Shown: positions 1 through 64,000 of the stretch, one piece after another
How positions within the stretch are numbered: position 1 is the first letter of the stretch
How the letters are laid out: each line of letters opens with the position of its first letter
From: Microvirga terrae
Lineage (GTDB): Bacteria; Pseudomonadota; Alphaproteobacteria; Rhizobiales; Beijerinckiaceae
Length of the DNA stretch: 64,000 nucleotides
Assembly (NCBI RefSeq): GCF_013307435.2
Contig: NZ_CP102846.1
Span: 310,001 to 374,000 of the forward strand
Direction: 5' to 3'
The notes under the pieces: model-generated
What the model saw: the letters and a program-made list of their open reading frames with translations, nothing else
The model's database searches: none
What the model was told of the DNA's origin: nothing
Position numbers and translations under genes: made by a program

Positions 1-13
1 ATCTCGTTACATA

Positions 14-646
14 TCAAGGGTGGCCAATGGTCTCTGCCGAGGTGCGGGACTCCATCGCGAACGCCTGGGCTTCAATCTCAACAAAGAGCGAGCCAACCTT
101 GGCAACGGCTCGGTAAAAGCGTGCAGATTTCGCGCTTTCCAGATCCGAGAAGAACTGCGGTGCCCAAGAAAACAAATGGCGTTCGAAGAAAGACCTTTGA
201 GTGAGGAGCATCGAGGAAAATTGGCGCGAAGCGAGACCTGCCATTATCTCACAAAGAACCGCAATATGATCCTCAGGCTCGCGTAGCCATTCAGCTGAAG
301 TCAGCCCAAGAATTGCCAAGTCGCCGCGCAGTTTTACTAGCGGGCGCTCGAGCAGAAAACCCGTCATGTAGTAAGATGCATATGGGACGATTTCACCACG
401 GCCTACGCCCACAAACAGTTCGGTGAACTCACGATTCAGCGAGTTAGGATTTGTTCTTCGGGCCGCGGACGCAAGGTCCGCATAGGCTCGACCCAACGGA
501 CTCTCATCTCCTGCCAGGCGGCCGATCCTCGAAACGAGATCACGACTTGGAGTTCGCCTCAGAAGGCCCGCGAGAAAACTGTACTGGTGCGCGCGGGCAA
601 GGTCCACATCGTCGGGGGTCGAGGCGATCGCTCTATCACCACGCAT
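14..646 (-). CDS. TorD/DmsD-family molecular chaperone
   Basis: Probable cytoplasmic chaperone that protects a molybdo/tungsto-enzyme apoprotein (most likely the formate dehydrogenase alpha subunit) until cofactor is inserted and Tat export is allowed. The protein is about 210 residues, the usual TorD size, all-helical in character, with the family-like stretch NREFTELFVGVGRGEIVPYA near residue 70 and an EPEDHIAVL motif near residue 120, matching the conserved E-P-x-D-H of TorD proteins. I chose the ATG at 646 because a GGAG lies upstream; a TTG at 676 would add ten residues. It is the last gene seen of the leftward operon and reads toward the window edge, where the enzyme genes are expected (inference). 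Confidence 0.85.
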   Translation of the reverse strand: MRGDRAIASTPDDVDLARAHQYSFLAGLLRRTPSRDLVSRIGRLAGDESPLGRAYADLASAARRTNPNSLNREFTELFVGVGRGEIVPYASYYMTGFLLERPLVKLRGDLAILGLTSAEWLREPEDHIAVLCEIMAGLASRQFSSMLLTQRSFFERHLFSWAPQFFSDLESAKSARFYRAVAKVGSLFVEIEAQAFAMESRTSAETIGHP

Positions 647-904
647 CGCCGGTACTCCGGCTCCCGAGCCAGGCAAACGCCTTAGAAGCTCTCGGGGCTA
701 AACCTCGTATGCACGAGGATCGGTCGATCCAAAAGTCGAGCGATTCAAAACCTAGCGCAAGAACGGCTTCCATAGCAGTCTCATCCGTGCGAGCAATGTA
801 AGATCGTTAGAATAGGTGTTTGGGGAGCAAGACGAGCTAACCCAGACGCAATCATTGGCGGATAACCTTAAGTCGCGGCTACAACTGGTGAATAGGTAAG
901 GCCC

Positions 905-1633
905 TCACATCGGGGTTGCGCCGCCGTGTCGTCGCTGAGCTCGCACGGATCCATCATGCCAACCACAGGCGAAGGGAGACAGATGGCTGACGTGGGAGAC
1001 CGATCTGGCGTCCGGCCCGGGCATAGCCGTCTTATCATGCGGGTGCGAGGAACCATACGGAAGGTGCATAGGCTCCGCCCCTTCCCTAGGGTCTCCTTCC
1101 TCGTTGTGCGCAGCAGCGTCAATTTGTGGGCCTGCAGCTGGGTCGCTGAAAATAGTCCTCGCCGTTCCTTCGTGGAACCGAGCTGGCCGGGGCGGTGGAG
1201 CGGTAACGCGCTGCACCAAAGTAACGGCATCAGGGCCGTGCATCGGGCCACTTCCGGGTACGTCCCCGCCGGAGTTCCAATCATAGGCATACTCCCGCGC
1301 TTCACTCACGTAGTCTCGGATGCTTGGGTCAAGGGTCCACATGCGCCTCAGGGCAGCGTTCCGCAGTGCCGTCGGAACACCAGGCTGCATGAACAGAGAC
1401 AGATCCGTATCTGCCCGCAGTTCGTCAATATCGGGTAGATAGGCAGACTCTCCTGCGGAGTGCGCGGCAGCGGCCTGGTCAACTGTGTTTGCTTGAGATA
1501 CAAGATGAGGCGTTCGAGATGAGATACAGTCGCTCTCAGAAATGGGGAGTGATGCAGGAGTCGCCGTCTCCGGCCGGGATGTTTCTCGCTTACGCCGTGA
1601 CCACCGCAGAAAAAAACTCTCATTATGATCCAT
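905..1633 (-). CDS. DUF3306 domain-containing protein
   Basis: Protein of unknown biochemical role that recurs in alphaproteobacterial formate dehydrogenase clusters (family knowledge). The N-terminus has the typical FFLRWSRRKRE start, the middle holds the conserved segment with AALRRMWTLDP and RDYVSEAREYAYDWN (residues about 95-125), and the C-terminus ends in the family-like RRHGGATP. The last 100 residues are rich in Pro, His and Asp and look disordered. The ATG overlaps the 3' end of the DUF3305 gene by 11 bases, so the two are translationally coupled. A gap of 258 bases separates it from the TorD gene, in which I see no further gene. Confidence 0.8.
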   Translation of the reverse strand: MDHNESFFLRWSRRKRETSRPETATPASLPISESDCISSRTPHLVSQANTVDQAAAAHSAGESAYLPDIDELRADTDLSLFMQPGVPTALRNAALRRMWTLDPSIRDYVSEAREYAYDWNSGGDVPGSGPMHGPDAVTLVQRVTAPPPRPARFHEGTARTIFSDPAAGPQIDAAAHNEEGDPREGAEPMHLPYGSSHPHDKTAMPGPDARSVSHVSHLSPFACGWHDGSVRAQRRHGGATPM

Positions 1634-2138
1634 GTTTTGCGTCCCGTTTCGGGTTGCCAGCTTCGACCTTCAGCGATGGGGGCAGGCCAGAGTTATCCCG
1701 CCTACGCTTTATGAAGGATCGTTCCTGGTGAAAGCGACCAACAAAACGTGCAACTCTACGCCGAATCTCTGGATGCATCGGCACGGCCTCGACGATGATG
1801 CTCGTCCAATCCGTCAGTGCCTCTCCCTCGTAGGGGTCGACCGTTACAGCCAAGATCCGGCAGTCATCGTACTTCGTGCACTGCATCCCAATCCAGAGCG
1901 AAGGCCTTCCTGATGTAAGGTTGTCGCGGTAGTATGCAGTGGCACCTGAATGCAGAGAGACTTCGAAGCTACCCGCGTAGATCAACTCTTTGCGTTGATT
2001 GCAAACGAGCCTAGTCCACGGTGGAGTGGACGGGACAGCCGGAAGTGCCGTCTCAGGACGCCACGCATTCTCAACCCAACGAGCATCCAAGTGGTACTTT
2101 GCGACAATCACTCCGACCTGAAAATGCTCATCAGCCAT
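1623..2138 (-). CDS. DUF3305 domain-containing protein
   Basis: Small protein of unknown function that pairs with DUF3306 in formate dehydrogenase loci. The sequence opens with FQVGVIVAKYHLDARWVENAW, the usual family start (V-x-x-E-R-x-x-x-x-x-x-x-W pattern), and has a central GRPSLWIGM and a C-terminal charged RRRVARFVGRFHQER helix. The ATG at 2138 overlaps the upstream DUF6352 stop codon in an ATGGCTGA arrangement, which supports this start over a TTG six bases earlier. About 171 residues; no signal peptide or membrane segment, so cytoplasmic. Confidence 0.8.
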   Translation of the reverse strand: MADEHFQVGVIVAKYHLDARWVENAWRPETALPAVPSTPPWTRLVCNQRKELIYAGSFEVSLHSGATAYYRDNLTSGRPSLWIGMQCTKYDDCRILAVTVDPYEGEALTDWTSIIVEAVPMHPEIRRRVARFVGRFHQERSFIKRRRDNSGLPPSLKVEAGNPKRDAKHGS

Positions 2139-3162
2139 GCTCAAACTCCTGCTCGATGCTGTTCAAGCGGGATATTGCGGAAAGCTCGAGGATCAGGTTA
2201 TGGGGGCTCACATGCACTATGTCATCTGGAGTTGCGGCAAGCAGAACGTAAATTGGATGAGGGACGCCCTTCCATACCCTCTCATGGCCATCGACAAACG
2301 TGAGGCGAAAGAGCGCTAAGATCCGAGTGATCTCTCCGCTTGTAAGCGTCTCTCCATTCCAGAGAGCGTGTCCAATTCGCGTCGCCTCCGCGTCGAGACC
2401 CAGGACGTTTCGACATGCCCCATCCTCAATCGCGTCAATGGGGAGCACGTCTAAATCGACGTGAAGAAGGTGCTCGATCCAGGTTGATACTACCTGGGCA
2501 AGACCTTGCCTCGCCCTTGGGTCAGACCCGATATTAAGCACCATCGTGAAGGCATCAGAGCGGCTCCAATAGCTCCATGCATTTGTGTCGCTAAGAATGT
2601 CAAGATTAACGATTGCGTCACGGCCCAAGATCGCGTCGAGCGGAGAGCAAATCGCAGCTTCTTTGAGGACATCGATGGTCTCAGCATCCGCGAGGAGTGG
2701 TGTGCCGGTACCATAGGACACACACTGTTTCCTAAACAGTAGTTCGCCGGCGCGAAGCACGTGTGGATCATCGCAGCCATCGAGCGCGTTGCGCAGAATG
2801 AGATGCACGAGGTGATTGATGAGAAGGGGCGGCGTGCCTGCAGGCCCGCAGCGTATTAGATTGAGATAAGCACCCTCAATAGTCTTCGCTTCGAGAAGCC
2901 GGTCGCGGAAAGCCACCATAATCGCCCAATTGACTCGAGCGTCGGAGTCTTCAAGTTTCGCAATCTCATCGTTTGACACCGGCCGACGTGGAGAGTTGAG
3001 TAATGCAGCGCGAAGTTCACTTTCCGCGCTACACGCGTCAGCCGGTGCATTAAGCTCCGGGCGAGCAAGAAATGCTAGGAGCAACTCATCCGTTACTTCA
3101 AGCTCGCCGTTTCCTGCGCGGCGGGTGAGATGATGGCCGCTAGACACCCAAAACTCCCTCAC
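2131..3162 (-). CDS. DUF6352 family protein
   Basis: Member of a family of unknown function found in formate dehydrogenase accessory operons. The N-terminal REFWVSSGHHL and the ELLLAFLARPEL and FRDRLLEAKTIEGAYL segments are the recognisable conserved blocks. It is 343 residues, largely helical, with no export signal. It starts at GTG 3162, preceded by GGAGG at good spacing, and this GTG overlaps the stop of the DUF6505 gene by four bases (GTGA). Tight coupling on both sides says it is made together with its neighbours. The role is not known; a scaffold or maturation factor for the enzyme is only inference. Confidence 0.8.
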   Translation of the reverse strand: MREFWVSSGHHLTRRAGNGELEVTDELLLAFLARPELNAPADACSAESELRAALLNSPRRPVSNDEIAKLEDSDARVNWAIMVAFRDRLLEAKTIEGAYLNLIRCGPAGTPPLLINHLVHLILRNALDGCDDPHVLRAGELLFRKQCVSYGTGTPLLADAETIDVLKEAAICSPLDAILGRDAIVNLDILSDTNAWSYWSRSDAFTMVLNIGSDPRARQGLAQVVSTWIEHLLHVDLDVLPIDAIEDGACRNVLGLDAEATRIGHALWNGETLTSGEITRILALFRLTFVDGHERVWKGVPHPIYVLLAATPDDIVHVSPHNLILELSAISRLNSIEQEFEHG

Positions 3163-3749
3163 AGCCGCCTCCCCACTGGCGACCCGCCGAGATCGACGAA
3201 ATCGGGGGATTCGTCGATCTCGACCGCCTCAAACGCGCGGGTCATCGCGTGCATACGATCGGCCCCAGGCACGCCGCATGTTGTCTTGCGTGGAGCGCGG
3301 AACTCTTCTTTGAGTTGATCGTTCGTCAGGCTTCGATGCATGGTTATGATCGTGCCTGTCTCGAAGCGGCAAAGAGAAGAGGCGTAGGAGGTCTCTGCCG
3401 TCGCTACGGCGAATGCCACATGCAAGTCAGGAGCGTTGAGCGTTTCGTGAAGGTATCTTGCTAAAGCCTCGATGGTTCCGTTGTACTCCTCTTGGGTCGC
3501 ATCTGCGATCGCGACGAGGGTCGAGAATCCGAAGGAAGGCACGCCCAGAAAGCCATTTCGAAATGCCGCCCGTTGTTTTGCTGCGAGGTTCGCGATATCG
3601 ACGTCCCAGAACATAAAGGATCCTGTCACAGCCCATTCGCCGGGCTCCGACGCGCGCTCAAAGAGCTTTGTGTCGGACGCGTCGAGCCGGATCGTGCGTG
3701 GAAGCTTCAGAGTCACGGTCTTTCCGCTCTCGATATCGGCCGAAGCCAT
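3159..3749 (-). CDS. DUF6505 family protein
   Basis: Protein of unknown function from the same formate-dehydrogenase accessory operon type. From the ATG at 3749 it reads MASADIESGKTVTLKLPRTI, and LKLPRTIRLDASDTKLFERA followed by EPGEWAV is the conserved family opening. A central RAAFRNGFLGVPSFGFSTLV block follows. The tail after about residue 150 (DADRMHAM, EIDESPDFVDLGG) is acidic. An upstream in-frame extension exists, but it overlaps the ligase-like gene and is very Arg-rich, so I exclude it. It overlaps the upstream gene by 37 bases. Confidence 0.75.
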   Translation of the reverse strand: MASADIESGKTVTLKLPRTIRLDASDTKLFERASEPGEWAVTGSFMFWDVDIANLAAKQRAAFRNGFLGVPSFGFSTLVAIADATQEEYNGTIEALARYLHETLNAPDLHVAFAVATAETSYASSLCRFETGTIITMHRSLTNDQLKEEFRAPRKTTCGVPGADRMHAMTRAFEAVEIDESPDFVDLGGSPVGRRL

Positions 3750-4474
3750 TTGAGGCTGTGAAGGGCGGGCGCGATGTCGCACCGCTCGATGATACCGCTC
3801 GCGGCGTATTCGACCACCAGGTCGCCGCTCTCCGTGAGCGTGAGGCCAGTGCTTGACTTGAAGGGCCTGAGCCGGGCGGTGTAACATTCTGCAATAGATT
3901 TGGAGCCCTGATCCTCCCAAAGGTTGAGCCCGCGGAGAAAGTTCCGCGCGAAGGTCTCCACGAGCCTTGCATGGTGGTCCACCCGATCAGTATCCTCTTC
4001 ACCCAATTGTGGGTCCTCCGCACGATCAGGATCGATCGCCCAGCGCCTCGGTTCCTCTAGCCGCGCTGAGAAGACCAACCATGGCGGCACGTCTTCGTCG
4101 CAGCAGTCCGCGGGGCGACCCAGACGTCCACTCCCAATTCGGCTGTGGTCAAGCCAAAGGGTATCGGGCCAGCCGAAATAGATCTCCATCCCAGGGGAGC
4201 AATTCGATGCGACCGTACCGGCCAGTGCAGTCATTCCAACAAAGAACGTCCATCGTGACGACATCAAGGGCATATTGGGCTCGAGCACGACAGACAACTC
4301 AATACGGTCCGGTCGATTTACCCATACTAACGTACCCGCCCCTAGTTCCGACGCTCGCTCGCAGATTTCGTCGAATCCATCGTCCGGCCTGTTCAGCACC
4401 ATCAATTCGTAAACCGGCGGAAGATTGATCTCTATCATCGGGCGACAGCTCGACAGAGTATTCGTTGCGTTCAC
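3713..4474 (-). CDS. biotin/lipoate protein ligase-like protein (probably catalytically altered)
   Basis: First gene of the leftward accessory operon. It shows the fold signature of the biotin/lipoate ligase-like family that sits in these loci: INLPPVYELMVLNRPDDGF, GAGTLVWVNRPDRIELSVVL and IYFGWPDTLWLDHSRIGSGR. In true biotin ligases the last block reads K-W-P-N-D...K-x-x-G; here the first lysine is glycine and the catalytic lysine position holds a non-lysine residue, and no GRGRxG nucleotide loop is visible. A non-catalytic role in enzyme maturation is therefore plausible (inference). The GTG at 4474 has an AGGA upstream; the ATG at 4438 gives the start closest to homologues and is an equally good choice. 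Confidence 0.7.
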   Translation of the reverse strand: MNATNTLSSCRPMIEINLPPVYELMVLNRPDDGFDEICERASELGAGTLVWVNRPDRIELSVVLEPNMPLMSSRWTFFVGMTALAGTVASNCSPGMEIYFGWPDTLWLDHSRIGSGRLGRPADCCDEDVPPWLVFSARLEEPRRWAIDPDRAEDPQLGEEDTDRVDHHARLVETFARNFLRGLNLWEDQGSKSIAECYTARLRPFKSSTGLTLTESGDLVVEYAASGIIERCDIAPALHSLKWLRPISRAERP

Positions 4475-4610
4475 TCCCGTCCTATCCGGGATGTCTCAGC
4501 AGTACTACGTTGGGTGAGGTCCTGCCATTATATTCATGTATAGTGTTGAGTGGGGCGAAGTCTGATAGATTGCCAGTCATTTCCAGCAACTTCAGCGCAG
4601 GATGTTTGGC
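4475..4610. promoter_or_regulatory. divergent promoter region of the two formate dehydrogenase accessory operons
   Basis: The only space between the leftward operon and the rightward 4Fe-4S/moeA set. It contains an AT-rich imperfect palindrome, TATATTCATGTATA near 4530-4545, against a GC-richer background. An oxyanion- or formate-responsive regulator binding here would control both operons, but no site can be assigned by eye. Confidence 0.35.
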
Positions 4611-6629
4611 ATGGGGTCCGCTGATAAAAGTGTGATTGCTTGCTCCTGTGAAGGAACGATGCCCCTTGACAAGGCCGCGCTGGAGCGTGGATGTGGCGGC
4701 AAGCTTGAGTTCGCCAATCAGCTCTGTCGGAAGGAGCTCGATCGCTTCAGAGCGGTTGTGTCATCCAGTGAACAAACGGTCGTGGGTTGCGCGCAGGAAG
4801 CTCCCTTGTTTGCGCAAACGGCGGCGGTGAGTGGCTCGCAGAGCAAGGTGGTCTGTGCTAACGTCCGTGAGACGGCCGGTTGGTCGGAGGATGCCGCTTC
4901 GGCTGGGCCAAAAATGGCGGCAATTCTTGCGTCCGCTGCCGAGGAACTGCCTCCGATTCCGCTCGTGACGCTGACCAGCAGCGGTGTTGCGCTTGTCTAT
5001 GGGAATGGCGAGCTGGCGATTTCGATCGCAACCAGGATTTCGGAGCAGCTCGATGTAACGGTCCTGCTATCTGATGGTAGTGATACTGTTCCTGCGCGCG
5101 TCAACGAGTTTCCAATACTGAGCGGTACTATCACGTCGGCGAAAGGACATCTCGGAGCATTCCATCTTTGTGTTGACGACTGTGCAGTTGCACTGCCGTC
5201 GTCGCGTAGTAAGCTTATGTTTGGTCCAGCGCGATCAGGGGTCATCTCGAAATGTGACATCATCATTGATGTGTCGGGTGGTCCCCCGCTCTTCTCGGCA
5301 CATGAGCTAAGACTCGGTTATTTGCGTGCCGAGCCGCTCGATCAAGTGGCGGTTGAACGTGCGCTTTTCGAGGCTGTCCAGCTCGTGGGCGACTTTGATA
5401 AACCCCAGTTCGTAGATTTTCGTGCTGAGCTATGTGCTCACTCACGTTCTCACATTACCGGATGTACTCGCTGTCTCGATATATGCCCAACGGGCGCGAT
5501 TTCTCCTGCCGGGGATCATATCGAGATAAATCACAATATTTGCGCTGGTTGCGGCAACTGCGCGTCGGTTTGCCCGACCGGTGCTGCTGCTTACACACTT
5601 CCGCCATCTGATGCATTGATTCAGAAGCTTCGCAGGCTTGTGCTCGCCTTCCACGCAGCAGGCGGACGCGACGCAGTGATTCTTTTCCATGACAGCGGTC
5701 ACGGCGAGCCTCTGATTGATGCACTCGCTCGATTTAGAGAAGGACTTCCGGCAAACGTGCTTCCCGTAAAAGTGCATGAAGTGGGCCAGGTCGGGCTCGA
5801 AGTAATTGCTGCCCTTTTTGCATACGGCGTATGTGCAGTGCGATTCTTAGTTCATGCAAGACCGAGGTACGGCATTGAGGCGCTCCGGCAGACAATCTCC
5901 ACCGCCGATGCCCTGCTCCGGTCGCTTGGTTACGGAGCGAGGGACGGTTCTCCGGTAGTAGGCGTCGTTGAGACCGATGACCCGGACGAATTGTCGTCTC
6001 AGCTTGTCAATGGTCCACTTGGTACACCTCCGCCAGTACCTGCCACCTTCCTTCCAAGCGGGCGCAAGCGTCATGTCCTGGAGTTCAGTCTACAGGAGTT
6101 GCGCCGGTTCGCGCCACGTCCCATTGAACAGGTTCCGCTCGAGCCCGGCGCGTCGTTCGGTGGCATAGACGTCGACGGTGGCCGATGTACGCTATGTCTA
6201 TCGTGTGTCACAGCTTGTCCCACGCATGCGCTCTCCGACAATTCTGAGCGGCCAATGCTGCGCTTCACGGAAGCACTGTGTGTGCAATGCGGCTTGTGCG
6301 CCGCGACTTGTCCTGAGGATGCGATTGAGCTAGTGCCGCGGATCGACTTTGCCGCATGGGGCGCCCCAGCGCGTATCATGAAGCAGGAGGAGCCATTTTG
6401 CTGTGTGAAATGCGGCAATGCATTCGGAACGCGGTCATCGATTGAGAGGGTCATCACCAGGCTACAGGCGGGTCATTGGATGTTCTCTGGCATCGAAGGT
6501 GAGGGCCGGCTTAACATGCTCAGGATGTGTGATCACTGCCGAGCCGAGGATATAGCCAACTCCGGCTTCGATGCGCATAAGGTGGAGAGTGATATGCACA
6601 GGCCCAACGGAGACAAGATCGGTAACTGA
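4611..6629 (+). CDS. 4Fe-4S protein of formate dehydrogenase clusters
   Basis: Large soluble iron-sulfur protein (about 672 residues) of a family encoded beside formate dehydrogenase accessory genes; probably an electron-transfer or maturation partner. Four ferredoxin-type motifs are visible: CTRCLDICP (near residue 288), CAGCGNCASVCP (314), CTLCLSCVTACP (529) and CVQCGLCAATCP (561). Near the C-terminus, CCVKCG and CDHC pairs (about 600 and 644) resemble a zinc or extra metal site. The N-terminal third has scattered cysteines (GCAQE, VVCANV) and a nucleotide-binding-like LVYGNGELAISIA stretch. I prefer the ATG at 4611, preceded by AGGA at 7 bases, over the ATG at 4602. It is divergent from the DUF operon. 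No Tat or Sec signal is seen. Confidence 0.85.
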   Translation: MGSADKSVIACSCEGTMPLDKAALERGCGGKLEFANQLCRKELDRFRAVVSSSEQTVVGCAQEAPLFAQTAAVSGSQSKVVCANVRETAGWSEDAASAGPKMAAILASAAEELPPIPLVTLTSSGVALVYGNGELAISIATRISEQLDVTVLLSDGSDTVPARVNEFPILSGTITSAKGHLGAFHLCVDDCAVALPSSRSKLMFGPARSGVISKCDIIIDVSGGPPLFSAHELRLGYLRAEPLDQVAVERALFEAVQLVGDFDKPQFVDFRAELCAHSRSHITGCTRCLDICPTGAISPAGDHIEINHNICAGCGNCASVCPTGAAAYTLPPSDALIQKLRRLVLAFHAAGGRDAVILFHDSGHGEPLIDALARFREGLPANVLPVKVHEVGQVGLEVIAALFAYGVCAVRFLVHARPRYGIEALRQTISTADALLRSLGYGARDGSPVVGVVETDDPDELSSQLVNGPLGTPPPVPATFLPSGRKRHVLEFSLQELRRFAPRPIEQVPLEPGASFGGIDVDGGRCTLCLSCVTACPTHALSDNSERPMLRFTEALCVQCGLCAATCPEDAIELVPRIDFAAWGAPARIMKQEEPFCCVKCGNAFGTRSSIERVITRLQAGHWMFSGIEGEGRLNMLRMCDHCRAEDIANSGFDAHKVESDMHRPNGDKIGN

Positions 6630-6788
6630 TCAGGCTCTGGTGAGTTGCCCGAATCCTCTCGGTGAGGGTCAATCCGGGTAGGGGTTCTCAGATGCCATTG
6701 AAGTGGTGCTTCAGAGTGATTGAGGACCTCGGGTTGACGTATACCGCGGGCGCAATTCCGTTCGTCTCGCAGTTGTTGGGGCCGGTGG

Positions 6789-8027
6789 ATGTCACAGCAT
6801 CGAGACAGTTTCTCACGACTTCGTGGGCGGCTGTTCTCGACCGTGAAAGGGGAAATAGATTTGCGGTTTGATGTAGGTGAACCGGGCCGCTCTGCGTTAC
6901 CCAGCGGAACTCTAGTCACAGAGCGGCGTGAGGCTCAGAAGTTGCTTTCACTCGCGGGTGCAGTTGACGCTTTGATGAGAGTCATCAGGCCGGTTCCCAG
7001 CTGTGAGGTGAATCTTCGTGACGCGGAAGGGTTTGTTCTTGCAGAGCCCGTCATCGCAGCGACAGATGTTCCACGGGCCCGGACGGCGCTCCGCGACGGC
7101 TACGCCGTTCGCGCTTGCGATACTGTTGGAGCCTCGTCATTCAATCCTGTCTATCTAAACAAACCGCCGGTCATGGTTGCCGCGGGAGACACATTGCCTG
7201 TGGGGTGTAATGCTGTTCTGCCTGTCGATGCGCTTTCGCTTGAGAACGGCGTCGTAGAAATTTGCCAATGCATTGCTCCGAGCGAGAGTACCCGTTTGCC
7301 AGGAGGAGACGCGGCACAGGCGGCAGTTCTACGTAATGGAGGTGAACGGGTTCGGTCAATCGACATCGCCTGCGGGTTAGCTGCTGGAGTAGAGACCTGC
7401 GCGGTTCGCCAGCTTAGGACTCGCCTTCTGGTTGCGCCGGAATCGAACGAAACCCTATGTACGTTGGTGGCAACGCTCCTGAGGCGAGCCGGATCTCTCG
7501 TGTCAGCGCCCTCCGGCTTTGGCGGTCGAGCGGATCTTGCGGCTGCACTCGGAGAGCCAGGGGCCGATTTGATTGTCGTTATTGGCGGATCCGGCTTCTG
7601 GCGATCTGATGTCAGGTCCAGTTCGGTGGCTGGAGTGGGGGCTCTTATTGCGTACGGACTGGCTGTGCGACCAGGCGAGGCTGGCGGCTGCGGCATTGTC
7701 AACGAGATCCCCGTACTGTTGATTCCGTCTCAAATGGAGGCTGCCCTCGCGCTGATGCTCACAGTTGCCCAGCCTTGCCTCAGCATGTATCTCGCGGCAG
7801 CGGCGGAGCGCCCATTACATCGCGGCAGAGTAACCCGCAAGATTGTATCAGCCGTCGGGATGAGCGATGTTGCATTGTTGCGCAACGTGAATGGTGAGCT
7901 TGAACCTCTCGCGGTTGCAGATCTTAGTCTGTCCGCAATAGCGGCGGCCGATGCTTGGATTATGATTCCGCCTAGCAGCGAGGGTATCGCTGTTGGCACA
8001 GTCGTTGAAGCACAAGCGCTCTGGTGA
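6789..8027 (+). CDS. degenerate MoeA-like molybdopterin-binding protein
   Basis: MoeA paralogue that has lost the signature residues of the metal-insertion enzyme. The layout is that of MoeA (412 residues), but the N-terminal PPFDNSAxDGYAV is replaced by VPRARTALRDGYAV, the STGNE loop by APESNE, the SGGVSxGxxD loop by IGGSGFWRSD, and GLPGNP by LIPSQME. It probably cannot catalyse the normal MoeA step but may still bind pterin or a partner (inference). The first 45 residues before LLSLAGAVDAL are longer than in MoeA, so a later non-ATG start is possible. It is separated by only 6 bases from the following moeA-PBP gene. Confidence 0.75.
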   Translation: MSQHRDSFSRLRGRLFSTVKGEIDLRFDVGEPGRSALPSGTLVTERREAQKLLSLAGAVDALMRVIRPVPSCEVNLRDAEGFVLAEPVIAATDVPRARTALRDGYAVRACDTVGASSFNPVYLNKPPVMVAAGDTLPVGCNAVLPVDALSLENGVVEICQCIAPSESTRLPGGDAAQAAVLRNGGERVRSIDIACGLAAGVETCAVRQLRTRLLVAPESNETLCTLVATLLRRAGSLVSAPSGFGGRADLAAALGEPGADLIVVIGGSGFWRSDVRSSSVAGVGALIAYGLAVRPGEAGGCGIVNEIPVLLIPSQMEAALALMLTVAQPCLSMYLAAAAERPLHRGRVTRKIVSAVGMSDVALLRNVNGELEPLAVADLSLSAIAAADAWIMIPPSSEGIAVGTVVEAQALW

Positions 8028-8033
8028 TCTGTC

Positions 8034-10004
8034 ATGATTGAACAGCGGGATGATGTCGTCACCAGTACGGCTCTACAGCAGCAACAATTCTTAACCGTCT
8101 TGTCGCGTGACGAAGCAGTGATGAGGTTTGAGGCTGCACTAGCCCCTACGCCTCTTGGTCGGGAAGAGGTCAATCTTTCGGATGCACTTGGGCGAGTGCT
8201 AGATGATGAGATTATAGCATCGATGGATGTGCCGCCATTCGATCGTTCTCTCGTCGACGGATTTGCAGTTCAAGCTGCAGATCTCGTGGAGGCTTCTATT
8301 AGCTCGCCTGCAAACTTGCAGCTGAACCAAGAGATCATCTCCGCTGGGACGACTCCGACAATTGCTGTCTCTCTTGGTACTGCGACTGCAATAGCAACGG
8401 GAGGACCTATTCCGAGAGGTGCGGACGCCGTGGTGATGATAGAGCACACGGAAGCATCGACGCTGACGCCCAACGCGGAAATTGTGGTGCAGCGTCCAGT
8501 CAGCCCAGGCCAAAATATCGGGTTTGCCGGTTCTGACATTGTTCGTGGCGAGACAGTGCTAAGACGGGGCGCAGTCATTGGATCGCGTGAGATCTCCATG
8601 TTAGCGGCGTGTGGAGTCGATAAAGTTCCTGTAATCCGACGACCGCGCGTTGGTGTGATCGCGACGGGCAATGAACTTGTGGCCCAAGGCATGCCGCTCA
8701 GGACGGGTACGATTTACGACTCCAATAATCCCATGATCTGTGCGGCGGTGTCCGAGAGTGGCGGAATACCGGCCAATTATGGCATAGTATGCGATGACGA
8801 AGCGGCTTTACGTGGAACAATCATGCACTCATTGGCTGAGTGTGATATGGTCATCCTTTCTGGAGGGACGTCGAAAGGGGCTGGCGATTTAACCTATAAA
8901 CTCCTTGCCGATCTCGGTCCTCCAGGAATTATCGTGCATGGTGTGGCTGTGAAGCCAGGCAAGCCGCTATGCCTCGCGGTCTGCGACCGCAAGCCGGTCA
9001 TTGTTTTGCCAGGCTTTCCGACCTCGGCGATGTTCACCTTCTTTGATGTTGTAGCGCCATTAATCAGCCGCCTGGCGGGTTTGCCAGAGCGTCGTCGTGC
9101 ACACATCTCTGCAAACGTGCCGGTTCATGTGCCATCGGAGCTCGGGCGGACAGAGTACGTTATGGTGTCTCTTGTTGAGCGTGAGAACGGCGTTGTTGCC
9201 TACCCGCTGGATAAGGGATCCGGTTCAGTTTCCACATTTGCCCAATCCGACGGGTTTCTCTGTGTCGACGCCCTTGCGGATGCAGTGCCTGCCGGTACAA
9301 GCGCCGACGTGGTTCTTCTTTCCAGCCGCTCGCGCATTCCAGACCTCGTAATCACTGGGAGTCACTGCTTAGGGCTTGATATGGTTGTCAACCATCTTAC
9401 TTCTTCAGGGCACATCGTCCGCCTCATAGCTGTCGGAAGCCTTGGCGGGCTCGCGGCTGCACGACGAGGCGAATGCGATGTGGCTCCGATCCATCTGATG
9501 GACCCGACCACCGGCCTCTACAATTGCAGCTATGTTTCCCCTGGTCTTGAGCTGATTAAGGGATGGACGCGCATGCAAGGCCTAATATTCCGGAAAGGAG
9601 ATGTCCGCTTTGATGGAGCAGGTCCGGAGATGGCGTTGGCGACAGCGCTCTCGGACCCAGACTGCCACATGGTCAACCGAAATCAGGGCTCAGGGACTCG
9701 CATATTGGTCGACAAGATGCTGAAGGGCGCGACGCCGACTGGATACTGGAAGCAGCCGCGTTCACATAATTCGGTCGCTGCAACAATTGCACATCGAAAC
9801 GCGGACTGGGGTATCGCAATAGTGCCCGTGGCTGAAGCATACGGCCTGGAGTTCATCCCAATTGCGGAAGAGCATTACGATTTCGTGTTGGTATCCGAGC
9901 GGCGCTACCACCCGGCTGTAGGGGCTTTCATTGAAGCTCTTGATAGTTCTGTAGTTCATGCTGAACTCCGCCGACTCGGCTTTCGGCGGTCTAGTGAGGT
10001 GTAG
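8034..10004 (+). CDS. MoeA domain fused to C-terminal PBP/substrate-binding domain
   Basis: Two-domain molybdopterin biosynthesis protein. Residues about 20-420 are MoeA with intact loops: PPFDRSLVDGFAV (67), ATGNEL (210), SGGTSKGAGD (275) and LPGFPTSA (324). Residues about 437-656 are a periplasmic-binding-protein-like domain of the type found in LysR/ModE-PBP proteins, with NRNQGSGTR (547) and ADWGIAIVPVAEAYGLEF. Without an export signal it must act in the cytoplasm, so the PBP domain probably senses or delivers an oxyanion or pterin. MoeA inserts Mo or W into adenylated molybdopterin. The architecture is known from archaea and some bacteria. Operon with its neighbours; the next gene follows after 4 bases. 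Confidence 0.9.
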   Translation: MIEQRDDVVTSTALQQQQFLTVLSRDEAVMRFEAALAPTPLGREEVNLSDALGRVLDDEIIASMDVPPFDRSLVDGFAVQAADLVEASISSPANLQLNQEIISAGTTPTIAVSLGTATAIATGGPIPRGADAVVMIEHTEASTLTPNAEIVVQRPVSPGQNIGFAGSDIVRGETVLRRGAVIGSREISMLAACGVDKVPVIRRPRVGVIATGNELVAQGMPLRTGTIYDSNNPMICAAVSESGGIPANYGIVCDDEAALRGTIMHSLAECDMVILSGGTSKGAGDLTYKLLADLGPPGIIVHGVAVKPGKPLCLAVCDRKPVIVLPGFPTSAMFTFFDVVAPLISRLAGLPERRRAHISANVPVHVPSELGRTEYVMVSLVERENGVVAYPLDKGSGSVSTFAQSDGFLCVDALADAVPAGTSADVVLLSSRSRIPDLVITGSHCLGLDMVVNHLTSSGHIVRLIAVGSLGGLAAARRGECDVAPIHLMDPTTGLYNCSYVSPGLELIKGWTRMQGLIFRKGDVRFDGAGPEMALATALSDPDCHMVNRNQGSGTRILVDKMLKGATPTGYWKQPRSHNSVAATIAHRNADWGIAIVPVAEAYGLEFIPIAEEHYDFVLVSERRYHPAVGAFIEALDSSVVHAELRRLGFRRSSEV

Positions 10005-10008
10005 GGGG

Positions 10009-10506
10009 ATGCGCATTATCGGACTTGCGGGGTGGAGTGGCGCAGGGAAGACAACTCTTGCCCTCAAGCTAATTCCTGAGCTCAACCGACGCGGCTTCAC
10101 TGTTTCGACTGTTAAACACGCTGACGACGCGTTTGAGGTCGACAAACCAGGTAAAGACTCTTTTGAACATCGCGCTGCTGGCGCTACTGAGGTTTTAGTA
10201 TCGTCGAGCCGACGATGGGCGTTGATGCACGAGCTCCGGGACGAAACTGAGCCTGAGTTACGAGATGTGCTGGCGCGGCTTTCGCCGGTTGATATTGTTA
10301 TTGTTGAAGGCTTCAAGCGCGATAACCATCCAAAGATCGAGGTCTATCGAGCGGGGAACCGAAAGCCATTATTGTTTACCAAACTTTCCAATGTACGTGC
10401 TGTCGCCTCAGACGTCGAGATTCCGGGAGCTGAGGTCCCAGTCCTCGCGTTAAACGATGTCACCTCGATCGCCGAACGCGTACTAGCGCTGGCTATGACG
10501 ATCTAA
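10009..10506 (+). CDS. mobB: molybdopterin-guanine dinucleotide biosynthesis protein MobB
   Basis: GTP-binding adaptor that assists MobA in forming the guanine dinucleotide form of the cofactor. A P-loop GWSGAGKTTL sits at residues 8-17, followed by TVKHADDAFEVDKPGKDSF and HRAAGA, both standard MobB blocks, and VIVEGFKRDNHPKIEVYR near residue 102. Length is 165 residues, typical of the family. The ATG at 10009 has GGGGG directly upstream and starts just 4 bases after the moeA-PBP stop; an earlier in-frame ATG at 9958 lies inside that gene. Confidence 0.93.
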   Translation: MRIIGLAGWSGAGKTTLALKLIPELNRRGFTVSTVKHADDAFEVDKPGKDSFEHRAAGATEVLVSSSRRWALMHELRDETEPELRDVLARLSPVDIVIVEGFKRDNHPKIEVYRAGNRKPLLFTKLSNVRAVASDVEIPGAEVPVLALNDVTSIAERVLALAMTI

Positions 10507-10602
10507 GAGGCGATTGCGAGTCCAAATGACTCTGTCAAGATCGCCACGCTCTTGCTGACGGAGCAACCGATGAGAGAGAATGTGCAATAGTGAGATTCAA
10601 CC

Positions 10603-11853
10603 ATGGCTCAGCTTTCGAATGACTGCTTCGTCTGCCAACAGGAGGTGATTCGACTTGTTGATGCCCTCGGTCTCATCACCGAGCGCATCAGCTCTGTCAC
10701 TGATAGTGTCATCATCCCAATTGAAGCATCTGATGGTCGGATCCTCGCTGTGGACGTCCTCGCGCCGGTTGACCTACCCCCTTTCGATAATTCGGCAGTG
10801 GATGGATATGCGGTTAGGTATGCTGACCTAAACGCCTCGGGCGAAAGCTATATGCGTATCGCTGCGCGAGTGACAGCCGGCGCTCAGCTCAATGTTGATC
10901 TGCCGCCGGGGAGCGCCGTAAGAATTTTTACTGGCGCCCCAACTCCGGCACAGTTTGATACGGTGTTTATGCAAGAAGATGCTACGGAAGACGGAGAGAA
11001 CGTTAGATTGCCTAAAGGGCTCAGATGTGGTGCCAACCGCCGTCTGGCCGGTGAAGATCTAAAGCGGGGCTCTATCGCGTTGAGAGCTGGGCGGCGATTA
11101 TCACCCTCGGACATTGCGCTGCTGGCGGCCCTCGGACGTACGACGGTAGTGGTACGACATCAGCTAAGGGTCGCGCTATTCTCGACCGGTAACGAAGTCA
11201 TTCCGCCTGGTCGGCCGCTGGAGGTGTCTAAGATCTACGACGCCAACCGGTTCATGTTGCGTGCCCTCTTAGAACGCGCCAACTGTATGGTAACAGATCT
11301 TGGGATACTTCCAGACTCAGAGGCCGCCGTTAGGAGGGCTATTGTCGCAGCAGCGGACACGCACGACCTCCTAGTCAGTTCGGGAGGCGTATCGGCAGGG
11401 GACGAGGATCATGTCAGAGCAGCGGTTGCGAGTGTAGGATCGCTCGTGTTCTGGCGAGTCAGCATTAAGCCGGGGCGTCCGGTTGCGATGGGAGTTGCAG
11501 GTGGAACGCCCTTCATCGGATTGCCCGGTAATCCGGTCGCCGTATTTGTCACGTTTGCGCTCCTAGCGCGTCCGCTCATTGCACGACTCGCGGGCGAGGA
11601 GTACCAACCGCCGTATCCGGTCACAGTGGTTTCCGGCTTCTCCTATGAAAAGAAAGCAGGCCGGAGGGAGTATGTACGCGTTCGCCTTTTTAGCCGTGAC
11701 GGCGCGGTCGAGGCACAGAAACATCCGAGCGATGGAGCCGGTGTTATCACCTCGCTCACGCAAACGGATGGCCTTCTTGAACTGCCTGAGCATGCCACAC
11801 GCATCGAGCCTGGAGACCCGGTTGGCTTCCTGTCTTATGCAGAGTTGCTATAG
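10603..11853 (+). CDS. moeA: molybdopterin molybdenumtransferase MoeA
   Basis: Canonical MoeA that hydrolyses adenylated molybdopterin and inserts the metal. All signature loops are present: [18 protein letters not shown] (residue 59), [14 protein letters not shown] (193), [16 protein letters not shown] (258) and [10 protein letters not shown] (305). Its 416 residues match the family. It is the third moeA-type gene within 5 kb and the only one with every conserved loop in standard form. A gap of 96 bases separates it from mobB, so it may have its own ribosome entry. Its last 19 bases overlap the 3' end of mobA on the other strand. Confidence 0.95.
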
Positions 11854-12497
11854 CCAGTCATGTCCACACCCCGGTTGGTAAGTCGTTCCGCCTCAACCAG
11901 GTCATCAGGTGTATTCACGTTGAAGAAGGGATCAACGGGGCAACATTGCCAATCTGCATGAGCGACGCCGTAGCGTGCGGTCCAATGGTCGATCTTGCGT
12001 ATCTTCTCGTGAGTAAGCGCGTTACGTAGATCCTCACGGAGTGTGACCGGCCAGAGGCCGTTTGCCGGGTGTGTCCGTCCGCCCGACCACGCGCAGGCGA
12101 GCGGCGTTCCACATCGGCGTCTGGCAGAGTGCAGTTGTGCGACAAAATCCCCTGGAAGAAATGGCGAGTCTGCGGCGACACTCACCACCCATTCGATACT
12201 AGGTCTGTACAGTGCAGTCCAATCCAATGCCGCTAGGATGCCGGCGAGTGGCCCCACAAAGTCGGGAATGTTATCTGGGACGACTACAAGTCCAGCAGTC
12301 ATAAAGCGGGCAGGATCACCGTTAGCGTTCAGTATCAGTTCAGCACACTGAGGCTTCAGATGCCCTATGATATGCTCGAGAAGGGTGCGATCTCGCAGCA
12401 TGCGAAGTGGCTTGTCTCCACCGCCCATGCGCCGTGACAAGCCCCCTGCCAACACAACGCCGAGAGTGAGAGGATCCTCGCTTTTGCTCATTTTCAT
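11835..12497 (-). CDS. mobA: molybdenum cofactor guanylyltransferase MobA
   Basis: Transfers GMP from GTP to Mo-molybdopterin to give MGD, the cofactor form of DMSO-reductase-family enzymes such as formate dehydrogenase. The glycine-rich nucleotide-binding loop [18 protein letters not shown] is at residues 14-31, PLAGILAAL follows, and DSPFLPGDF provides the metal-binding Asp. [14 protein letters not shown] is the conserved C-terminal block. Start ATG 12497 has GAGGG four bases upstream. It is convergent with moeA and overlaps its end by 19 bases. Confidence 0.94.
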
Positions 12498-12536
12498 TTT
12501 GCCCTCAGGGGTGCGGATGGGTAGACGATTGATGCT

Positions 12537-13418
12537 TTAGTCGTCATGGGATTGGCTTTGGCGTCCTTTAACAGATTGTTCCTCGACGTATGCAAGGTCT
12601 TGATCATAGATAATCCGATCCTCTCCCGAGAGAACTGCGAAGCGTTTGCCGCGCGCTCGACCGATGAGTGTAAGCCCAGTCCTGCGGGCAAGCTGCACGC
12701 CCCAGGCAGTGAACCCAGAGCGGGATACTAGTATTGGAATGCCCATGCGCACTGTTTTGATCACCATCTCAGACGTTAGTCGGCCAGTCGTGTAGAAGAC
12801 TTTGTTGGCTCCACTCTCGCAGTGGCGAAACATCCAGCCGGCAACTTTGTCAACCGCGTTGTGTCGGCCAACATCTTCCATATAGACAAGTGGCTTGTCG
12901 CCGCAGGCAAGCACGCAGCCGTGTATCGCGCCGGCCTCCAAGTAGAGGGACGGTATAGTGTTAATCGCATGTGTCAGCCGGTAGAGCCACGATGTCCGAA
13001 AAGGCGCCTGCGGAAGGTTGATCGTGTCCAGAGCCTCCATCAAGTCGCCGAAAGAAGTCCCTTGAGCGCAACCGCTAGTTTGGGTTTTCTTCCTGAGCTT
13101 TTCCTCATAGTTGGTTCTTGTTTCTGTACGGACGACGACCACATCCAACTCGTCGTCATAGTCTACCCCGGTTACATGATCGTTAGGCTTGAGCATATGT
13201 TGATTGAGCAAGTACCCGACTGCAAGGTATTCAGGATAATCGTTGATCGTCATCATTGTGACGATTTCCTGACTGTTGAGATATAGTGTGAGCGCTCGCT
13301 CCACGGGAACGCTTGTCTCAATTATCTCTCCACGCTCATTTTGGCCGCTCACGCGCTCTGTGAGTCGTCGGTCGGATGGATTGGGACACACGAGGAGCTT
13401 TCGCCTATTCTCAGCCAT
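12537..13418 (-). CDS. fdhD: formate dehydrogenase accessory sulfurtransferase FdhD
   Basis: Carries sulfur to the bis-MGD cofactor of formate dehydrogenase. Conserved blocks seen: NSQEIVTMM (substrate-binding region), GCAQGTSFGDL (cysteine loop, about residue 117), GAIHGCVLA, EDVGRHNAVDKVAGW, TTGRLTSEMVIK and SRSGFTAWGVQLA. The cysteine loop has a single Cys (GCAQGT) rather than the CxxC of the E. coli enzyme, a variant I associate with rhizobial homologues. It runs upstream of and in the same direction as mobA with a 39-base gap, so the pair is likely co-transcribed. Confidence 0.94.
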   Translation of the reverse strand: MAENRRKLLVCPNPSDRRLTERVSGQNERGEIIETSVPVERALTLYLNSQEIVTMMTINDYPEYLAVGYLLNQHMLKPNDHVTGVDYDDELDVVVVRTETRTNYEEKLRKKTQTSGCAQGTSFGDLMEALDTINLPQAPFRTSWLYRLTHAINTIPSLYLEAGAIHGCVLACGDKPLVYMEDVGRHNAVDKVAGWMFRHCESGANKVFYTTGRLTSEMVIKTVRMGIPILVSRSGFTAWGVQLARRTGLTLIGRARGKRFAVLSGEDRIIYDQDLAYVEEQSVKGRQSQSHDD

Positions 13419-14105
13419 TGACTTCGTCCAATGTACTCACATGCCCGGCCAACAGACGCGTTGACAACAGGTGCTAAAGAATGAGCGGCGGCCCGGTCGC
13501 GCAAGTCCTGAGGCATTGGCCTCGAGATGCGACACCAGTGCCCGCCAAGATGGTAGCCGACAGCCAAGCCCAAGGCTGGCGGACACAAGGGTCAGTACTT
13601 TAGCTCTTGCCGCGACTCGCATCGCAGAGGCTTGATGGCATAAGATAAGTATCGACATTTGTTACTGATGCGCATCTATACATCGGTATAGAGTCTGACC
13701 AGTGAGGAGCAGGCCGTGCTACTCTTGCTACAATTCGAATTGTGAGCCCGTTGATTTGCTAGTCGATGCGTCAATATCAGGCCAGGTTTCCCTGATCGAG
13801 AATGGAAGGCTGGGATGTGATCAATACCATGGCCGGGGTGCTCCGCCTCTGGGAGTGCTTTGCGCGGCACGAGATCCATGGAGGTGTGAACCTGGGCCGC
13901 TGTTGCTGTATTGTGGAGATCCGCTTGCTTAGTACGGGCAGTTGCGCAGGTTCGCGATCCACGACGAACCAAGTACCGACAGTGCCTCGCCGTTCTACAT
14001 TCGTCTCAGCCGTTACGACTATTGGTCCTGCAAGGTGAGCGAAGCAAAGTAGCGTACCAAACCCGTCTCGTGGTATTTTGGACCTATGAAATATAGGAGG
14101 TTTCT
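13419..14105. other. 686-base intergenic region with no recognised gene
   Basis: Open frames here are short, Arg/Ser-rich and resemble no family I know. The stretch upstream of the DUF6494 gene (about 14040-14100) is AT-richer and probably holds its promoter. Confidence 0.4.
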
Positions 14106-14300
14106 ATGGATGAAGAGCACCTTAGCGTAGCGATCCGGAAATTTCTTCGGGAAGTGGGCGTGACCTCACAGCGTGAGATTGAGCGTGTCGTTCGCGATGC
14201 GACGATCGCTGGGCCAAAGCTCCGGCTTCGCATGGCTCTTACCTCTGAGGATTTGCCGGGGTGGCATCATGTTGTGGAGACAACAATCGAACTCCGTTGA
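14106..14300 (+). CDS. DUF6494 family small protein
   Basis: A 64-residue protein with a clear AGGAGG ribosome binding site six bases before the ATG. MDEEHLSVAIRKFLREVGVT, then SQREIERVVRDA, match the DUF6494 pattern, and the C-terminal half ends in a short beta-rich segment with VVETTIEL. No signal or membrane segment. Function unknown; its place between the cofactor genes and the tungstate transporter suggests a role in the same enzyme system (inference). Confidence 0.75.
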   Translation: MDEEHLSVAIRKFLREVGVTSQREIERVVRDATIAGPKLRLRMALTSEDLPGWHHVVETTIELR

Positions 14301-14614
14301 GTTCCATGCGGTTGGACACCGTAGTGAGAGGGCAGTTCCGATGTCTATCCCTTCCGCTTCGGCAGCCAGCTCGCGCATTGCACGCTACAGCAGCCTTCAG
14401 TACAATCTTCGTGGCAAACACGGGTGGCAGCCCAATCGCCTTTCTTCCTGAAACAGTATATGATCAGCCGTTGCTTCAGATGGTTGTGTGCAGAGAGGTT
14501 TGCCTCTCCCCTATCCAAGAGAGATACTGCTCGATAACCGCATCCCCAAAGTCGCCGGTCCTTAATGGCGAATGCATATACCGGAGGCAGGATCGCTCAG
14601 TAGGTACTTTCGCG
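14301..14614. other. intergenic stretch without recognised gene
   Basis: About 310 bases between the DUF6494 gene and the convergent regulator gene. Only low-quality overlapping frames are present; no clear terminator hairpin with a T-run was seen. Confidence 0.4.
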
Positions 14615-15643
14615 CTATCGGTAGCAACCCGATCTGTACCATTGATGCTCATCCGTGGGGGTCAGCACCGCATATCCGGGAAAGGCCTCGCATTTCGCTG
14701 CTGCGCGACTGCACACTAGGTCCACTACATCTGAAAGATCCGGTTGAGCTGCAATATAATAAACCTCCCGTCCTAGGGCTGTAAAAGCGAGGCCGAAACG
14801 TTCAGCAACAGCCCGCACCCCCATACCAGCATCGGCCGCTCCCGACGCGATTACAGCTGCTACGGCTTGGTGGGTGAACTCCTCCTGATCGTACCCGACA
14901 ACGCCCGATGGAGATAGATCATCCTGCTTAAGCAATCGGTCGAACCACTGCCTCGTGCCGGACCCAGGCTGCCGGTTTACGAATCTGGCACCAGTTCGGG
15001 TGAGATCCTTCACACTGAAGATCGAGAGAGGATTGCCCGCTGCAAGCATTAATCCTTGCTCGCGATAAAAGAGCGGTCGCACTATGTAGCGCCTGTCATG
15101 AAACAGCAGGTCAAATGGTGGGGTCGATCGCGGATCGAGGTCACCTACGTGGAACCCTGCTGCTTCAGCCCGACCGGCGAGAAGGCACTCAACCGCTTCC
15201 CGACTCCCGACCACTGTTGCCTCGACTAAGCGGATTTCGCCAAGAACACTCATCAAAAGTGGATCATTACTCAGTGCGAGGCGGCCCGAAACTGGCGCCT
15301 TCTCCAGAAGTGCCTCGAGGCGCATCGCTAGCGCGTGCTCTTCACGCAATAGCGCGACTTCGAAAGAACTAAAAGTCTCATTAAGGGCCACGAGGAGAGC
15401 ATTCCCCAGCTGATTCAAGGCGCTGCCATGACCTTTTGTTTTGATCGCCACGGGCCGCCCTATGGTTTTTTCTAGATTGAGTACGTGATCCCAAGCTGAT
15501 CGATAGGATAACCCAAGACGATCTGCAGCGCCGCGGATTGACTGGTCATTGCGTATTCCGTCAAGGAGCGCATAAGTCCGGCTCAATGCGATCTTCTCGC
15601 CGCTCACCAAGACGAAACCGCTAAGCCTGAGTTCCACCCGCAT
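14615..15643 (-). CDS. ModE-like HTH regulator with C-terminal PBP domain (tungstate/molybdate sensor)
   Basis: Predicted transcriptional regulator of the adjacent tup operon. Residues 1-70 form a ModE-like winged helix (SRTYALLDGIRNDQSIRGAA, then LGLSYRSAWDHVLNLEKTIG, with the invariant S-Y-R-x-A-W). Residues about 130-330 are a substrate-binding-protein-like domain with NRQPGSGTRQWFDRLL and GAADAGMGVRAVAERFGLAF. The classic ModE sensor has MOP domains instead, so this is the one-component HTH-PBP type. ATG 15643 is used; a TTG six bases upstream is possible. It is divergent from tupB with only about 50 bases between, the usual arrangement for local regulation. Confidence 0.85.
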   Translation of the reverse strand: MRVELRLSGFVLVSGEKIALSRTYALLDGIRNDQSIRGAADRLGLSYRSAWDHVLNLEKTIGRPVAIKTKGHGSALNQLGNALLVALNETFSSFEVALLREEHALAMRLEALLEKAPVSGRLALSNDPLLMSVLGEIRLVEATVVGSREAVECLLAGRAEAAGFHVGDLDPRSTPPFDLLFHDRRYIVRPLFYREQGLMLAAGNPLSIFSVKDLTRTGARFVNRQPGSGTRQWFDRLLKQDDLSPSGVVGYDQEEFTHQAVAAVIASGAADAGMGVRAVAERFGLAFTALGREVYYIAAQPDLSDVVDLVCSRAAAKCEAFPGYAVLTPTDEHQWYRSGCYR

Positions 15644-15697
15644 ATGCAAGTCATCTCATATTGAACCGGTCCGTAATTCATAGCATATATTGAGTTC
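15644..15697. promoter_or_regulatory. candidate operator between regulator and tupBCA
   Basis: Short divergent intergenic region with AT-rich imperfect inverted arms (CTCATATTGAA near 15655 and CATATATTGAG near 15684). This is where a ModE-like protein would bind to control both directions; assignment is by position and symmetry only. Confidence 0.35.
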
Positions 15698-16390
15698 ATG
15701 GACACCATAGTAGAGGCCATCGAGTTAATCGGGGCACTAGACTGGAACGTGGTATCGATCGCCCTCCTGTCCCTGCGCGTCAGCCTCCTGGCGGTTCTGA
15801 TCGGATCGCTCATCGGGATGCCGCTGGGTGCCGTAGTGGCCACTGCGCGCTTCCCCGGACGCCAGATCGCGATTACGCTCGTGAACGCCTTTATGGGCTT
15901 GCCCGCTGTTGTGGTAGGTCTCCTTGTCTATCTTCTGCTCTCCCGCTCTGGTCCACTTGGGCCGCTTGGGGTCCTGTTCACGCCAGCCGCCATGATCGCC
16001 GCGCAGACGATCCTCGTGACACCGTTGATTGCGGCCTTCACCCGACAGATCGTCGAGGATGCAGATCAGGAGCTCGGGGAGCAGCTCCGTTCCATGAAGC
16101 TCTCGCCAGGACAGCGAATGCGAACGCTGATCTTCGACACCCGCTTCTCCCTGGTTGTCGCAATCCTTGCCGCTTTCGGCCGGGCCATCTCTGAGGTGGG
16201 CGCCGTGCTCGTCGTTGGCGGCAACATCGTCGGCTTCACGCGGACCATGACGACGGCAATCTCCCTGGAAACACAGAAGGGAGATCTACCCCTTGCACTG
16301 GCGCTAGGACTGGTCCTCATTGGCCTCGTGATCCTTATCAATGGTCTGGCATCCGTTCTGAGCGGGTACGCCATGCGTGCCTACGGGTGA
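15698..16390 (+). CDS. tupB: tungstate-type ABC transporter permease TupB
   Basis: Inner-membrane permease, 230 residues, with five to six hydrophobic segments (for example SLRVSLLAVLIGSLIGMPLG, VVVGLLVYLLLS and the C-terminal LALALGLVLIGLVILINGLA). The EAA loop for ATPase contact lies around LGEQLRSMKLSPGQRMRTLIFD, followed by GRAISEVGAVLVVGGNI, characteristic of TupB permeases. Its stop overlaps the start of the ATPase gene (GTGA), so the operon is tightly coupled. Confidence 0.88.
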   Translation: MDTIVEAIELIGALDWNVVSIALLSLRVSLLAVLIGSLIGMPLGAVVATARFPGRQIAITLVNAFMGLPAVVVGLLVYLLLSRSGPLGPLGVLFTPAAMIAAQTILVTPLIAAFTRQIVEDADQELGEQLRSMKLSPGQRMRTLIFDTRFSLVVAILAAFGRAISEVGAVLVVGGNIVGFTRTMTTAISLETQKGDLPLALALGLVLIGLVILINGLASVLSGYAMRAYG

Positions 16391-17118
16391 TCCGAATGGT
16401 CCGGATCATCATCGAGGATCTCGTTTTCCGCCCGCAGGGGCGACCAGTGATTGATGGCCTGTCGGCCACAATTGGGTCAGACGGGATCACTGCCATCATT
16501 GGGCCGAACGGCGCCGGCAAGAGCGTGACCCTGCGCCTCATCGACGGCCTGCTGCGGCCTGATGGCGGTTCGGTTAAGTTCGGCGACAGAGCACCGGAAG
16601 CCGTCCGACGTTCCTTTGTATTCCAGAGCCCAGCGCTCGTGCGCGGTAGCGTTCGGCAAAACGCCGCCTTAGCCCTAATGCCGCTACGCCTGTCGCGCCA
16701 GGAAGCGGCCGAACGGCTGGACGCCACCCTCTATGAGGTTGGGCTCCTGCATCGGGCCGACGACGCAGCCCGCAAGCTCTCCGGCGGCGAGCAGCAGCGC
16801 CTCGCTTTGGCCAGGGCTCTGGTGATCCATCCAGAGCTTCTCCTCCTCGACGAGCCGACAGCAAGCCTCGACCCGGCCGCGACGGCGGCCATTGAGGAAA
16901 TTATCAGAGTCGCGGCGCAAGATGGCACGAAGATTCTGCTCGTCTCGCACAATCTTGGGCAGGTCGCGCGTCTCGCTAGAGACGTGCTCGTCCTCTCTCG
17001 GGGGAAGATCATCGAGCATGGCAATGCCGAGGCCATTATTACTACACCGCGCACATCAGAGGCCCGGGCCTACATCAGGGGAGAACTGCCATGGACATCC
17101 TTCGCCGCTGCCTGCTGA
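16387..17118 (+). CDS. tupC: tungstate-type ABC transporter ATP-binding protein TupC
   Basis: Cytoplasmic ATPase of the importer. Walker A GPNGAGKSV is at about residues 39-47, Q-loop FVFQSPALV near 77, signature LSGGEQQRLALARAL near 131, Walker B LLLLDEPTASLD near 152 and H-loop SHNLGQ near 188. The GTG at 16387 overlaps the tupB stop; an ATG at 16396 in the same frame is an alternative. Its 3' end overlaps tupA by 28 bases. Confidence 0.88.
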   Translation: MIRMVRIIIEDLVFRPQGRPVIDGLSATIGSDGITAIIGPNGAGKSVTLRLIDGLLRPDGGSVKFGDRAPEAVRRSFVFQSPALVRGSVRQNAALALMPLRLSRQEAAERLDATLYEVGLLHRADDAARKLSGGEQQRLALARALVIHPELLLLDEPTASLDPAATAAIEEIIRVAAQDGTKILLVSHNLGQVARLARDVLVLSRGKIIEHGNAEAIITTPRTSEARAYIRGELPWTSFAAAC

Positions 17119-17912
17119 CGGTTGCTGCCACAGGCTTCCTTGTCCTGCCCCTTGCGCAGGCGCAGGAGCGCTCAATTACCGTAGCGTCGACCACGTCGAC
17201 CGAGCAATCGGGCCTGTTCGCCTACCTCTTGCCGGCCTTCAAGAAGGCCACCGGCATTAACGTGAAGGTGGTGGCGGTCGGCACCGGCCAGGCCCTCGAT
17301 ATCGGTCGGCGGGGTGACGCGGATGTGGTGTTCGTGCACGACAAAGTTGCCGAGGAGAAGTTCGTCTCCGAAGGATTTGCCCCGAAGCGGCAGGAGGTCA
17401 TGTACAACGACTTCGTGCTCATAGGCCCGAAGACCGATCCGGCGAAAGCCAGCGGCAAAGACATCCTCGATGGCCTTAAGAAAGTGGCGGAGGCGAAGGC
17501 ACCGTTCATCTCGCGGGGCGACAAATCAGGCACCCATGCAGCGGAACTACGATACTGGAGGGATGCCGGCGTGGAGCCGAATGGCGACTGGTACAAGGAG
17601 ATCGGCCAGGGCATGGGCCCTGCCCTCAACACCGCCTCGGCGCAGAACGCCTATGTGCTCTCTGACCGCGGTACCTGGCTGTCGTTCAAGAATCGGGGCG
17701 AGCTCGCAATCCTGGTCGAAGGCGACCAGAAACTCTTCAACCAGTATGGCGTCATGCTGGTCAACCCGGTGAAACATGCCCACGTGAAGGCTGAGGATGG
17801 TCAGACTTTCATCAATTGGCTCGTGTCGCCTGAGGGTCAGCGGACTATTGCCGATTACAAGATCGGTGGCGATCAGCTCTTCTTCCCCAATGCAAGACCG
17901 GAGCGCTCGTGA
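17091..17912 (+). CDS. tupA: tungstate-type ABC transporter substrate-binding protein TupA
   Basis: Periplasmic oxyanion-binding protein. A Sec signal peptide (MDILRRCLLTVAATGFLVLP, cleaved after AQA) precedes ITVASTTSTEQSGLF, which holds the TTS oxyanion loop typical of TupA. GTGQALDIGRRGDADVVFVH and SRGDKSGTH are the further ligand-contact blocks. Length 273 is usual. The start has GGGGAG upstream inside the tupC gene. TupA proteins favour tungstate over molybdate (family knowledge); the preference of this one cannot be read directly. Confidence 0.9.
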   Translation: MDILRRCLLTVAATGFLVLPLAQAQERSITVASTTSTEQSGLFAYLLPAFKKATGINVKVVAVGTGQALDIGRRGDADVVFVHDKVAEEKFVSEGFAPKRQEVMYNDFVLIGPKTDPAKASGKDILDGLKKVAEAKAPFISRGDKSGTHAAELRYWRDAGVEPNGDWYKEIGQGMGPALNTASAQNAYVLSDRGTWLSFKNRGELAILVEGDQKLFNQYGVMLVNPVKHAHVKAEDGQTFINWLVSPEGQRTIADYKIGGDQLFFPNARPERS

Positions 17913-18691
17913 GGCACGCTGATGATCGCTCCACTCATCAGCCTCGCAAAGAAGGGGTCTGATACCAGATCCGGCAAATTAGGCCCTTTACGCAACGCCA
18001 TTTCGAGCAAGGCCGTGAGGGAATATTCGCATCTGTCAACATGGAACACCTGCTCTGCCCGCTATAGAACGAAGCGTCGCGTGTTGTGTTCTCCGCCCCA
18101 CCCGCCTCTGCACTTTCATTCGTCCGGAACCGCATGTCAGTCCGGCAGAGTGGACGTTCAACCCCCGCTCTCAATGCTACCGTGGAACTCGCCCCTCTGT
18201 CCCAAGGCGGCAACCTCGGGCAGCATCTAAATCACGCCTCTTGGTGGCGAAGCCAAAACAGTGGTGCCACCTATACCATCGTGCAATGGACCTGTGTCAT
18301 GGATGCACATTAAATAACTGCTGAAGGCTTTACCCTGCGCGATGTGGGCTTCTTCCAAGTAAAGTGAACATCTTGTCTCACATTCGTATCAAACCGCATG
18401 ACAGGAGGTGAACTTTAATCGTCGTAGGGTTCAATGCGTTATCTGCTCCAGATTCCAGTCTAATGTCGCGTGGTTGGCAAACGCTCTGACTAGGGCGGAG
18501 GTCGACGGCATGTTTGCGTCAGATCACGCGGAGTTGTCCCGCAATTTCAGAAAAGCACATACTGTGGCTAGCGGTTAGCATTAGAGCCTTCCCTGGGACG
18601 GCGATCCGCTTTCGCTAAAGTTCGGAGAACCAGTCGGCAGCGATTGGGGGCCCATCCTTCGTGTTAGAGCGTAGCAGGAACGGGGAAAGGT
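17913..18691. other. intergenic region between tupA and the pao-type genes
   Basis: No recognised intact gene. On the minus strand at about 17930-18020 one frame reads LTALLEMALRKGPNLPDLVS, which looks protein-like and may be a gene fragment of unknown family. The segment just before 18692 probably carries the promoter of the hydroxylase operon. Confidence 0.35.
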
Positions 18692-19321
18692 ATGGCTGAT
18701 AGCAATGTCGCTGAGTCTTCGGTTGATGAGGCCAGAGAACCCAGGCTGGATTATAGTACTGCTCGCCCGGTTGTGCCACCTGTAGTCGCAACTGCTGGTC
18801 CCGAAGTACCCGCTAACGTAAGTCTTACCAACTCGGTCGGGAGTGATGAGGCAACTGTTCGCTGTCGAGTGAACGGGCAACTCCACAATCTTGTGTTTGA
18901 CCCACGCACCTCGCTACTTGACCTCCTCCGCGAGCGACTTGGTTTAACAGGCGCTAAGAAGGGATGTGACCACGGGCAGTGTGGTGCCTGTACGGTCCAC
19001 GTTGGCGGACGGCGCGTTGTCTCGTGTCTAATGCCCTCTGTCCAGATTGATGGTCGAGATATCCTGACAATCGAGGGGCTCACCTCCAGCGATGGCAGCC
19101 TTCATCCAATGCAACAAGCCTTCATCGATCACGATGCATTGCAATGTGGGTACTGCACGCCCGGTCAGATCATGGCTGCCATTGCGTGTGTAATTGAGGG
19201 TCACGCGAACTCGCCGGAGCAGATCCGGGAGTATATGAGCGGAAATCTCTGCCGCTGTGGCGCATACGTTGGAATTGTCGCTGCTATTGAGGATGCCGCG
19301 CCGAAGATAAGAGGGGCTTAA
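18692..19321 (+). CDS. paoA: PaoA-like 2Fe-2S subunit of molybdenum hydroxylase
   Basis: Small subunit of a xanthine-oxidase-family aldehyde oxidoreductase; passes electrons through two 2Fe-2S clusters. A plant-type cluster motif CDHGQCGACTV with a downstream Cys lies near residue 92, and the second cluster is held by CGYCTPGQ and CRCGAY near residues 151 and 189. E. coli PaoA has a twin-arginine leader; here the first 60 residues (DSNVAESSVDEAREPR, Pro/Val-rich) have no RR-hydrophobic pattern and an in-frame stop lies just upstream, so the complex may be cytoplasmic or the leader may have decayed. First gene of a three-gene operon; 2 bases to the next. Confidence 0.85.
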   Translation: MADSNVAESSVDEAREPRLDYSTARPVVPPVVATAGPEVPANVSLTNSVGSDEATVRCRVNGQLHNLVFDPRTSLLDLLRERLGLTGAKKGCDHGQCGACTVHVGGRRVVSCLMPSVQIDGRDILTIEGLTSSDGSLHPMQQAFIDHDALQCGYCTPGQIMAAIACVIEGHANSPEQIREYMSGNLCRCGAYVGIVAAIEDAAPKIRGA

Positions 19322-19323
19322 CC

Positions 19324-20316
19324 ATGCATCCCTTCACCTATTCTAGGCCAGCGACAGCGGCTGAGGCGGTAAGTGCCATTGTGGCAGGTGGACCTGGTGC
19401 GCGGCTTCTGGCCGGTGGAACCACGATCTATGATCTTATGAAACTGAATGTTGAGAAGCCGACACACCTCATCGACATCACCCGCCTTGAGGGTCTGGAC
19501 TGCATCGACGCTGGTGGAGCCGAGCTGACTTTGGGGGCTCTCGCGCGAATGAGCGACGTTGCAGCTCATCCGCAGGTTGTGGCTGAGTTTCCGGCGCTCT
19601 CCGAGTCACTCTGGCGAGCAGCCTCGCAGCAGCTCCGCAACATGGCGACGCTTGGTGGGAACCTCTTGCAGCGCACGCGCTGTGCCTACTTCCGCGGTGG
19701 CGAACCCTTTCCCTGCAACAAACGCAAGCCGGGCAGCGGATGCGCGGCGCAACATGGCCTCGACCGCGGCCAAGCACTACTCGGGGGCAGCGATGCTTGT
19801 ACAGCCGTCTATCCTGGCGACTTAGCTATCGCACTCGTTGCCTTCGATGCCACAATCGACGTCCTGGGGCCAAGGGGGGAACGTACGATCACGGTGGAGG
19901 AACTCTACCGTGAACCAGGAGACGAACCTCATATTGAGACGAATCTAGGTCCGGACGAGATGATCCTCCGTATTCGTGTACCCAAGGATGCGGCAGGACG
20001 CGCGTCAACCTATCACAAGATCCGTGACCGGGAGTCGTATGCATTTGCGCTCGCATCAGCGGCGGTCGCGCTGGATGTCGATGGTGACAGGGTTCGCGCA
20101 GCACGCATTGCCATAGGCGGGCTCGCCACCCGACCTTGGCGGGCTCGCGCCGCCGAGCAGGCGCTTTGCGGAAAGGTGCTCACATCGCGGGCTGCCCGCG
20201 AAGCGGGTGAGACGGCCCTGCAGGGCGCTAACCCAGGACGCGACAACGTGTTCCGCATTGAACTGGGTGTGCGCACTGTCGCTGACGCCCTGATGATCGC
20301 CAAGCACAGGACATGA
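19324..20316 (+). CDS. paoB: PaoB-like FAD-binding subunit of molybdenum hydroxylase
   Basis: FAD subunit with the flavin-binding motif GGPGARLLAGGTTIYDLM (residues about 24-41) and LRNMATLGGNLLQRTRC near residue 105. The cysteines in RTRCAYFRG, FPCNKR, SGCAAQ and DACTAVYPGD match the extra 4Fe-4S insertion that distinguishes PaoB from ordinary FAD subunits. Length 330, close to E. coli PaoB (318). The start has GAGGGG upstream and the gene ends 3 bases before paoC. Confidence 0.9.
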   Translation: MHPFTYSRPATAAEAVSAIVAGGPGARLLAGGTTIYDLMKLNVEKPTHLIDITRLEGLDCIDAGGAELTLGALARMSDVAAHPQVVAEFPALSESLWRAASQQLRNMATLGGNLLQRTRCAYFRGGEPFPCNKRKPGSGCAAQHGLDRGQALLGGSDACTAVYPGDLAIALVAFDATIDVLGPRGERTITVEELYREPGDEPHIETNLGPDEMILRIRVPKDAAGRASTYHKIRDRESYAFALASAAVALDVDGDRVRAARIAIGGLATRPWRARAAEQALCGKVLTSRAAREAGETALQGANPGRDNVFRIELGVRTVADALMIAKHRT

Positions 20317-20319
20317 GCC

Positions 20320-22518
20320 ATGAGCAAACTGTCCTTCCCAGATATTCCCCGTGTTGATGCTTATGACAAGGTCCGTGGCAAACCGATCTTCGCAGCGGAC
20401 GATACTCGGCCTGGGCTATTACATGCCGCCTTGGCTATTTCAACTATCCCAAAGGGTTACGTCGTCACTCTCAATACGGAGGCTGCCGGTCGGGTGCCTG
20501 GAGTTCGGCTCGTGCTCACTCACGAAGGCATGACTGCTGTAAAGTCGAGCGGATTCATTATGGGTGGCGGCTATGGCTTCCAGAGTTTTCAACCCATGTT
20601 GTCGCCGACCATTGCTTATCGTGGCCAACCGATCGCGCTCGTCGCAGCCGATACACTCGAAGCGGCGGTGGAGGCCACGCACCTTATCGAAGCAGAGTAC
20701 ATGGAGGAGCCCTTCAGCGTCACACTCGACGCCATGGGTACAGAGATCGTCCAACAAGCTGAAACGCCGCTCAAAAATTTCATCCCTGAGATTATCGCGG
20801 GTGATCCCGATAAAGCTCTCGCAGAAGCTTCGGTCACGATTGAGGCGACCATCAATTGTCCACCGCAGCACCAAAACCCAATTGAACTGATCTCCACGGT
20901 CGCTGAATGGGATGGCGACAAGCTCACTATTCACGAAGGGACCCAAAACGCTGAAGCTATCCGTCACGGTGTTGCACTGGGGTTGGGGCTCAATCCCGAA
21001 AACGTCGCAGTGATTTCGCCCTTCGCTGGAGGCGGGTTTGGCCAGAAAAACTCCTTGCAGATGCAAACTGTCCTCGCAGCCGTTGCGGCCCGAGAGACAG
21101 GACGGCCAGTAAAGCTTGTCGTTCCACGCGCAGGCGTTTTCCATGACGCGAGTTTCCGCCCTGCGAGTCGGCACCACATCCGCCTTGGTGCAGACAAGAC
21201 CGGCAAGATGATTGCGGCCATTCACGAGGTTGATGCACAGACGTCGCGTCATGACCTCTTCCCTGGAGAATACACGGCAACCAGCGCGCGCTTGTATGGG
21301 TTCTCGACTTTTCGCGGCGTGGAGAGGCTGGTCCGTACTGACGTGCAGACGCCAGGCTACATGCGCGCTCCGTTTGAGCATCCGGCCTGCTTTGCCATGG
21401 AATCCTGCGTAGATGAACTTGCGTATGCATTGAACCAGGATCCGGTGGCGCTGAGGCTAGCCAACGACACCACTACGGACACGGCCACTGGTCTGCCCTT
21501 TTCATCCCGTCACGTGGCCGAGTGCCTTCGTCGAGGCGCAGATCGTTTCGGTTGGGCGAACCGATCCATGGCACCTCGGTCCATGCAATCTTCCGACGGC
21601 ACTGAAATCGGCTGGGGAGTAGCGATCGGGGCTTATCCTGGAATCATCGTGCCGGCAATCGCCCATCTGAAGGTAACTGATGGAGGCGATGTCATTATTA
21701 GTGTGGGCGGACATGAAATGGGGCAAGGCATCCGGACTGCACTCGCCACTGCAATAAGTTGTAAGCTCGGTATTCCCGCCACGACGGTGACCGTGGTGGT
21801 TGGGGATACCCGTTCCGCCCCGCAACACCTCACCGCCGGCTCCTGGGGTACTGCTTCCGCTATTCCAGCCGCCGAGGACGCAGGTGATGCAATGCTAAAG
21901 GCCCTGGAGACGATCGCGTGTGGTCCCCGAGCCGGTCGGTCCCCCGCGGAAATCCTGAAAGCTAGCGGACGACAGTCGCTTGAGGTAGAGGTTCGGAGGA
22001 AAGCACCTGGCCAGCCGGATGCAATTTTCGACCGGCTCCGAGCGGGGCTGCCCTCCATAGGTGGACCGGTTTTCGGAAGCTACGTCACATTCAGCTATAT
22101 CGCTCACTTCGTGGAAGTGCAGATAGAGCCTAGCACGCGGCGGATCAGGGTGCCTCGTGTGGTGAGTGTGGCTGATTGTGGTCGCGTTATGAGCCCGCGT
22201 ACAGCTGCCAGTCAACTTCGCGGTGGTGTTGTTTGGGGAATTGGTGCTGCCTTACGTGAGGCAAGTGAGGTCGATTCGCGGTATGGCGGCTTCTTAAATG
22301 CCGATCTTGCGGAGTACCTAGTGCCAGTGAATGCGGATATCGGCTCAATTGAGGTGGAATTTATCGATAAGCCCGACACGACTTTCAACAGCGCAGGTGC
22401 CAAGGGTCTCGGTGAGGTGTGCATGGTCGGGGTCGCGGCAGCTATAGCCAACGCGGTGTATCACGCGTCGGGACGGCGTGTCCGTGAACTGCCGATCCGA
22501 ATTGAGCACTTACTTTGA
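20320..22518 (+). CDS. paoC: PaoC-like molybdopterin-binding catalytic subunit
   Basis: Catalytic subunit (732 residues, same size as PaoC) oxidising aldehydes or related hydroxylatable substrates to acids. Conserved blocks include PFAGGGFGQKN (about residue 236), MRAPFEHPACFAMESCVDEL (347), HEMGQGIRTALATA (465) and the active-site GAKGLGEVCMVGVAAAI, in which the Glu is the catalytic base. The family uses the cytosine-dinucleotide cofactor; no PaoD-like maturation chaperone or MocA gene is nearby. Substrate cannot be told from sequence. Confidence 0.9.
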   Translation: MSKLSFPDIPRVDAYDKVRGKPIFAADDTRPGLLHAALAISTIPKGYVVTLNTEAAGRVPGVRLVLTHEGMTAVKSSGFIMGGGYGFQSFQPMLSPTIAYRGQPIALVAADTLEAAVEATHLIEAEYMEEPFSVTLDAMGTEIVQQAETPLKNFIPEIIAGDPDKALAEASVTIEATINCPPQHQNPIELISTVAEWDGDKLTIHEGTQNAEAIRHGVALGLGLNPENVAVISPFAGGGFGQKNSLQMQTVLAAVAARETGRPVKLVVPRAGVFHDASFRPASRHHIRLGADKTGKMIAAIHEVDAQTSRHDLFPGEYTATSARLYGFSTFRGVERLVRTDVQTPGYMRAPFEHPACFAMESCVDELAYALNQDPVALRLANDTTTDTATGLPFSSRHVAECLRRGADRFGWANRSMAPRSMQSSDGTEIGWGVAIGAYPGIIVPAIAHLKVTDGGDVIISVGGHEMGQGIRTALATAISCKLGIPATTVTVVVGDTRSAPQHLTAGSWGTASAIPAAEDAGDAMLKALETIACGPRAGRSPAEILKASGRQSLEVEVRRKAPGQPDAIFDRLRAGLPSIGGPVFGSYVTFSYIAHFVEVQIEPSTRRIRVPRVVSVADCGRVMSPRTAASQLRGGVVWGIGAALREASEVDSRYGGFLNADLAEYLVPVNADIGSIEVEFIDKPDTTFNSAGAKGLGEVCMVGVAAAIANAVYHASGRRVRELPIRIEHLL

Positions 22519-22909
22519 TAGACCTTGTGAGGCCATGTCAGCGCGGGCAGCCCACGAAGTAGGTATCCCCGACGTAACGAGGTTTGACAAGGATCCGAAC
22601 GCGACGAACGGAGCGGCCCAAGTCACCGACGGCCTTTGTTGGTCAACTACAAAAGGCTTGAGCGAAATGGAGCTATAAGCGTGCCTGAGGGAATGGATCT
22701 TCCCTGGCGTGCCGAGATAGCAAAGAAGAGTTCGTGACCGTGGGCTTTATGGGACAACCACGGCAGTTTTGCTCAACCTCAAGAGTGAGCAGTAGGAGAT
22801 CACAATTAGCTCGTTACCGAAATCCCGCAACTCGGAAAGTGGAGATTTGGTGCTGAGCTGCCTCTAGTTCCCTTCAGAGAGCCTGTTTCAGACACCAAAT
22901 CAATGCACG
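22519..22909. other. intergenic region, nothing recognised
   Basis: About 390 bases after paoC with no convincing gene, hairpin terminator or repeat. Confidence 0.4.
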
Positions 22910-23249
22910 ATGACCCATGAAATGCATGCGACAAGGAAGAAGGCGCCTCTTCGCTGGCCCGTGGCCGCATTCGTTTCAGCTTTAGGCGTTTTCGTTGTCG
23001 ATACGCTGACTACTTTCGAGTTTGCCATCGCGGTCCTCTATGTCGTGGTTGTTCTCATTACCGCAGCCAATCTTGACCGATCTCACGTTGTGGTGACAGC
23101 ATCTGGGATGCGCTTGTCTGACAATTTTAAGTATTGTGCTGGTGCATGGGCTGTCTTTACCCAACATGGCTACTTGGCGAGCGGTCATGAGCCTCGCAGC
23201 TATCGGGATTACCACAATCCTCATTTTGCAGAACATGTCAGCAAATTCA
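22910..23249 (+). pseudogene. 5' remnant of membrane-anchored sensor histidine kinase
   Basis: The first frame reads RWPVAAFVSALGVFVVDTLT and FAIAVLYVVVVLITAANL, the two-helix N-terminus of a known rhizobial sensor kinase type. Near 23105 the frame is lost by one base: in the next frame CACLTILSIVLVHGLS and AVMSLAAIGITTILILQNMS continue the same membrane domain and then stop after ANSR. All transmitter domains are missing. This is a truncated, frameshifted relic. Confidence 0.7.
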
Positions 23250-23489
23250 CGGTGAGCGCGAAGAAGGCAATATGCAGGGTGAAATCTGGCTGCGCTGCCG
23301 ACTGCACAATGTGAATGCAGGTCAAGCTTTTGAGCATTGACTCGATCGTGGGTCCGCCGGAGTTTGGCGCGATGAATGTGGTCGAGAGGGCTTTCCTGTA
23401 GGTCGAAACGCACCTGCGTAAAGTCTGCGCGTGACCTTTGATGCGCCCTGGCGTGTGTGGTCGGAGGCATCGGCCGTTTCTTTGATTCG

Positions 23490-23850
23490 CAGACATACTG
23501 GTGCGTGCAATGGGCTCTTCTGGAGCCCCTGATTGAAGCCTGTCGGCCAAAAGGTAAGACCCCGCCACAAGACCTGCGGCGTACCCTCTCGGCCATCCTG
23601 TGGCGGCATCAGACTGAGCCCAGTGGCGGACTGCCCCGGAGGAACTGGCCGCTAGCGGCGCACAGCCCAGATCTTCATCCGCTGGACACAAACTGGCGTC
23701 TGGAAGCGCTTGCTGAGCTTTGTTCAGGAATGTGGGATCCAGCTCCGGGATGGCGTTCCTCGCTGGCGAGCGTGTGGGCACACCTGAAGGCGCCAGCGGC
23801 TCGCCGAAAAGAGGGAGTCTCAAGCTAAGCGAGATGCTCGTGAATGGGGC
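23490..23850 (+). pseudogene. IS5-family transposase remnant
   Basis: QWALLEPLIEACRPKGKTPP and DLRRTLSAILWRHQ (about 23510-23610) are the N-terminal DUF4096 block of IS5-type transposases. Further on, another frame gives TAQIFIRWTQTGVWKRLLSF (about 23655-23715) and later QAKRDAR. At least two frameshifts and in-frame stops, and the catalytic C-terminus is absent. Confidence 0.7.
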
Positions 23851-24047
23851 GTGTCACATACGGCGAACCCTTCTAAACGAGTATGTTGGGGTCGAGTAGG
23901 CCTATTGCTCAAGGGGATTAGCGGAATTTCACACTCAGACCAAGGGTCTTGAGGCAGGGAACTCAACCCCGCCGGCTGCCGCGTAGAACGGGATGGCGTC
24001 GCTTTCCTTGACCCTACAGATGCGTGGGAGGAGGTCCCGGGCCGTCA

Positions 24048-25275
24048 TGTGAAGTAGTTTGGACTTAATCTGACAGACGGTGTCGTTAGGCTGAGGCATG
24101 AGCCGAGGCCGGGCGCGGAGCGGTCGGGGTGCGCAGCGCCCGGCCTCGGCGTTCCCAAGGAGCACCGCCATGACCAACGAGCAGAAGATCATCCGCGCCA
24201 AGCTTGGCCTTTTGGAGCTGGCCAAGCAGCTCGGCAATGTCAGCCAAGCCTGCCACATGATGGGCTATTCCCGCGACAGCTTCTACCGCTTCAAGGAGCT
24301 TTATGAGACCGGCGGCGAACTGGCCCTGCAGGAGCTGACCCGGCGCAAGCCGCTCCTGGCCAACCGCACGCCACCGGAGGTGGAGGCCGTCATCGTTGAG
24401 CTGTCCCTGGAGCAACCCGCTTTCGGCCAGATCCGAATTGCCAACGAGATGCGCAAGCGCGGCCATTCGATCTCGCCGGCCGGCGTGCGTGGGGTGTGGC
24501 AGCGACATGATCTCGAGACGATGAAGAAGCGGCTCAAAGCCCTGGAAGCGAAGGTGGCGCAAGAAGGCCTGATCCTGACCGAGAGCCAAGTGGCAGCCCT
24601 GGAGAAGGCCAAGGCCGAGAAGGACGCGCACGGCGAGTTCGAGAGCGAGTGTCCCGGCTACTGTGGGGCGCAGGACACCTTTTACGTTGGCACCATGAAA
24701 GGAGTGGGGCGGATCTACCAGCAGACCTTCATCGACACCTACACCAAGGTGGTGTTCGCCAAGCTGTACGACCGCAAGACGCCGATCACCGCGGCCGACC
24801 TGCTCAACGACCGTGTCCTGCCGTTCTTTGATGCTCACGAGGTGAAGCTGTGTCGCGTGCTCACTGACCGCGGCACCGAGTACTGCGGCAATCCCGAACA
24901 CCATGAGTACGAGCTCTATCTGGCGGTCGAGGACGTGGATCACACCCGTACCAAGACGAAGAGCCCGCAGACGAACGGCATCGCCGAGCGCTTCCACAAA
25001 ACGGTGCTGGATGAGTTCTACCGTGTGGCGTTCCGCAAGAAGATCTATGGCTCGATCGCCGAACTCCAGACTGATCTCGATGCTTGGGTTCGGAGTTATA
25101 ATGAGGAGCGGCCGCACCAGGGTCGGTGGTGCTTTGGCAAGACGCCGATGCAAACCTTCTTGGATGCAATTCCATTAGCGAAGGAGAAGATGATCGCAGC
25201 TTGAACACACTATCGGACAGATGAGCCCGACCAACTCTCGGACGCCAAATGTCAGATCAAGTTCCAGCTACTACA
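24048..25275 (+). mobile_element. IS481-family insertion sequence, complete
   Basis: Inverted ends TGTGAAGTAGTTTGGACTTA (from 24048) and, as reverse complement from 25275, TGTAGTAGCTGGAACTTGAT agree over most positions and both continue to ATCTGACA. Both sides are flanked by the 5-base direct repeat CGTCA (24043-24047 and 25276-25280). Element length 1228 bases with one intact transposase gene. It interrupts a quinone oxidoreductase relic. Confidence 0.85.
24170..25204 (+). CDS. IS481-family transposase
   Basis: Intact transposase of the IS481 element, 344 residues from the ATG at 24170 (an upstream in-frame extension is Arg/Gly-rich and lacks support). An N-terminal helix-turn-helix region ([20 protein letters not shown]) is followed by an rve-type catalytic core with [37 protein letters not shown] and [20 protein letters not shown], giving the D, D and E of the active site, and a C-terminal NEERPHQG block. 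Confidence 0.93.
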
Positions 25276-25445
25276 CGTCATGCCTTTGAGCATCATCGCT
25301 GCGGCTTGGTAATCAGAGATGCTGTCCGGCAACACGATCAACCTATTCCCCGACATAACCCGCTGCTCAGAGTAGGTACCTGGGAGCCGCTTGAATAGCC
25401 CACACAGTTTCCGAGACCCACTTTGGGCACGCCTGAACTGACCTC

Positions 25446-26119
25446 CTCAGCGATGGCGGGGCAGCTTCAGTGCCAAGACCCCTCGACAAGGATATCGGGC
25501 ACAGGCCTAGGATGTAATCGTCGACATGGTTGAGGCCGGTGGTCCATTGCCGAACGCATCCTTCATCCGAGCCTGGCTGGCTAACATGGACCCTTTCCCA
25601 GGGGAGAACCTCATGCTTCCCAGTCTCATAGAAGCGAATTGCAGGCGCACCGTGGAATACCTCGCGATACTGACCTGTAACTCCGCCTCAGGAGCAGATT
25701 GCAGGGCCCCAAAGGTCCAAGATGGCACTTATACGGTGTCATTCGAAGGTTTAGTTTCATAGCTCCCTCCCCTACGGCCGCAAAAGGACGATACCTACGC
25801 CGACCTGCGCTAGCCCGAGCCGACGAGGGACCCTCAAATACTAGGTAACTGACCAATGTCTCTAGGCTGAGAGACGTGCTTCATTCATCATGCTCCAACT
25901 GAGGTAACTAGATCCAAGTTGCCAAATCCTTTGCGAGCCAGCACATCGGGAGAGCAAGTGCTTGGTGAAGCAAGGGTTGCCTTCAGGGCTGATACCCAAG
26001 TTGGGTTGTCACAGATACTCCAGCTTATAAATCTGCCCAAGTTCAACGGCAGTGCTCCTTCACCTAGAACGGTCTCAGTGCGTGCGCCGGATCGCCTTGG
26101 CTTTAGGAAGCCGTGATGC
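25446..26119. other. intergenic region, nothing recognised
   Basis: About 670 bases between the relic and the TPR gene. Open frames on both strands are short and of unusual composition; no family was recognised. Confidence 0.35.
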
Positions 26120-26677
26120 TCATCGGGGTGCAGCTTCGATTGCTGCGGCGAGATCTTCGTACTCCTCGCATCGTGTTCCGCAGAGTGTCTCGATTATCTG
26201 CAACTGTTCCTTCGCGAGGTCCACCTTACCCTGGGTAACGTAAGCCTCTCCCAGGTATTCACGCACCTGAGCGTACTGAGGGTTCAACGCCACAGATTTG
26301 AGGTAGTAGCCGATGCCCTCGTCTGTCCGCCCGAGCTTACGCGTGATGTAGCCCCGATAATTGAGCACCTTCGCGGTGTTTGGGTTCTGCACCATATTGA
26401 GTGTATCTAGCGCCTCATCAAATCGTGCGTCCTTAGCCAATGCATATGCATAATCCGTCAGGTTATCATCAGAAAGAATTTCGCTTCGGGCATGAACGCA
26501 TTTGCGAGATTGCTGGCTGTAGACCTGCCCTCGCGGACAGGTCGGCAGGGTTGAGGAGCCCTCGCCACTTCCGCCTTCCCCCGCTGCCATCGCAGGCGCG
26601 AGAATCGCACCAATTGATAGAATGGAAATGCTGGCCAATAGACCGAGGCAATGCGTCCTTTCAATGCGGTCTTTCAT
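26120..26677 (-). CDS. exported tetratricopeptide-repeat protein
   Basis: Secreted or periplasmic TPR protein of about 185 residues. From ATG 26677 (GGAGGG four bases upstream) it has a positively charged start, a hydrophobic core LGLLASISILSIGAILAP and an AMA cleavage site. A short Cys pair follows (LPTCPRGQVYSQQSRKCVHA), then at least three TPR-like helix pairs: DYAYALAKDARFDEALDTLN, NYRGYITRKLGRTDEGIGYY and YLGEAYVTQGKVDLAKEQLQ. A CGTRCEEYEDL tail follows. Such proteins scaffold other proteins; the partner is unknown. It stands alone. Confidence 0.8.
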   Translation of the reverse strand: MKDRIERTHCLGLLASISILSIGAILAPAMAAGEGGSGEGSSTLPTCPRGQVYSQQSRKCVHARSEILSDDNLTDYAYALAKDARFDEALDTLNMVQNPNTAKVLNYRGYITRKLGRTDEGIGYYLKSVALNPQYAQVREYLGEAYVTQGKVDLAKEQLQIIETLCGTRCEEYEDLAAAIEAAPR

Positions 26678-27699
26678 GGTGCCCTCCAAAAGAGTGTACA
26701 ACAAACCAAACATGACCAATTGCTCCGATCGATTCACCTGCTCGTGAAGGGTCGAACCTCGAGGCGGCACCTATTAGAGTGGCTTACCTCTATCCAACCA
26801 CAAGTAGGATAAAGGCAGCGAGTTTGCAGGGGCAGGCCCGATTGAACACAAAATAGGGACTAATGTGCGCCATTTTTGGCCAAGCTGATCCGCAGGCAAG
26901 CTTGTCGGTGTGTCTCCTCGATCACCGAAATAGACACATGTGCGACGAGGGTCTCCAGCGCATACTCGCGCACCGTGTCCCGCAACATGTTCGCGCCCTA
27001 GTGGCCGCTTCCGAGTACAGCCTGCCTGCTCAGGAGCCTAGATTGACCCCGGTTCAGCGCACATCCTCGCAGTTTTCCAAGCCCAGGCTCCAAGTAGACC
27101 GCTGAGAAGGGCAGCTGCGAGGTCGCGACACAAGAATGAGGAAACGCGGGATTTACGTCGGTTCCGACCTGAGGTAACGCGACACACCAGAGTTGAAGTA
27201 TCTGTTAGATAGCCACGCCTGTCAGGGCAGCCTCCCGGCTCCGACCGCGAGCCTGTGGGCTCAGATCTAGCATGTGCAGCTGTAGCCCCTGCGAGCTCAA
27301 GGTCAGGGCTTGCTGTTCATACCTTGGAATTGTCCTCCCGCGGAGCCTTATCATGCGGCGCCCCACATCGACGTCGAAGAAGATGCTGCTTCCCGCAGAC
27401 CACGGCGTCCGCATCAACAAGACTATGCGTTTCACTGCGCATGACGAAAGCCTGGTGTTAATAGCCGTTGTAGTGGAAGTGGCGAAGTTCTTCCGGAAGT
27501 ACCCGCCCGTTCATCATTAGAATCTGCTCACTCCTCGAAAGAGTGGGTGTACCTAACCAGAGGCAAGCAACAGTGGAACTGCACAGTGATACCGCGAAAC
27601 GAGTTAGGCAAATCGTGGCTTAGACCCACCAAACGAAACTGACGATGCTGATCTCTAGCTCTGGCAGGGGCGCGGGGTTAAGCTGATGGTGGCTGATCT
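26678..27699. other. 1-kb region without recognised gene
   Basis: No family was recognised in any frame. The last 200 bases, which are AT-richer than the kinase gene that follows, probably hold its promoter. Confidence 0.35.
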
Positions 27700-30600
27700 G
27701 TGACCAGACCAACCGAACACACCCAGCTTGGCAGAGGAGCCCTGGTGGACCCATCCTTTCAGGCCGGCGGCAAGGGAGTTCAGGACCTCCAGGTGCTGTG
27801 GGAGGACGGCGAGCGCGCACTCTGCCGACGCCCGAGCCAAATCGATCAGACCACGGTGCTGGCGGTGGTGCCGGTCGCGGAGCACCCGTCCCCCGCCAGC
27901 GTCGAACGGCTGGCACATGCATTCGGCCTGAAGGACGAGCTCGATCCCGCCTGGGCGCTGCGCCCACTTAAGCTGGAGCGCGAGCGGGGCCGGACCGTGC
28001 TGGTGCTGGAGGATCCCGGCGGCGAGCCGCTCGCCCGGCGGCTCGGCTCACCCCTGCCGGTGGCGCAATTCCTGCCGCTGGCGATCGGCATCGCCGCAGC
28101 CCTCGGCCAGGTTCACCAGCGTGGCCTGATCCACAAGGACCTCAAGCCCGCCCACATCCTGGTTGGCTGCCCCGACGGGCAGGTGCGCCTGACCGGGTTC
28201 GGCATCGCCTCGCGCCTGGCGCGCGAGCGCCAGACGCCGGAGCCGCCCGGGACCATCGCCGGCACCCTGCCGTACATGGCCCCCGAGCAGACCGGGCGCA
28301 TGAACCGCTCGGTGGATGCCCGCAGCGACCTCTACGCCCTGGGGGTCACCTTCTACCAGATGCTCACCGGCACCCTGCCGTTCGTGGCCGCTGATCCCAT
28401 GGAGTGGGTCCACTGCCACATCGCCCGCCAGCCGCTGGCGCCACACGAGCGGCTCGCTCCCATTCCGGCGCCCCTCTCGGCCATCATCATGAAGCTGCTC
28501 GCCAAGACCCCCGAGGAGCGCTACCAGACCGCCGGCGGCCTTGAGCGCGATCTGCGCCGCTGCTGGGCGGACTGGCAGGCTCACGGCCGCATCGCCGCCT
28601 TTGCGCTCGGCCAACACGACACGCCCGACCGGCTGCTGATCCCGGAGACGCTGTACGGGCGCGAGCCTGAGATCGCCACGCTTCTGGCCGCCTTCGACCG
28701 GGTGGTGGCCGGAGGCAGGCCGGAGCTGGTGCTGGTGGCGGGCTATTCCGGCATCGGCAAGTCGGCGGTGGTGAACGAGCTGCACCGGGCGCTGGTGCCG
28801 CCGCGCGGCCTGTTCGCCTCTGGCAAGTTCGACCAGTACCGACGCGACATTCCCTATGCCACCCTGGTGCAGGCGTTCCAGGGCCTCGTGCGCCAGATCC
28901 TGGGCCAGGATGAAGCGGACTTGGCGCGCTGGCGCGCGGCCTTGCGGGAGGCACTCGGGCCGAACGGCCAGCTGATGGTCAACCTGGTGCCAGAGCTGAA
29001 GCTCATCATCTGCGAGCAGCCGCCGGTGCCCGAGCTGCCGCCGCAGGAGGCGCACAACCGCTTTCTGCTGGTGTTCCGGCGCTTTCTCGGCGTGTTCGCC
29101 CGGCCGGAGCATCCGCTGGCGCTGTTTCTCGACGACCTGCAGTGGCTCGACACAGCTACCCTCAAGCTGCTCGAGGATCTGCTCACGCGCGCGGAGCTGC
29201 ACCACCTGCTGCTGATCGGCGCCTATCGCGATAACGAAGTCACGCCGGCGCACCCGCTCATGCGGAAGATCAACGCCGTCAGGACTACAGGCGAGAAAAT
29301 CTCGGAGATCACGCTGGAGCCGCTGACCGAGACGGATCTCAGGCAGCTGGTGGCGGATGCGCTGCGCTGCGAGCCCGCACGCGCCGCACCACTGGCGACG
29401 CTGGTTCATGACAAGACCGGGGGCAATCCGTTCTTTGCCATCCAGTTCCTGGCTTCGCTCGTAGGAGAGGGATTGATCACCTTCAACCACGCCGAGGGGC
29501 ACTGGGGGTGGGATCTCGCGCGCATTCACGCCAAGGGCTACACCGACAACGTGGTGGATCTCATGGCCGGCAAGCTCACCCGCCTGCCAGCCGAGGCGCA
29601 GCAGGCGCTACAGCAGCTGGCGTGCCTCGGCAATGTGGCTGAGATCAGGACCTTGTCGATGGTGCTTGGGGTGGCGGAGGAGCAGGTTGACAAAGCGCTG
29701 TGGCCAGCCCGCCGTCAGGAGTTGGTAGAGCGGACGGGTGATCGCTACCGGTTCGAGCATGACCGCATCCATGACGCTGCCTATGCGCTGATCCCGGACG
29801 GTGAGCGGGCAGCGGTTCATCTGCGGATCGGCCGGCTGCTCGTGGCGCATACCCCTCCCGGCCGACGGGAGGAGGCGATCTTTGACATCGTCAATCAGCT
29901 CAACCGCAGCGCAGCCTTGATCGCCTCTCAAGACGAGCGCGAGCAGCTGGCCGAACTCAATCTTCAGGCCGGCAAACGCGCTAAGGCATCCGCCGCCTAT
30001 GCGTCAGCGATGACTTATCTCGTCGCCGGGCGCGCGCTGCTAGGCGCCGAGGCGTGGTCGCAACATTACCGCCTGACGTTCGACTTGGAGCTGCATCAGG
30101 CGGAGTGCGAGTTCCTGACCGGCGCCACGGCGCACGCCGAGGACCGCCTCGTGATGCTGGCAGAGAGCACCGATGATATCCTCGCTCTGGCACGTGTGAC
30201 GGGCCTCTTGCTGTCGCTTTATCGTGTCAACAATCAGGATGACCAAGCTGTCTCAAGGGGACTTGCCTATCTACGACGGGCAGGCATCGACTGGTCACCG
30301 CATCCCACCGACGTAGAGGTTGAGCGGGAATATCAGCAGCTCGCAAGCAGAATCGGCGGGCGGACAATCAAGTCATTGATCGATCTGCCGCTGATGAGCG
30401 ATCCCGCTTGCCAAGCCACCATGGAGGTGCTCGGGATGCTCGTAAGTCCAGCATCATTCACGGACGCGAATCTGTTTGCGCTCGTGGTCGGCCGCGCAAC
30501 CAATCTCAGTTTGGAGCACGGCCACAGCGAGTTCTCGATTTTTGCGTATGGGACCTTTCCAACGATTCTTGGGCCGCGGTTTGGCAAGTTTCGAGAGGGT

Positions 30601-33294
30601 CTCCAGCTCGGTCAGCTTGCGTATGACTTGGTGGAGCAGCGGGGGCTCACCCGCTTCAAGGTCCGCGCCTACACGATCTATGGTTCACTTGTCACGCCCT
30701 GGACACAGCCTCTTCGGGAGACCATTGACGTTCAGCGGCGCGCCTTTGAGACAGCCCTAGAGATGGGTGACCCCGTGTACGCCTCATATACCCAAGACCA
30801 TGGGCTGACAGTTCTACTCGCCAGCGGCGCGCCTCTGACCCAAGTACAGAAAGAGGCGGAGGATGCTGTAAGGTTCTCGCAACAAGTCGGTTTTAGCTAC
30901 CTCGCCGACATACCCACTGGGCAACTGGTACGGGCGCTGCGTGGCCTGACACCGAGCCTAGGTTCCTTCAACGACACCGGTTTCGATGAGCGGGCGTTCG
31001 AGCGCGACCTGGAGGAACATCCGGTGCGCTCACGCCGGGCGTACCGTTACTGGATTTGCAAGCTCCAGGCCTGTTACCTGGCCGGGGAGATCGCCACCGC
31101 CCTGCAGGCTGCAGACAGAGCTTGGCCGTCAATCCCAGAGATGCATCGTCATTCCATAGAGACCGCTGACTATCATCTGTATGGCGCACTCACGCTGGTG
31201 GCACACTGCACCGCCCTGCCAGTTAACGCCCGATCTGAGCCGATGAACGCGCTTTTGGATCATCACCGCCAGCTGGCGTTTTGGGCGCAGGAGTGCCCGC
31301 AGAACTTTGCCGACCGAGCAGCACTTGCGGCGGCCGAGATTGCCCAGCTGGAAGGCCGAATGCTTGATGCCATGAACCTTTACGAGCAGGCCATCAGGTC
31401 AGCCCAGGCAAATGGCTTTGTGCAGAACGAGGCCCTTGCCTGTGAGCTTGCAGCGCGCTTCTACGCCAGCCACGGCTTCGAGAAGATCGCACAAACCTAT
31501 CTTCGCGACGCCCGCGCGTGCTATCTGCACTGGGGTGCGGAGGGCAAGGTGCGGCACCTTGAGGCGATGTACCCGCACCTGAGAGCAGAAGAGCCTGCTC
31601 CTGCAACCACGATCGCCGCGCCTGTCGAACACCTGGATCTGTCCACCGTGATCAAGGTGTCGCAGGCAGTCTCGGGCGAGATCGTGCTCGACAAGCTGCT
31701 CGAGACGCTCGTGCGCACCGCCCTCGAGCAGGCCGGCGCCGAACGCGGCGTGCTGATCCTGACGCACGGGGCCGAGCAGCACGTGGCCGCCGAGGCCATA
31801 ACCCGCGGCGACCAGGTCAGCGTGTGCCTGCGCGACGAGCCCGTGTCCCCCGACCGGCTGCCGGGGGCAGTGCTGCACTATGCCCTGCGCACCCGCGAGA
31901 GCGTCGTTCTCGACGATGCGGCGCAGTCCTCGTTCGCCGCCGATGCCTACATCCGCCAGCACCAGGTCCGCTCCGTGCTCTGCCTGCCGCTGCTCAACCA
32001 GGCCAAGGTCATCGGCCTGCTGTATCTCGAGAACAACCTGACCCCCCGGGTGTTCGCCCCGGCCCGCATTCCCGTGCTCAAGCTGCTCGCCTCCCAGGCA
32101 GCGGTCTCGCTCGAGAATACTCGCCTGTACAAGGACCTGGCGGAGCGCGAGGCCCGGATCCGGCGCCTGGTGGACGCCGACGTGATCGGGATCGTGATCT
32201 GGGACCTGGACGGGCGTCTGCTCGATGCCAACGATGCCTTCCTGCGCATGGTCCAGTACACCCGCGAGGATGTGGCCGCGGGCATGCGCTGGTTCGACAT
32301 GACGCCGCCGGAATGGCAGGAGGCGCATGTGCTTGAGGAGGCGGAGGAACTGAAGACGACCGGCATGATGAAAGCGCGCGAGAAGGAGTTCTTCCGCCGG
32401 GACGGCAGCCGGGTGCCGGTGCTGATCGGGGCGGCCTGCTTCGATGAGCCGCCAGACCAGGGGGTGGCCTACATTCTCGATCTGAGCGAGCGCAAGCGGG
32501 CGGAAGCGGAAGCCCGCGAGAGCGAGCGGCGCTACCGTGAGGTGCAGCTGGAGCTGGCGCATGCCAACCGGGTCACCACCATGGGCCAGCTGACCGGCTC
32601 GATTGCCCACGAGGTCAACCAGCCGATCGCCGCCACGGTGATCAGCGCGCAGGCGGCGCTGCGCTGGCTGGGGCGTCAGCCGCCGGATCTGGACGAGGTG
32701 CGCCAGCTGCTGGCCCAGATTGTGAGCAACGGGGCGCGCGCTGGCGAGGTCATTCACCGGATCCGGGCTCTGATCAAGAAGGCGCCGGCCCAGCAGGATG
32801 TGCTGGCGATCAACGGCCCGATCCGGGAGGTGATCGAGCTGACCCGCACCGAGGCGATGAAGAGCCGCGTCTCAGTCACGGCCGAGCTGGCCGAGAACCT
32901 GCCGCTCATCTGCGGCGACCGGGTGCAGCTGCAGCAGGTGATGCTCAACCTGATCGTGAACGCGATCGAGGCGCTGAGCGGGATGCACGAGGGGGCGCGG
33001 GAGGTGGTGATCCGGACGGAGCAGGATGAGGCGGGTGATGTGCTTGTCAGCGTACGGGATACCGGCCCGGGGCTGGACGCGCAGGGGATCGAGCAGGTGT
33101 TCGAGGCGTTTTACACGACCAAGGCCAGCGGCATGGGCATGGGGCTGTCGATCTGCCGCTCGATCATCGAGGCGCATGGCGGGCGCCTGTGGGCGAGCCC
33201 GAACGAGCCTCGCGGCGCCAGGCTCCAGTTCACCCTGCCGCCATGGCAGGAGGATGTTGCCGCTGAGAATATCCAGTCACCTCACAGTCCGTGA
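27700..33294 (+). CDS. hybrid Ser/Thr kinase-like / AAA ATPase / GAF / PAS / histidine kinase
   Basis: Very large signalling protein (1864 residues, GTG start). Order: protein-kinase-like domain (about 70-300) with HKDLKP at 145, TGFG at 165 in place of DFG, and APEQ near 194; AAA ATPase with Walker A GYSGIGKSAV at 348 and Walker B LFLDDLQWLD at 474; long helical TPR-like region (about 700-1300); GAF domain (about 1314-1477); PAS domain (about 1486-1600); HisKA with phospho-acceptor His 1637 in IAHEVNQP; HATPase with NLIVNAIEAL, DTGPGL and GMGMGLSI. No receiver domain or membrane segment, so a soluble sensor. No response regulator is adjacent. Base composition dips in the middle (about 30050-31560), suggesting a mosaic gene. 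Confidence 0.9.
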   Translation: MTRPTEHTQLGRGALVDPSFQAGGKGVQDLQVLWEDGERALCRRPSQIDQTTVLAVVPVAEHPSPASVERLAHAFGLKDELDPAWALRPLKLERERGRTVLVLEDPGGEPLARRLGSPLPVAQFLPLAIGIAAALGQVHQRGLIHKDLKPAHILVGCPDGQVRLTGFGIASRLARERQTPEPPGTIAGTLPYMAPEQTGRMNRSVDARSDLYALGVTFYQMLTGTLPFVAADPMEWVHCHIARQPLAPHERLAPIPAPLSAIIMKLLAKTPEERYQTAGGLERDLRRCWADWQAHGRIAAFALGQHDTPDRLLIPETLYGREPEIATLLAAFDRVVAGGRPELVLVAGYSGIGKSAVVNELHRALVPPRGLFASGKFDQYRRDIPYATLVQAFQGLVRQILGQDEADLARWRAALREALGPNGQLMVNLVPELKLIICEQPPVPELPPQEAHNRFLLVFRRFLGVFARPEHPLALFLDDLQWLDTATLKLLEDLLTRAELHHLLLIGAYRDNEVTPAHPLMRKINAVRTTGEKISEITLEPLTETDLRQLVADALRCEPARAAPLATLVHDKTGGNPFFAIQFLASLVGEGLITFNHAEGHWGWDLARIHAKGYTDNVVDLMAGKLTRLPAEAQQALQQLACLGNVAEIRTLSMVLGVAEEQVDKALWPARRQELVERTGDRYRFEHDRIHDAAYALIPDGERAAVHLRIGRLLVAHTPPGRREEAIFDIVNQLNRSAALIASQDEREQLAELNLQAGKRAKASAAYASAMTYLVAGRALLGAEAWSQHYRLTFDLELHQAECEFLTGATAHAEDRLVMLAESTDDILALARVTGLLLSLYRVNNQDDQAVSRGLAYLRRAGIDWSPHPTDVEVEREYQQLASRIGGRTIKSLIDLPLMSDPACQATMEVLGMLVSPASFTDANLFALVVGRATNLSLEHGHSEFSIFAYGTFPTILGPRFGKFREGLQLGQLAYDLVEQRGLTRFKVRAYTIYGSLVTPWTQPLRETIDVQRRAFETALEMGDPVYASYTQDHGLTVLLASGAPLTQVQKEAEDAVRFSQQVGFSYLADIPTGQLVRALRGLTPSLGSFNDTGFDERAFERDLEEHPVRSRRAYRYWICKLQACYLAGEIATALQAADRAWPSIPEMHRHSIETADYHLYGALTLVAHCTALPVNARSEPMNALLDHHRQLAFWAQECPQNFADRAALAAAEIAQLEGRMLDAMNLYEQAIRSAQANGFVQNEALACELAARFYASHGFEKIAQTYLRDARACYLHWGAEGKVRHLEAMYPHLRAEEPAPATTIAAPVEHLDLSTVIKVSQAVSGEIVLDKLLETLVRTALEQAGAERGVLILTHGAEQHVAAEAITRGDQVSVCLRDEPVSPDRLPGAVLHYALRTRESVVLDDAAQSSFAADAYIRQHQVRSVLCLPLLNQAKVIGLLYLENNLTPRVFAPARIPVLKLLASQAAVSLENTRLYKDLAEREARIRRLVDADVIGIVIWDLDGRLLDANDAFLRMVQYTREDVAAGMRWFDMTPPEWQEAHVLEEAEELKTTGMMKAREKEFFRRDGSRVPVLIGAACFDEPPDQGVAYILDLSERKRAEAEARESERRYREVQLELAHANRVTTMGQLTGSIAHEVNQPIAATVISAQAALRWLGRQPPDLDEVRQLLAQIVSNGARAGEVIHRIRALIKKAPAQQDVLAINGPIREVIELTRTEAMKSRVSVTAELAENLPLICGDRVQLQQVMLNLIVNAIEALSGMHEGAREVVIRTEQDEAGDVLVSVRDTGPGLDAQGIEQVFEAFYTTKASGMGMGLSICRSIIEAHGGRLWASPNEPRGARLQFTLPPWQEDVAAENIQSPHSP

Positions 33295-33588
33295 CGGGGA
33301 GAGTTCAGGCAGCAAGACAAATCCGCTCTCGGTAAATTGGTGGCGTGTTGCATCATGAGGTCGAGCAATCGATATGGAATAGAAGCAACCCATCCAATGA
33401 TGCCAGTATCAATTATGGTCGCTGTCCTCGACTAAAAGTTCAACGCCATTCCTTCAAATCCGCGATAAAGTACTAGCTTTTGAACCTAAGCCTGCGAGAA
33501 CTGACAGTCTGCCAGATATAACAGGAGCAGCTATCGTGCCCAGGGACTATCTCCATGTGAGCGATTAATCGCAAACAGGAGAAGTGAC

Positions 33589-33876
33589 ATGCGACATGTT
33601 CTTACTATTGGGCTGAGCGCCCTATTGATCGGCAACGCTGCTGCTATAGCCGAGCCCTCGAGACCCTTCAATCCGCCTCCGAATGCAGGCAATGTAGAAG
33701 TAAGCAACCACTCCAAAGGATATGGTGGACAAGGGCCGGCCGAGTATTTCTTGGAGCATCCTGATGAATTGTCGCATGATCGACCCGGACCTTACACTGA
33801 CGGATCGCGCCGACGCCTCCCTCCCGTGCCAAATGCCAGTGGATCTCAGGTGACTAATCCGGATACGTATAGATAG
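33589..33876 (+). CDS. small secreted protein, unknown function
   Basis: A 95-residue protein with AGGAGA five bases before the ATG and a clean Sec signal (LTIGLSALLIGNAAAIA, cut near AIA-EP). The mature part is Pro/Gly/Asn-rich (PFNPPPNAGNVEV, KGYGGQGPAEYFLEHPDEL) with no cysteines. Not recognised; probably a small periplasmic or extracellular protein. It stands alone after the hybrid kinase. Confidence 0.65.
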   Translation: MRHVLTIGLSALLIGNAAAIAEPSRPFNPPPNAGNVEVSNHSKGYGGQGPAEYFLEHPDELSHDRPGPYTDGSRRRLPPVPNASGSQVTNPDTYR

Positions 33877-34519
33877 ACAGCGCAAGCACCTCTTTGGTGC
33901 GGCCGGAGCAGGCTCAACTTGCCCTTGCCCCAGTCGCAATTTAGAGGGTGGGACGCCAACCCCAGAAACGACTGGCTCATCGGATCGCGAGACATATTGC
34001 AAAGTGGTCCTCGCGATAATCTCCTGCTTGAGATCACGGTTGAAGATGCGTTGCGATCGTCGTCCCGGCGGATCAACGCCGCATCACATAGTGTCATTTC
34101 ACAGCACCGTTGACCTCCAACCCGACACAGGTGGCCTGTGATGGTGCCTCCAGAGCGAAACTCTCCGTTGTGGACGTGATGTTCGGATTAATTGGCCATA
34201 CATCTCATCATGCTGGATAGCCTTGACAATGCCAAAAGCAGCAGGGTTCTGGCGTGCGAAGGACGATCCCTATCCATGATGACTTGAGCAACGAACAACG
34301 GGGTCCGTAAAGTACGATAACAGATCAAGGCACCTATGGCTTGCGACGCCGCCGCGGCTCATTCAACTCTGTTGGCGCTTTTCCGGGTTCGGACATGAAG
34401 CAGGGAAACGTGATTCCGAACCGAATGTTTCGAGCGCCATGCAAAAACCTGTAGCGAGTACTCGGGTCCCGATAGAAAGAGATCATCAATGGCGGCATAG
34501 CAAGATCTATGACCACACG
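33877..34519. other. intergenic region, nothing recognised
   Basis: About 640 bases, no convincing gene or repeat. Confidence 0.35.
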
Positions 34520-34786
34520 TCACCAACTGCGTCGGGTACCCTGTCCCAATGTCTGATGTGGCTGGTCGTGAAGTTTGAGACGATCAACTTCGGATTGTAT
34601 CTCGTTGTTGTGCAAGGTTTGCTGGTTCTCCTCCTGAGTTTGGTGCAACTCGCGTTGAATGGCACGATTCGTTTGCTGAACCCTTTGCTCCGCAGGCGAC
34701 TGTAAGGGGAGCACCTCAGTTTGGGCTAGCGCCGGAAGCGCTCCTGAGCTCAATGCGAAGAGCAGAGTAAGAACGGATAGCTTCAT
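34520..34786 (-). CDS. small exported Gln/Glu-rich protein
   Basis: An 88-residue protein preceded by GGAGA at five bases. Signal peptide LSVLTLLFALSSGALPALA followed by QTEVLPL. The mature part is one long amphipathic, Gln-rich helix (AEQRVQQTNRAIQRELHQTQ), probably coiled coil. Homologues of this type are common small periplasmic proteins in rhizobia (impression, not a search). Function unknown. Confidence 0.65.
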   Translation of the reverse strand: MKLSVLTLLFALSSGALPALAQTEVLPLQSPAEQRVQQTNRAIQRELHQTQEENQQTLHNNEIQSEVDRLKLHDQPHQTLGQGTRRSW

Positions 34787-35027
34787 GTCGATCTCCAGAG
34801 AGTGGGCTCTCGATGATCCGGTCGCAGGTCATAGAAGGACTGTAAAAAGGAACTCCGCGGACGTCTTGATCACTGCCTCAAACTCGCCAGCCGATGCATC
34901 TCAGTCACCCGGCAACACCCGCACTGTCTATCTCTAAGCGTTTTGCGAAGCTCCAAGAGCGTATGCTGCAGAAAGATCCTGTCGCACATTGCATATACCG
35001 CCAGACGACCCGCGTCGGCTCGACTGA

Positions 35028-35333
35028 TCAAGATCGTGCGGACTTCGACGAACCAGCCGAGTATGGAATAGGCATGGTCCCGGAAGGACCAGCACTCGAC
35101 GGATAGTTCAGATCGCTGTTCACAGAACGTAGTCGGTCAGGCCGATATCGTAGATCAATCAGAGGGCGGAGCTCCACTGCCGCCAAGTCAAGTACTGTAG
35201 CATCCCGCCAGCGCTGTTTGCGGGGGCGAGTCAGTGCGACCAGACCTAACAGGGATTGCACCTCATCCTCAACTTGGAGAACCAGCCGACCGGAAATCGA
35301 CTTTCGAAAATTGAAGCGACCTGTCAAAGTCAT
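35028..35333 (-). CDS. hypothetical protein with WRDATVLDL motif
   Basis: A 101-residue protein with AGGA seven bases upstream of the ATG. Its body, RLVLQVEDEVQSLL, then QRWRDATVLDLAAVELRPLI and DLRYRP, has natural composition and resembles small rhizobial hypothetical proteins with a W-R-D-A-T core. No signal or membrane segment. The Ser/Gly-rich C-terminus may be frameshifted. Function unknown. Confidence 0.5.
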   Translation of the reverse strand: MTLTGRFNFRKSISGRLVLQVEDEVQSLLGLVALTRPRKQRWRDATVLDLAAVELRPLIDLRYRPDRLRSVNSDLNYPSSAGPSGTMPIPYSAGSSKSARS

Positions 35334-35379
35334 CGTCTATTCCTGACTTGCATTTACGATTACCTTCTGCCGGACATAC

Positions 35380-35741
35380 GATCGACCCATGTAGAATGTC
35401 TGGGTTCTGCCGCATTTGTAATAATGCCCGCAGGGAAGTGCCACAGATCACCTACCCCGACGTCGTCGATGAAACTTTGTCCCGCGGCGTCAATGGCGGT
35501 AATGCGGGCACTGCCATATAGCATGTAGGCCCACTCGGCGGCCTTGTGCCAATGTAGCTCACGTAAGCTCCCAGCGTTCATCCTTTAGAAGGTTGCGCGG
35601 ACCGGGATCTATTCCGCCATTATCAAGTCACTGAGTCTCAAGCGTGGAGAGTGCCATGGTCGCTCCCGATGCGTGCGCACTTATTAGGAGCCCTCCCACG
35701 CTGCTTGCAGCTAAGACCTTCGGGCGTGAGATGCGCTTCAT
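35380..35741 (-). pseudogene. oxalate decarboxylase (bicupin) remnant
   Basis: The gene start is intact: GGAG before ATG 35741 and a leader MKRISRPKVLAASSVGGLLI. In another frame comes LDNGGIDPGPRN, the family's conserved segment after the leader. Then a deletion joins it to the first cupin motif, [20 protein letters not shown] and [20 protein letters not shown], with the His-x-His metal ligands, ending soon after GDLWHFPAG. The rest of cupin 1 and all of cupin 2 are gone. Confidence 0.75.
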
Positions 35742-36113
35742 GATAAACTCCGTTAAGATTATGGCTGCACTCCACAATGCTCCTGGCTGTATCCTAGGCC
35801 AATTGTTCGCCTGTTTAATTCGATTGCACATTCGTATGAGGTATAGGGACACTTCGACGTCGTGCGCCGAGTCGTCGCCTAACATGAACGCGGTCTCCCG
35901 TGGATGCACTAGGTGACGTTTAACGTGAGAATACTATCAGGTTGGCGAAGGATCAGGTTCGTGACAGTGTCGCTGATAGTAGTACGATGCCCGATCTGCT
36001 CCAAGGCCTCTTCCCCGCCGCGGCCGTCAAGTGATCTCTTAGACAGACGGTGGGGCTCTACCTGCCAATGGCTGTCGGGCATTTTACGAAGGAGGCACGC
36101 AACGGAGGCTCGA

Positions 36114-36506
36114 ATGACCCATGTGACGAAGCTTGTAAGCGCATTCACATTTTCAGAAACAGTTCAGAGACTGCGTTCCACACTGGAGGGCAATGGCTTC
36201 ACAATCTTCGCAGCGATTGACCAGCGCGAAGCAGCCAAATCTGTCGGTCTTGACATGCCTCCGACAACGCTGATCATCTATGGCAATCCGAGAGGCGGCA
36301 CACCCCTGATGCTCGCCGCACCCGACTTCTCGATCGAGTTGCCGCTAAAAGTTCTTGTTCGAGAGGACACTGACGGCCGAGTTTTCGTGGTTTACAATCC
36401 GGCGCGCGCACTTGAAGGCAAGCATGGATTGCCAGCCGGCCTCGCCGGAAGGCTTGCCGGTGCCGAGCCCATCATCGCAGTCGCGACTGGGGCGGAGCCA
36501 AGCTAG
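36114..36506 (+). CDS. DUF302 domain-containing protein
   Basis: A 130-residue protein starting at ATG 36114 with GGAGG five bases before. The DUF302 core is clear: FSETVQRLRSTLEGNGFTIF, AAIDQREAAKSVGLDMPPTT and LIIYGNPRGGTPLMLAAPDF, then IELPLKVLVREDTDGRVFVV. No signal peptide in this form. DUF302 proteins are small, often dimeric and of unknown function. A longer upstream frame has no ribosome site and is rejected. Confidence 0.85.
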   Translation: MTHVTKLVSAFTFSETVQRLRSTLEGNGFTIFAAIDQREAAKSVGLDMPPTTLIIYGNPRGGTPLMLAAPDFSIELPLKVLVREDTDGRVFVVYNPARALEGKHGLPAGLAGRLAGAEPIIAVATGAEPS

Positions 36507-37657
36507 TCTGGTCGATCTGCCAAGCCTCGGCCAGTGGACCTGGGCGTATCCTGCATCAAGACGAACAGCGCACTGCTACGGGGTGTCGGGGTGGCAGAGA
36601 ACGCTGTTGTCTGGAGGAAAGTGGCCGACAGACTAATTCCACGACTGGATCCTTGCTGTGCCGCGTCGCGCCGCTGGCATCATTGTTTCAGACCACCCTA
36701 ATTGTAGATCTTCTCAGGCATAGCTAGTAGAAAGAGCAATGATGTCTGTGAATTCATTGCGATCGCTCGCCCTTCTTCTTCACTCATATCACTTTCTCGG
36801 CAATGAGACGTCTCAAACTTGGGTCGATGACAATAATCACATAGAGTGGCTGCTTGGACGGTCGTGGTGAGATGTTCTTCGATGATGCTCGGGACCAAAT
36901 GATTGCCCCTGAAGCAGATCCACCCGGTCTCACGACCGATAGGCAAGCAGAAAGCTAGTGGGCGTCTTCAGTGGAGTGGCGCTATGGGGCGCGGGTGCCT
37001 CCGCGTAGCATGACGAGCGTCAAATAATAAATACGCAAGTCAACACCCTGCGGAGGATAGCGGAGATAAACGCTGGAAGCCGAAGCTCTACGTCCGGAGC
37101 AGGCTCACTGTGACCGTCTGAAGCGCGCCTGAACGGCCACTTCACCATTGCCACTTACAGGATTGATCTGCGAACTCGCAGCCAATGCCAGTAACCGGAT
37201 AGGGGCCGATGTTATCAGCCCTCACTGGTGCGGTAAAGGCGGCTCGCTCAAGACCGTGCCGCAATTCTATCGCCTATTCCTAAGGTTATTCGCACTCCGA
37301 GCCCACCGGCCGCCCCTTCGTGCCTTGCAAGAAAGCAAACTGAGGCAATTCTATTCTGGCGCTTCCCGCACAAGAAGAACGCTGATCACCAAGAACTGAC
37401 ATGCCTGAATGCACGAGTGCCGCTGGAGCGAATAGGATATGGCTCGGCAAGTAATTTCCAAAGCTTGGGCTCACATGGTGAGAAGCCTTGTATAGCCCCT
37501 ATTGACAATCTGGGATACAGATCGTCTTCGCTCCATAATACGAAACGAGTGTGAGGTCACCCCTTCTTCGTTCCAGCCAACACCAATCGCCAAGCTTGGC
37601 TCGAAAGATGCGAGAGTCCGCGTGAGCTCGATCAGCACCCTATTATCAGCACCCTAT
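36507..37657. other. 1.1-kb region without recognised gene
   Basis: Only short frames of uncertain quality. One minus-strand frame (36698-36946, TTG start) contains CDYCHRPKFETSHC with paired cysteines and could be a small zinc-binding protein, but its start is weak and I do not call it. Confidence 0.35.
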
Positions 37658-37920
37658 TCAGGAGATCGGGAAGCGCGGGGGCGGTGCACCAGCCAACCCC
37701 AGCTTCGCGTCGACCGAGTATCTGCCTGAACCTGTGACATACAGCAGAAGAAAGCCGCCGATGATGCTAATGTTTTTGTAGAAGTTTATCATGTTTGCAT
37801 AGCGGTCGACCCCATCCATGCTCCAATAGGAATGACCGATGAATGCGGTGACAAGGGTATAGAGTGCGAGCACCACCGCGAACGGTTGGCCTGCCCCATG
37901 TGGGTGATCCGTATGTGATG

Positions 37921-38745
37921 TTAATTCAGCGTCGGTCTGGGCGCCAGCTTGGAAGCCGAGACCAAGACCTCAGGTGCAGGTGGCCGGTAGCCCAGGGATG
38001 AGTGCGGGCGCACCGTGTTGTAATGCCGGCGCCAACTCTCGATGATCACCTTTGCCTCTTCCAGAGTGTAGAAGATCTCTCCTTTCAGCAACTCGTCCCG
38101 CAGCTTCGAGTTGAAGCTCTCGCAATAGCCGTTCTCCCAGGGACTGCCCGGCTCGATGTAAGCCGTCCTGGCGCCCACAGCCGCGATCCACTCGCGCACC
38201 GCTTTGGCCACGAACTCGCTGCCGTTGTCGGAACGAATATGGCCTGGAATACCACGCAGGATGAACAGGTCCGAGAGCACGTCGATCACATCGACGGCTT
38301 TCAGCTTCCGGTTCACCCGGATCGCAAGGCACTCGCGCGTGAACTCGTCGATGACGTTGAGCATGCGGAACTTGCGCCCGTCATGGGTGCGATCTTCGAC
38401 GAAGTCATACGACCAGACATGGTTGGGGTACTCCGGCCGCAGCCGGATGCAGGATCCGTCGTTGAGCCAGAGCCGGCCTCTCTTGGGTTGCTTTTGTGGC
38501 ACTTTGAGCCCCTCCCGCCGCCAAATCCGCTCGACCCGCTTCTTGTTCACGAGCCAGCCAGCGTCTCGCAGCAGGGCTGTGATGCGCCGGTAGCCATAGC
38601 GGCCGTACTGAGTGGCCAGAGCGATGATGTCGGCCGTCAAAGCCGCTTCATCCACCGGCTGTTGGGGGACCTTGCGCTGGGTAGAGCGATGCTGGCCCAG
38701 AACCCGACAGGCCAACCGTTCCGAGACACCATATTTGGCGATCAC
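37921..38745 (-). CDS. IS3-family transposase OrfB
   Basis: Catalytic part with HTH_21 region (DIIALATQYGRYGYRRITAL) and rve integrase core: HVWSYDFVEDRTHDGRKFRM (first Asp), IRSDNGSEFVAKAVREWI (second Asp) and PGSPWENGYCESFNSKLRDE (Glu). HYNTVRPHSSLGYRPPAPE closes the domain. The first start codon in frame is the GTG at 38745, but natural synthesis is probably as an OrfAB fusion beginning upstream. Confidence 0.93.
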   Translation of the reverse strand: MIAKYGVSERLACRVLGQHRSTQRKVPQQPVDEAALTADIIALATQYGRYGYRRITALLRDAGWLVNKKRVERIWRREGLKVPQKQPKRGRLWLNDGSCIRLRPEYPNHVWSYDFVEDRTHDGRKFRMLNVIDEFTRECLAIRVNRKLKAVDVIDVLSDLFILRGIPGHIRSDNGSEFVAKAVREWIAAVGARTAYIEPGSPWENGYCESFNSKLRDELLKGEIFYTLEEAKVIIESWRRHYNTVRPHSSLGYRPPAPEVLVSASKLAPRPTLN

Positions 38746-38777
38746 ATGCTCTACACAGGCGCGACGGCGGGCGGGGC

Positions 38778-39056
38778 CTACCAGTTTCCCGACGCAGCTT
38801 CCTTGAGGATGAGCTTCTCCAGGGTGAGATCCGAGACCGCCCGGCGCAGCCGGGCGTTCTCCAGCTCGAGCTCCTTCATCCGTTTGACTTGATCGGATTT
38901 GAGTCCGCCGTACTCATTGCGCCACCGGTAGTACGTGACCTCCGTCACACCGATCTGGCGGATGGCCTCGGCCATCGTCCGGCCTTGTGCCGTCAGCACG
39001 TCTACCTGTCGTAACTTGGAAACGATTTCTTCGGCCGTGTGCCTCTTCTTGCCCAT
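38778..39056 (-). CDS. IS3-family transposase OrfA
   Basis: A 92-residue DNA-binding subunit: KRHTAEEIVSKLRQVDVLTA then RQIGVTEVTYYRWRNEYGGL form the helix-turn-helix, followed by a leucine-zipper-like MKELELENARLRRAVSDLTL used for multimerisation. Near its 3' end the heptamer GGGAAAC (38790-38784) is a standard -1 slippery site that would join it to OrfB. Confidence 0.92.
   Translation of the reverse strand: MGKKRHTAEEIVSKLRQVDVLTAQGRTMAEAIRQIGVTEVTYYRWRNEYGGLKSDQVKRMKELELENARLRRAVSDLTLEKLILKEAASGNW
38784..38790 (-). promoter_or_regulatory. programmed -1 frameshift heptamer GGGAAAC of the IS3 element
   Basis: In the OrfA frame the codons read tcG GGA AAC; slipping back one base gives GGG AAA and continues as KLVGPARRRACVEHVIAKYG, directly entering OrfB. 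This is the X-XXY-YYZ form used by IS3 elements to make the OrfAB transposase. Confidence 0.7.
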
Positions 39057-39366
39057 CTTCAGTCCTCCTTCGGCTCAAAAGCCATACTTCAGGGAGGATC
39101 ACTTTTCAGGGGGCAGACCACGGTCGCGTCCAGACCCCGAGAATAACCGCGATGGACACTAGGAACTCGACGATTATCGCCACGAGAGTAGCAATCATTG
39201 GCAAGGGAACGCCGCTCTGCGTCACGTAAGCAACGGTTCCTGTGTAGTCTGTAAGCTTACCCCAGCCGAATGTTAGAAACAGGAGGGCAAGCAGGATACG
39301 AGCGATCAGTATGCCCCCGTCTCTGATCCTTCCAGCGCCGAAGTCGTTCATGAGCCGGCTCCATAT

Positions 39367-39576
39367 TTATTGACGACTTGCAATTTTTGCAAGGCGGGAG
39401 AGCGCGACGTGACGGCAGCAAACAGTCAGTGCACCCACGATCCCCGTGTTCCAAGCAAGGATATGTGTTCCTGTAAACATGAGTGCGACGCAGGCCAAGT
39501 CTGCGCCAAGCGTAACGTCTGCGCCGAACGCCAAATTCTTCAACTCCAACCCCTTCCTCGATCCTTTGCTTCTCAC
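39367..39576 (-). CDS. small membrane protein upstream of doxX
   Basis: About 69 residues from the GTG at 39576, which has AGGAG six bases upstream. A basic N-terminus (RSKGSRKG) precedes two short hydrophobic stretches (LGADLACVALMFTGTHILAW and GIVGALTVCCRHVAL). It ends 15 bases before the doxX start, so the two form an operon now broken by IS3. Not recognised as a named family. Confidence 0.5.
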   Translation of the reverse strand: MRSKGSRKGLELKNLAFGADVTLGADLACVALMFTGTHILAWNTGIVGALTVCCRHVALSRLAKIASRQ

Positions 39577-39924
39577 TTTCGTCTCCTTTCTGACCTTTGT
39601 TTCTGTCACCTCTCCATTGGACTGAATCCACCGAGTTAAGGAGAATGCTCCAGTCTGGCGCCTCAACCAATTCTACGCAGGTATCTGTCGGCTTATGCTA
39701 AGGTTTGGGGGCTGGGCACGATGAATGAGGGAGCTTTGTCAGCGGCGCGATATGCTACTGGCAGCCTCGCGTTAATCTTCTCACTCGTTTTCTGCCGCAT
39801 AAGCACCACTGACACCCCAGTCATCCGCTCGTTTTGGCAGGCCAATCGAGCTCCCCAACAAGGAGGGCAGCCTTTCGCAATGGCCGTTGCTAAACTCGAG
39901 TTGATATCTCATACCGAGCCTCGC

Positions 39925-40330
39925 GGATCACCATTGAGGCGCCCGTTCCCGCAAGGCGATCGACATGATGGTCTATGGCTGAACCGTGAGCTAGGTCCAT
40001 ACTGCGCAGCAGAGATCGAGAACTCCATTGTAGAACGTGAACACCCATTTCAAGATCCAGTTCTCTCTGATGAACTGCCAGCTGTTCTCGACAGGGTTAA
40101 CTCAGGTGATTTTGTAGGCAGCGGCAACAGGGTGATGTTGGCCAGCACCGTCAGCTTCCGCGAGACGTGCCATCCAGCCTATTTGAGCAGCACCGCATAC
40201 GTATCCAACGTGAGATTCACTTTGGGAGTATGACTGTTGACAATGCGGCCATGGCCGTACTGGTCGCGCGAGTGACAGAGCTCGCATCACGGTCCTGGGT
40301 GCATTGTACCTGTGGATCATCCGTCGATAC
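39925..40330 (-). pseudogene. IS630-family transposase 3' remnant
   Basis: Minus-strand frames give ANITLLPLPTKSPEL, then after a frameshift PVENSWQFIRENWILKWVFT and FYNGVLDLCCAVW, then an in-frame stop and TIMSIALRERA. These are the C-terminal DDE block and tail of an IS630 transposase. Several stops and frameshifts; no ends seen. Confidence 0.7.
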
Positions 40331-40439
40331 TTTGATGTAATTGCCGTCGTTCATCGTGGTCGCATACACTCTTCAGTGCAGGATAGTGCTCGATTCGCTT
40401 TCCTGAGGCCCTTCTCGGGCGCGTTTCCTCCCTGAACTT

Positions 40440-40470
40440 GGGCTGCCGGCAGTAGCAGCCCATTTCTTTT
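40440..40470 (+). terminator. rho-independent terminator-like hairpin
   Basis: Stem GGGCTGC / GCAGCCC (7 pairs) with an 8-base loop followed by ATTTCTTTT. It follows no intact gene, so it may belong to a lost transcription unit. Confidence 0.5.
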
Positions 40471-41101
40471 GGCCTCGACTGTTGTGGCGGTCAGTAACTC
40501 TGCCGACGCGTGTGGCAGTTTACGATCGTGGATGCCTCAGTCAGGCTATCCTGCTGGCCTTATTGGATCACGCCATCCAGGAAACGCGGGCCGCTGTCCG
40601 GGCGGCACGATTGGCCGCCGCGCCGGTTCGCTCGCATGGTCTGACAAATGACAGAAGCGCGAAAAGCCGTGACTGATCACCTGAGTGGCGCCGACTTGAA
40701 TACTGATTATCGGCTAACGGGCATGCTTCCATGTCGACCGCCAACGGCTCTGGTAAGAAGATTGTTCTTCTCGACAAGGATCGGGCATTCTCGAAAGACC
40801 ACACGAAGCTTCGGTAGCATACTGCCGAAGTGGTAATCGCATAGCATCAATCCGCACACGAGAGGCCGCTCCTAGCGACCTCCCCTCGGGTCGTAAGCGA
40901 AGAAGCCGTGAAACCGATATTCTCTCAACTCAGGAGCGACGGATAGGTTCTTGAGTGCACCCTCAGTACGTCGGGAGCATCGTCATGGTATATCGGGCTA
41001 GTGCCCTCGCTCTTGGGGCCATGCAGCCATACGAATCGCCCAGCAAGGAACTTGTTCGGGTTTACTACGAGTAAGTCTTCAAAGCAGCTTAGGAGGCAGA
41101 T

Positions 41102-42073
41102 GTGATCCCTCCCACCCATAACCGCTTGACACGTCGCGGTTTCTGTCTCTGCTGTACCGGCGCCACGATATTCGCCGCCACCGGTGGATGGCTGACGCCG
41201 AGAGAGGCTTATGCTCAGGCAAAAGGTATCGTAGGTGTGATCCGCGCCGCTGCTGAAAGAGATCCCATCAAGTTGCATCATCTGCGGGGCAATGTCAGTG
41301 TCCTTGAGGGATCTGGCGGCAACGTTGCTGTTCTCCCCGGATCTGACGGTAAGGTTCTGATTGATGCGGGCATCTCGGCATCACGATCTCGCATAGTCGA
41401 GGCCATGAGCACGCTCGGTCCAGAACCTATACGGCATTTGATCAACACTCACTGGCATTTCGACCACACTGACGGCAATGAGTGGCTGAAAATGGAAGGT
41501 GCAAATATTCTAGCTCATGAGAATACGATCAAGCACCTCAGGTCGGCACAACGAGTCGAAGACTGGGATTTCAACTTCCCACCATCACCACCGGCGGCAC
41601 TTCCCACCGAGTCCATGTCTGCTGAGAAGTCGCTTCGGTTGAACAATTCGACACTGCTTCTGAAGCATCAACGTGATGCACATACGGACGGCGACATTAC
41701 AGTCGCATTTGCCGAAGCCGACATCTTCCATACAGGCGACATATACTGGAACGGCATTTATCCGTTCATCGATTACTCGACCGGCGGAAGCATCGACGGA
41801 ACGATCCGAGCCGTCGATGCTATCCTTGAAACCATAAGCGCTGAGACGATTGTCGTTCCTGGGCATGGGCAGCCCGTGAGCAACAAAACAGAACTAAAAG
41901 ACTATCGAGAGATGCTGGCCTCGATCCGCAGCAATGTAGCCGAACTAAAGAAGCAGGGTAGATCACTGGATGAAGCGATTGCTGCAAGACCAACCGCCAC
42001 GTTCGATGCTAAGTGGGGACAGTTCGTTATCGATCCTGCCTTCTTCGCAAAGCTCGTTTACGAAGGTGTCTGA
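41102..42073 (+). CDS. Tat-exported metallo-beta-lactamase-fold hydrolase
   Basis: A 323-residue periplasmic hydrolase. It starts at GTG 41102 with AGGAGG five bases upstream; an overlapping ATG is followed by a stop. A twin-arginine leader (LTRRGFCLCCTGATIFAATG) is present. Metal-binding motifs: THWHFDHTDGN (HxHxDH, about residue 116), the His in HTDGDITV (about 198), HTGDIYWNG (Asp) and VVPGHGQPV (last His). The second part (SNVAELKKQGRSLDEAIAAR) resembles the C-terminal helix of the periplasmic MBL subfamily. Substrate unknown. No operon partners. Confidence 0.88.
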   Translation: MIPPTHNRLTRRGFCLCCTGATIFAATGGWLTPREAYAQAKGIVGVIRAAAERDPIKLHHLRGNVSVLEGSGGNVAVLPGSDGKVLIDAGISASRSRIVEAMSTLGPEPIRHLINTHWHFDHTDGNEWLKMEGANILAHENTIKHLRSAQRVEDWDFNFPPSPPAALPTESMSAEKSLRLNNSTLLLKHQRDAHTDGDITVAFAEADIFHTGDIYWNGIYPFIDYSTGGSIDGTIRAVDAILETISAETIVVPGHGQPVSNKTELKDYREMLASIRSNVAELKKQGRSLDEAIAARPTATFDAKWGQFVIDPAFFAKLVYEGV

Positions 42074-42722
42074 ATGTAAGGATCTGGCCTCACACCGCAT
42101 TATGAAGTTCTCTCACCATCGTTCCTCCAGTCGTCCAGAGCGAGACGCATTTTATGTTAGATGCTAAAGGTGGGGCGACCTTATGGTATTGTATTCACAC
42201 GTGCCAGAACATCACCTGATATGTCGGCGTAGGTCCTATCGTCTCAACATCGCGCGCTCTTGAATTAATCGGTACAGATCGAACGCCTGAAAAGCCGATA
42301 CAGATCGCAATATCGTCGCGAGGCATGTTCGTATGCTTCTTGTATGACATCAGCTCATCTACTGATACAAATAAGGATACCATTATGGCTAGCATGAAGG
42401 GTGTTAAACCATTCAACCGTTCCCGAGCCTGTCCCTGCTCTGATCTTTCCAAATTTGACACCAAGGCCGGAGCATTTGTTTATTTGCCCCCCGCCCGTTG
42501 CAACCTCTTGGATCCAACAGTTGAATACTCAGAGCATCGACGCAGAGCGCAGCCCTCATGCCAGAACTCAGCGAGGCTGTAGATTACCGATAAAGGTAGA
42601 TCTACGAATGACGCACCATCCCCGTCCCGAGCCTCGCACACCAGTGGGATTGCTCTGGCGATGAATCATCTTCACGAGGGTTCAGACAAAGTCCGACCTG
42701 CTCATAGGGCTATTTGATACGT
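42074..42722. other. intergenic region, nothing firm
   Basis: Possible tiny genes exist, for example from ATG 42385 with AAGGA upstream (MASMKGVKPFNRSRACPCSD), but the reading frame resembles no family. Left uncalled. Confidence 0.3.
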
Positions 42723-42875
42723 CTATGGCCCAGTCATGACGCTTATATGCTGCCTGCGGGCCTTTGCTGCTCCCATTGCTAGGATGCTTCCCGCACCACC
42801 GATGTCGAGCGCAAGAACCAGAACTGTTAAGACAGCCATCACTCGTCTCGACCCCCAGTAACTCCAATCACCCAT
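42723..42875 (-). CDS. possible 50-residue membrane peptide
   Basis: Starts at ATG 42875 with AGGAG seven bases upstream. One hydrophobic segment, VMAVLTVLVLALDIGGAGSI, preceded by GSRR and followed by a basic AAKARRQ, predicts a single membrane helix. No family recognised; could be chance. Confidence 0.3.
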   Translation of the reverse strand: MGDWSYWGSRRVMAVLTVLVLALDIGGAGSILAMGAAKARRQHISVMTGP

Positions 42876-43293
42876 TCTGCGTCTCCTGTGACCTGCTATG
42901 CAGGATTGCGATGCGGTGCATGCGATCGTCAAACATGGCTAGTAGGGAATCGTAGGTGGAGCCCTCAAGGTGCGTGGAAAAACGTAGTGCGCCTGGCTAT
43001 GTCTCGAGGGTTCGCTCGCCATGTGGACATCAGCCACCACGGCGATGCCATTGTTGTCGCCCATAGAAGCGAGGTATTAGCAGCCGCTACGATCAGAGCC
43101 GGGAGATCGGCTAAGGGGCTTTACACCCACTTTGCCCATCCTAGGAACAACGATACCGAAATAGTCATCTTTGTCCTCAGCTTAGTGGTGCAGAACACAA
43201 CTTAGGCCAACGTTTTCAGACCAGCCAAGGCCTCTCTTTCCCATGTACACCGGTGGGCTCTCAGACAACACAGCTCATGTGGTCAATCAGCTA
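42876..43293. other. intergenic region left of IS630 element
   Basis: About 420 bases with nothing recognised; the sequence resumes at 44337 after the insertion. Confidence 0.3.
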
Positions 43294-44334
43294 GAGCCAT
43301 TTCCGCTTACTCCGGTTCATATCCAGCGGCCCTGAAGTAGTTAGCGCATTCCTCGGGCGAGAACTCGTCTAACAGTTCACCGATGGTCTGCCAGAGCGCG
43401 TCCTTGGTGCGGGCAGCCGCCTTGCGCAGCAGTGCCTTAAGCTTGGCGAAGGCATTTTCAATTGGGTTGAAGTCAGGGGAATACGGCGGCAGGCGCCTCA
43501 ACGTCGCCCCTGTTGCCGCGACAAGCTCCCGCACCGTCGCGCTCTTGTGCGGCGGCAGGTTGTCCAGGATCACCACGTCGCCCGGCCGGAGGGTCGGCAC
43601 CAGGATCTGCTCGACATAAGCCGCAAACCACGGGCCGGTCATCGGCCCATCCAGCACCATCGGCGCGGTAAACCCGCTCAAGCGTAGACCGGCCACAAAG
43701 GTGGTGGTCTTCCAATGTCCGTGCGGCAGTCCGACCCGCAAGCGTTGGCCTCGCGCGCAGCGTCCATACAGGCGTGCCATCTTGGTCGAGGCGCTGGTCT
43801 CGTCGATGAACACCAATCGTTCCGGGTCGAGATCCAACTGCCCGTCAAACCAAGCCTCGCGCGCGGCTCTGACATCGGGCCGGTCGCGCTCGCAGGCGTG
43901 GGCGGTTTTTTTTGACGGTGATCGCCCGCGCGTGGAAGAAGCGCCAGAGCGTGCCGATGCCAGCCGAGACGCCGCGCTCCTGCTTCAGCCTCGCCTGCAT
44001 CTCGTGAAGAATGATATGCGAGGAGGCTTCAATCAGCTCCAGCAGAAAAGCCGCATGCGCGTCGAGCTTGGAGTGCCTGGGTTGACCCTGCCGGCGGGCA
44101 GCCACCTCGCCGGATCGAGCGCGGCGCACCCACAGAACGGCGGTTGAGATGCCGACCCCATAGCGGGCGGCGGCCTGCCGCACTGAGGCGCCACCCAGGG
44201 CTGTCTTGATCACCCGGTCCCGCAGATCCTGACTGTAAGCGCGTGCCATGCCGTGCCTCCATGTCTGGACGCCAGCAGGCCACATCAGATCTCAAAGCGG
44301 AATCCCTCCGACTCGGAATAGTCGGAAAAGGCTC
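43294..44334 (-). mobile_element. IS630-family insertion sequence with defined ends
   Basis: Terminal repeats GAGCCATTTCCGCTTACTCC (from 43294) and, on the other strand from 44334, GAGCCTTTTCCGACTATTCC agree at most positions. Each side is flanked by TA (43292-43293, 44335-44336), the duplicated target of this family. Length 1041 bases. Confidence 0.85.
43307..44249 (-). CDS. IS630-family transposase, two frames joined at an A8 run
   Basis: The first frame (44249-43913) holds the helix-turn-helix: ARAYSQDLRDRVIKTALGGA and SVRQAAARYGVGISTAVLW. It ends at eight As (43913-43906, read on the minus strand). One base must be skipped, or lost by slippage, to enter the second frame, KTAHACERDRPDVRAAREAW then FDGQLDLDPE. 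The catalytic part follows: RLVFIDETSASTKMARLYGR, GDVVILDNLPPHKS and LPPYSPDFNPIENAFAKLKA (D, D, E). No other lesion is seen, so the element may be active through slippage, or the run may simply have gained one base. Confidence 0.85.
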
Positions 44335-44336
44335 TA

Positions 44337-45176
44337 GTCTCACAAGGCTCCATATTACGAGGCCCCACAGAATACCTGAGCATCCAATTAGCGCATCATA
44401 CCTCTCGATCAGTTCAGATAGACTGAAACCAGTTGAATTGAAGCGATCATCTTCAGGAGATTCATTTTTATGGCAAACCAAGGAATTCCGGCCTCTCTTA
44501 GCTTTGAGATGCAGGTTATCCTCGTTGCCGAGCATCTGGCGACTGGCAATACTCACAGTGCGACCTCGTCATAGATGCGGTCCATATCAGTCAAGATGAT
44601 CTCTTGCGGAGATGTCACGATAAGGTTTTGGAAGTGGCATGTGGCCCAAGAGTTTGCGCACGATCAAGACCGTCAGATACAAGCATCACTCCTCCCCGCC
44701 TCAGATCATCATCTGTGTGGTCTGGTTGTCTTTCCGCTTCCTCTGAGCTATCCGCTGGCTGCGGAGAGGCTGCTCAATCCGGCGTGCTCCTCTCCTATGG
44801 CAGATGCGGAAGTTGGCCCCGATTGATGCTCGCTGCCTCACTTGAAGCTTGGATACGCGTTTGGCAGATGCACGTTCGGATCTGATTAGAAACGGCAGAT
44901 TCGGGAGACGTCCGGAGGATAGGGGTTGCGATCATCCCAGTAATTGACATGAATGAAGGAGTGCCGAAAGCAGCCTGCTTATCGAGAGCAATCGGAACCC
45001 GATTTTGGCATTCCCCGCGCCGCCGAGCAGATAGACGCCGATGCCCTTGAGCGGCGGCTCGGTTCCTGAATTAAAGGAGCTATTTATGAATCTCTGAAAC
45101 AAAATGGATGCGGTGGATCCCTAGAAAGTCCACCTTGACGGATGTAGCGCTTGAAGCATCCGGAACGCCGAAACCA
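44337..45176. other. intergenic region, nothing recognised
   Basis: 840 bases between IS630 and the porin gene. A minus-strand stretch near 45000-45060 reads EPPLKGIGVYLLGGAGNAK, possibly a gene fragment, but the family is not known to me. Confidence 0.3.
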
Positions 45177-46616
45177 TTAATACGTTGCGATCATGCGGAT
45201 GCCGGCCACTGCTTCATCCCGGAGAGCTCTGACGGGATTGGTCTTCGGATCTGGTACATGACCTCCCGGATGGAAGATGTACTGGAAGTCGGGCTGAAGG
45301 AACCATCCGTTCGCCAGTTGAAGTTGATACGTCATTTCCAGGACGGCCTCGTAGTCCCTGATCACGGTAGGCGCTCGGGAAAAGAAAGCCGTGTCGCGGT
45401 CGAAGCCGCGAGCCCTGGACGAGATTGATCCATATCCGAATGCGATGCCGAACACATCGTCCTTCCGGGTTGGCACGAGGCCCTTGAAGCTCAAGCCTGC
45501 ATCTGCGTAGAAATTGATTAGGCTCCTGTCCGCTGGGCTGAACGACAGCCTCGTGAACATGCCGACTTCCGGGCCCGAGTATTCACCGCTGGACCCCCCG
45601 CTCCGGTCACGCCACAGGGTCTGGTCGAGTACGCCGTAAACACCTTGATTGCCGCGATGGCGGGCAGGTTGGCCCAAGCTTTCGGGATCCGCCAGGGGAA
45701 AACCACCGGCGTCGAACCGGAGATCATTGAATTGGGCTGTATGATACCAGGTGCCAACCTTCAAGGTTCCCGGAAGGCTTCGTGCCCCATTATCTGAATT
45801 GTAGGTGTATTGCGCTTCGCCGATGTAAAGTGGCGGGTCATCTAGCCTAAAGTTCGTCCCTCTGCGGTTGAGGCGCTGGGGATCCGCATCACCGGGCCCA
45901 GCCGGATCGCCATTGAATACTGCAAGGAGCAGCGTCAGTGGGGTGTCCGGAGATTTGACCTTGATTCGCGCTCCCGGAGCGGAAAGCGGATAGGCTGGCC
46001 CTCCACTGGGCAGGGCGGCTGCGGTGATGGCAGGCCATCCGAACGTGGCATTCACGAACAGCCCTGCGTAGCTGCTTGTCAGGAATTCCGAGTCGACGGC
46101 CATCTGCCCGATGCGGATTGATGCCCATGTCCCGATTTCCTGTTCGAGCCAGACCTCCTGCAGCCGTGTCGAGGGAAGGGCCTCAATGCCACTGACGGTC
46201 AGGAGATTGCTGAGATAGTAGCGAGACAGTCCCCGCCCGTGGATCTGGAGGAAGTTTGCGTGGATCGTCGCCCCGGGCCACCCTACGAGGGTATGCAAGT
46301 CGGCATGCACGATGCCTTCCAGCTTTCCTTCATAGATCGGGCCAGTCCGGACGCCGCCCTTCAGGTTTGCCAGAGCCTCGGCGGTGTAATTGACGCAGAG
46401 TTGGAGCCCAGTGGTGTCCAGGTCCTTGGGAAAGCCTTGTATCGTCCAGGTGCTTGCCAGTGTCTCGGATGCGCTACATGGCTCCGGAGGTCTAAGGGGC
46501 CGTGCGTTGTCCTGAGCAGCCGCACCACATGCGACCAGCGAAGTCGTTACTCCATAAGCAAGCAGCGCTGATACAGACCTGAAGCTCCAGACGTCGCCGC
46601 GCGCGGTGCTATACAT
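45177..46616 (-). CDS. OprB-family carbohydrate-selective porin
   Basis: Outer-membrane beta-barrel of 479 residues. The leader (VSALLAYGVTTSLVACGAAA) is followed by about 30 linker residues and then alternating amphipathic strands. Family blocks are LQEVWLEQEIGTWASIRIGQ, DSEFLTSSYAGLFVNATFGW and LLLAVFNGDPAGPGDADPQR; it ends in IRMIATY with a C-terminal aromatic as needed for barrel assembly. The late block YEAVLEMTYQLQLANGWFLQ, PDFQYIFHPGG is diagnostic of OprB. Single gene; substrate unknown. Confidence 0.9.
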   Translation of the reverse strand: MYSTARGDVWSFRSVSALLAYGVTTSLVACGAAAQDNARPLRPPEPCSASETLASTWTIQGFPKDLDTTGLQLCVNYTAEALANLKGGVRTGPIYEGKLEGIVHADLHTLVGWPGATIHANFLQIHGRGLSRYYLSNLLTVSGIEALPSTRLQEVWLEQEIGTWASIRIGQMAVDSEFLTSSYAGLFVNATFGWPAITAAALPSGGPAYPLSAPGARIKVKSPDTPLTLLLAVFNGDPAGPGDADPQRLNRRGTNFRLDDPPLYIGEAQYTYNSDNGARSLPGTLKVGTWYHTAQFNDLRFDAGGFPLADPESLGQPARHRGNQGVYGVLDQTLWRDRSGGSSGEYSGPEVGMFTRLSFSPADRSLINFYADAGLSFKGLVPTRKDDVFGIAFGYGSISSRARGFDRDTAFFSRAPTVIRDYEAVLEMTYQLQLANGWFLQPDFQYIFHPGGHVPDPKTNPVRALRDEAVAGIRMIATY

Positions 46617-46734
46617 GGAACGTCACCCCACCAAGGAAACTCACAATTGGAGAATGGCCGCGTCAACCGACATCGTCAAATTAACGGGCTGAGGGCAAAG
46701 CGCACGATCGGGTCGCCGGGTCACAGGGGTTCAC

Positions 46735-47090
46735 TTTAATGCTTGCCAGCTCGGCCCGCATCGGAAAAGCTTGGGCACCAGGTCTGACTATGATCCGGCA
46801 GCGGTGATGTTGGCATGGCGGCGGAAGAGGTTTGTAACCTGATCGTGAGCTGAGAGAAAGCGCAGGGCCTGCCCGGCTGACTTGCACCGCGTCATGATGC
46901 GCTCACGTCGGCAGAGTGGCTTGTGACCGCCCTCAGACTAGAATGTCTCGCACGAGCCGTGCCGTGGCCAGTCACGCCGCCCAACGTCGATAACACGTCG
47001 CCAGTCTGCGAGCGAAGAAGCCTGGAACGATGCATCCTTCGGCATACCGGAATTCGGCACCAGAACTTCACGGCGGCCAAGTCACTCGGC
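46735..47090 (-). pseudogene. IS6-type transposase 3' remnant
   Basis: Minus-strand GHKPLCRRERIMTRCKSAGQ then ALRFLSAHDQVTNLFRRHA match the C-terminus of IS6-type transposases (RRRERxMxRFKSxGQAQRFLSAHDQ). A further frame gives PGAQAFPMRAELAS. Stops and shifts interrupt it, and the catalytic core is only vaguely traceable upstream. Confidence 0.6.
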
Positions 47091-47098
47091 TGAAGGAG

Positions 47099-47321
47099 CG
47101 ATCATTGCCTTGATGTCTCGTTCGTCTTAGACATCCGCCTCAATGGCGAAAGTCTCGCCACCGCGTGACGGGATGTTTGACGTGATCCTTCCCGCAGCCT
47201 CAAGTCCGGTATGATCGTTGATTGCAATCTCGGCTCCCGCTGCCGCGAGCGCCAGCCCAACCTCGGCATCGATGCCAGAAGAGACGCCCAATACCAGAAC
47301 GGATTGACCTTTCAAAAGCAC
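47099..47321 (-). pseudogene. short-chain dehydrogenase N-terminal remnant
   Basis: A GTG start with AGGAGG upstream begins LLKGQSVLVLGVSSGIDAEV, the Rossmann nucleotide-binding loop (TGASSGIG form, altered), then ALAAAGAEIAINDHTGLEAA and SRGGETFAIEADV. TAA then stops the frame, although DERDIKAMIA continues in the same frame as a normal SDR would. Beyond it lies the IS6 remnant. Confidence 0.7.
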
Positions 47322-47339
47322 GAGCCTCCTGTATAACTC

Positions 47340-47725
47340 TCAAGCATGCCACTCAGCAGCCTGTGACACGGCCTCCGGCTTCATTTCGAGATCAGCGGCA
47401 CCATTACCGGACCACCAGGATCGGGCTGCCGTCGAAAGACAGTCGAGATAGAGATAGATCACCGGCGCGGTGAAAACGTGAGCGCTTGGCTGACAATCAG
47501 GCAACCCGCCATGGCGTAGCCCAAGGGCGGCGGATTTCGGCTCCCGTTCCATGATCTAGCATGAGCGGCATACCGCCGAGCAGGGCCGCCATGGCGGCTA
47601 TCATAATCGGCGGGACGCTGAGGAGGGCGGCCTTGCGTATGGCCTCCTGGGTTGAGATCCCCTCCTCCCGATCCACCGTGATGGTAGGGTCCACCCCGGC
47701 CCTCGGGCAAGGCTGCTCCTCGAGC
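47340..47725 (-). pseudogene. RND efflux permease C-terminal remnant
   Basis: REEGISTQEAIRKAALLSVP then PIMIAAMAALLGGMPLMLDH and GTGAEIRRP are the C-terminal transmembrane block of MdtB/MdtC/AcrB-type permeases. After frameshifts, YAMAGCLIVSQALT and VIYLYLDCLS continue it. Only the last tenth of the gene survives. Confidence 0.7.
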
Positions 47726-48150
47726 AACGACTTTGTCGGAAGATACGAATGAAGATGCGGCAGCGATACTGAGCAGTGCATGGCGACGGTTAAGCTGTCC
47801 CATGGCTTGCTCCCGTCCAAGAGGCCAGCCCATCCCCATAATTATGCACCCGATCCGGTTCTGGGGCCGCGAAATTTCAAGAACGGAAGGGAAAATCCTA
47901 TTGCTAGATGAGGGTTCGCCCTATGCTAGTAGCCAAGACTGCTGGGGGATAACCATACGGGATCAAGCTGAGCCATTTAGCTTGGCCCTGTGAGGGTTCG
48001 CTTCGCCGCACGACAGCGGATCCTCAGCCCCCTTTGGCTCCGTCGAAACCCCGACATCCGCAGGTCGGCAGGCAAGACGAGCAGAGACCGCGCACGCTTG
48101 AACCGGCCTTACCCTGATCCACATGGCTCCCATCAAGTGGAGACCAAAAC

Positions 48151-49101
48151 ATGCTTGCAATGGTAATCACACGGTTCGGCGATCCAGACGTGTTCGAGCT
48201 TCAGGACATCGAAAGGCCAGCGCCTGGTCCAGGCGAAGTTCTCGTGCGGGTGGTCGTTTCCGGTACTAATCCAGTGGATGCAAAGATCCGTCAGGCGGGA
48301 ACCTGGGCACAGATCCCGCTTCCTGCCGTGCTCGGCTATGACGTGTCTGGGGTCATCGAGGGGCTCGGACCGGGTGTGGCCGAGTTCCAAGTGGGTGATG
48401 AGGTGTTCTACACACCTGAGATCTTCGGCAATCGACACGGGAGCTATGCGGAATACACAATCGCCCCAGGAAGCATCGTTGCGCCCAAGCCGGCGAATCT
48501 CAGCCATGTCGAGGCGGCCGGTATTCCCCTGGCTGGTGGCACGGCCTGGGAGGCGATCGTCCGTCGCCTGAATGTCCGTCCGGGTGAGACGGTGCTGATC
48601 CACGGGGGTGCCGGCGGTGTTGGCTCCTTTGCCATCCAGTTTGCCAAAGCCGCGGGTGCGCGGGTCATCGCAACGGCCAGCGAGGTCAACCACTCAGCCG
48701 TGCAGGAGCTGGGAGCGGACATGGCGGTGGATTACCGTGATGCCGACGTGGCTGAACGGATCCTAGGAGCCACGGGCGGAGACGGGGTCGATGCGTCGTT
48801 CGATACGGCAGGCGGCAATGTCTCTCTCAGCACGCTGGTGACGCGGCCCTTTGGCCGGATCGCCGCCATTCTCCCACCCGATGGTGACCTGAGCGCGCTC
48901 TATACCAGAAACCAGACCTTGTTCGGAACCTTCCTGACCCGGGAAAGCGCGCGGCTGCGTGAAATGACTCCGGTCTTCGAGCGCGGTCAGGCCAAGGTCG
49001 TGATCGATACCGTGCTCCCGCTCGCGGAGGTCGGCAAGGCTCACGCACGGCTCGACTCCGGCCATGGCCGGGGCAAGATCATCCTTCAGGTGGAGCAATA
49101 A
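48151..49101 (+). CDS. quinone oxidoreductase-like MDR family protein
   Basis: NADPH-dependent oxidoreductase of the medium-chain superfamily, 316 residues, with GGAGA seven bases before the ATG. The N-terminal GroES-like domain has PAPGPGEVLVRVVVSGTNPV and PLPAVLGYDVSGVIEGLGPG, then GDEVFYTPEIFG. The Rossmann fold has VLIHGGAGGVGSFAIQFAKA (about residue 150). Zinc-binding cysteines are absent, so it belongs to the zinc-free quinone reductase type. It ends in GKIILQVEQ. Probably a single-gene unit. Confidence 0.88.
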   Translation: MLAMVITRFGDPDVFELQDIERPAPGPGEVLVRVVVSGTNPVDAKIRQAGTWAQIPLPAVLGYDVSGVIEGLGPGVAEFQVGDEVFYTPEIFGNRHGSYAEYTIAPGSIVAPKPANLSHVEAAGIPLAGGTAWEAIVRRLNVRPGETVLIHGGAGGVGSFAIQFAKAAGARVIATASEVNHSAVQELGADMAVDYRDADVAERILGATGGDGVDASFDTAGGNVSLSTLVTRPFGRIAAILPPDGDLSALYTRNQTLFGTFLTRESARLREMTPVFERGQAKVVIDTVLPLAEVGKAHARLDSGHGRGKIILQVEQ

Positions 49102-49125
49102 TCGAGGCTGGTTCGGCGGTTCGTC

Positions 49126-49885
49126 TCAGAAGACGAGCCATTGATGACTGAGGTGAGACAGCCCGATCCAGAGCGTACCACACCTGGCTCTGCGGACTCC
49201 ACAAACCGGCCGGGCTGATAAGGCCCGCACTTCGCTAGATTGCTGCGTGGCGCGGTCAATTGCGTCCGCGACAGCGTCCTGACGGTGCCTTAGAGCTCGG
49301 AACGTGGGCGCGATCCTGTAGTCGGCGTCCATCTGTGCGCCGTACTCATCATCCCTGAACCGATCGCCGGCACCGCCGTAGCGGGGATTGCTGGCCTGCA
49401 GTGTGGCGAAAGGTCCCGACTCGGGCTTGCCATCGTGCTCACGCCAAGCGTCGCTTGTCAGCATCACGTAAAGTGCCTCGGCGTCATGGGCCGACCTGAG
49501 GCATTCGGCCACTTCGAGGTCCCGCAAGCGCCGAACCACACAGGCCAACGCGCGCAAATGCATTGAGTCATCACCGTCTGGGCTCAGGAGAAGAAACGCT
49601 AGATCCGAAGGCAGACCATCGGCCGCGCCAAAGTTCTGGGCTGGCCATAGGCGGGCGAAAATGCCCAGAGGCCTCTCGAGGCCGGAAAGGGGAGCGTGCG
49701 GGACCTCGACCCCTCGCACGAAGCCGAACGTTGAGCGCTCCCCACGAGCGACAACCGTCTGCAGAACCGCAAGGGGCGAAGGAAGCCTTCTCGGCCGCAA
49801 TATCGACCATCTGCGCGATCGCGTGCTTGAGATCACAGGATCGTAAGCTTGGAATAATGCATTCCGGCGTGATCAGACACGCCAT
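49126..49885 (-). pseudogene. ptsN-like EIIA(Ntr) gene with frameshift
   Basis: The gene start MACLITPECIIPSLRSCDLK then HAIAQMVDIAAEKASFAP is in one frame. Near 49780 it shifts to SPLAVLQTVVARGERSTFGF, VRGVEVPHAPLSGLERPLGI and HLRALACVVRRLRDLEVAEC. VPHA carries the phosphorylated His of EIIA(Ntr), which regulates nitrogen and potassium responses. The frame then runs on for 100 unrelated residues. One frameshift is enough to separate the start from the His. Confidence 0.7.
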
Positions 49886-50390
49886 CGTGCTAGATGCCAT
49901 CGTCAATGCCGACCATATTAGCTCAGGCCGCCTCATATCTTCGGGAGAACAGGATTCAGATGCTATGACCCGGACGGCTCCTGGAATTCGTCAGGGGCTT
50001 TAATGCCCATTGGAAGGATGCCTACCGGGTAGAGAAGTCGCTGCAAGATGGTTCGCGCGTTCATGACATGATACTGATGCGGAGTTGGACGGTAAGTTCA
50101 AACTGGTGCCGGCAGCTATCCTTAAGAGGCTCTGAAGAGACGGTTCAAGGTTGCGATCGGCTGCCTTCTTGAATTACACCAAGCCCACAGCGAAGCTGGT
50201 TTTGCAAAGGCGAGTGCCTGAACCGGGATTAAATCAAACGCTGACAGCGTAAACATCAGGTCATGCTTTCACGGCAGTGGTCCTTCAAGCTCCAAGGCAG
50301 AGGGGAGGCTGCGTTCAACGTAGCGTATGACAAGGTTTGGTGCGGACACTCCTGCACCCAGTCAGTTACGGACCTGAGGAGACAAAGAGC
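49886..50390. other. intergenic region, nothing recognised
   Basis: About 500 bases; holds the GAGGAGA ribosome site of the next gene at its right end and presumably its promoter. Confidence 0.35.
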
Positions 50391-50714
50391 ATGGCCAGCT
50401 TTGATGATCGCGGAGATGCTTTCGAAAGAAAGTTCGCTCACGATGAGGAACTTCGCTTCAAAGTGGTTGCTCGCCGCAACAAGCTCTTTGGGCTTTGGGC
50501 CGCTCAGCAACTTGGCAAGATCGGTTCGGACGCCGAAGCCTATGCGCAGACTGTCATCCTGGCCGATTTCCAGGAAGCCGGGGACGCCGACGTCATCCGC
50601 AAGGTGCGCCAGGATTTCGAGGCTGTGGGCAAGACCGCGAGCGATACTGAACTGGCTGGCATGCTAGCAGGCTTCATGAATGAAGCCGTTGAAAGGATGA
50701 AGGCAGGGCAGTGA
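50391..50714 (+). CDS. ATP synthase F1 inhibitor zeta subunit (DUF1476)
   Basis: A 107-residue all-helical protein; in Paracoccus the zeta subunit binds F1 and blocks ATP hydrolysis. The start is supported by GAGGAGA eight bases before the ATG and by the family opening ASFDDRGDAFERKFAHDEEL, then RFKVVARRNKLFGLWAAQQL. DFQEAGDADVIRKVRQDFEA and a final MNEAVERM complete the four-helix layout. This family is characteristic of alphaproteobacteria. Confidence 0.92.
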   Translation: MASFDDRGDAFERKFAHDEELRFKVVARRNKLFGLWAAQQLGKIGSDAEAYAQTVILADFQEAGDADVIRKVRQDFEAVGKTASDTELAGMLAGFMNEAVERMKAGQ

Positions 50715-50823
50715 CACGTCTTGTCCAGTACTGGTGCGCCGCGGCGGCATCCTCATAAGCTTTAGAACTGGACCTATCATACCTCCGAGAAGAGCGAGAG
50801 CGACGATCGAGCACGAGGGGTCG

Positions 50824-51306
50824 ATGGAAATTTCTGCCCTGCCTCCTGACGTCAGCTTTGACCCCATTCCTTAGACGGCCGAGGCGAGAGACCTCGCATT
50901 TGAGGTCAAGCGGGCGGCCACCGACCCTCCCATTATGGTGCGGTGGAGAGGGGATGAGGCGTTCCAACGGATCTTCCACCAGCAGCGGTTCCGAGACACA
51001 CCACTCTCCCCTGTTATGGTCATGGGTCAGGCGGTTGGCACCGTCGCCTTCACGGCTCTTGCCGATCATGTGCGCCTCGATGAGTTCTACCTGCTCCCCG
51101 TTCATCAGGGACAGGTTTTAGGAGCGAGGATCCTGAACCAATGTCTTGCCATCACCGACGCTCGCGGAAAGCCGACCCGGCTTCGGTATCTCAATTGGAA
51201 TCCGGTGGGATCGCTGTACCGATGCCATGAGTTCGCCGTGATCGACGAGGCCGAAACCCACTTCATCCGTGAGCGGCAACCTAGCGGAGCCTCACCCGCT
51301 TCATGA
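50824..51306 (+). pseudogene. GNAT acetyltransferase with in-frame TAG
   Basis: ATG 50824 begins MEISALPPDVSFDPIP, then TAG at 50872, then the same frame continues TAEARDLAFEVKRAATD and DEAFQRIFHQQRFRDTPLSP. GTVAFTALADHVRLDEFYLL, PVHQGQVLGARILNQCLAIT and GSLYRCHEFAVIDEAETHFI are the acetyl-CoA-binding GNAT core, with Q-G-x-V-L-G-A in place of Q-x-x-G-x-G. Either a nonsense mutation or a later start (GTG or ATG 50935) that loses the first strand. The altered CoA loop favours decay. Confidence 0.65.
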
Positions 51307-51327
51307 GGACAAAATTTCGGTAGGGCC

Positions 51328-51666
51328 TTATACCTCAAGCGTCTTGAACTCGATCCGAATGCCCCGAAAGCCGTGCGGCGCGTTAGCCGCGACCTCAACG
51401 GCGTGCAGTCGCTGCGGTGGCAGGGGTAGCGTCCGCGGCAGTACGGGACTGGCAGGAACTCCGCCCGACGGACGGATCTCGTTGTCGTTTGCGTCGAAGT
51501 TCCGGTAGTTCGAAAGGGCCAGCACGATCATGAGACTGAGCCACCGATGGGGATGCAGTTTCCCGCGCTCACCCGACTCGATAATGACTACCCGCACAGC
51601 GCCGTCTTCGAAGAGGAGGCGATGGTTGGCCGGGCGGCGACCAACGTATCCACGTGGGACGGCCAT
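51328..51666 (-). CDS. small cupin-like protein
   Basis: A 112-residue protein of cupin type: LLFEDGAVRVVIIESGERGK, LHPHRWLSLMIVLALSNYRN and VLPRTLPLPPQRLHAVEVAA, then APHGFRGIRIEFK. HPHR supplies likely metal ligands with a later His. Similar short cytoplasmic proteins occur in rhizobia; function unknown. It stands tail-to-tail with the GNAT gene. Confidence 0.75.
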   Translation of the reverse strand: MAVPRGYVGRRPANHRLLFEDGAVRVVIIESGERGKLHPHRWLSLMIVLALSNYRNFDANDNEIRPSGGVPASPVLPRTLPLPPQRLHAVEVAANAPHGFRGIRIEFKTLEV

Positions 51667-51986
51667 TCTGCATCGTCGGGCTCAGGCATGTGGCTCCCCA
51701 TGAAGAGGCACACCCATGATCTCATCAGGACGGTGCGAAACGTATGTCACCCCAGAGCCAAGGTCGGCTCAGTGTTAGCCAAGGTCCTTGAGCTCAGTGG
51801 AAACGGGCTCAGGGCATAGAGGATCCCCTCTCAACGGTTGTTGTCCCAAAATGATGGGGTGTTGTCTTGATAGGCAGGATACGCCGGGTTGCTAGCCTAA
51901 CTCTTGAGAGCCATAAATGGCACTAGAGCAGCATTGTCACGCCAGTTCAGGCGGACGATAGGCATGGATCTGAAGTCCGTAGAAAC

Positions 51987-52652
51987 ATGGTAGCACCAGA
52001 GCAAGTCGATCAGGCAGTGGTTGCCGGGCAAGCCGTCTACACGCCGCGGACACTCGATCTTTACGATCTGGTGGTGCTCGGTCTTTCCAACGCACTGATC
52101 TGGAAGTGCCCGACCGGCCGGCTTCTCGAGCAATATAACCGGCACGTCGCCGCGCGACACCTGGACGTCGGGGTTGGCACCGGCTGGTTTCTGGACCACT
52201 GCCGCTTCCCGAACCGGCAGCCGCAGATCACGCTACTTGATCTCAACCAAGCCTGCCTGGCGCGGGCGGCAGCCCGGATCAGCCGCTACCAGCCCAAGGT
52301 CGTACAGGCCAATGTGCTCGAACCGATTGGAGCCGCGATGGACCCCTTCGCTTCCATCGGCCTCAATTACGTCCTCCATTGCCTGCCCGGCCCCCTGGTG
52401 CAGAAAGCTGTAGTTTTCGACCACCTAAAGCCATTCCTGGCTCCCGGTGGCGTCGTGTTTGGATCCACACTTCTGTCGGAAGGTGTGGAGCGCTCGCGTT
52501 CAGCTCAGGTGTTGATGCGCTTCTATAACAAGAGGGGTATTTTCTCGAACCAGAGCGATGGACTTGAGGATCTCCGTCGCGAACTCGCTGTCCGGTTTGA
52601 CGATGTGAGGGTTCGGGTGATCGGGTGCGCCGCCCTTTTTGTCGCTCGGTGA
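51987..52652 (+). CDS. class I SAM-dependent methyltransferase
   Basis: A 221-residue cytoplasmic methyltransferase. Motif I is HLDVGVGTGWFLDHC (about residue 58), the acidic end of strand 2 is ITLLDLNQACLARAAARI, motif II/III VVQANVLEP, and motif IV SIGLNYVLHCLPG. LKPFLAPGGVVFGSTLL follows. Substrate unknown; the VYTPRTLDLYDLVVLGLSNA opening is shared by a subfamily of unknown target. The cupin gene starts 54 bases later in the same direction. Confidence 0.85.
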   Translation: MVAPEQVDQAVVAGQAVYTPRTLDLYDLVVLGLSNALIWKCPTGRLLEQYNRHVAARHLDVGVGTGWFLDHCRFPNRQPQITLLDLNQACLARAAARISRYQPKVVQANVLEPIGAAMDPFASIGLNYVLHCLPGPLVQKAVVFDHLKPFLAPGGVVFGSTLLSEGVERSRSAQVLMRFYNKRGIFSNQSDGLEDLRRELAVRFDDVRVRVIGCAALFVAR

Positions 52653-52706
52653 TGGAACGTCGCCAGCCACAGACCCGTGGCTCATCCAACCCTGAAAGAC
52701 GGTCAG

Positions 52707-53237
52707 ATGCCCAACTCCACGAGCAAAAATCTTGTTGCCCATTTCGTCAATCCGCTCGATGCCGAAACCCTCGACGTGATGGGGCCGCAAATCCAGCTCC
52801 TTGTTGAACCGGGAGCCGACCATGCCCCTTCTGTCATGCGAGGCACGATCCCCCCGGGAACCGTCGTCCCGCTGCATAGCCATGATGATCCCGAGACATT
52901 CATTGGACTCTCCGGAGAAGCTGAGGGCCTCATCCACTCCGCCGATGAATTCCGGTGGGTCCGGATCCAGGCCGGGGACATTTTCCACGTGCCAGGTGGT
53001 GCAAAGCACGCTTTTCGCAACCGGAATGATACGCCCTATGTCGCGCTTGTGGTGAGTACGTCACGAATGGCTGAGTTTTTCCGCGTGGTTGGCACGCCTC
53101 TAACGCTAGGTGAACGGGCTGCTGCCATCTCAGAGGTGCAGGTTCAGGAATTCTTTGAGGCTGCGGCACGGTTTGGCTACTGGACTGGTGGCCAGGGGGA
53201 CAATGCTGCAATAGGCTTGGATCTTCGTCAGAAATAA
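52707..53237 (+). CDS. cupin domain protein
   Basis: A 176-residue single-domain cupin. Motif 1 is RGTIPPGTVVPLHSHDDPET (about residue 47: H-x-H-x5-E), motif 2 is IQAGDIFHVPGGAKHAFRN (about 90). The C-terminal helix AAAISEVQVQEFFEAAARFG is typical of quercetinase-like cupins. Metal-dependent oxygenase or isomerase activity is possible but unproven. A GTG at 52677 would add ten residues. Confidence 0.82.
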   Translation: MPNSTSKNLVAHFVNPLDAETLDVMGPQIQLLVEPGADHAPSVMRGTIPPGTVVPLHSHDDPETFIGLSGEAEGLIHSADEFRWVRIQAGDIFHVPGGAKHAFRNRNDTPYVALVVSTSRMAEFFRVVGTPLTLGERAAAISEVQVQEFFEAAARFGYWTGGQGDNAAIGLDLRQK

Positions 53238-53350
53238 AGCTTCGCATAGACCCCAAAGAACTAACGGTCTACGTCACTTGCTCTTAAGCAAAGTCGACAG
53301 CCACTGCGAACAATGGGCGCCGCTCCATAGTGTTCCAGGAGAAGCTTACT

Positions 53351-54256
53351 ATGCGCGACTATGACGAATCTACAATCACTCGGGCAGTTGTCGACAGCTT
53401 TCGGATAACGCCCGATCCGCGCCTAAGGCAGATCATGATAAGCTTGACTGAGCACCTGCACGATTTCGTGCGCGACGTTGAGCTGACGTTCGCCGAGTGG
53501 CAGTACGCCATCGAATTCCTAACGCGCACCGGGCAGACCTGCACAGCAACCCGTCAAGAATTCATCCTCTTGTCCGACACGCTGGGGGTGTCGATGCTGG
53601 TTGATGCGATCAATCATGGTGCGCCTGAGGAGGTGACTGAGACTACCGTGCTCGGCCCGTTTTATGTTCAGAATCCCCCTGAGCTGCCCCACGGGGCGGA
53701 CGTCTCACACGGACAGTCGGGCGAACCCCTCTACGTAGAAGGCACCGTACGGTCGGCCGATGGCCAGATGCTGGATGGCGCTGTTATCGATATCTGGCAC
53801 TCGGATCCCGACGGGTTCTATGACGTGCAGCGTAGCGACCTCGAGGAGCCGACGTTCCGTGCACGGTTCCGTACGGATGTACAAGGCCAATTCCACTTCT
53901 GGTCAATTATGCCAAAGTTCTATCCAATCCCAGATGACGGGCCAGTGGGAGAGATGCTCAAGGCGACTGAACGGCACCCCTATCGCCCAGCACACGTGCA
54001 TTTCATGATCGGTGCTCCTGGACACGAAACCTTGATCACCCATGTCTATGCCGCCGATAGCCCATACCTCGACAGCGACGCGGTCTTTGGGGTCAAGCGT
54101 TCCCTCGTTGCAGCTATTATCCACGAGGCGCCTGGGATCGCCCCGGATGGTCGGGTGATGGACAAACCCTGGCGGAGACTTTCCTATGACTTCAGCCTCA
54201 AGCCAGCCGAGCAGGTTCCCCTGCCCTTTAGAGCTCGCTCCGATCCTGCTGAATGA
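53351..54256 (+). CDS. intradiol ring-cleavage dioxygenase (catechol/hydroxyquinol 1,2-dioxygenase type)
   Basis: Non-haem Fe(III) enzyme that opens catechol or hydroxyquinol rings between the hydroxyls. The N-terminal dimerisation helices include RLRQIMISLTEHLHDFVRDV. Iron ligands are visible as VLGPFYVQNPP (Tyr), FWSIMPKFYPIPDDGPVG (Tyr) and RPAHVHFMIG (two His). The family block GTVRSADGQMLDGAVIDIWH, SDPDGFYD is clear. ATG 53351 has AGGAGA eight bases upstream and is preferred over a GTG at 53330. 302 residues; no maleylacetate reductase or LysR regulator nearby. Confidence 0.92.
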   Translation: MRDYDESTITRAVVDSFRITPDPRLRQIMISLTEHLHDFVRDVELTFAEWQYAIEFLTRTGQTCTATRQEFILLSDTLGVSMLVDAINHGAPEEVTETTVLGPFYVQNPPELPHGADVSHGQSGEPLYVEGTVRSADGQMLDGAVIDIWHSDPDGFYDVQRSDLEEPTFRARFRTDVQGQFHFWSIMPKFYPIPDDGPVGEMLKATERHPYRPAHVHFMIGAPGHETLITHVYAADSPYLDSDAVFGVKRSLVAAIIHEAPGIAPDGRVMDKPWRRLSYDFSLKPAEQVPLPFRARSDPAE

Positions 54257-54760
54257 CCAAATGTAGGGATCTGCAGGAGTTCGCCAGCGAGATGCCATGT
54301 TCACCGAGCGGGTAAAGATTGATTCAAAAGTGACCAATTGGAGACGGCACTCTACGCTTTGGAAGGATCTGCCCACAATGTCAGGCGTTAACTGGCCTAT
54401 GCGCAAGTCTGTGCTCAGCATTCCAACCTGATGCCACTGTCATTGACGTTCCAACTGTACGTCTCAAGTCTCCTGCTCGTTCCTCTGCAATACTGCCGCA
54501 ACGCACGCCGGGAAGCGCTCCATTTTTGCGCCGCGTAAGAGGCAATGCAGCACGGCACTTGGCGTCAGAACCAGCGGAGCTTGAACAGTAGACCCGTGAG
54601 TTGCCAAAAGCCGAATGAAGAGCGGACGGACTATGTGGCACTTGAACTTGGCCACATGCGAGAAGACTTGTTCTCAATCTATAACTAGCATGTCAGCTGA
54701 AACGCTGTCCGGTCCAAAAGCAGAACTTTCCGGAAAATAACCCTGAACAGCGAGAGTTGG
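54257..54760. other. intergenic region, nothing recognised
   Basis: About 500 bases with no convincing gene; the AT-rich segment before 54761 likely promotes the regulator gene. Confidence 0.35.
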
Positions 54761-55240
54761 ATGACCCGCGAACTGAGACGGACCGACGAGATAGATAAGA
54801 GAGTTCTAAGGATCCTGCAGAACAATTGCGCATTGTCGGTAGCGGAAGTGGCCGACGCAGCAGGAATTTCACCTACTGCCTGCTGGCGCCGTATTCAGAG
54901 GCTGGAACGCGATGGCGTCATTCTTCGTCGGGTCGCTGTTCTCGATCGCAAAAAGCTGAACGTGGGCGTGACAGTGTTTGTCGCCATAAAGACTCGCGAG
55001 CATAGCGCGAGTTGGACAGATCAGTTTCGCAAAGCTCTGAAAGACATCCCAGAGATCGTCGATGTTTATCGTATGAGTGGTGATGTCGACTATCTCATTA
55101 AAGCATATGTGCCGGATATCGAAACTTATGACGCTTTGTACAACAAAGTGATAGCTCGGGTGGAACTTTCCGATGTCACATCGATGTTCGCGATGGAGGA
55201 AATGAAAGCCACGACCCAGGTGCCGCTGAATTATGCGTAG
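54761..55240 (+). CDS. Lrp/AsnC-family transcriptional regulator
   Basis: A 159-residue regulator. Helix-turn-helix at residues about 8-55: DEIDKRVLRILQNNCALSVA, EVADAAGISPTACWRRIQRL, then ERDGVILRRVAVLD. The C-terminal RAM effector domain has FVAIKTREHSASWTDQFRKA, IPEIVDVYRMSGDVDYLIKA and VTSMFAMEEMKATTQVPL. It probably controls an amino-acid-responsive gene. The cysteine-dioxygenase-like gene 313 bases downstream is a candidate target (inference). Confidence 0.92.
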   Translation: MTRELRRTDEIDKRVLRILQNNCALSVAEVADAAGISPTACWRRIQRLERDGVILRRVAVLDRKKLNVGVTVFVAIKTREHSASWTDQFRKALKDIPEIVDVYRMSGDVDYLIKAYVPDIETYDALYNKVIARVELSDVTSMFAMEEMKATTQVPLNYA

Positions 55241-55553
55241 TTCACTCGCGTGGTTGCATCCATCTATGCGATGCCATTTCAGTCCCATGCGCCAAGGCTG
55301 GGTACGAGACGCGCTGAACGCTCACCTGTAATATGGCGCAACCATCTTGTCGGTAGATCGGTGAGTTCCGCGGCTCGCTAAGCAGTGCTTCAAAGCGGTC
55401 TACCTCAAGCTCGCGAATGATGCCGTCCTGAAAATCCAATGCGCGTGCAAAATTATTGCATGTCGTGGGGTAATCTGACGCATAATCGGAAACAAATTCC
55501 CCCAGAAAGATGTAGCCTATTCACGTGCTTCAAAGCCCTGGAATGAGCCATCT
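55241..55553. promoter_or_regulatory. upstream region of the cysteine-dioxygenase-like gene
   Basis: About 310 bases without a convincing gene. The right half (55440-55550) is AT-rich, with TATTGCATGTCG and AATCGGAAACAAATTCC, and probably contains the promoter; no operator can be defined. Confidence 0.3.
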
Positions 55554-56081
55554 ATGATGAACACTTTCGCAAGTCACGATATGCCTTCATTATTTGAGCA
55601 GTTAAGTAAGGTCGGTCAAACTTCCTCAGAAGCGTATTTGGAGAATGCCCATGGTGTATTGCAGCGGATCGTTTCAATGCCTGACCTGATTGACGGGATT
55701 TCTATAGAGCCGAAGACAGGCGCCTATACCAGAACGCTCTTATTTGGAGACAGGCATATAAGCGTTTGGGCTATGCGCTGGGGACCGGGAAGCAGAACGG
55801 CGATCCATGACCATCACTGCTCCTGCTGTTTCGGGATGGTTTCGGGAACCCTTGTCGAACGACGCTACTCTGCCATTGACGAGCGACGCGCTACTTTGTC
55901 ACAAGAATTGGTTCGGCCCTCAGGGTTTGTGGCGTGCTTTCTACCCTCAGGGCCAAACGTTCATCAAATGAGCAATGATTATTCAGATGAGGCGATCTCG
56001 TTACACATTTATGGCTTTGATCATCGGATGCATGCGTCTTCTGTCCATCGTGAATACGAGGCCGTCGAACTTAGCGTTTAA
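55554..56081 (+). CDS. cysteine dioxygenase-like cupin protein
   Basis: Iron-dependent thiol dioxygenase-type protein, 175 residues. The key block is WAMRWGPGSRTAIHDHHCSC then CFGMVSGTLVERRY, with the H-x-H iron ligands and the adjacent Cys of the Cys-Tyr cross-link region; the third His is in NVHQMSN. HIYGF near the C-terminus is also typical. Likely oxidises cysteine or a related thiol. ATGs at 55554 and 55557 are both possible. Confidence 0.85.
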   Translation: MMNTFASHDMPSLFEQLSKVGQTSSEAYLENAHGVLQRIVSMPDLIDGISIEPKTGAYTRTLLFGDRHISVWAMRWGPGSRTAIHDHHCSCCFGMVSGTLVERRYSAIDERRATLSQELVRPSGFVACFLPSGPNVHQMSNDYSDEAISLHIYGFDHRMHASSVHREYEAVELSV

Positions 56082-56363
56082 CAAGAACTTCCTGGCCACG
56101 ACTATTCACAACTCTATCCCCCGACCTGCGCTCGCCCATCCTGCATGCTCCCGCACTACGAAGGAGTGTCGAAGCAGGTGAGCGATTGTGTAAGCGCGTC
56201 CCTTCAATGCACCCGACGCAAGTTGTTATCAAAAGATCCTTTCTCGTGCGGAGGTTCACATCTGGCGTCCGAGACCCTACAAAGGTGGTGTACGCCGTCC
56301 ACAAAACAATCCAGCGACACTACGGCCGCGAACATTCAGGCACCTTGTTATTCTGGAGAGGCC

Positions 56364-56828
56364 ATGATTGATCCTGCAAGTCTGATTAAAACCCTGCAAC
56401 TGCAGCCCCATCCAGAAGGCGGGTGGTATCGAGAGACGTGGCGAGCAGAGGCCCGCGAAGGGACGCGGGGATCGGCCTCCGCTATCTACTTTCTCCTGGA
56501 GAAGGGGCAATCGTCGCACTGGCATCGAGTCGACGCGCAGGAGATGTGGCTTTGGCATGCGGGTCATGCCATTTCCCTCAGTACGGCGCCTGCAGATACC
56601 GGGCCAGTCTCCAGTATCAGGCTTGGTCCCGGTTTGCTCGACGGGCAAATGCTACAGTACCTTATTCAGGCAGGTGACTGGCAGGCAGCGCAAGCAGATA
56701 CTGGGTGGGCGCTCATGACCTGCGTTGTGTCCCCCGCCTTCACGTTTGAAGGCTTCTCACTTGCTCCCGAAGGGTGGGCGCCTGCATCGAACAATCACTG
56801 CCAGATCCTCAGTACGGGCTCACTATAG
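56364..56828 (+). CDS. DUF985 cupin protein
   Basis: A 154-residue protein: LQPHPEGGWYRETWRAE, GSASAIYFLLEKGQSSHWHR and VDAQEMWLWHAGHAISLS are the DUF985 (cupin_5) blocks. They are followed by VVSPAFTFEGFSLAP near the end, where this family reads VxPGFxFxxFxLA. ATG 56364 has GGAG four bases back. A longer frame upstream is Ser/Cys-rich and not supported. Function of the family is unclear, possibly sugar epimerase-like. Confidence 0.88.
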   Translation: MIDPASLIKTLQLQPHPEGGWYRETWRAEAREGTRGSASAIYFLLEKGQSSHWHRVDAQEMWLWHAGHAISLSTAPADTGPVSSIRLGPGLLDGQMLQYLIQAGDWQAAQADTGWALMTCVVSPAFTFEGFSLAPEGWAPASNNHCQILSTGSL

Positions 56829-56907
56829 CCGATCGTACTCAAATGCTTAAGGCAACATTGGTTGAGGAGCTTCCGTGAGCAGGACATGCAATGCTGTCCT
56901 GGACAGG

Positions 56908-57511
56908 TCCGTGCTTTTCGTCATGGCGACAGTTCAGGAATACGGTCCAGCGTTGCGGAGACGCATTGCGCCCTTGATCACAGGGGTCGGCCCTGTTGAG
57001 GCTGCTATCGGGATGACGCAGGAGCTCGCTGCGCTCGACGCACGATCCAACCTGCCGCGGCTTGTGGTTTCACTCGGCTCTGCAGGCTCGGCCAAACTTG
57101 GGCATACGGTCCTGTACCAGGCTCACAGCGTCTCGTACCGTGATCTCGACGCCTCTCCACTTGGATTTGAGAAGGGGTGCACACCATTCCTTGACCACCC
57201 AGCCGTTATCCCAATCCCGACGCGTCTTCCAGGCATCGAAGAGGCGAGCCTGTCAACCGGAGGCAATGTAGTATCAGGAGCGGTCTACGACCTCATCGAC
57301 GCGGACATGGTCGACATGGAGACGTTCGCGTTGCTGTGTGAGTCAATGCTACGGCGTTCCACTCCTTGCCATTCGCGGTATCTCTGATGGGCGGAGCGAT
57401 GTTACGTAACTCTCTGATTAGTCAGAGTACTTAGGCATCATCGATGAAAAGCTGGCGGCTGCCATCGACGAAGTCTTTCGAACATTGGACGACGGCAGCA
57501 TGCAAATCTAG
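56908..57511 (+). pseudogene. MTA/SAH nucleosidase-type gene, decayed
   Basis: RIAPLITGVGPVEAAIGMTQ, RLVVSLGSAGSAKLGHTVLY, VSYRDLDASPLGFEKG and VSGAVYDLIDADMVDMETFA are the purine-nucleosidase fold blocks, including the catalytic-site VDME. At about 57336 the frame shifts by one base to CVSQCYGVPLLAIRGISDGR, SDVT, then TAA and TAG interrupt a tail SEYLGIIDEKLAAAIDEVFR. The ORF start is uncertain (GTG 56908 or ATG 56923). It is a pseudogene by three lesions. Confidence 0.75.
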
Positions 57512-57620
57512 TCTTGTCACGGACGTCAGGGGTGACAGAGCCGCACTCGCAACTCTCCAATAAGTGCCGATCGCCTAGGCTCCTACTCCGAGGCCGGACG
57601 GTTCCTAAGATCGGAACGAG

Positions 57621-57914
57621 TTATGACTCAACATGCACGAATTTGTTCAGCAGATCGCGCTGGGCATACCAGGTTCTGATCGTCTCTCGCATTTCGTTCA
57701 GCGTTTCTTTGGCAGCCCTTGAGTCTTGCGCCTCCCAAGTCAGTTCCTGAATATGGCTGATTTGGTTTGCGATGCGCTGCTTGAGGACTTCTATATCAGC
57801 ATTGAGCCTGGATAGTTCGTCGCTGGTTTCAAATCGAATGTCGTCCGGCCCGAGAGCGGAATCAAAAACGCCTTCATTGAACCTAAACATCCCTCCGCCA
57901 TAACGCTTAAACAA
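57621..57914 (-). CDS. hypothetical coiled-coil protein, possibly 3' part of a frameshifted gene
   Basis: About 97 residues: RYGGGMFRFNEGVFDSALGP then a coiled coil ELSRLNADIEVLKQRIANQI and AKETLNEMRETIRTWYAQRD. No good ribosome site precedes it, and an overlapping frame just upstream (58063-57930) reads EAEEMYMGMKIGKRLPHETL, then FGADRNLVAELG, with similar natural composition, so both may be parts of one broken gene. No family recognised. Confidence 0.4.
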   Translation of the reverse strand: MFKRYGGGMFRFNEGVFDSALGPDDIRFETSDELSRLNADIEVLKQRIANQISHIQELTWEAQDSRAAKETLNEMRETIRTWYAQRDLLNKFVHVES

Positions 57915-58079
57915 TTTATTGCCAAGGGTCTGCGGCCCAACTCGGCGACCAGATTGCGATCTGCTCCGAAAAGAGTCTCGTGCGGCAGGCGCTTTCCAAT
58001 TTTCATACCCATATACATTTCTTCCGCCTCGATCTTACGTGCAATTTCCCGCCGGATGACCAAAGCACAGAAATTAATC

Positions 58080-58151
58080 TATGCGACGGCCCCCCGAGTT
58101 TCGTGGAAATGCGAGTCGCCACTCGGGGTGGCATAGATGCGTAGACACTTC
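58080..58151 (-). pseudogene. cupin N-terminal fragment
   Basis: ATG 58151, preceded by AAGGA, begins MKCLRIYATPSGDSHFHETR then a stop. The RIYAxPxGxSHFE pattern opens small cupin proteins. Only about 23 codons survive. Confidence 0.4.
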
Positions 58152-58401
58152 ATTGCGGGTGATTCCTTCTGGATCGCGCTTCAAGGAACAATACCGTTCC
58201 GTAGAGAGTCTTTTCGGAACACCTCGTCCTCACGGGTCGAGCGTAGGTCCGGCAGGCTGCCGCTCCATGATGAAGTGATTCTCAGTCCCGTCGATCACCT
58301 AGAAACCGTGACGTCGGTAAAGCGTACCTACCAGGCTCCACTTAAGGTGCTATAGGCGTATCGGCATTCCATGTGCCTCTGCGCTCCCAAGACAGTGATT
58401 A

Positions 58402-59514
58402 CTGATCCGGCTTGGGTGAACTTGAACTACGCGGCATAGCGGAATGACGGATGCCCAAAGTAGCTGCGGATTCGGCCGGGCAACTTGGCGAGCCGACGCA
58501 TGTGGCTGATGACGGCGCGCTTGAGGGCGGGCTTGCTGCGGGCGGGTGGTTTCCGCGTCACGGCGTGCTTCAGGTCAGCGTTCAGGCCCTCGTCCGGGTT
58601 CAGCTCCGGGCTATAGGAGGGCAAGTGGAAGACCCCGATCTGCTCTTGGTGCTCGGTCAACCAGTCCTGCACCGCCCGGGCCCGATGGACCGGCAGGTTG
58701 TCCCAGATCAGAAACACCTTGCCGCGGGCCTCCTGAATGAGCCGCCCGAGAAAGCGGATCAGGGTCGGGGCCTTGAGCGCGCCCTCGAGCACCATCCAGC
58801 GCAGCTCGCCCTTGTTGGTCACAGCCGAGATCAGGCCCAGCCCCGCGCGCTTGTGGCTGGGGCGCACGACCGGTGTCCGGCCGCGTGGAGCGAAGCAGCG
58901 GCCACGCACATCATCGGAGCGCAAGCCGGTCTCACCCCCCAGAAGATCGTGCCCTTCTCTCCTCTGGCTTGCGCCACAATGGCCGGATAGTCCTGCCGCA
59001 GCAAGCGCCGTACGGCTTTTGGCGACTGCTCATAGGCGCGGCGGAGTGGCTTCTGGGCCGTGAAGTCCCAGCGTGCCAGGTAGGTGCTCATCGTACGCAC
59101 CGCCAGCCGGACCCCGCAGTGCTGCTCGATGAGCGCCCGCACCGCTGCCCGGCTCCATAGGGCGAACGGAAGACCGAGTTCGTCAGGCGTGTGCCGGCGG
59201 ATCAGCGCGCGGACTTGCGCTTCCTGCTCGGCCTGGAGAAACCGCCCTGTGCCAGGGGCCGGGCCGCGCGGTCCGCTGGCCAAGCCGGCCTGACCCTTCT
59301 CGGCAAAGCGGCGGCAAATGTCGAAGACGCCGGTGCGGGTCAGACCCACCTGCGCGGCAATGGCCTCATAGGTCAGCCCGCTCTGGCGCAGGCCGATCAC
59401 TTGCCGCCGGCGCTCTTCTTGCGCGGCTGCGGGCAGCTTGCGCATGTCTATATGCTTCATCCCGCCGACTTGGGCCGAGGAACGCGGATTTCAAGAGCAC
59501 CCAAGCCGGATCAA
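58402..59514 (-). mobile_element. IS630-family insertion sequence with defined ends
   Basis: Inverted ends share TGATCCGGCTTGGGTG (from 58403, and from 59513 on the other strand), both continuing to CTTGAA. TA flanks both sides (58400-58401, 59515-59516). Length about 1113 bases. It differs clearly from the IS630 at 43294. Confidence 0.85.
58427..59460 (-). CDS. IS630-family transposase, two frames joined at a G6 run
   Basis: The 5' frame (from ATG 59460) has RQVIGLRQSGLTYEAIAAQV and GLTRTGVFDICRRFAEKGQA (helix-turn-helix), then PDELGLPFALWSRAAVRALI. It reads to six Gs at 58940-58935 (minus strand). One extra base (or a -1 slip) is needed to pass from TIFWG into GETGLRSDDVRGRCFAPRGR. GKVFLIWDNLPVHRARAV and LPSYSPELNPDEGLNADLKH complete the DDE core. 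No other lesion, so either programmed slippage or a single-base deletion. Confidence 0.82.
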
Positions 59515-59549
59515 TAAGGATCCACGCTCCTACCCCCGGCCTTGGTGGT

Positions 59550-59770
59550 GCAGGTGGCAAAGAAGTCGTTGATCCCCTTGCGTGGGTCCGCCCGCTTGGT
59601 GAAGTGCCGGCTGGCATCGAGCCAGCGGAAGGGATTGTCCACCAGGGTCTCATTGTAGCACGCGTAGTATGTGCCGGGGTTGATCGTCTGGACCTTGATG
59701 CCGGACGGTGGGAGTTCCTGCCTTGCGTGAAGATCATTAGTCGCTGACTTGGCGAAAGCCCATGAAGTCT
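59550..59770 (-). pseudogene. short-chain dehydrogenase C-terminal remnant
   Basis: Minus-strand KSATNDLHARQELPPSGIKV, QTINPGTYYACYNETLVDNP, FRWLDASRHFTKRADPRKGI and NDFFAT match the region after the active site of an SDR. Typical homologues continue, but here the sequence runs directly into the GNAT relic. A stop lies just upstream of KSATND. Confidence 0.6.
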
Positions 59771-60130
59771 ATGACTGCACTTGCTAGTTCAGACATACTG
59801 TCAGTTGTCACAGGCTGCTATCCCAAGAGGAAAGTCTTACCGTAAACCCATAGGAGTGGCGTCGGGCCGCTGGGCGAAAGGGCGAACCTGTTCAGTACTG
59901 GCATCGACGTTTGGATTGCTGCCATTGTCCAGCCTTTTGGGTGATAGCACCAGATGAAGCACCGTGGCACAGCCCGTTTCTTACCTGATGTGCAGACTAG
60001 CATCGGAGGGGCGGGTAAATGTTCTTGGAGGCAAGAATATCGCCGTATTCTCTAGATCTATCCCGCGGCGGATAGTGGCGAGGGGTGCTCATCCAGATGA
60101 AGCTCGTTGCTGAGACTAAAGGGAGCGTCT
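59771..60130. other. intergenic region, nothing recognised
   Basis: About 360 bases, no convincing gene; contains the promoter side of the cytochrome gene. Confidence 0.3.
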
Positions 60131-60751
60131 ATGAAGATTGTGGTCGCCGTGCTGAGTTGTACTGTCGTGACTGTGCTCGTAGCTATAGCTTTCATTTACT
60201 CAGGTCTGTACGACGTTGCAGCAATCAGCCCTGACAATCGCATAGTAGCATGGGCGCTCCATCAGACGTTTTCAAGCTCAGTAACCCGCCGTATGAGCGG
60301 AGTGCAGGTCCCGCCAAACCTTGAGACCGCCGAGGCCATTCAGTCAGGAGCTCGCTTCTATAGCGAGAACTGTGTGATCTGCCATGGCGCGCCCGGACAA
60401 CAGATCACGGCGATAGCGTCCGGCATGAACCCAGCGCCGCCCGATATCCTCGCGGCACGGCGCCGCAACGACCCTGCAGGTGTGTTCTGGATCGTCAAGA
60501 ACGGGGTAAAGATGACCGGGATGCCTGCATTCGGTAAGACTCAGTCTGATACTCAGATTTGGGAAATTGCAGCTTTCCTTCGCAAGGCACGGGGGATCAC
60601 AGCCGACGAATACCAGAACCTCACAGGCACCCGATGCCTATCCGTGGCACCCCCGTCGCCCAGGGTTGGACCGAGTGGTTCCGGCGTCTTTCAACCTCCG
60701 TCCACTCAATCGGCCAAGTTTGTGAATTGTGAGGGACGACGAGGGCCTTGA
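60131..60751 (+). CDS. membrane-anchored c-type cytochrome
   Basis: A 206-residue periplasmic electron carrier. ATG 60131 has GGGAG five bases upstream. The N-terminal segment MKIVVAVLSCTVVTVLVAIA then FIYSGLYDVAA is a signal anchor. The haem site is NCVICHGAPGQQ (CxxCH, about residue 92), with the axial Met in KMTGMPAFGKTQSD (about 140), followed by QIWEIAAFLRKARGI. The last 40 residues are Pro/Ser-rich. Such single-haem proteins serve periplasmic dehydrogenases. No partner is adjacent. Confidence 0.88.
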   Translation: MKIVVAVLSCTVVTVLVAIAFIYSGLYDVAAISPDNRIVAWALHQTFSSSVTRRMSGVQVPPNLETAEAIQSGARFYSENCVICHGAPGQQITAIASGMNPAPPDILAARRRNDPAGVFWIVKNGVKMTGMPAFGKTQSDTQIWEIAAFLRKARGITADEYQNLTGTRCLSVAPPSPRVGPSGSGVFQPPSTQSAKFVNCEGRRGP

Positions 60752-60841
60752 AGGCGTCGTCTGGACAAAGCCAGCCCTCACAGTGCAAACGTTGAATGGT
60801 GGGGACCATTGAGGAGTTGTCGACCGCGTAGGAGTGGCAAC

Positions 60842-61273
60842 ATGACGACAGTAACCTCAGAACTCTCGAGACAGTACATCGACAGCCAAAAGTTCGTCGC
60901 GCCGGTGTGCACCAGATCGAAATACACAATTTCCGAGGTCGTTTGGATTCCATGGAATGCAAGGCACCTGTCACTTCAGGCGATAGATTGTGTCCTGGAT
61001 AATAGCTGCGATCTGGGTTGCTTCCGGAAAGCAACGGTGAGCATATGGCCGGAGACGCTTGATCTAACCCTTGCAGATTCGCCGTCTGGCCTTGTTCAAG
61101 AAGCCGTCGAGTATTGCGGGACATTATCATTGGGGCCTGAAGACCAGCAAGCCGACCCATCTGCGCTTCTCTTTTGCAAGACTTGTCGTGTGGAGGATCG
61201 ATCAGCCAGATTGCTCGCCGCTTCGTCGTCCCGACCTGCAATAGTCGAGGTGATGTGTCATGTCACTCGATAA
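60842..61273 (+). CDS. hypothetical protein, uncertain
   Basis: A 143-residue frame from ATG 60842 with AGGAG seven bases before. TSELSRQYIDSQKFVAPVCT and LVQEAVEYCGTLSLGPEDQQ are unlike any family I know, and cysteines are frequent. It overlaps the DUF202 start by 14 bases. May be spurious or a decayed gene. Confidence 0.3.
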   Translation: MTTVTSELSRQYIDSQKFVAPVCTRSKYTISEVVWIPWNARHLSLQAIDCVLDNSCDLGCFRKATVSIWPETLDLTLADSPSGLVQEAVEYCGTLSLGPEDQQADPSALLFCKTCRVEDRSARLLAASSSRPAIVEVMCHVTR

Positions 61274-61733
61274 TGGAAAGCGCACGGTTATTGCGCAGTC
61301 CAACTCCAGTCAAACTCCAGTAGAGCTGTCGTCACGCCGCACGGGGATGTCGTTCCAGCGCACACGCATCAGTGCCGACCGTACCTTGATGTCGGTAATC
61401 CGTACCTCACTGTCGCTGATTAGCTTCGGCTTCACGTTCTACCAAGTCTTCGGGAAGCTGCGGGAATCGGGAACAACTACTCATGCCGCCTCCGGCAACT
61501 TCGGCATCGCCCTAGTGCTGCTCGGCATCGCGATGATCATCCTGGGCATCCTCTATCACATCCAGTTCATGATGGGTTTGCGCCACGAGCGCCAAGCTAT
61601 GAAGAACACTGGCCTCGTACATGGCGAGAGCCTGTTTCCAGTCTCGCTCACGCTGCTCACAGCTTTGGTCCTTCTCGCCATCGGCGTGGTGGCGATCGTG
61701 AGCATGGTGTTTCAGGTTGGGCCGTTCAGTTGA
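61260..61733 (+). CDS. DUF202 (YidH-type) inner-membrane protein
   Basis: A 157-residue membrane protein of the YidH/DUF202 family. SADRTLMSVIRTSLSLISFG then FTFYQVFGKL is the defining block. Three membrane helices: LSLISFGFTFYQVF, IALVLLGIAMIILGILYHIQ and LTLLTALVLLAIGVVAIVSM. It ends VFQVGPFS, 0 to 8 bases from the converging transposase relic, so the insertion or junction lies at its 3' end. Function unknown. Confidence 0.88.
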   Translation: MSLDNGKRTVIAQSNSSQTPVELSSRRTGMSFQRTRISADRTLMSVIRTSLSLISFGFTFYQVFGKLRESGTTTHAASGNFGIALVLLGIAMIILGILYHIQFMMGLRHERQAMKNTGLVHGESLFPVSLTLLTALVLLAIGVVAIVSMVFQVGPFS

Positions 61734-63432
61734 AAGGACGAGCCGGTGCGGCTCCTGGCGCATGCGCGGCTGGCGCTTGGTGCGCCAGTGCTCCCGGGCT
61801 TGGCTTACCTCGGGGCGTCCTTGTTCGCTGGCCTGCACCGGTTTTTTCCAGGACGGCAAAGCTAGCTGGCCGGCCTGCTGTTCGAGAGCCGCCAAGTAGG
61901 TGGCGGGATCGTGCCGAGAGCGGGTGCGCAGAGCTCGCGCGATGGCGCTTCTCCAAACGCTGACGCAAGCTCGTCCAGTGCTCCCGGTTCGCGGCGCCCA
62001 GATCTCGCGCTGTGGGAGCCTGCACGCGAGTCGCGGTGGCAGCGAGCAGCCGGACCGAACCGCGCAGAACCGCACCGGGCACCGCGGCCTTGCGGCCTGT
62101 CGCACGCCGCTCGTGATGGCGCTGGGAGCCGAACAGCTGTTCGAGACCGTTGTTGGTGCGCGGCAGGTCCGGCATCCATAAGTGTGGAACAAGCCAGGCC
62201 GATAGCTGCGCGTCACCTTCTGGAAATGATCGAAGGCCCCGGCCAGCGTCCCGGCCTTGGCCCGATGCCGCTGCATCGCACCCACCACCCCATTCACCCG
62301 CCGCCGCACCATCGCGGCGCTCTCCTCGTGCGGGTTGCCAAGCCAATGCGCCACGGCGTGCACGAACCGGTAGGCGTATTCCACATCTGGCCATAGCGAG
62401 GCGGTGCGCTCCAGCGCGCTAACGATCATCTGGTGCAGCCGCGTGAGCGCCGGTGCGAGCCCCCTTTTGCGGCACCCGATCCAGGCTGCCGGCCACCGTC
62501 TCGAGCCGTTGCTTCAGTTTGAGACCCGAGGCGGCGAGCGGCGCCCGCCCGTTATCGGTGATCGCGCTGCGCACGGCCGCGCAACAGCCTTGCACGATGG
62601 CGGCTTCGGGATCATCCCGCTCCTCCACGGCCCGTTCGATCCCGCGGATGCCGCGCACCTGCTTCTTGAGCTCCTTCTTGGAATGCCGGTCGGCCTCAAA
62701 GATCGGATGCGCCGCCTCGCGCAGGAAGTGGAACTGACACAGCTGATGCGGCACGCCCGGCAGTACCTGGGCGACCGCCTGGCGAAGGGAGGTCTGACCG
62801 TCGCTGATCACGCCCACGGCCGGCACGCCCACCGCGTCCACGGCCTCGCGCAGCAGCCCCGCCAGATCCTGGGCCCGGCCGGAGAGCAGGCTGCGGGCCA
62901 GCACGATGATGCCGGACAGACACTCGCGGATCACCCACAGCACCTCATGGCCGACATCCGGCTGCACGCCGTCCAGGGCCAGAATGACCCGCCCCTGCTG
63001 GGCCAGGAGCCTCTGCAAGGGGCGCCGCTCCATCAGCCGGGTGGCGAGCAGCTCATCATAGCGGTCGAGCAGGTTGGTGACGCTGCGCTCGGCAATGGCG
63101 ACGCCGCGGGCGGTGAGCCCCGCATGGATCTCGGGCACGCTGCGATGCTCGCGGTGGCGCAAGGCCCCGACGAGGGCGATGATGTCCAGGCCGAACTCGT
63201 GCTGGGGCAAGGCCAGCGCACCCTGGGCCTCGCGCCGGTACGGCTTGTGGAAGCGGGGGCAGCCAATGATCTCGCACCAGCGGATCTTGAGACGCAGTCG
63301 GATCGAGCCGGTCAGCGTCACAAGGGTGCGGTGGTTCTCGTAACGGATGCGCATTGGGGCTGGGCAGAGCCGACAGGCAGGCCGCAGCACCCGCTTGCGC
63401 TCCGGCGGCTGGCGCCCTGAGAGTCTGGTCAT
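61726..63432 (-). pseudogene. DDE transposase (ISL3/Mutator-like), frameshifted
   Basis: The 5' part (63432 to about 62460) is long and coherent: Cys-rich PACRLCPAPMRIRYENHRTL, CEIIGCPRFH, core RVILALDGVQPDVGHEVLWV (first Asp), VGVISDGQTSLRQAVAQVLP (second Asp) and HQLCQFHFLREAAHPIF. Then frames change: ALERTASLWPDVEYAYRFVH continues after one shift at about 62460, PDLPRTNNGLEQLFGSQRHH after another at about 62190, and a third near 61945. Family assignment is tentative; the element ends were not found. Confidence 0.7.
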
Positions 63433-63483
63433 CCCGCACCTCCCGTCAGGTACAGAAGACCCCCACCAAACTCTACCAGACAG

Positions 63484-63849
63484 TCAGGTTTGCCGTCCTA
63501 GTCTTTTTGAAGCTGTAGCCCTGGCGGATGAACCACTAGGAGATCGAAGCGGGCGTGACCTTGGTGCCCAAGGCCAGCAGTTCTGCCGCCAGTTGGGCAT
63601 GGTGATGTCGCCCTTGTCAGCCACACGCTGGAGCAGGAACTCGCGATGCGGGTCGAGCTTGGAGGAGCGCCAGCCGCCCTCCGGCTTGGGCGCCAGGCTG
63701 CCGGTGGCCCGGTACGTCGCCATGAGCCGAACCACGAAGGCGACGGACACCTCAAATGCCAGGCTGCCCAATGACAGGAATGCCCGGCCCTGACAAAGCG
63801 CGCCACCCGGCGGCGCAGGTCCAGTGATCAGGACTTGGTCATTGCTCAT
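63484..63849 (-). pseudogene. IS630-family transposase 5' remnant
   Basis: FEVSVAFVVRLMATYRATGS, LAPKPEGGWRSSKLDPHREF and LLQRVADKGDITMP form the helix-turn-helix part of an IS630 transposase. SWFIRQGYSFKKT appears later in another frame. The start is frameshifted and the catalytic half is missing; the break meets the neighbouring transposase relic. Confidence 0.7.
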
Positions 63850-63961
63850 CGCCTTCAAAGAGGAGAGAGACAAGTGAATCACGAAGCCGCCACGCCGGAT
63901 CGACTACGATTCAGTCAGAACCGACGTAGCTTTAGATCTTTTCCGGCAAGGAGATGTCATT

Positions 63962-64000
63962 ATGACCAAGAAGGTCATTCTCGTCACCGGTGTGTCGAGT
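63962..64000 (+). CDS. short-chain dehydrogenase, N-terminus only (runs off window)
   Basis: ATG 63962 is preceded by AAGGAG eight bases back. MTKKVILVTGVSS is the start of an SDR Rossmann fold (TGxSSGIG). The rest lies beyond the window. Confidence 0.7.
   Translation, partial: MTKKVILVTGVSS

Follow-up and report, generated by a model that had tools for sequence, protein, structure and literature searches.

The window, a stretch of 64,000 nt, opens with six closely packed genes on the minus strand that face a gene for a 4Fe-4S polyferredoxin on the plus strand (Table 1). All six minus-strand proteins, and the facing 4Fe-4S protein, lie where the original prediction placed them and exceed their own Pfam cut-offs; further in, the FdhD-family protein scores below the NCBIfam FdhD cut-offs. 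Mechanically called reading frames are overlong for DUF6505 (3159-3920) and the ligase-like protein (3713-4474), the likely starts being a GTG at 3716 and an ATG at 4438 because database copies are 185 aa (DUF6505, P0121) and 241 aa (ligase-like) long.

Table 1. Features of the window, in order of position.
Feature	Position	Strand	Product	Profile match
TorD/NarJ-family chaperone	14..676	-	220 aa, TTG start	PF02613, 106.5 bits (cut-off 22.2)
DUF3306 protein	905..1633	-	242 aa, predicted soluble	PF11748, 66.7 bits
DUF3305 protein	1623..2144	-	173 aa	PF11749, 103.1 bits
DUF6352 protein	2131..3162	-	343 aa	PF19879, 162 bits
DUF6505 protein	3159..3716	-	185 aa, GTG start	PF20115, 163.8 bits
Biotin-ligase-fold pseudo-ligase	3713..4438	-	241 aa, ATG start	PF16917, 117.7 bits
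Polyferredoxin	4602..6629	+	675 aa, two dicluster 4Fe-4S domains	Fer4 (66.3 bits)/Fer4_7/Fer4_9
MobA, bis-MGD synthesis, likely partner	11835..12497	-		PF12804, 120.3 bits
FdhD-family sulfurtransferase, likely partner	12537..13418	-		PF02634, 244.3 bits

Overlaps had been claimed at nearly every junction, and four of the five do overlap (ligase/DUF6505 and DUF6505/DUF6352 by 4 nt each, DUF6352/DUF3305 by 14 nt, DUF3305/DUF3306 by 11 nt), the exception being a 228-nt gap between DUF3306 and TorD. The same gene order recurs among 80 named genome loci retrieved with DUF6352 as the sole query, so the arrangement is not due to chance. Within these loci, possible 4-nt xTGA overlaps occur at 51/75 ligase/DUF6505, 48/76 DUF6505/DUF6352, 25/78 DUF6352/DUF3305, and 71/76 DUF3305/DUF3306 junctions, and at 0/73 DUF3306/TorD junctions; gene overlaps do not, however, demonstrate the stoichiometric complex that had been read from them. 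DUF3305, DUF3306, TorD, FdhA, FdhB, and FdhC are present in all 58 loci whose downstream sequence extends for 9.5 kb or more. No promoter-like site was found between positions 4400 and 6900, where 1.0 was expected.

Enzyme subunits had been expected to the left of position 1, and fdhX-fdhA-fdhB-fdhC lie directly there on the same strand as the TorD gene, the FdhX start falling 60 nt beyond the TorD stop. Their products comprise 71, 980, 198, and 384 aa, respectively. FdhB scores 333.6 bits against the NCBIfam model FDH3_beta (NF038355, cut-off 240), FdhC matches the cytochrome b gamma subunit model TIGR01583 (146.4 against a cut-off of 115.85), FdhA bears the Tat motif RRAFL, and the FdhX family already has an NCBIfam model. 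Among FDH3 alpha subunits, the active-site Cys and a Tat-like motif are each present in 44/44. As judged from sequence, the adjoining enzyme is an FDH3-type formate dehydrogenase with a Tat motif and an active-site cysteine.

The predicted tie to a Mo/W formate dehydrogenase is borne out by these adjoining genes and by near-perfect co-occurrence in two genome samples, one of 179 genomes at phylum level (Pseudomonadota) and one of 143 at class level (Alphaproteobacteria), both taxa being inferred from named relatives. In the phylum sample, DUF3305 and an FDH3 beta subunit above cut-off occupy the identical 28 genomes, and all 12 genomes with DUF6352 fall inside this set; both FDH3 beta and DUF3305 are present twice in one genome (G285). 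The class sample contains FDH3 in 22 genomes, DUF3305 and DUF3306 in 23 each (all 22 FDH3 genomes plus G093), and DUF6352 in 19, every one within the 22 (Fisher 7e-21). As most loci are syntenic, linkage alone could carry such genes along, and operon hitch-hiking with no functional tie would then suffice. This explanation is very improbable, being opposed by both samples for DUF3305, DUF3306, and DUF6352, by the shared 28/179 genomes, and by eight genomes that keep the co-occurrence though DUF6352 lies far from FDH3: 280 kb away in G019, 2.8 Mb in G157, 180 kb in G286, and on a different contig, with over 10 kb to the contig ends, in G036, G077, G095, G102, and G117. No recurring neighbour of unlinked DUF6352 genes (L149, L167, L168, L172) was seen in their ORF lists. 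G093 carries FdhD-MobA-DUF3305-DUF3306-polyferredoxin and lacks FDH3 beta, so its core genes may serve another enzyme or be a remnant.

Rather than the single set of six genes that had been proposed, the distribution resolves into a phylum-wide core (DUF3305, DUF3306, polyferredoxin, TorD, and FdhX) and a patchy add-on (pseudo-ligase, DUF6505, and DUF6352). Among the 22 FDH3 genomes of the class, DUF6352 is absent from 3 and DUF6505 from 9, and none of the three add-on genes stands beside the enzyme at eight FDH3 loci of other classes (L157-L163, L166); the add-on is therefore dispensable. One genome of another class (G202) has the pseudo-ligase and DUF6505. Within the class, a pseudo-ligase-type protein occurs in 15/22 FDH3 genomes at a PF16917 threshold of at least 110 bits, set by hand, and after removal of one protein (G063, 111.6 bits) that keeps GRGRQGR and KWPND and is thus a BirA. 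The idea that the add-on was gained once was abandoned, carriers and non-carriers being interleaved on the FdhA tree (44 hand-chosen sequences, FastTree, midpoint root, carrier labels assigned by hand).

The label "ligase-like" was correct as to the biotin-ligase fold, BirA being matched by hhalign with a probability of 99.4 percent, and hid the loss of the residues of ligase chemistry. The GRGRxGR loop is gapped in 89/89 relatives and kept in 8/8 BirA controls drawn from FDH3 genomes, while the Lys of KWPND and that of GxKxxG are found in 0/89 relatives and 8/8 controls; we take the loop to be the adenylate loop and the missing Lys to be the catalytic lysine of biotin ligases. The 89 distinct domains passed a filter of 80 bits and more than 170 aa, some of them coming from overlapping fetches of one genome, and the window's own protein, which is outside the 89, was examined separately in alignment A3. 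That the protein is a working lipoate, biotin, or other acyl ligase modifying a formate dehydrogenase subunit, as its fold might suggest, is scarcely credible given the gapped loop, the loss of both Lys, and the fact that no alignment column of the family keeps Lys in more than 60 percent. By its residues it is instead a predicted pseudo-ligase. The same family, by sequence match, takes in the orphan structure 3BFM, deposited in the PDB as a "biotin protein ligase-like protein of unknown function", which matches the pseudo-ligase beside FDH3 in G115 (L145) at 281.7 bits (E 4e-83); its title gives no function, whereas here the structure is placed with FDH3. AlphaFold2 modelled DUF6352 at pLDDT 85.4 and pTM 0.85, and DUF6505 at pLDDT 68.9, falling under 50 at residues 144-185, with four further DUF6505 models reaching 43 to 54.5; neither the DUF6352 nor the DUF6505 model had a significant structural match in the PDB, which does not imply new folds.

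Of the core proteins, the chaperone scores 68.8 against the TorD equivalog NF003442 (cut-off 132), which places it, on sequence, in the NarJ/TorD family and not with TorD sensu stricto, the TMAO reductase chaperone. DUF3305 matches the MobA-DUF3305 model NF011058 weakly, in its DUF3305 half (48.1 bits, cut-off 820). The fusion named in that model's title was found intact in none of 385 genomes, the two genes being merely side by side, as in G093 and G395, where they adjoin in one frame with a single TAA between them. FdhD, then MobA, directly precede DUF3305 in G036, G093, G095, G117, and G395. No hydrophobic 19-mer above 1.8 was found in DUF3306 in the matched protein parts of 76 relatives, on which the hydropathy analysis was run in place of whole proteins. 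In the polyferredoxin, five N-terminal cysteines are conserved in 76 relatives (C12, C14, C29, C40, and C61 in L008 numbering), and residues 525-651 match the formate hydrogenlyase protein HycF (NF009053, 55.9 bits, below the cut-off of 204); its C-terminal part also matches formylmethanofuran dehydrogenase polyferredoxin subunits. When profiles of the locus proteins and BirA were compared with one another, with the FdhA-polyferredoxin pair left out, the probability exceeded 20 percent only for MoeA-like/MoeA-PBP, pseudo-ligase/BirA, and polyferredoxin/FdhB, and no homology linked the DUFs to one another or to FdhD, MobA, or TorD. The DUF-FdhD pairs were all below 0.4 percent and none stood among the 25 best comparisons, the FdhD profile being built from only 9 sequences.

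The genes are likely to constitute a dedicated, FdhE-independent maturation set for Tat-exported, active-site-cysteine formate dehydrogenases of the FDH3 type. In the sequence of steps that we infer, the TorD-family chaperone would grip the cytoplasmic FdhA precursor via its Tat signal, and DUF3305 and DUF3306 would act as a pair at the transfer of bis-MGD from MobA and FdhD to apo-FdhA. The cytoplasmic polyferredoxin, going by its domains, might supply electrons for a reductive step in metal-cofactor or Fe-S loading. Its matches to HycF and to formylmethanofuran dehydrogenase subunits would also fit a cytoplasmic electron-transfer branch of the mature enzyme, formed by the polyferredoxin and its partners in place of assembly factors; this is decidedly unlikely, as it leaves TorD, DUF3305, and DUF3306 unexplained and the mature site, given the Tat-like motif in 44/44 FdhA, should be periplasmic and so apart from a cytoplasmic polyferredoxin. 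Within the proposed maturation set, the add-on, found mainly in Alphaproteobacteria, would provide subunits devoid of catalytic activity, by which the apo-enzyme is held or proof-read ahead of its export. It is unlikely that the core alone matures the enzyme and the add-on serves for control, as a sensor of formate, metal, or oxygen or as a brake on FDH3: its patchiness on the FdhA tree, the sometimes distant DUF6352, and a pseudo-ligase without catalytic residues resemble tuning modules, yet Pfam and NCBIfam gave no DNA-binding or signalling domain, and the add-on precedes the enzyme genes in the 80 named loci, often with 4-nt overlaps. The role proposed for the set is maturation, with regulation and electron transfer as the alternatives.

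The add-on may take the place that FdhE fills for selenocysteine FDH-N/O. FdhE (PF04216) occurs in 0/22 FDH3 genomes of the class, including G000, and in 6/121 others, an E. coli control being positive; by itself this exclusion is not significant (p = 0.59). The formate dehydrogenase alpha subunit linked to FdhE has an in-frame TGA at the active site in all four readable cases from the six genomes, the other two being a contig that begins after the alpha gene (G111) and a genome in which no alpha gene was found within the stretch fetched near FdhE (G138). In the available part of a 2023 review of molybdoenzyme maturation, fdhE is systematically linked to operons for periplasmic formate dehydrogenases (PMC10609526). 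There may, as a tentative and somewhat doubtful generalisation, be two distinct routes to a respiratory periplasmic formate dehydrogenase: one for selenocysteine FDH-N/O with FdhE and one for cysteine FDH3 with a DUF3305/DUF3306/polyferredoxin/TorD machine, joined mainly in Alphaproteobacteria by DUF6352, DUF6505, and a ligase-fold scaffold for cofactor or apo-enzyme stripped of its chemistry. Shewanella oneidensis is reported to possess both systems, and in the accessible text fdnG, fdnH, and fdhE drop together with the SO4503-SO4509 genes in one mutant; co-expression there cannot, therefore, separate the two systems (PMC2535785). Co-expression has also appeared in print elsewhere (PMC5816637, in part), that in PMC2535785 not being specific to this set.

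In the literature searched, which covered few subscription papers, neither a role for DUF6352 or DUF6505 nor any experimental work on what these genes do was found, and the claim that DUF3305, DUF3306, DUF6352, and DUF6505 have no biochemical role in print stands within that range. DUF3305/DUF3306 turned up in Bay et al. 2015 only (a DUF3306 match in PMC7160927 concerns aquaporin 4), and the available parts of PMC12445348 and PMC10682008 hold no information on these genes. "Undescribed" was nevertheless too strong for the core, DUF3305/DUF3306 having been placed beside fdh in that study and FdhX having a family model. Since the helper genes closely track FDH3 across related bacteria, the data suggest a second, little-known way of building periplasmic formate-oxidising enzymes. 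A widespread formate dehydrogenase type, lacking FdhE in 22 class-sample FDH3 genomes, bears a different gene set; four DUF families and the orphan structure 3BFM can now be tested directly, with a single enzyme and a tractable methylotroph; and, for formate biotechnology, transfer of FDH3 to other hosts would probably require core genes beyond fdhABC.

FdnGHI and FdoGHI of E. coli are assembled by FdhD and FdhE. They share with FDH3 a Tat-exported three-subunit enzyme and a dedicated cytoplasmic assembly set (PMC10609526, in part), and an FdhD-family protein is also encoded in the window's genome. FDH3, in contrast, has an active-site Cys and not TGA, a NarJ-family chaperone, no FdhE in 22/22 FDH3 genomes of the class sample, and from five further genes (the core) up to eight (with the add-on). 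In the accessible text of Bay et al. 2015 (PMC4464133), DUF3305/DUF3306 precede fdhGHI upstream and are accompanied by a NarJ-family chaperone, a Tat-target protein, and a Fer4 protein—the same core—and the association reaches 60 percent for dmsD-annotated fdh operons. There, however, DUF3305/3306 are putative membrane proteins, whereas hydropathy here predicts soluble ones; species with TorDfdh carry fdhD/fdhE in trans, unlike the 22 FDH3 genomes; and DUF6352 and DUF6505 are not found in that text. For Methylorubrum extorquens FDH3 (fdh3DABC), called periplasmic and comparable through the FDH3_beta match of FdhB, the available part of PMC12180729 names the DABC genes and none before them. The hand-over of bis-MGD to formate dehydrogenase proposed here is also the work of the cofactor-binding chaperone FdhD. 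FdsC is reportedly a cofactor-binding chaperone with the same task.

The six minus-strand genes had been predicted to mature a formate dehydrogenase whose subunit genes would lie left of the window (bases 310001-374000 of contig C2; genome 6.13 Mb), and FdhX, FdhA, FdhB and FdhC are indeed found there, following TorD in this order on the same strand. Four junctions within the six-gene run overlap, by 4, 4, 14 and 11 nt, with DUF3306 and TorD spaced 228 nt apart without overlap. To the right of the polyferredoxin gene follow a degenerate MoeA-like gene, a MoeA-PBP fusion, MobB, MoeA, MobA and an FdhD-family gene; three MoeA-family genes fall within 5.1 kb (6789-11853).

Genes of the window and its left flank
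Gene	Position	Strand	Remarks
Pseudo-ligase (PF16917)	3713-4438	-	over Pfam cut-off
DUF6505	3159-3716	-	over Pfam cut-off
DUF6352	2131-3162	-	over Pfam cut-off
DUF3305	1623-2144	-	over Pfam cut-off
DUF3306	905-1633	-	over Pfam cut-off
TorD-family protein	14-676	-	over Pfam cut-off
Polyferredoxin	4602-6629		675 aa; two dicluster 4Fe-4S domains; faces the six minus-strand genes
MoeA-like	6789-8027		MoeA_N, weak MoeA_C match, no MoCF_biosynth domain
MoeA-PBP fusion	8034-10004		adjoins MoeA-like gene
FdhX	left of window	-	71 aa; TIGR02811 37.8 bits, under cut-off (48.45)
FdhA	left of window	-	980 aa; twin-arginine motif
FdhB	left of window	-	FDH3_beta 333.6 bits (cut-off 240)
FdhC	left of window	-	formate-DH gamma model 146.4 (cut-off 115.85)

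Scanning a one-genome-per-species collection with a DUF6352 alignment gave 258 confirmed relatives, of which 80 named loci were retained, their genes being identified by phmmer searches with the proteins of the window; being the closest relatives, these are evidence of conservation rather than of the limits of the set. DUF3305, DUF3306, TorD, FdhA, FdhB and FdhC lie on the same strand in all 58 loci having at least 9.5 kb downstream, FdhX being present in 56. Upstream, all 69 loci having at least 4.5 kb contain polyferredoxin, divergently oriented, and the ligase-like gene; 65 of them contain DUF6505. The most frequent four-base overlap is the DUF3305/DUF3306 junction (71/76). The MoeA-like gene has matches in 36 and the MoeA-PBP fusion in 34 of the 80 loci, often adjoining polyferredoxin, and the two are possibly a metal-selective (Mo/W) pair. 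Locus L001 carries an ORF read as a LysR-type regulator (10134-11357) with its N-terminal region in two tandem copies.

The class sample comprises 143 genomes from 128 genera. In 22 of them FDH3_beta, the FdhB model of the Tat-exported, active-site-cysteine type FDH3, is over cut-off; these 22 and genome G093 have DUF3305, and the same 23 have DUF3306. All 19 genomes with DUF6352 lie inside the 22, as do the 15 with a pseudo-ligase-type protein (PF16917 at least 110 bits, one BirA excluded) and 13 of the 14 with DUF6505 over cut-off, a fifteenth DUF6505 match (G066) scoring under it. The DUF6505 match outside the FDH3 set (G089, C3:5362-5742, in a genome lacking FDH3) has an internal TAA and looks like a relic. 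In 179 genomes of the phylum, a sample sharing genomes with the first and hence not independent of it, DUF3305 and FDH3_beta occur in identical lists of 28, and DUF6352 in 12, all among the 28. Even when unlinked, DUF6352 accompanies FDH3, at 280 kb in G019, 2.8 Mb in G157 and 180 kb in G286, and on separate contigs in G036, G077, G095, G102 and G117; G063 was omitted from this count because its DUF6352, also on another contig, is near a contig end. One genome (G285:C97) has two copies each of FDH3 beta and DUF3305. G093 has FdhD-MobA-DUF3305-DUF3306 and polyferredoxin (L142, 9686-14062) with no FDH3 beta over cut-off; this set may serve another client enzyme or be a remnant.

The set divides into a core (DUF3305, DUF3306, polyferredoxin, TorD, FdhX) and an add-on (pseudo-ligase, DUF6505, DUF6352). 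Eight FDH3 loci from outside the class (L157-L163, L166), picked via FDH3/DUF3305 rather than DUF6352, have the order DUF3305-DUF3306-polyferredoxin-TorD-FdhX-FdhA-FdhB-FdhC, with a 4-kb gap between TorD and FdhX in L163 and no DUF3306 detected in L166. No add-on genes were found beside FDH3 in these eight; two of the genomes (G157, G286) have DUF6352 elsewhere. Core and pseudo-ligase-DUF6505 occur without adjoining DUF6352 in class genomes G115, G228 and G240, and in G202 from another class. Carriers and non-carriers of the add-on are interleaved on the FdhA tree, which argues for more than one gain or loss of this module. At the G115 locus (L145), an ApbC/Mrp-type Fe-S carrier gene (10777-11859; PF10609, 331 bits) directly precedes pseudo-ligase and DUF6505, hinting at Fe-S delivery, and an adjoining ABC transporter (13130-14604; TupB-like permease 160.8 bits, under the cut-off of 320) is a possible tungstate link.

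In biotin ligases, the GRGRxGR stretch (the adenylate loop) and the lysines of KWPND and GxKxxG belong to the catalytic machinery. In an alignment against eight BirA, every one of them encoded in an FDH3 genome and three (G102, G112, G139) in genomes that have a pseudo-ligase as well, the 89 relatives of the ligase-like protein lack the entire GRGRxGR stretch (89/89) and both lysines (each present in 0/89), all of which are kept in 8/8 BirA. Fold kinship to BirA is clear (hhalign probability 99.4 percent); judged from its residues, the protein is a pseudo-ligase. The FDH-linked G115 copy scores 281.7 bits against the orphan PDB structure 3BFM ('biotin protein ligase-like protein of unknown function'), which is thereby placed in this family.

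FdhE (PF04216), detected in the E. coli positive control, occurs in 6/143 class genomes and in 0/22 with FDH3, including the window's own, an exclusion not significant by itself (p = 0.59). In four of the six, the active-site codon of the FDH alpha neighbouring FdhE is an in-frame TGA (RV or RI, TGA, HGPT); that of G111 is cut off, and G138 showed no alpha in the stretch examined. All 44 FDH3 alphas have the active-site Cys. The accessible text of PMC4053727 gives fdoGHI-fdhE-selABD for S. meliloti, and DUF3305/DUF6352 are plasmid-borne in S. medicae and other Sinorhizobium (five records, one from an S. meliloti strain), so that the species are not cleanly separated. S. oneidensis carries fdnG/fdnH/fdhE and, apart from these, the SO4503-SO4509 group, according to the portion of PMC2535785 available, where SO4504, SO4505, SO4506 and SO4509, and likewise fdnG, fdnH and fdhE, are down in the SO2426 mutant under chromate. 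In a table of PMC5816637, expression changes of Vibrio cholerae VC1511-VC1518 (cytochrome b, Fe-S subunit, marked pseudogene, hypothetical, chaperone, Fe-S protein, two hypotheticals) share one direction; by gene order, the co-expressed hypotheticals are putative DUF3306/DUF3305.

What was observed is confined to the genomic associations, the lack of FdhE from FDH3 genomes of the class sample and the lost ligase residues. In the mechanism we propose, TorD would guard the Tat signal of FdhA, bis-MGD would be passed on from MobA/FdhD via DUF3305/DUF3306, a step suggested mainly by FdhD and then MobA standing directly ahead of DUF3305 in five genomes (G036, G093, G095, G117, G395), and electrons would come from polyferredoxin. 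The add-on would hold or proof-read apo-FdhA, as FdhE does for FDH-N/O. Hydropathy exceeds 1.8 in 1/80 DUF3305 and 0/76 DUF3306 proteins and in 65/65 FdhC; both families thus look soluble, contrary to the wording of Bay 2015 in the part available. That part already describes DUF3305/DUF3306 adjoining fdhGHI with a NarJ-family chaperone; new, as far as literature searches reach, are the DUF3305-FDH3 match at phylum scale, the absence of FdhE from the FDH3 genomes sampled in the class, the pseudo-ligase verdict with a context for 3BFM, and DUF6352 and DUF6505 as FDH3-linked families.
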